Assembly: GCA_030628225.1 (NCBI GenBank)
Contig: DAOVRJ010000124.1
Span: forward strand, 1 to 7,055
DNA: 7,055 nt
Direction of reading: 5' to 3'
Origin: Candidatus Zixiibacteriota bacterium
GTDB lineage: Bacteria; SM23-81
Shown here: positions 1 to 7,055 of the stretch, piece by piece
Layout: every line of letters starts with the position of its first letter
Position numbering within the stretch: the first letter of the stretch is position 1
Position numbers and translations under genes: made by a program
Notes under the pieces: model-generated
Told to the model about the DNA's origin: nothing
Seen by the model: the letters and a program-made list of their open reading frames with translations, nothing else
The model's database searches: none

Positions 1-18
1 AGCAACAGGTTGGGAGGA

Positions 19-157
19 CGAGGGGGACACTTCCCCCTTCCAACCCAACCCAACCAGGGGTTAGGGTTTAGGGGAAAACAAGAAAACCATCTTCTATCAC
101 AGTGAATTACATGTTGGGAGGTAGAGGCGGGGTCACTAACCCCTGATCCCTAAATCC
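19..157 (+). repeat. Structured intergenic repeat element, copy A
   Basis: One of two copies of the same element; the other is at 6885-7044 in inverted orientation. In order it holds a hairpin (7-bp stem AGGGGGA/TCCCCCT, 21-27 with 32-38), a C-rich tract with CCAAC repeats (40-54), TTAGGG-like heptads (57-74), a core, and CCCTAA-like heptads (136-157). The stretch 69-144 matches the other copy at 67 of 76 positions by hand alignment, with the first 31 bases identical. The outer block 19-50 matches at 28 of 32. GGGGTTAG (57-64) is exactly complementary to CTAACCCC (136-143), so the core can sit in the loop of a stem. No protein is encoded. Similarity stops abruptly outside base 19, which suggests a true element boundary. 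Function unknown; bases 1-18 hold nothing recognisable. Confidence 0.75.
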
Positions 158-168
158 TTTCCGTACAG

Positions 169-207
169 AAAAAACAGCCCGTCGGGCGGTGAAAGACCCA
201 ACGGGCT
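169..207 (-). terminator. Rho-independent terminator of the TPR lipoprotein gene
   Basis: Read on the minus strand, a 7-bp GC-rich stem (AGCCCGT, 201-207, pairing with ACGGGCT, 176-182) is followed after one base by six T residues (169-174). It begins 26 bases past the stop codon of the TPR gene, the position expected for an intrinsic terminator. It also separates that gene from the repeat element at the window's left end. Confidence 0.8.
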
Positions 208-233
208 TGGCTCATTCCGCGCTTTCCTCGATC

Positions 234-1670
234 CTACAGTCTCATCCCCCTGGCTTCCTGCACCCACTGCACGCCCTCGTCGGCGTTCCTGAAGACCTCC
301 TTGAACTTGTCGAGCATCTCCTGGGCCTGTTTCTTGTCGCCCATATCATTGTAAATCAGGACCAGAGTGTAAAGACAATCGGCATCGTTGGGGTTCTGGC
401 GCAGGACTATCTGCAGGGTGGAAACGGCCTGCTCAAACTTTCCGGCCCGGTAATAGGCGTTCCCCAGAGCGTGGAGGTAGAAACCACTGTACAGGGAGCT
501 GGGACTCAAATCCACGGCTCTGCGATAGCTCTCTATGGCTATTTCATACTCTTTCTGGGCCAGGTAGATCTGCCCCATCAGGTGAAACAGGATCCTGTCC
601 GCTTTGTAGCGCTTCAGATTCCGCTTGGTCAGCCACTCGTCAACCTTTTCGGCATCGGCCAGGGCAGTTTCCAGGTCGCCCATGGCCACGTGGACCCGCC
701 CTAAATTATAGTGGGCACCAGGATCCCTGGGATTCAGCTCCACGGCCCGCATGGCCTCGGTGAGAGCCTGCTTCAGGTTTCCCCTTCTCAAATAGCTGTA
801 AGCCAAATATTGGCGCGAGCCGGCCTCAGCCTCCGCGCCGGCGGCCTTTTCCGCCGCCTCCAGGAAATAATCGATGGCCCGGGAATATTGTCCCTGGATC
901 CGGTGAACCTCCCCCAGGTGATGGAGGACAAAGCGCAGATCCGGGTTGATCTCCAGAGCCTTTTGGTAGTGCTTGATGGCCTCTTGGTATCTACCCCTGG
1001 CCTGCTCCAGCTCGCCCATGCTGTCGTAAGAATTGGCCTGGTATGGGGTCATGTCCTTGTACTTCTCCAGGTTCTGCAGGGCCTTATCGAAATCCCCTTT
1101 GGCCAGGTACAGGTAGCCCAGAGAGTTATAGGCCAGAACGTACTTGGGGTTCAGCTCCACGACCTTCTGAAAGGAGAGGATGGCCTCGTCGTAGCTCTCC
1201 GTTCTCAGGTGCTCCAGCCCCTGGAAGGCCAGGGCTTCGCTATCGTGGGGGTATCTCTCCGTCCAGCGGTCAATGGCCTGCTGAGCTTTGGCAAAGTCAT
1301 AATGCAAATAGGCGTCCTGAAGGACGATGAACAGACGCTCTTTCTCCGTCACCCGGTCTTTCCCATCCTCACCCTTCATGTAGCCCAGAGCCTTCATCTG
1401 GTACTGTAGGGCCTTGGCCTCATCGCCCAGGTTCTGCAGGGCCATGCTCAGGCGGCTGTAAGCCACCGCGAACTCCGCATCCAGCTCCACGGCCTTGCCG
1501 AAATGCTCCGCCGCCTCGCTGAAATAGAGTTTGTCGGCAGCCTCAATGCCCTGTTTATACTCGGCCAGGGCCTTTTGGGAGGTGGTGCTCAGCTGCTCGC
1601 CTTTCTGGCCACACCCAAAGGTCATTAGGGCGGCCATCACAGCCAGGCCCACCAGTACTCTTCTGCTCAT
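234..1670 (-). CDS. TPR-repeat lipoprotein
   Basis: Predicted 478-residue envelope lipoprotein made almost entirely of tetratricopeptide repeats, which normally form a superhelical scaffold for protein-protein contacts; the partner is unknown. A signal peptide (SRR n-region, hydrophobic stretch) ends in a lipobox-like TFGC with Cys20 as the acylated residue. Gly follows it, not Asp, which in Gram-negatives favours the outer membrane. About 11-12 TPR units run from residue 32 to 463, the clearest being 144-177, 178-211, 212-245, 284-317 and 396-429, with typical endings such as AVELNP and ALEINP. No catalytic domain is visible. The track start at 1676 lies only 3 bases from a GGAGG Shine-Dalgarno; the second ATG at 1670 has 9-base spacing and is preferred. 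The gene has its own promoter and terminator. The exact role is not recognisable. Confidence 0.9.
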   Translation of the reverse strand: MSRRVLVGLAVMAALMTFGCGQKGEQLSTTSQKALAEYKQGIEAADKLYFSEAAEHFGKAVELDAEFAVAYSRLSMALQNLGDEAKALQYQMKALGYMKGEDGKDRVTEKERLFIVLQDAYLHYDFAKAQQAIDRWTERYPHDSEALAFQGLEHLRTESYDEAILSFQKVVELNPKYVLAYNSLGYLYLAKGDFDKALQNLEKYKDMTPYQANSYDSMGELEQARGRYQEAIKHYQKALEINPDLRFVLHHLGEVHRIQGQYSRAIDYFLEAAEKAAGAEAEAGSRQYLAYSYLRRGNLKQALTEAMRAVELNPRDPGAHYNLGRVHVAMGDLETALADAEKVDEWLTKRNLKRYKADRILFHLMGQIYLAQKEYEIAIESYRRAVDLSPSSLYSGFYLHALGNAYYRAGKFEQAVSTLQIVLRQNPNDADCLYTLVLIYNDMGDKKQAQEMLDKFKEVFRNADEGVQWVQEARGMRL

Positions 1671-1787
1671 CGCCATTGTCCTCCGTTGAAGGTGAAGGTT
1701 TCCCCACAGAGCTGCCGGGGTCCTCTCATCGCCTCCTTGGTGCTAAAAATTGGGGTTCAACCGGCTCCCAGCAGCACATCCACATCG

Positions 1788-1816
1788 ATGATAAAGCTCA
1801 CATCCCGCTATGTCAA
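1788..1816 (-). promoter_or_regulatory. Sigma-70-type promoter for the TPR lipoprotein gene
   Basis: On the minus strand a perfect -35 box TTGACA (1811-1816) is followed by a 17-base spacer and the -10 box TATCAT (1788-1793), five of six matches to TATAAT. Transcription would begin near 1780, giving a leader of roughly 105-110 bases before the ATG at 1670. It lies just downstream of the metF terminator, so it should drive the TPR gene independently. I found no comparably good promoter elsewhere in the window. Confidence 0.75.
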
Positions 1817-1842
1817 GGACTTTTCGTCCAACTCCGCAGAAA

Positions 1843-1867
1843 CGAAAACGGCAGGCCATGCCTGCCG
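1843..1867 (-). terminator. Rho-independent terminator of metF
   Basis: A perfect 8-bp inverted repeat, CGGCAGGC (1849-1856) with GCCTGCCG (1860-1867), has a 3-base loop. On the minus strand it is followed by TTTTCGTTT. It lies 23 bases past the metF stop codon. The rest of the 214-bp spacer 1677-1890 holds the TPR promoter and a small GGAC/GTCC hairpin near 1817-1829. It is the only spacer here without 7-bp-period repeats. Confidence 0.8.
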
Positions 1868-1890
1868 CAAGGAGAAAACTGTCCGCGCAT

Positions 1891-2760
1891 CTACCGGACC
1901 AGGTCTGTCAGCATCTTCTCCACCTTATCGTACCAACCGATGGTCATCAGATGGACCCCGTGACATAGATCCTGACACCCGGCAATGAGCTCCCGGGCAA
2001 TGGCCAGACTCTCGTCCACCACATCGGAGCTCTTCTCCAAACGCTCGATGAGCCCCTCGGGCACCCGGATCCCAGGGATCTTCTCGTTCATGAAACGGCC
2101 CATACGGGGTGATTTTAACAGAACAATGCCGGCCAAGACCTTGGTCTCGAGATGTTTGATCTGGTCCATGAAAGCGGCGAAGGCATCCAGATCGTAGATG
2201 GCCTGTGTTTGAAAAAATCGGGCCCCACCGGCCACCTTCTTCTCCATCTTGATGATCTCCAGCTCGGGAATGTCGGCCTGGGGATGAACCACCGCTCCCG
2301 GGAAAAAGGTGGGCGTCCCATCCAATGGGTTGCCGGCCAGGTCTTTTCCCGACATCAGGGTGGAGATCATGTGCAGCATCTGCACCGAGTCCAGGTCATA
2401 AACCGGCTTGGCCTCTTTGTGATCCCCCAGGCTCTGGTGATCGCCGGCGACCACCAGGATGTTCTCGATGCCCAGGACAGCGGCTCCCAACAGCTCGCTC
2501 TGCAGGGCCAGGCGGTTCTTATCCCGGGCGGTCACGTGAAAAACCGGCTCCATCCCGGATTCCACCAGCAGATGAGATACGGCCAGGGAGCTGATGCGCA
2601 TTATCGCGTGGGGGTTCTCGTTGATATTGATGCCCTGGACGAACTTCCACAGCAACCGTGCCGTGGATATCGTCTGCTGGACGTTGGTGCCCTTCGGGGG
2701 GACGATCTCGGCGGTGACGGCAAAACGGCCCGCCTCCAGCTCCTGGCTGAGTTTGGACAT
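1891..2760 (-). CDS. metF: Methylenetetrahydrofolate reductase, catalytic subunit (MetF)
   Basis: Flavin-dependent TIM-barrel enzyme that interconverts 5,10-methylene-THF and 5-methyl-THF in the cytoplasm, feeding methionine synthesis or, in anaerobes, the methyl branch of the Wood-Ljungdahl pathway. The 289 residues fit a single-domain MetF. Visible landmarks are TAEIVPPKG (16-24, with Glu18 at the place of the catalytic Glu of E. coli MetF), HVTARDKNR (75-83), GDHQSLGDHKEAK followed by YDLDSVQ (106-127), FFQTQAIYD (182-190) and a C-terminal HLMTIGWYDKV (270-280). The RDKNR and GDH patterns and the C-terminus resemble acetogen-type MetF rather than enterobacterial MetF. The start is supported by GGAG 8 bases upstream. 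metV, its usual partner, lies 354 bp upstream on the same strand, so the enzyme is probably of MetVF type. The electron donor cannot be told from this window. Confidence 0.93.
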   Translation of the reverse strand: MSKLSQELEAGRFAVTAEIVPPKGTNVQQTISTARLLWKFVQGININENPHAIMRISSLAVSHLLVESGMEPVFHVTARDKNRLALQSELLGAAVLGIENILVVAGDHQSLGDHKEAKPVYDLDSVQMLHMISTLMSGKDLAGNPLDGTPTFFPGAVVHPQADIPELEIIKMEKKVAGGARFFQTQAIYDLDAFAAFMDQIKHLETKVLAGIVLLKSPRMGRFMNEKIPGIRVPEGLIERLEKSSDVVDESLAIARELIAGCQDLCHGVHLMTIGWYDKVEKMLTDLVR

Positions 2761-2854
2761 TCTTGTCTCTCCGGTGAGAAAGGCGGATTCTGGATGAGTC
2801 GATCAAGGCTCGTCAGATACTCTAGGATTTCCCCACCATCCCTCTTCCCCACTC

Positions 2855-3070
2855 CAGGGCTTAGGGACCCTGCACCCCCCCTCCCCACCAGGGATCAGGG
2901 AAAATACAGAGCTTATTAAAAAACTCAGGCGCACTGACTATCCGGATAGAACGGAATCACGAAATCTTTATCCCCTAACCCTAAATCCTAACTCCTCTTT
3001 TCAACGAATACGAGCTACGAACACGATCACATTATTTCCCTAACACCTAACTCCCTAATCCCTAACCCCT
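2855..3070. repeat. Period-7 degenerate repeats in the metV-metF spacer
   Basis: The 354-bp spacer 2761-3114 has no credible gene. It holds several short tandem tracts with 7-bp spacing: CAGGGAT/CAGGGAA (2889-2902), CCTAAAT/CCTAACT with neighbours (2973-3000), CGAGCTA/CGAACAC (3004-3024) and CCCTAAC/ACCTAAC with relatives (3038-3066, one unit of 8 bp). The CCCTAA family is the one seen in the elements at both window ends. Bases 2761-2854 and 3071-3114 show nothing beyond the metF ribosome-binding site. Confidence 0.65.
2918..2949 (-). promoter_or_regulatory. 12-bp palindrome and weak terminator-like hairpin upstream of metF
   Basis: CTATCCGGATAG (2938-2949) is a perfect 12-bp palindrome of the size of a dimeric repressor site. 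Directly downstream on the minus strand a 4-bp stem (TCAG/CTGA, 2925-2937) is followed by six T residues (2918-2923). Together they lie about midway between metV and metF and could be an operator, an attenuator or a weak terminator. The stem is short and this may be chance. Confidence 0.25.
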
Positions 3071-3114
3071 CTCTTTTCACAGATATGTGTTTTTCTTTCC
3101 AGCATCCTGCATCT

Positions 3115-3783
3115 TTACTTGGCGATTCCCTTCCTGGGAATATGCAGAGTCAGGTTGCCGGGCTTTACCGTCCTCTCAAAATCCTTGGGCGGCTGATAGC
3201 GGCGTAGGCGATCCAGCTCACCCCGCTTCTTGAGGCGCTCGTAGATCTCCACCCAGCAACATTCCCGCTGGGGATCCACCTCGCACTGGCCATCTTTGGC
3301 CCCGCCGCAGGGTCCGTTGATCAACCCTTTGGGGCACCTCGTCACCGGGCAGATGCCCCGGGTCAGGTCCAGGATGCACTGACCGCACATGGAGCAGCGC
3401 TCCGTAAACTCCCCGTGCCGCCGGATATTGGCCAAAAACAGGCTGTCCAGGCCCGGATGAACCGTCTTGTCCGTCACCTGAGAGGCCGACTGGACGCCGG
3501 CGCCGCAGGCCAAGATCAGCAGGCCATCGGCCTGACCGATCTGCTCCTTCAGCTCGTTGAAGATGGAGCGGACCTTTAATGTGTGACAGGCCACGTCGAT
3601 GACCACGGTGCCCACCACCTTCTTTCCGTGGCTGTTGAGCTTCTCCTCCATCTCCCACACCTCCTCCTCCCCCCCTGTATGACAGATGGTGGCACAGTCA
3701 CCGCAGCCGACGATGAAGATCTTTTCCTCCCCCTCCAGGGATTGCAGAATTTCCTGGAAGGGCTTTTGTTTGCTGGCGATCAT
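3115..3783 (-). CDS. metV: Cys-rich methylenetetrahydrofolate reductase partner subunit (MetV)
   Basis: A 222-residue protein with the MTHFR_C family signature. In acetogens MetV binds MetF and is thought to pass electrons to its flavin. The N-terminal part (20-115) is Rossmann-like with GCGDCATIC (26-34), Cys66 and LACGAG (91-96). The C-terminal part (130-182) carries the family pattern: CSMCGQC (130-136), GICPVTRCPKG (143-153), NGPCGG (156-161), Cys167 and ECCW (174-177). The 14 cysteines suggest bound iron-sulfur or zinc, which sequence alone cannot decide. The ATG at 3783 is the only plausible start, but it has only a weak ribosome-binding site (TGGA, 8 bases upstream), because repeat tracts run close to it. 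metV is usually adjacent to or overlapping metF; here 354 bp intervene. Confidence 0.92.
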   Translation of the reverse strand: MIASKQKPFQEILQSLEGEEKIFIVGCGDCATICHTGGEEEVWEMEEKLNSHGKKVVGTVVIDVACHTLKVRSIFNELKEQIGQADGLLILACGAGVQSASQVTDKTVHPGLDSLFLANIRRHGEFTERCSMCGQCILDLTRGICPVTRCPKGLINGPCGGAKDGQCEVDPQRECCWVEIYERLKKRGELDRLRRYQPPKDFERTVKPGNLTLHIPRKGIAK

Positions 3784-3815
3784 GGTTTAAATCCAGGGTT
3801 ATGAGTCGAAAAAAA

Positions 3816-4083
3816 GACGGATACTGGATACTGGATTCTTGTTCCCCGACCCCCTATCACCGATCCTCGATCCTGGATCCTGGTGAAAGGCTGAGGTTCG
3901 AGAATCGAGAGTCGAGATTCGTGAAACCGCCGGGAATCGGGAACCCTCCCCCCAACCACCCCATTGGCAGTCGGCAGGAAGCAGCGGCAATAGCAATGGC
4001 AGTGGCAATTATGGCCGAGCTTCGAACATCGAGTTTCCAGCTTCGTTACGAGCCTCGACACCGACAAATGAGCATCGAGCATC
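3816..4083. repeat. Dense period-7 mosaic repeats upstream of metV
   Basis: Most of this 352-bp spacer consists of consecutive degenerate heptad tracts that switch family: ACTGGAT twice (3823-3836), ATCCTGG twice (3870-3883), TTCGAGA/ATCGAGA and two more units (3897-3924), CGGGAAT/CGGGAAC (3931-3944), TGGCAGT/CGGCAGG (3965-3978), then four 6-bp GGCAAT-like units (3986-4009), TTCGAAC/ATCGAGT and relatives (4021-4069), and GAGCATC twice (4070-4083). ORFs through this DNA on both strands only translate the repeats. No terminator or clear promoter is visible. Confidence 0.75.
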
Positions 4084-4094
4084 CCATTTCTCTC

Positions 4095-4130
4095 AACTCT
4101 CTAAACTCTCTCAACTCTCTAAACTCCTTA
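4095..4130. repeat. 9-bp tandem repeat, four units
   Basis: Four consecutive 9-bp units follow the pattern AACTCTCTA, alternating A and C in the last base, with the last unit diverged to AACTCCTTA. The array ends five bases from the stop codon of the starch-binding-like lipoprotein gene, where a terminator might have been expected. It differs in period from the heptad tracts next to it. Confidence 0.85.
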
Positions 4131-4135
4131 CTTCC

Positions 4136-5164
4136 TCAACGCACCGGCACGTGCCAATCCTGGGAACGGTTGTCGTCCCGGCTCTGACCGTCGGTGAAGA
4201 CAAAATCCACGACTGTGACATCCTGATCGGTGGGAACCACCACCCACCACGATCCCCCGGATAGCTGCTCCATGAGAGTCTGAACAGCCTGGCCATCCCC
4301 AAACTCACTGGTCCCAGGCGGAATCACCCGGGGCACCGTCCAGCCATTAACGCCCCAGTGTAAGAAAATCTGCTCGGCATCCTCTAGGGGACCTCCCCGG
4401 GGATCATAGAGGATGGCGATCTCCTGCCCCCTGCGCGGCTCCTCCGGTTCCCAGTAGACCTGGCCTGTGCCATTTTCGCGCGCCGGGGTTTCCAAGGCCG
4501 CCCGGCGGAACCAGGGATCGTTGGTGTCCAGGACAAAGGACACCAGCCGGGCTTCCAGAATCTCAACTACCGAACTGTAATAGCCCAAACCGTCCGGCTC
4601 GTATATCCTGCTGTCCACATCGACAAACCATTCCGGCAACCCGTTGATGATATACTTGTAGCTGTACCTGCCGGCAGGAAGCGGCGCAGCGGTCTCCCAC
4701 AGGCCATCGCCGTCATCATCGGTCATGGACAAAGCCTTTTGGGGATCCCAATCCATGAAATCCCCCACCACCAGGACCTGCCACACGTCCTCGGGGATGG
4801 AATAGCGCTTCAGCTCCACCTCCAAGTAAATCCTCTCATCCTCCTGCAGATGGAACTGATAGAAATAGGGGTCATAGCGGGGCTTGATGATCTCCAGATA
4901 ATACTCCCCCGGCAGGAGCTCCTCAAACCGAAACTCTCCTCTCTGGCTCAGGGATAGCTCCCTGATCTCCTCCGACCCCTGTTCATCCTCCTGGCAGATC
5001 AAGCTGACGTCCACATCCTCAAAACCGCGGCCAGACTCCAGGATGACCCTGCCTGTGAGGGTTCCCTCATCCGGAAAGGAAAGCCGGACGCCCTGATAGA
5101 TGTGGCCGCAGCCTAAAAACAGCAGAACGGGGAACAACCAGAGCCATACGGGGATGCTCCTCAT
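4136..5164 (-). CDS. Lipoprotein with starch/glycogen-binding-like domains
   Basis: A 342-residue surface or periplasmic lipoprotein with three predicted beta-sandwich modules and no catalytic domain. The signal peptide ends in FLGC (Cys19). Residues 36-121 resemble a carboxypeptidase-regulatory-like or PEGA domain (GTLTGRVIL start, FEELLPGEYYLEI). Residues 128-203 resemble the CBM48/AMPK glycogen-binding domain (VVGDFMDWDP, 132-141; GRYSYKYIING, 165-175). Residues 234-342 resemble CBM25 (LHWGVNGW, 268-275; DFVFTDG then DDNRSQDW, 320-337). The usual WDNN of the last motif reads DDN, so sugar binding there may be weakened. Binding of alpha-glucan is inferred. Possible starts are GTG 5221, GTG 5185 and ATG 5164; I chose 5164 because the lipoprotein signal starts there. 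A strong GGAGGAG (5199-5205) is too far from it, and 13 bases from GTG 5185. Confidence 0.82.
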   Translation of the reverse strand: MRSIPVWLWLFPVLLFLGCGHIYQGVRLSFPDEGTLTGRVILESGRGFEDVDVSLICQEDEQGSEEIRELSLSQRGEFRFEELLPGEYYLEIIKPRYDPYFYQFHLQEDERIYLEVELKRYSIPEDVWQVLVVGDFMDWDPQKALSMTDDDGDGLWETAAPLPAGRYSYKYIINGLPEWFVDVDSRIYEPDGLGYYSSVVEILEARLVSFVLDTNDPWFRRAALETPARENGTGQVYWEPEEPRRGQEIAILYDPRGGPLEDAEQIFLHWGVNGWTVPRVIPPGTSEFGDGQAVQTLMEQLSGGSWWVVVPTDQDVTVVDFVFTDGQSRDDNRSQDWHVPVR

Positions 5165-5196
5165 CGTCTTGCCCGCCTTGCCCACGGCACCGTCAT
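5161..5196 (-). CDS. Possible 11-residue leader ORF overlapping the lipoprotein start
   Basis: The strongest ribosome-binding site of this region, GGAGGAG (5199-5205), lies 2-4 bases before an ATG at 5196 that opens the reading frame MTVPWARRARR. Its TGA overlaps the lipoprotein ATG as ATGA (5161-5164), the usual arrangement of translational coupling. It could be a leader peptide, or the ribosome-binding site may really serve the in-frame GTG at 5185. Weakly supported. Confidence 0.2.
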   Translation of the reverse strand: MTVPWARRARR

Positions 5197-5249
5197 AGCT
5201 CCTCCGGACGGAAACCCACACCCGCTTTCAATCTTCGGCGCCCTTCCCT

Positions 5250-5452
5250 TCGAATCTCGAATCTCGAGTCTCGGCTTTTGCATTGTCTTTGCTTTAACCA
5301 GGATCCAGGATCCGAGCGATGAACTCGGAGTTCGGAGCTCGGAACGATTCGAGCGTGGAATGCGGAACGCGGAACTGAAAAGCAAAAACAATAATATCTG
5401 GGATGGAGTGAGGGAAAACTCCGCACTCCGAGTTCCCAGCTCCGCGCTCAAA
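5250..5452. repeat. Period-7 mosaic repeats upstream of the lipoprotein gene
   Basis: The 5222-5464 region up to the aminotransferase stop holds tandem heptads: TCGAATC twice plus two related units (5250-5277), CCAGGAT twice (5298-5311), AACTCGG/AGTTCGG and one more (5322-5342), AATGCGG/AACGCGG (5359-5372), and ACTCCGC/ACTCCGA with three relatives (5418-5452). GAACTCGGAGT (5321-5331) and ACTCCGAGTTC (5425-5435) form an 11-bp inverted repeat around an A-rich centre that includes TATTAT on the minus strand, a possible but unsupported -10 box. Confidence 0.72.
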
Positions 5453-5464
5453 AGGCTCTCTACT

Positions 5465-6796
5465 CTAAAACTCCTTCTCCACCTCGGTGACGGCCTCCTC
5501 GAAGATCTGCAGACACGTATCGATGTGCTCGCTCTCGACGATGAGCGGTGGTGAAAAGCGGATGGTGCTCACCCCACACCCGAAGCAGATCAGGCCTTTC
5601 TGCCAGGCCCTGGTGACGATGGCCGTCCGCTCCTGCGGAGCGTACTCCTTGGTGGCCTTATCCTTGACCACCTCCAGGCCGACCATCAGCCCCTTGCCGT
5701 TGACGCGATCGATGAGCTGATGGTCCTTCTGGATCTGCAACAGCCCATCCAGCAACCTCTGGCCCTGCCTGACGGCATTCTCCATCAACCCCTCTTCGAT
5801 CAGCCGGATGGTCTCCAGGGCAGCCACGCAGGAGATGGGGTTTCCGCCGAAGGTGTTGGCGTGGGCCCCGGACGGCCAGTCCATCAAGTCCCGGGGAGCG
5901 ACGCAAGCCCCCAGGGGCATGCCCGAAGCCAGTCCCTTGGCCAGAGTGATGATGTCCGGCACCACACCCCAGTGTTCGATGGCCATCATCTTCCCCGTGC
6001 GGCCCATGCCCGACTGGATCTCGTCGGCGATGAACAGGATGCCGTACCTGTCCAGCACCTCTTTGATCTTACCGAAGAACTCGGCGGGCGGCACCACGTA
6101 GCCTCCCTCTCCCTGAATAGGCTCGCTGATCAGAGCGGCCACCTCCTCCGGGGGCACCGCTCCGCGGAAGAGAACGTCCTCCAAGATCTTGACGCACTCA
6201 AAGTCGCATTTGCCGTAGGTCTGACCGTAGGCACAGCGGTAGCAGTTGGCAAAGGGAATATGAGTGACGCCGGGCACCAGTGGAAAGAAACCCTTGCGCT
6301 GCACGGTCTTGGTGCTGGTAAAGGACAGCGACCCCATGGATCGCCCGTGGAAACCATTGTAGAAGGCCAGATACAAAGGCCGTTTGGTCTTGTACCGGGC
6401 CAGCTTGATGGCCGCCTCGACGGACTCGGTGCCTGAGTTGGTCAGAAAGACCCGCTTTTGCCCATCTCCCGGGCAGATATCCGACAGCTTCTTGGCTATG
6501 GCCGCCTGCTGCTCGTAGTAAAAGTCCGTCCCGCAGGTGTGGATAAGCGTTTCCGCCTGCCGCTTGATGGCCTTGACGATAGCCGGATGACAGTGTCCCG
6601 TGGTAACGGTGGCTATCCCGGCGATGAAATCTAAAAAGCGGTTGCCGTCGGGGTCCTCCATGTACATGCCCTCTCCCTTGGCCACAACCATGGGATAGGA
6701 GCGGGGATAGGAGGGAGAGATATAGGTCTTGTCCAGGTCGACGATGGCCTGGCCCTTGGGCCCGGGCAGTTCGGTGCGCACGCGAGGTCCTTTCAT
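5465..6796 (-). CDS. Class-III PLP-dependent aminotransferase (4-aminobutyrate/acetylornithine-type)
   Basis: A 443-residue cytoplasmic fold-type-I PLP enzyme that moves an omega- or alpha-amino group to a keto acid. The full family landmarks are present: cofactor phosphate-binding SGTESVEAA (121-129), ring-stacking NGFHGR (147-152), EPIQGEGG (225-232), Asp258 in FIADEIQSGMGRTGK (255-269) for the pyridine nitrogen, and the Schiff-base lysine Lys287 in TLAKGLASGMPLGA. The length is normal. A cysteine group at 185-201 (C-x2-C-x8-C-x3-C) recalls the GABA-aminotransferase-like branch common in archaea and anaerobes, some members of which are amino-acid racemases; the substrate is therefore undecided. 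AAGGAG 6-7 bases upstream fixes the ATG at 6796. No amino-acid pathway neighbour helps the assignment. Confidence 0.92.
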   Translation of the reverse strand: MKGPRVRTELPGPKGQAIVDLDKTYISPSYPRSYPMVVAKGEGMYMEDPDGNRFLDFIAGIATVTTGHCHPAIVKAIKRQAETLIHTCGTDFYYEQQAAIAKKLSDICPGDGQKRVFLTNSGTESVEAAIKLARYKTKRPLYLAFYNGFHGRSMGSLSFTSTKTVQRKGFFPLVPGVTHIPFANCYRCAYGQTYGKCDFECVKILEDVLFRGAVPPEEVAALISEPIQGEGGYVVPPAEFFGKIKEVLDRYGILFIADEIQSGMGRTGKMMAIEHWGVVPDIITLAKGLASGMPLGACVAPRDLMDWPSGAHANTFGGNPISCVAALETIRLIEEGLMENAVRQGQRLLDGLLQIQKDHQLIDRVNGKGLMVGLEVVKDKATKEYAPQERTAIVTRAWQKGLICFGCGVSTIRFSPPLIVESEHIDTCLQIFEEAVTEVEKEF

Positions 6797-6884
6797 GTGG
6801 TTCTCCTTGTGGGTTGAGTGTTATGGTGATTGTTTGCTTTTGTTCAGCATAAAGAGATCAGAGATCAGGGACCCCGGAAAGACA

Positions 6885-6915
6885 GGGATTAGGGGGCAGG
6901 GGTTAGGGATTAGGG
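6885..6915 (+). other. G-quadruplex-capable telomere-like tract
   Basis: Five runs of three or more G (6885-6887, 6892-6896, 6899-6902, 6906-6908, 6913-6915) are separated by loops of 2-4 bases, including TTA and ATTA. This fits the usual G3N1-7 quadruplex rule. The G-rich strand is the template for the aminotransferase, about 90-110 bases upstream of its start. It also forms one arm of repeat element copy B. Confidence 0.6.
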
Positions 6916-7044
6916 ACCCCGTCTCCACTCCCCAACATGCCATTCACTATGATAGAAGATGGTTTTCTTGTTTTCCCCTAACCCCTAAACCCTCTATCCT
7001 AAATGCTGGTGTGGATGGATTGGGAGGGGGAAGTTTCCCCCTCG
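6885..7044 (-). repeat. Structured intergenic repeat element, copy B (inverted)
   Basis: This is the inverted partner of the element at 19-157. Read on the minus strand it begins with a near-perfect palindrome (9-bp arms GAGGGGGAA/TTCCCCCTC, 7024-7043), then a C-rich tract, TTAGGG-like heptads (6975-6999), the 76-bp conserved core (6905-6980) and CCCTAA-like heptads. CCCTAACCCC (6976-6985) and GGGGTTAGGG (6899-6908) are perfectly complementary over 10 bp and enclose the core. It lies upstream of the aminotransferase and may be in its leader or promoter region, though I see no convincing -35/-10 pair. Bases 6797-6884 hold the ribosome-binding site and short GAGATCA repeats (near 6854-6867). 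Confidence 0.75.
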
Positions 7045-7055
7045 CTGCAGCCAGC

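Follow-up and report, generated by a model that had tools for sequence, protein, structure and literature searches.

Over-representation of heptanucleotides in bacterial DNA has been noted since 2007, and to our knowledge it has no accepted mechanism. MITEs, REP/BIME units and foldback elements are short, dispersed and non-coding and carry inverted arms, which in foldback elements consist of short tandem repeats. Already described are a bacterial heptanucleotide excess, families built on one word, the GGGNATC repeat, the cross-phylum word TAACTGA and the sites of Geobacter (PMC4692102, PMC4679880, PMC2700814). In Geobacter metallireducens these are paired tandem hepta- and octanucleotide sites and 49 GGACCGG elements (PMC2700814).

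We analysed a stretch of 7,055 nt (the window), with attention to its spacer at 3784-4135. This spacer lies directly upstream of the start (3783, minus strand) of metV (3115..3783, minus strand), an open reading frame encoding a methylene-tetrahydrofolate reductase C-terminal domain protein (Pfam PF12225, E 5.9e-36) whose product is 87% identical to its counterpart in the MAG Zixibacteria SM23_81, the nearest named relative. On its other side the spacer is bounded by the stop codon, at 4136, of a minus-strand gene for a CBM-domain lipoprotein (4136-5221). The spacer upstream of metV in SM23_81 is without the tracts of 3784-4135, and words of the same families occur in the SM23_81 metV-metF spacer. 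The CBM-domain lipoprotein gene matches two SM23_81 stretches (L019:2199-2936 and 3704-4512), and in that genome a different gene, of 443 aa, adjoins metV in its place; comparison of the two gene orders points to a local rearrangement at the heptad-bearing spacer. A search of the spacer for a promoter or terminator found neither, nor any promoter-like site. A known structured RNA was discarded after an Rfam search gave no match at E up to 1, and a plasmid- or phage-borne origin after a sequence search gave no match.

The initial annotation had described nearly the whole spacer as DNA of period 7. Lag identity within 3784-4135 is 0.48 at lag 7 and 0.35 at lag 14, against 0.22-0.29 at the remaining lags from 2 to 15, and relative to 300 dinucleotide shuffles these two values stand at z +9.6 and z +4.2. 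The period-7 signal is strong, but lag-7 match runs cover about half of the spacer, 173 of 352 bp (shuffles: mean 1.9, maximum 36), at 3819-3883, 3893-3924, 3931-3943, 4016-4044, 4070-4083 and 4090-4109, the last of these within a period-9 array. The rest belongs to other periods (45 bp of period 9, 21 bp of period 6) or is barely repetitive, as are the roughly 40 bp at 3947-3985, in which a weak GGCAGTC pair stands alone. Elsewhere in the window a lag-7 excess recurs in the spacers at 5222-5464 (z +8.3), 6797-7055 (z +6.0) and 2761-3114 (z +4.3), and the same autocorrelation revealed none in spacer 1677-1890 or in the five genes of the window.

Neither of the two refuting outcomes named in the initial annotation occurred: the lag-7 excess is present genome-wide in intergenic DNA, and tracts are not confined to this locus. 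Intergenic DNA of the same genome shows a lag-7 excess over shuffled sequence of z +28 over 41 contigs, which holds at z +16 in 30 contigs picked without regard to tracts. In 38 kb of intergenic DNA we counted 87 period-7 tracts against 0.2 in shuffles, and the same scan gave 16 tracts of period 9 and values near zero for periods 5, 6, 8 and 10-13. Tract density in the unselected contigs is about 256 per Mb, and tracts sit almost exclusively between genes, the own-genome figures here and below being based on about 334 kb plus flanks of matches. Chance or low complexity is ruled out by the shuffles together with a reversed-pattern control in the genome scans.

It had also been proposed that the period is conserved and the word is not. 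This part of the proposal fails: six word families, A (TCCAGNA), B (CGAGANT), C (CTCCGNR), D (CCCTAAY), E (TGMAAAR) and F (CGGGAAY), hold 180 of 200 distinct own-genome tracts (90%), and words vary at a few fixed positions. Position 6 of family A takes all four bases (36/26/22/16%), position 3 is C in 79%, and the remaining five positions are at least 98% constant. Family B varies at one position, and families C, D, E and F each show partial variation at two to four positions; within families most non-variable letters are 90-100% constant. These values describe tracts found by lag-7 matching and assigned at an 80% match, a selection that favours regular tracts and does not force changes onto particular positions, except at letters left free in the reference word. 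The word TAACTGA is absent among the own-genome tracts listed. Neither is seven a universal period, given that the spacer also contains a period-9 and a period-6 family and that other genomes carry families of period 8.

For most of the spacer, counterparts exist at other places in the genome, and its pieces, all annotated on the plus strand, can be named in order. About nine heptads of family A, read as GGATNCT (the reverse complement of TCCAGNA), run in one continuous register at 3819..3883 (lag-7 run with a score of 25; also found by TRF), and pieces of this tract recur at other genome loci. Family B (CGAGANT) follows at 3893..3924, with 19-28 similar places at other own-genome loci, and family F (CGGGAAT), recognized from a lag-7 run and the own-genome family assignment, at 3931..3946. 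The order A tract, GTGAAAGGCTGAGG, B tract, GTGAAACCG, F tract has conserved linkers, and the 73 bp of this block at 3869..3941 are 96% identical to a place on contig C276, a sign of recent copying. Beyond it lie a period-6 tract of GGCAAT/GGCAGT (GGCART; 3987..4007; period scan and TRF) and GAGCTTC/GAGCATC heptads around the 25-bp linker GTTACGAGCYTCGACACCGACAAAY (4016..4083); the linker is found at five other own-genome loci, and a related motif in the sister genome G001. The last piece, a period-9 CTCTCTAAA tract at 4082..4126 (TRF), is mainly an array of TCTCTAAAC and has about 60 other places in own-genome data. Several word families are present, as first annotated, and the impression that they are unrelated stems from different dispersed elements having accumulated in one spacer.

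Conserved cores were recognized in three families (D, AAAAGCAAGAAGACCATGTTCTATCACAGTGAGTTGCATG; C, GAAAAGCAAAAACAATAATATCTGGGATGGAGTG; A, GGTAAGTGAAATGCTYGAYTCTGAGTATATGCCAGGTTGACTCTGCATTTTCCGAGG), each flanked by inverted heptad arrays that form the arms of an element. Many of the tracts in the genome are arms of this kind. The window holds a complete element C at 5310..5455 (plus strand), in which a CGGARCT arm, the core and an inverted CTCCGNR arm follow one another, with 34 matches in the genome. Next to it, at 5250..5313 (minus strand), a B tract (5250-5273) and an A tract (5298-5313) lie in the orientation opposite to those in spacer 3784-4135 (TRF). Element D, with a GGGNTTA arm, the core GGAAAACAAGAAAACCATCTTCTATCACAGTGAATTACATG and a CCCTAAY arm, is at 40..170 (plus strand; 29 matches; alignment), and a second copy, inverted and 86% identical over 96 nt, is at 6884..7010 (minus strand); D-family tracts also lie downstream of metV at 2969..3070 (minus strand; TRF and period-7 scan). 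The two D copies occupy opposite ends of the contig, and of 60 contig ends, each taken as 400 bp, 15 contain a period-7 tract, compared with 10% of interior intervals; these repeats may break the assembly at contig ends.

Searches with one copy returned 29 matches for D, 34 for C and 49 for A, arm-only matches included, and alignable copies number 19, 13 and 13, respectively. Between dispersed copies of one element the commonest difference is a whole number of words: the distribution of net length differences has its main peak at 7 (208 cases, against 54 at 6 and 42 at 8) and a second one at 14, although a peak at 7 is partly expected where gap lengths come from aligned periodic DNA and from pairs of copies that are not independent. 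This agrees with the fixed 7-bp step proposed at the outset, and the arm of element D has two to four words between conserved ends. Arm polarity is single. The G-rich word comes first within the element in the window's own genome (G000) and in the pairs found in G001, G019, G179 and G186, and the few exceptions join neighbouring elements. Because a search of 192 other genomes, the sister genus among them, did not recover the D core, the elements are lineage-specific. At an orthologous spacer whose flanking genes are 84 and 83% identical, G000 has a D element (372 bp) and the sister genus G001 has none (139 bp), with the promoter-proximal 65 bp conserved between the two; this presence/absence evidence concerns one locus, between genera. 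A second orthologous spacer carries AGAGATC words in G000 (L141:2423-2640) and CGTTGAT in the sister genus (L047:6342-6473), each with an inverse copy. The elements are dispersed, as follows from the many copies with shared cores and linkers, the 96% block on another contig and the presence/absence at the orthologous spacer, and a copying process was part of what the initial annotation had suggested.

Two of the words are also found in unrelated bacteria, where mostly the same positions are free. Word A, searched as three units, is present in 4 of 192 other genomes (G097, G151, G179 and G186), the reversed-word control being zero in these. Outside G000 the word is free again at position 6, and position 3 is the second-most variable, in a search that left position 6 open and position 3 not. 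Word E is present in 10 other genomes, with a control of zero in the unrelated G058, G097, G109, G133, G173 and G186 and in the sister genome G001; the three other genomes have control matches too and were not counted. The two words co-occur in G097 and G186. Genomes with word A or E also carry further words of periods 7 and 8, and about eighteen other genomes, sampled by one contig each, have hardly any such words. The period-8 families that stand beside period-7 ones in G097 and G151 (L224-L233), for example AAGTAGGA and AATCCAGC, resemble the Geobacter octads.

In G097, G179 and G186 tracts also lie inside conserved genes. In-frame A or E tracts were seen in leuS, nadC, ribD, dapF and glmM (L242:11675, L241:13623, L228:9591, L111:1305-1510 and L237:12452; G186, G097, G179), with three tract additions in the single GlmM protein. 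The GlmM, RibD and NadC tract peptides (SSIQHPASS, SRIQDPGSRI and IQMQNAKCKMKN) align to gaps of solved homologues and are therefore in-frame additions. A literature search for the words and the encoded peptides returned nothing relevant. The recurrence of the words in unrelated bacteria suggests a shared process that would write such words into DNA.

Our reading, held with moderate confidence, is that copies of several short, dispersed, non-coding, MITE-like families, some whole and some partial, have piled up in this spacer. Each family has its own degenerate word, usually of 7 bp (one of 9, one of 6), and in core-bearing families a core of roughly 40-60 bp, specific to the family, is flanked by two inverted arms made of the tandem words. 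The heptad may be the recognition unit of a DNA-binding or mobilizing protein that reads five or six of the seven positions, such that arrays and inverted arms would be kept in working copies, with replication or recombination adding or removing units in situ. Spreading would presumably need an enzyme, and intergenic spacers would be tolerated landing sites in which families accumulate side by side, giving the impression of a period without a fixed word. Overall, the interpretation first given for this spacer is partly supported.

Some observations do not sit easily with a MITE-like origin. In genes of other genomes the A and E tracts stand alone, with no core or inverse arm, and a classical MITE would not leave such isolated tracts. 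For the elements we found neither a target-site duplication nor a dedicated transposase, nor were defined ends found, the ends being blurred by further heptads. Y1 transposases are present in 18 of 21 genomes, heptad-poor ones included, and missing from heptad-rich G097. We rejected Y1/RAYT mobilization because Y1 presence does not track the heptad trait, and REP/RAYT, that is, hairpin units mobilized by Y1, because a Y1 match is missing from G097 and co-variation between arms was not seen. In G000 an IS200-like transposase gene is found between E-family elements (L256:1366-1905) and has hairpin ends of its own (CCCCCGCTCGTGAGCGGGGG); as an insertion beside E elements, it was discarded as their mobilizer.

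Replication slippage with a preferred 7-nt step could instead have amplified local sequence in neutral spacers, the families being expanded seeds copied by recombination; PMC4692102 and PMC4679880 cite Mrazek and co-workers for a polymerase footprint as the origin of such a step. Slippage would fit the 7- and 14-bp differences between copies, the variable base of family A, which neighbouring units share more often than expected at random (0.44 versus 0.27), and words that morph within one register, as at L080:87-149 (CGAGACT, CGGAAAT, CGTGATT, CGTGATG, TGTGAGG, CTGGAAG, CTAGAAA). The LeuRS tract of G186 may also have grown from a native VIQP codon run. We nevertheless regard slippage as unlikely: local seeds should yield as many words as there are loci, yet 90% of tracts fall into six families, two of them common to unrelated bacteria; slippage alone would spread changes over all seven positions, whereas variation is found at fixed ones; and neighbouring units of families B and E share their variable base no more often than expected by chance. 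A similarly low probability goes to one type of machinery, present in scattered uncultured phyla, that would write degenerate heptads (such as TCCAGNA and TGMAAAR, with the same free letters in unrelated phyla) into spacers and even, in frame, into loops of housekeeping enzymes, spacer 3784-4135 then being a record of several words.

The constraint on particular positions within the word would also be expected if the arrays were binding sites of a global regulator or nucleoid protein, selected for motif and spacing. Regulator sites have been proposed for the paired heptads and octads of G. metallireducens, where the same architecture is described (PMC2700814), and for TAACTGA in Beggiatoaceae (PMC4679880), and they would suit the inverted pairs of fixed polarity and variable distance and the almost exclusively intergenic location in the own genome. 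However, the D element is missing from the sister genus at the single orthologous spacer checked, another orthologous spacer has different words in the two genera, spacer 3784-4135 is without a promoter-like site, and tandem, convergent and divergent spacers all carry tracts with no obvious preference, in small numbers. We consider regulator sites improbable, somewhat more so than slippage.

Retention of the tracts for hairpin or cruciform folding is very improbable. Inverted arms are present, and L113 in G179 folds strongly (z -9.8), but spacer 3784-4135 folds no better than shuffles (z -0.55) and four own-genome elements reach z -0.4 to -2.6. Arms within an element match no better than arms of other copies (p 0.64-1.0), so the stems do not co-vary, which makes both hairpin selection and template-switch correction unlikely. 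Templated addition of heptads to broken DNA ends by a reverse transcriptase, telomerase-like or other, with the joining of two such ends leaving G-first inverted arms, is barely credible despite the universal G-first polarity, as in fused telomeres, the resemblance of family D to TTTAGGG and the lone in-frame tract additions in genes of other genomes, since inverted pairs flank conserved cores, which end-joining would not produce, and a search of incomplete genomes for one family, RVT_1, found no reverse transcriptase in tract-bearing G000, G001, G004, G019, G097 and G151.

A genome in which six degenerate words coexist, with shared cores, an orthologous site that lacks the element and two words that recur in unrelated bacteria with similar free positions, offers direct ways to separate slippage from mobile dispersal, and comparison of heptad-bearing genomes by gene presence offers a route to the responsible protein. 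There is a practical side too: conserved MAG proteins gain residues from such tracts, which may also be one cause of contig breaks. In the open-licence literature, preprints excluded, we found no account of single spacers that combine many degenerate words with family-specific cores, or of the same degenerate words in unrelated phyla.

Among described systems, the tracts share with STRR sequences of filamentous cyanobacteria, GGGNATC of Xanthomonas and GGGGAYT of Nostoc a 7-bp unit, an intergenic location and some inverted pairs. As with GGGNATC, the degeneracy of the word falls at a fixed position, and the Xanthomonas repeat word GGGAATC lies within family F (CGGGAAT) (PMC4692102). As in heptanucleotide SSRs, the tandem 7-bp units exceed chance in intergenic DNA, and each family keeps one word, with fixed letters and few free positions. 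The repeats of that report have one word per genome (PMC4692102), whereas here conserved cores and linkers accompany at least six words mixed within a single spacer. Families A, C and D have cores and inverted arms in place of a simple array, and G-quadruplex potential exists at most in families D and F. The TAACTGA repeats of Beggiatoaceae, Cyanobacteria and Bacteroidetes are likewise a 7-bp word across distant phyla with no known vehicle, mostly intergenic and at times in genes, but TAACTGA is an exact word whose single-base variants rarely repeat and which usually lies just upstream of start codons (PMC4679880), in contrast to the degenerate words, many families and inverted arms seen here. 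The G. metallireducens sites comprise several word classes of 7 and 8 bp per genome in paired arrays on opposite strands at variable distance, an arrangement also found here; they are described as regulator binding sites, and the accessible part of that description reports neither shared cores nor presence/absence between genera (PMC2700814). From MITEs, REP/BIME units and foldback elements the present families differ in that no parent transposon, target duplication or REP tetranucleotide was found; they resemble them in being short, dispersed and non-coding, with terminal inverted arms and, at one locus between genera, an insertion polymorphism at an orthologous site.
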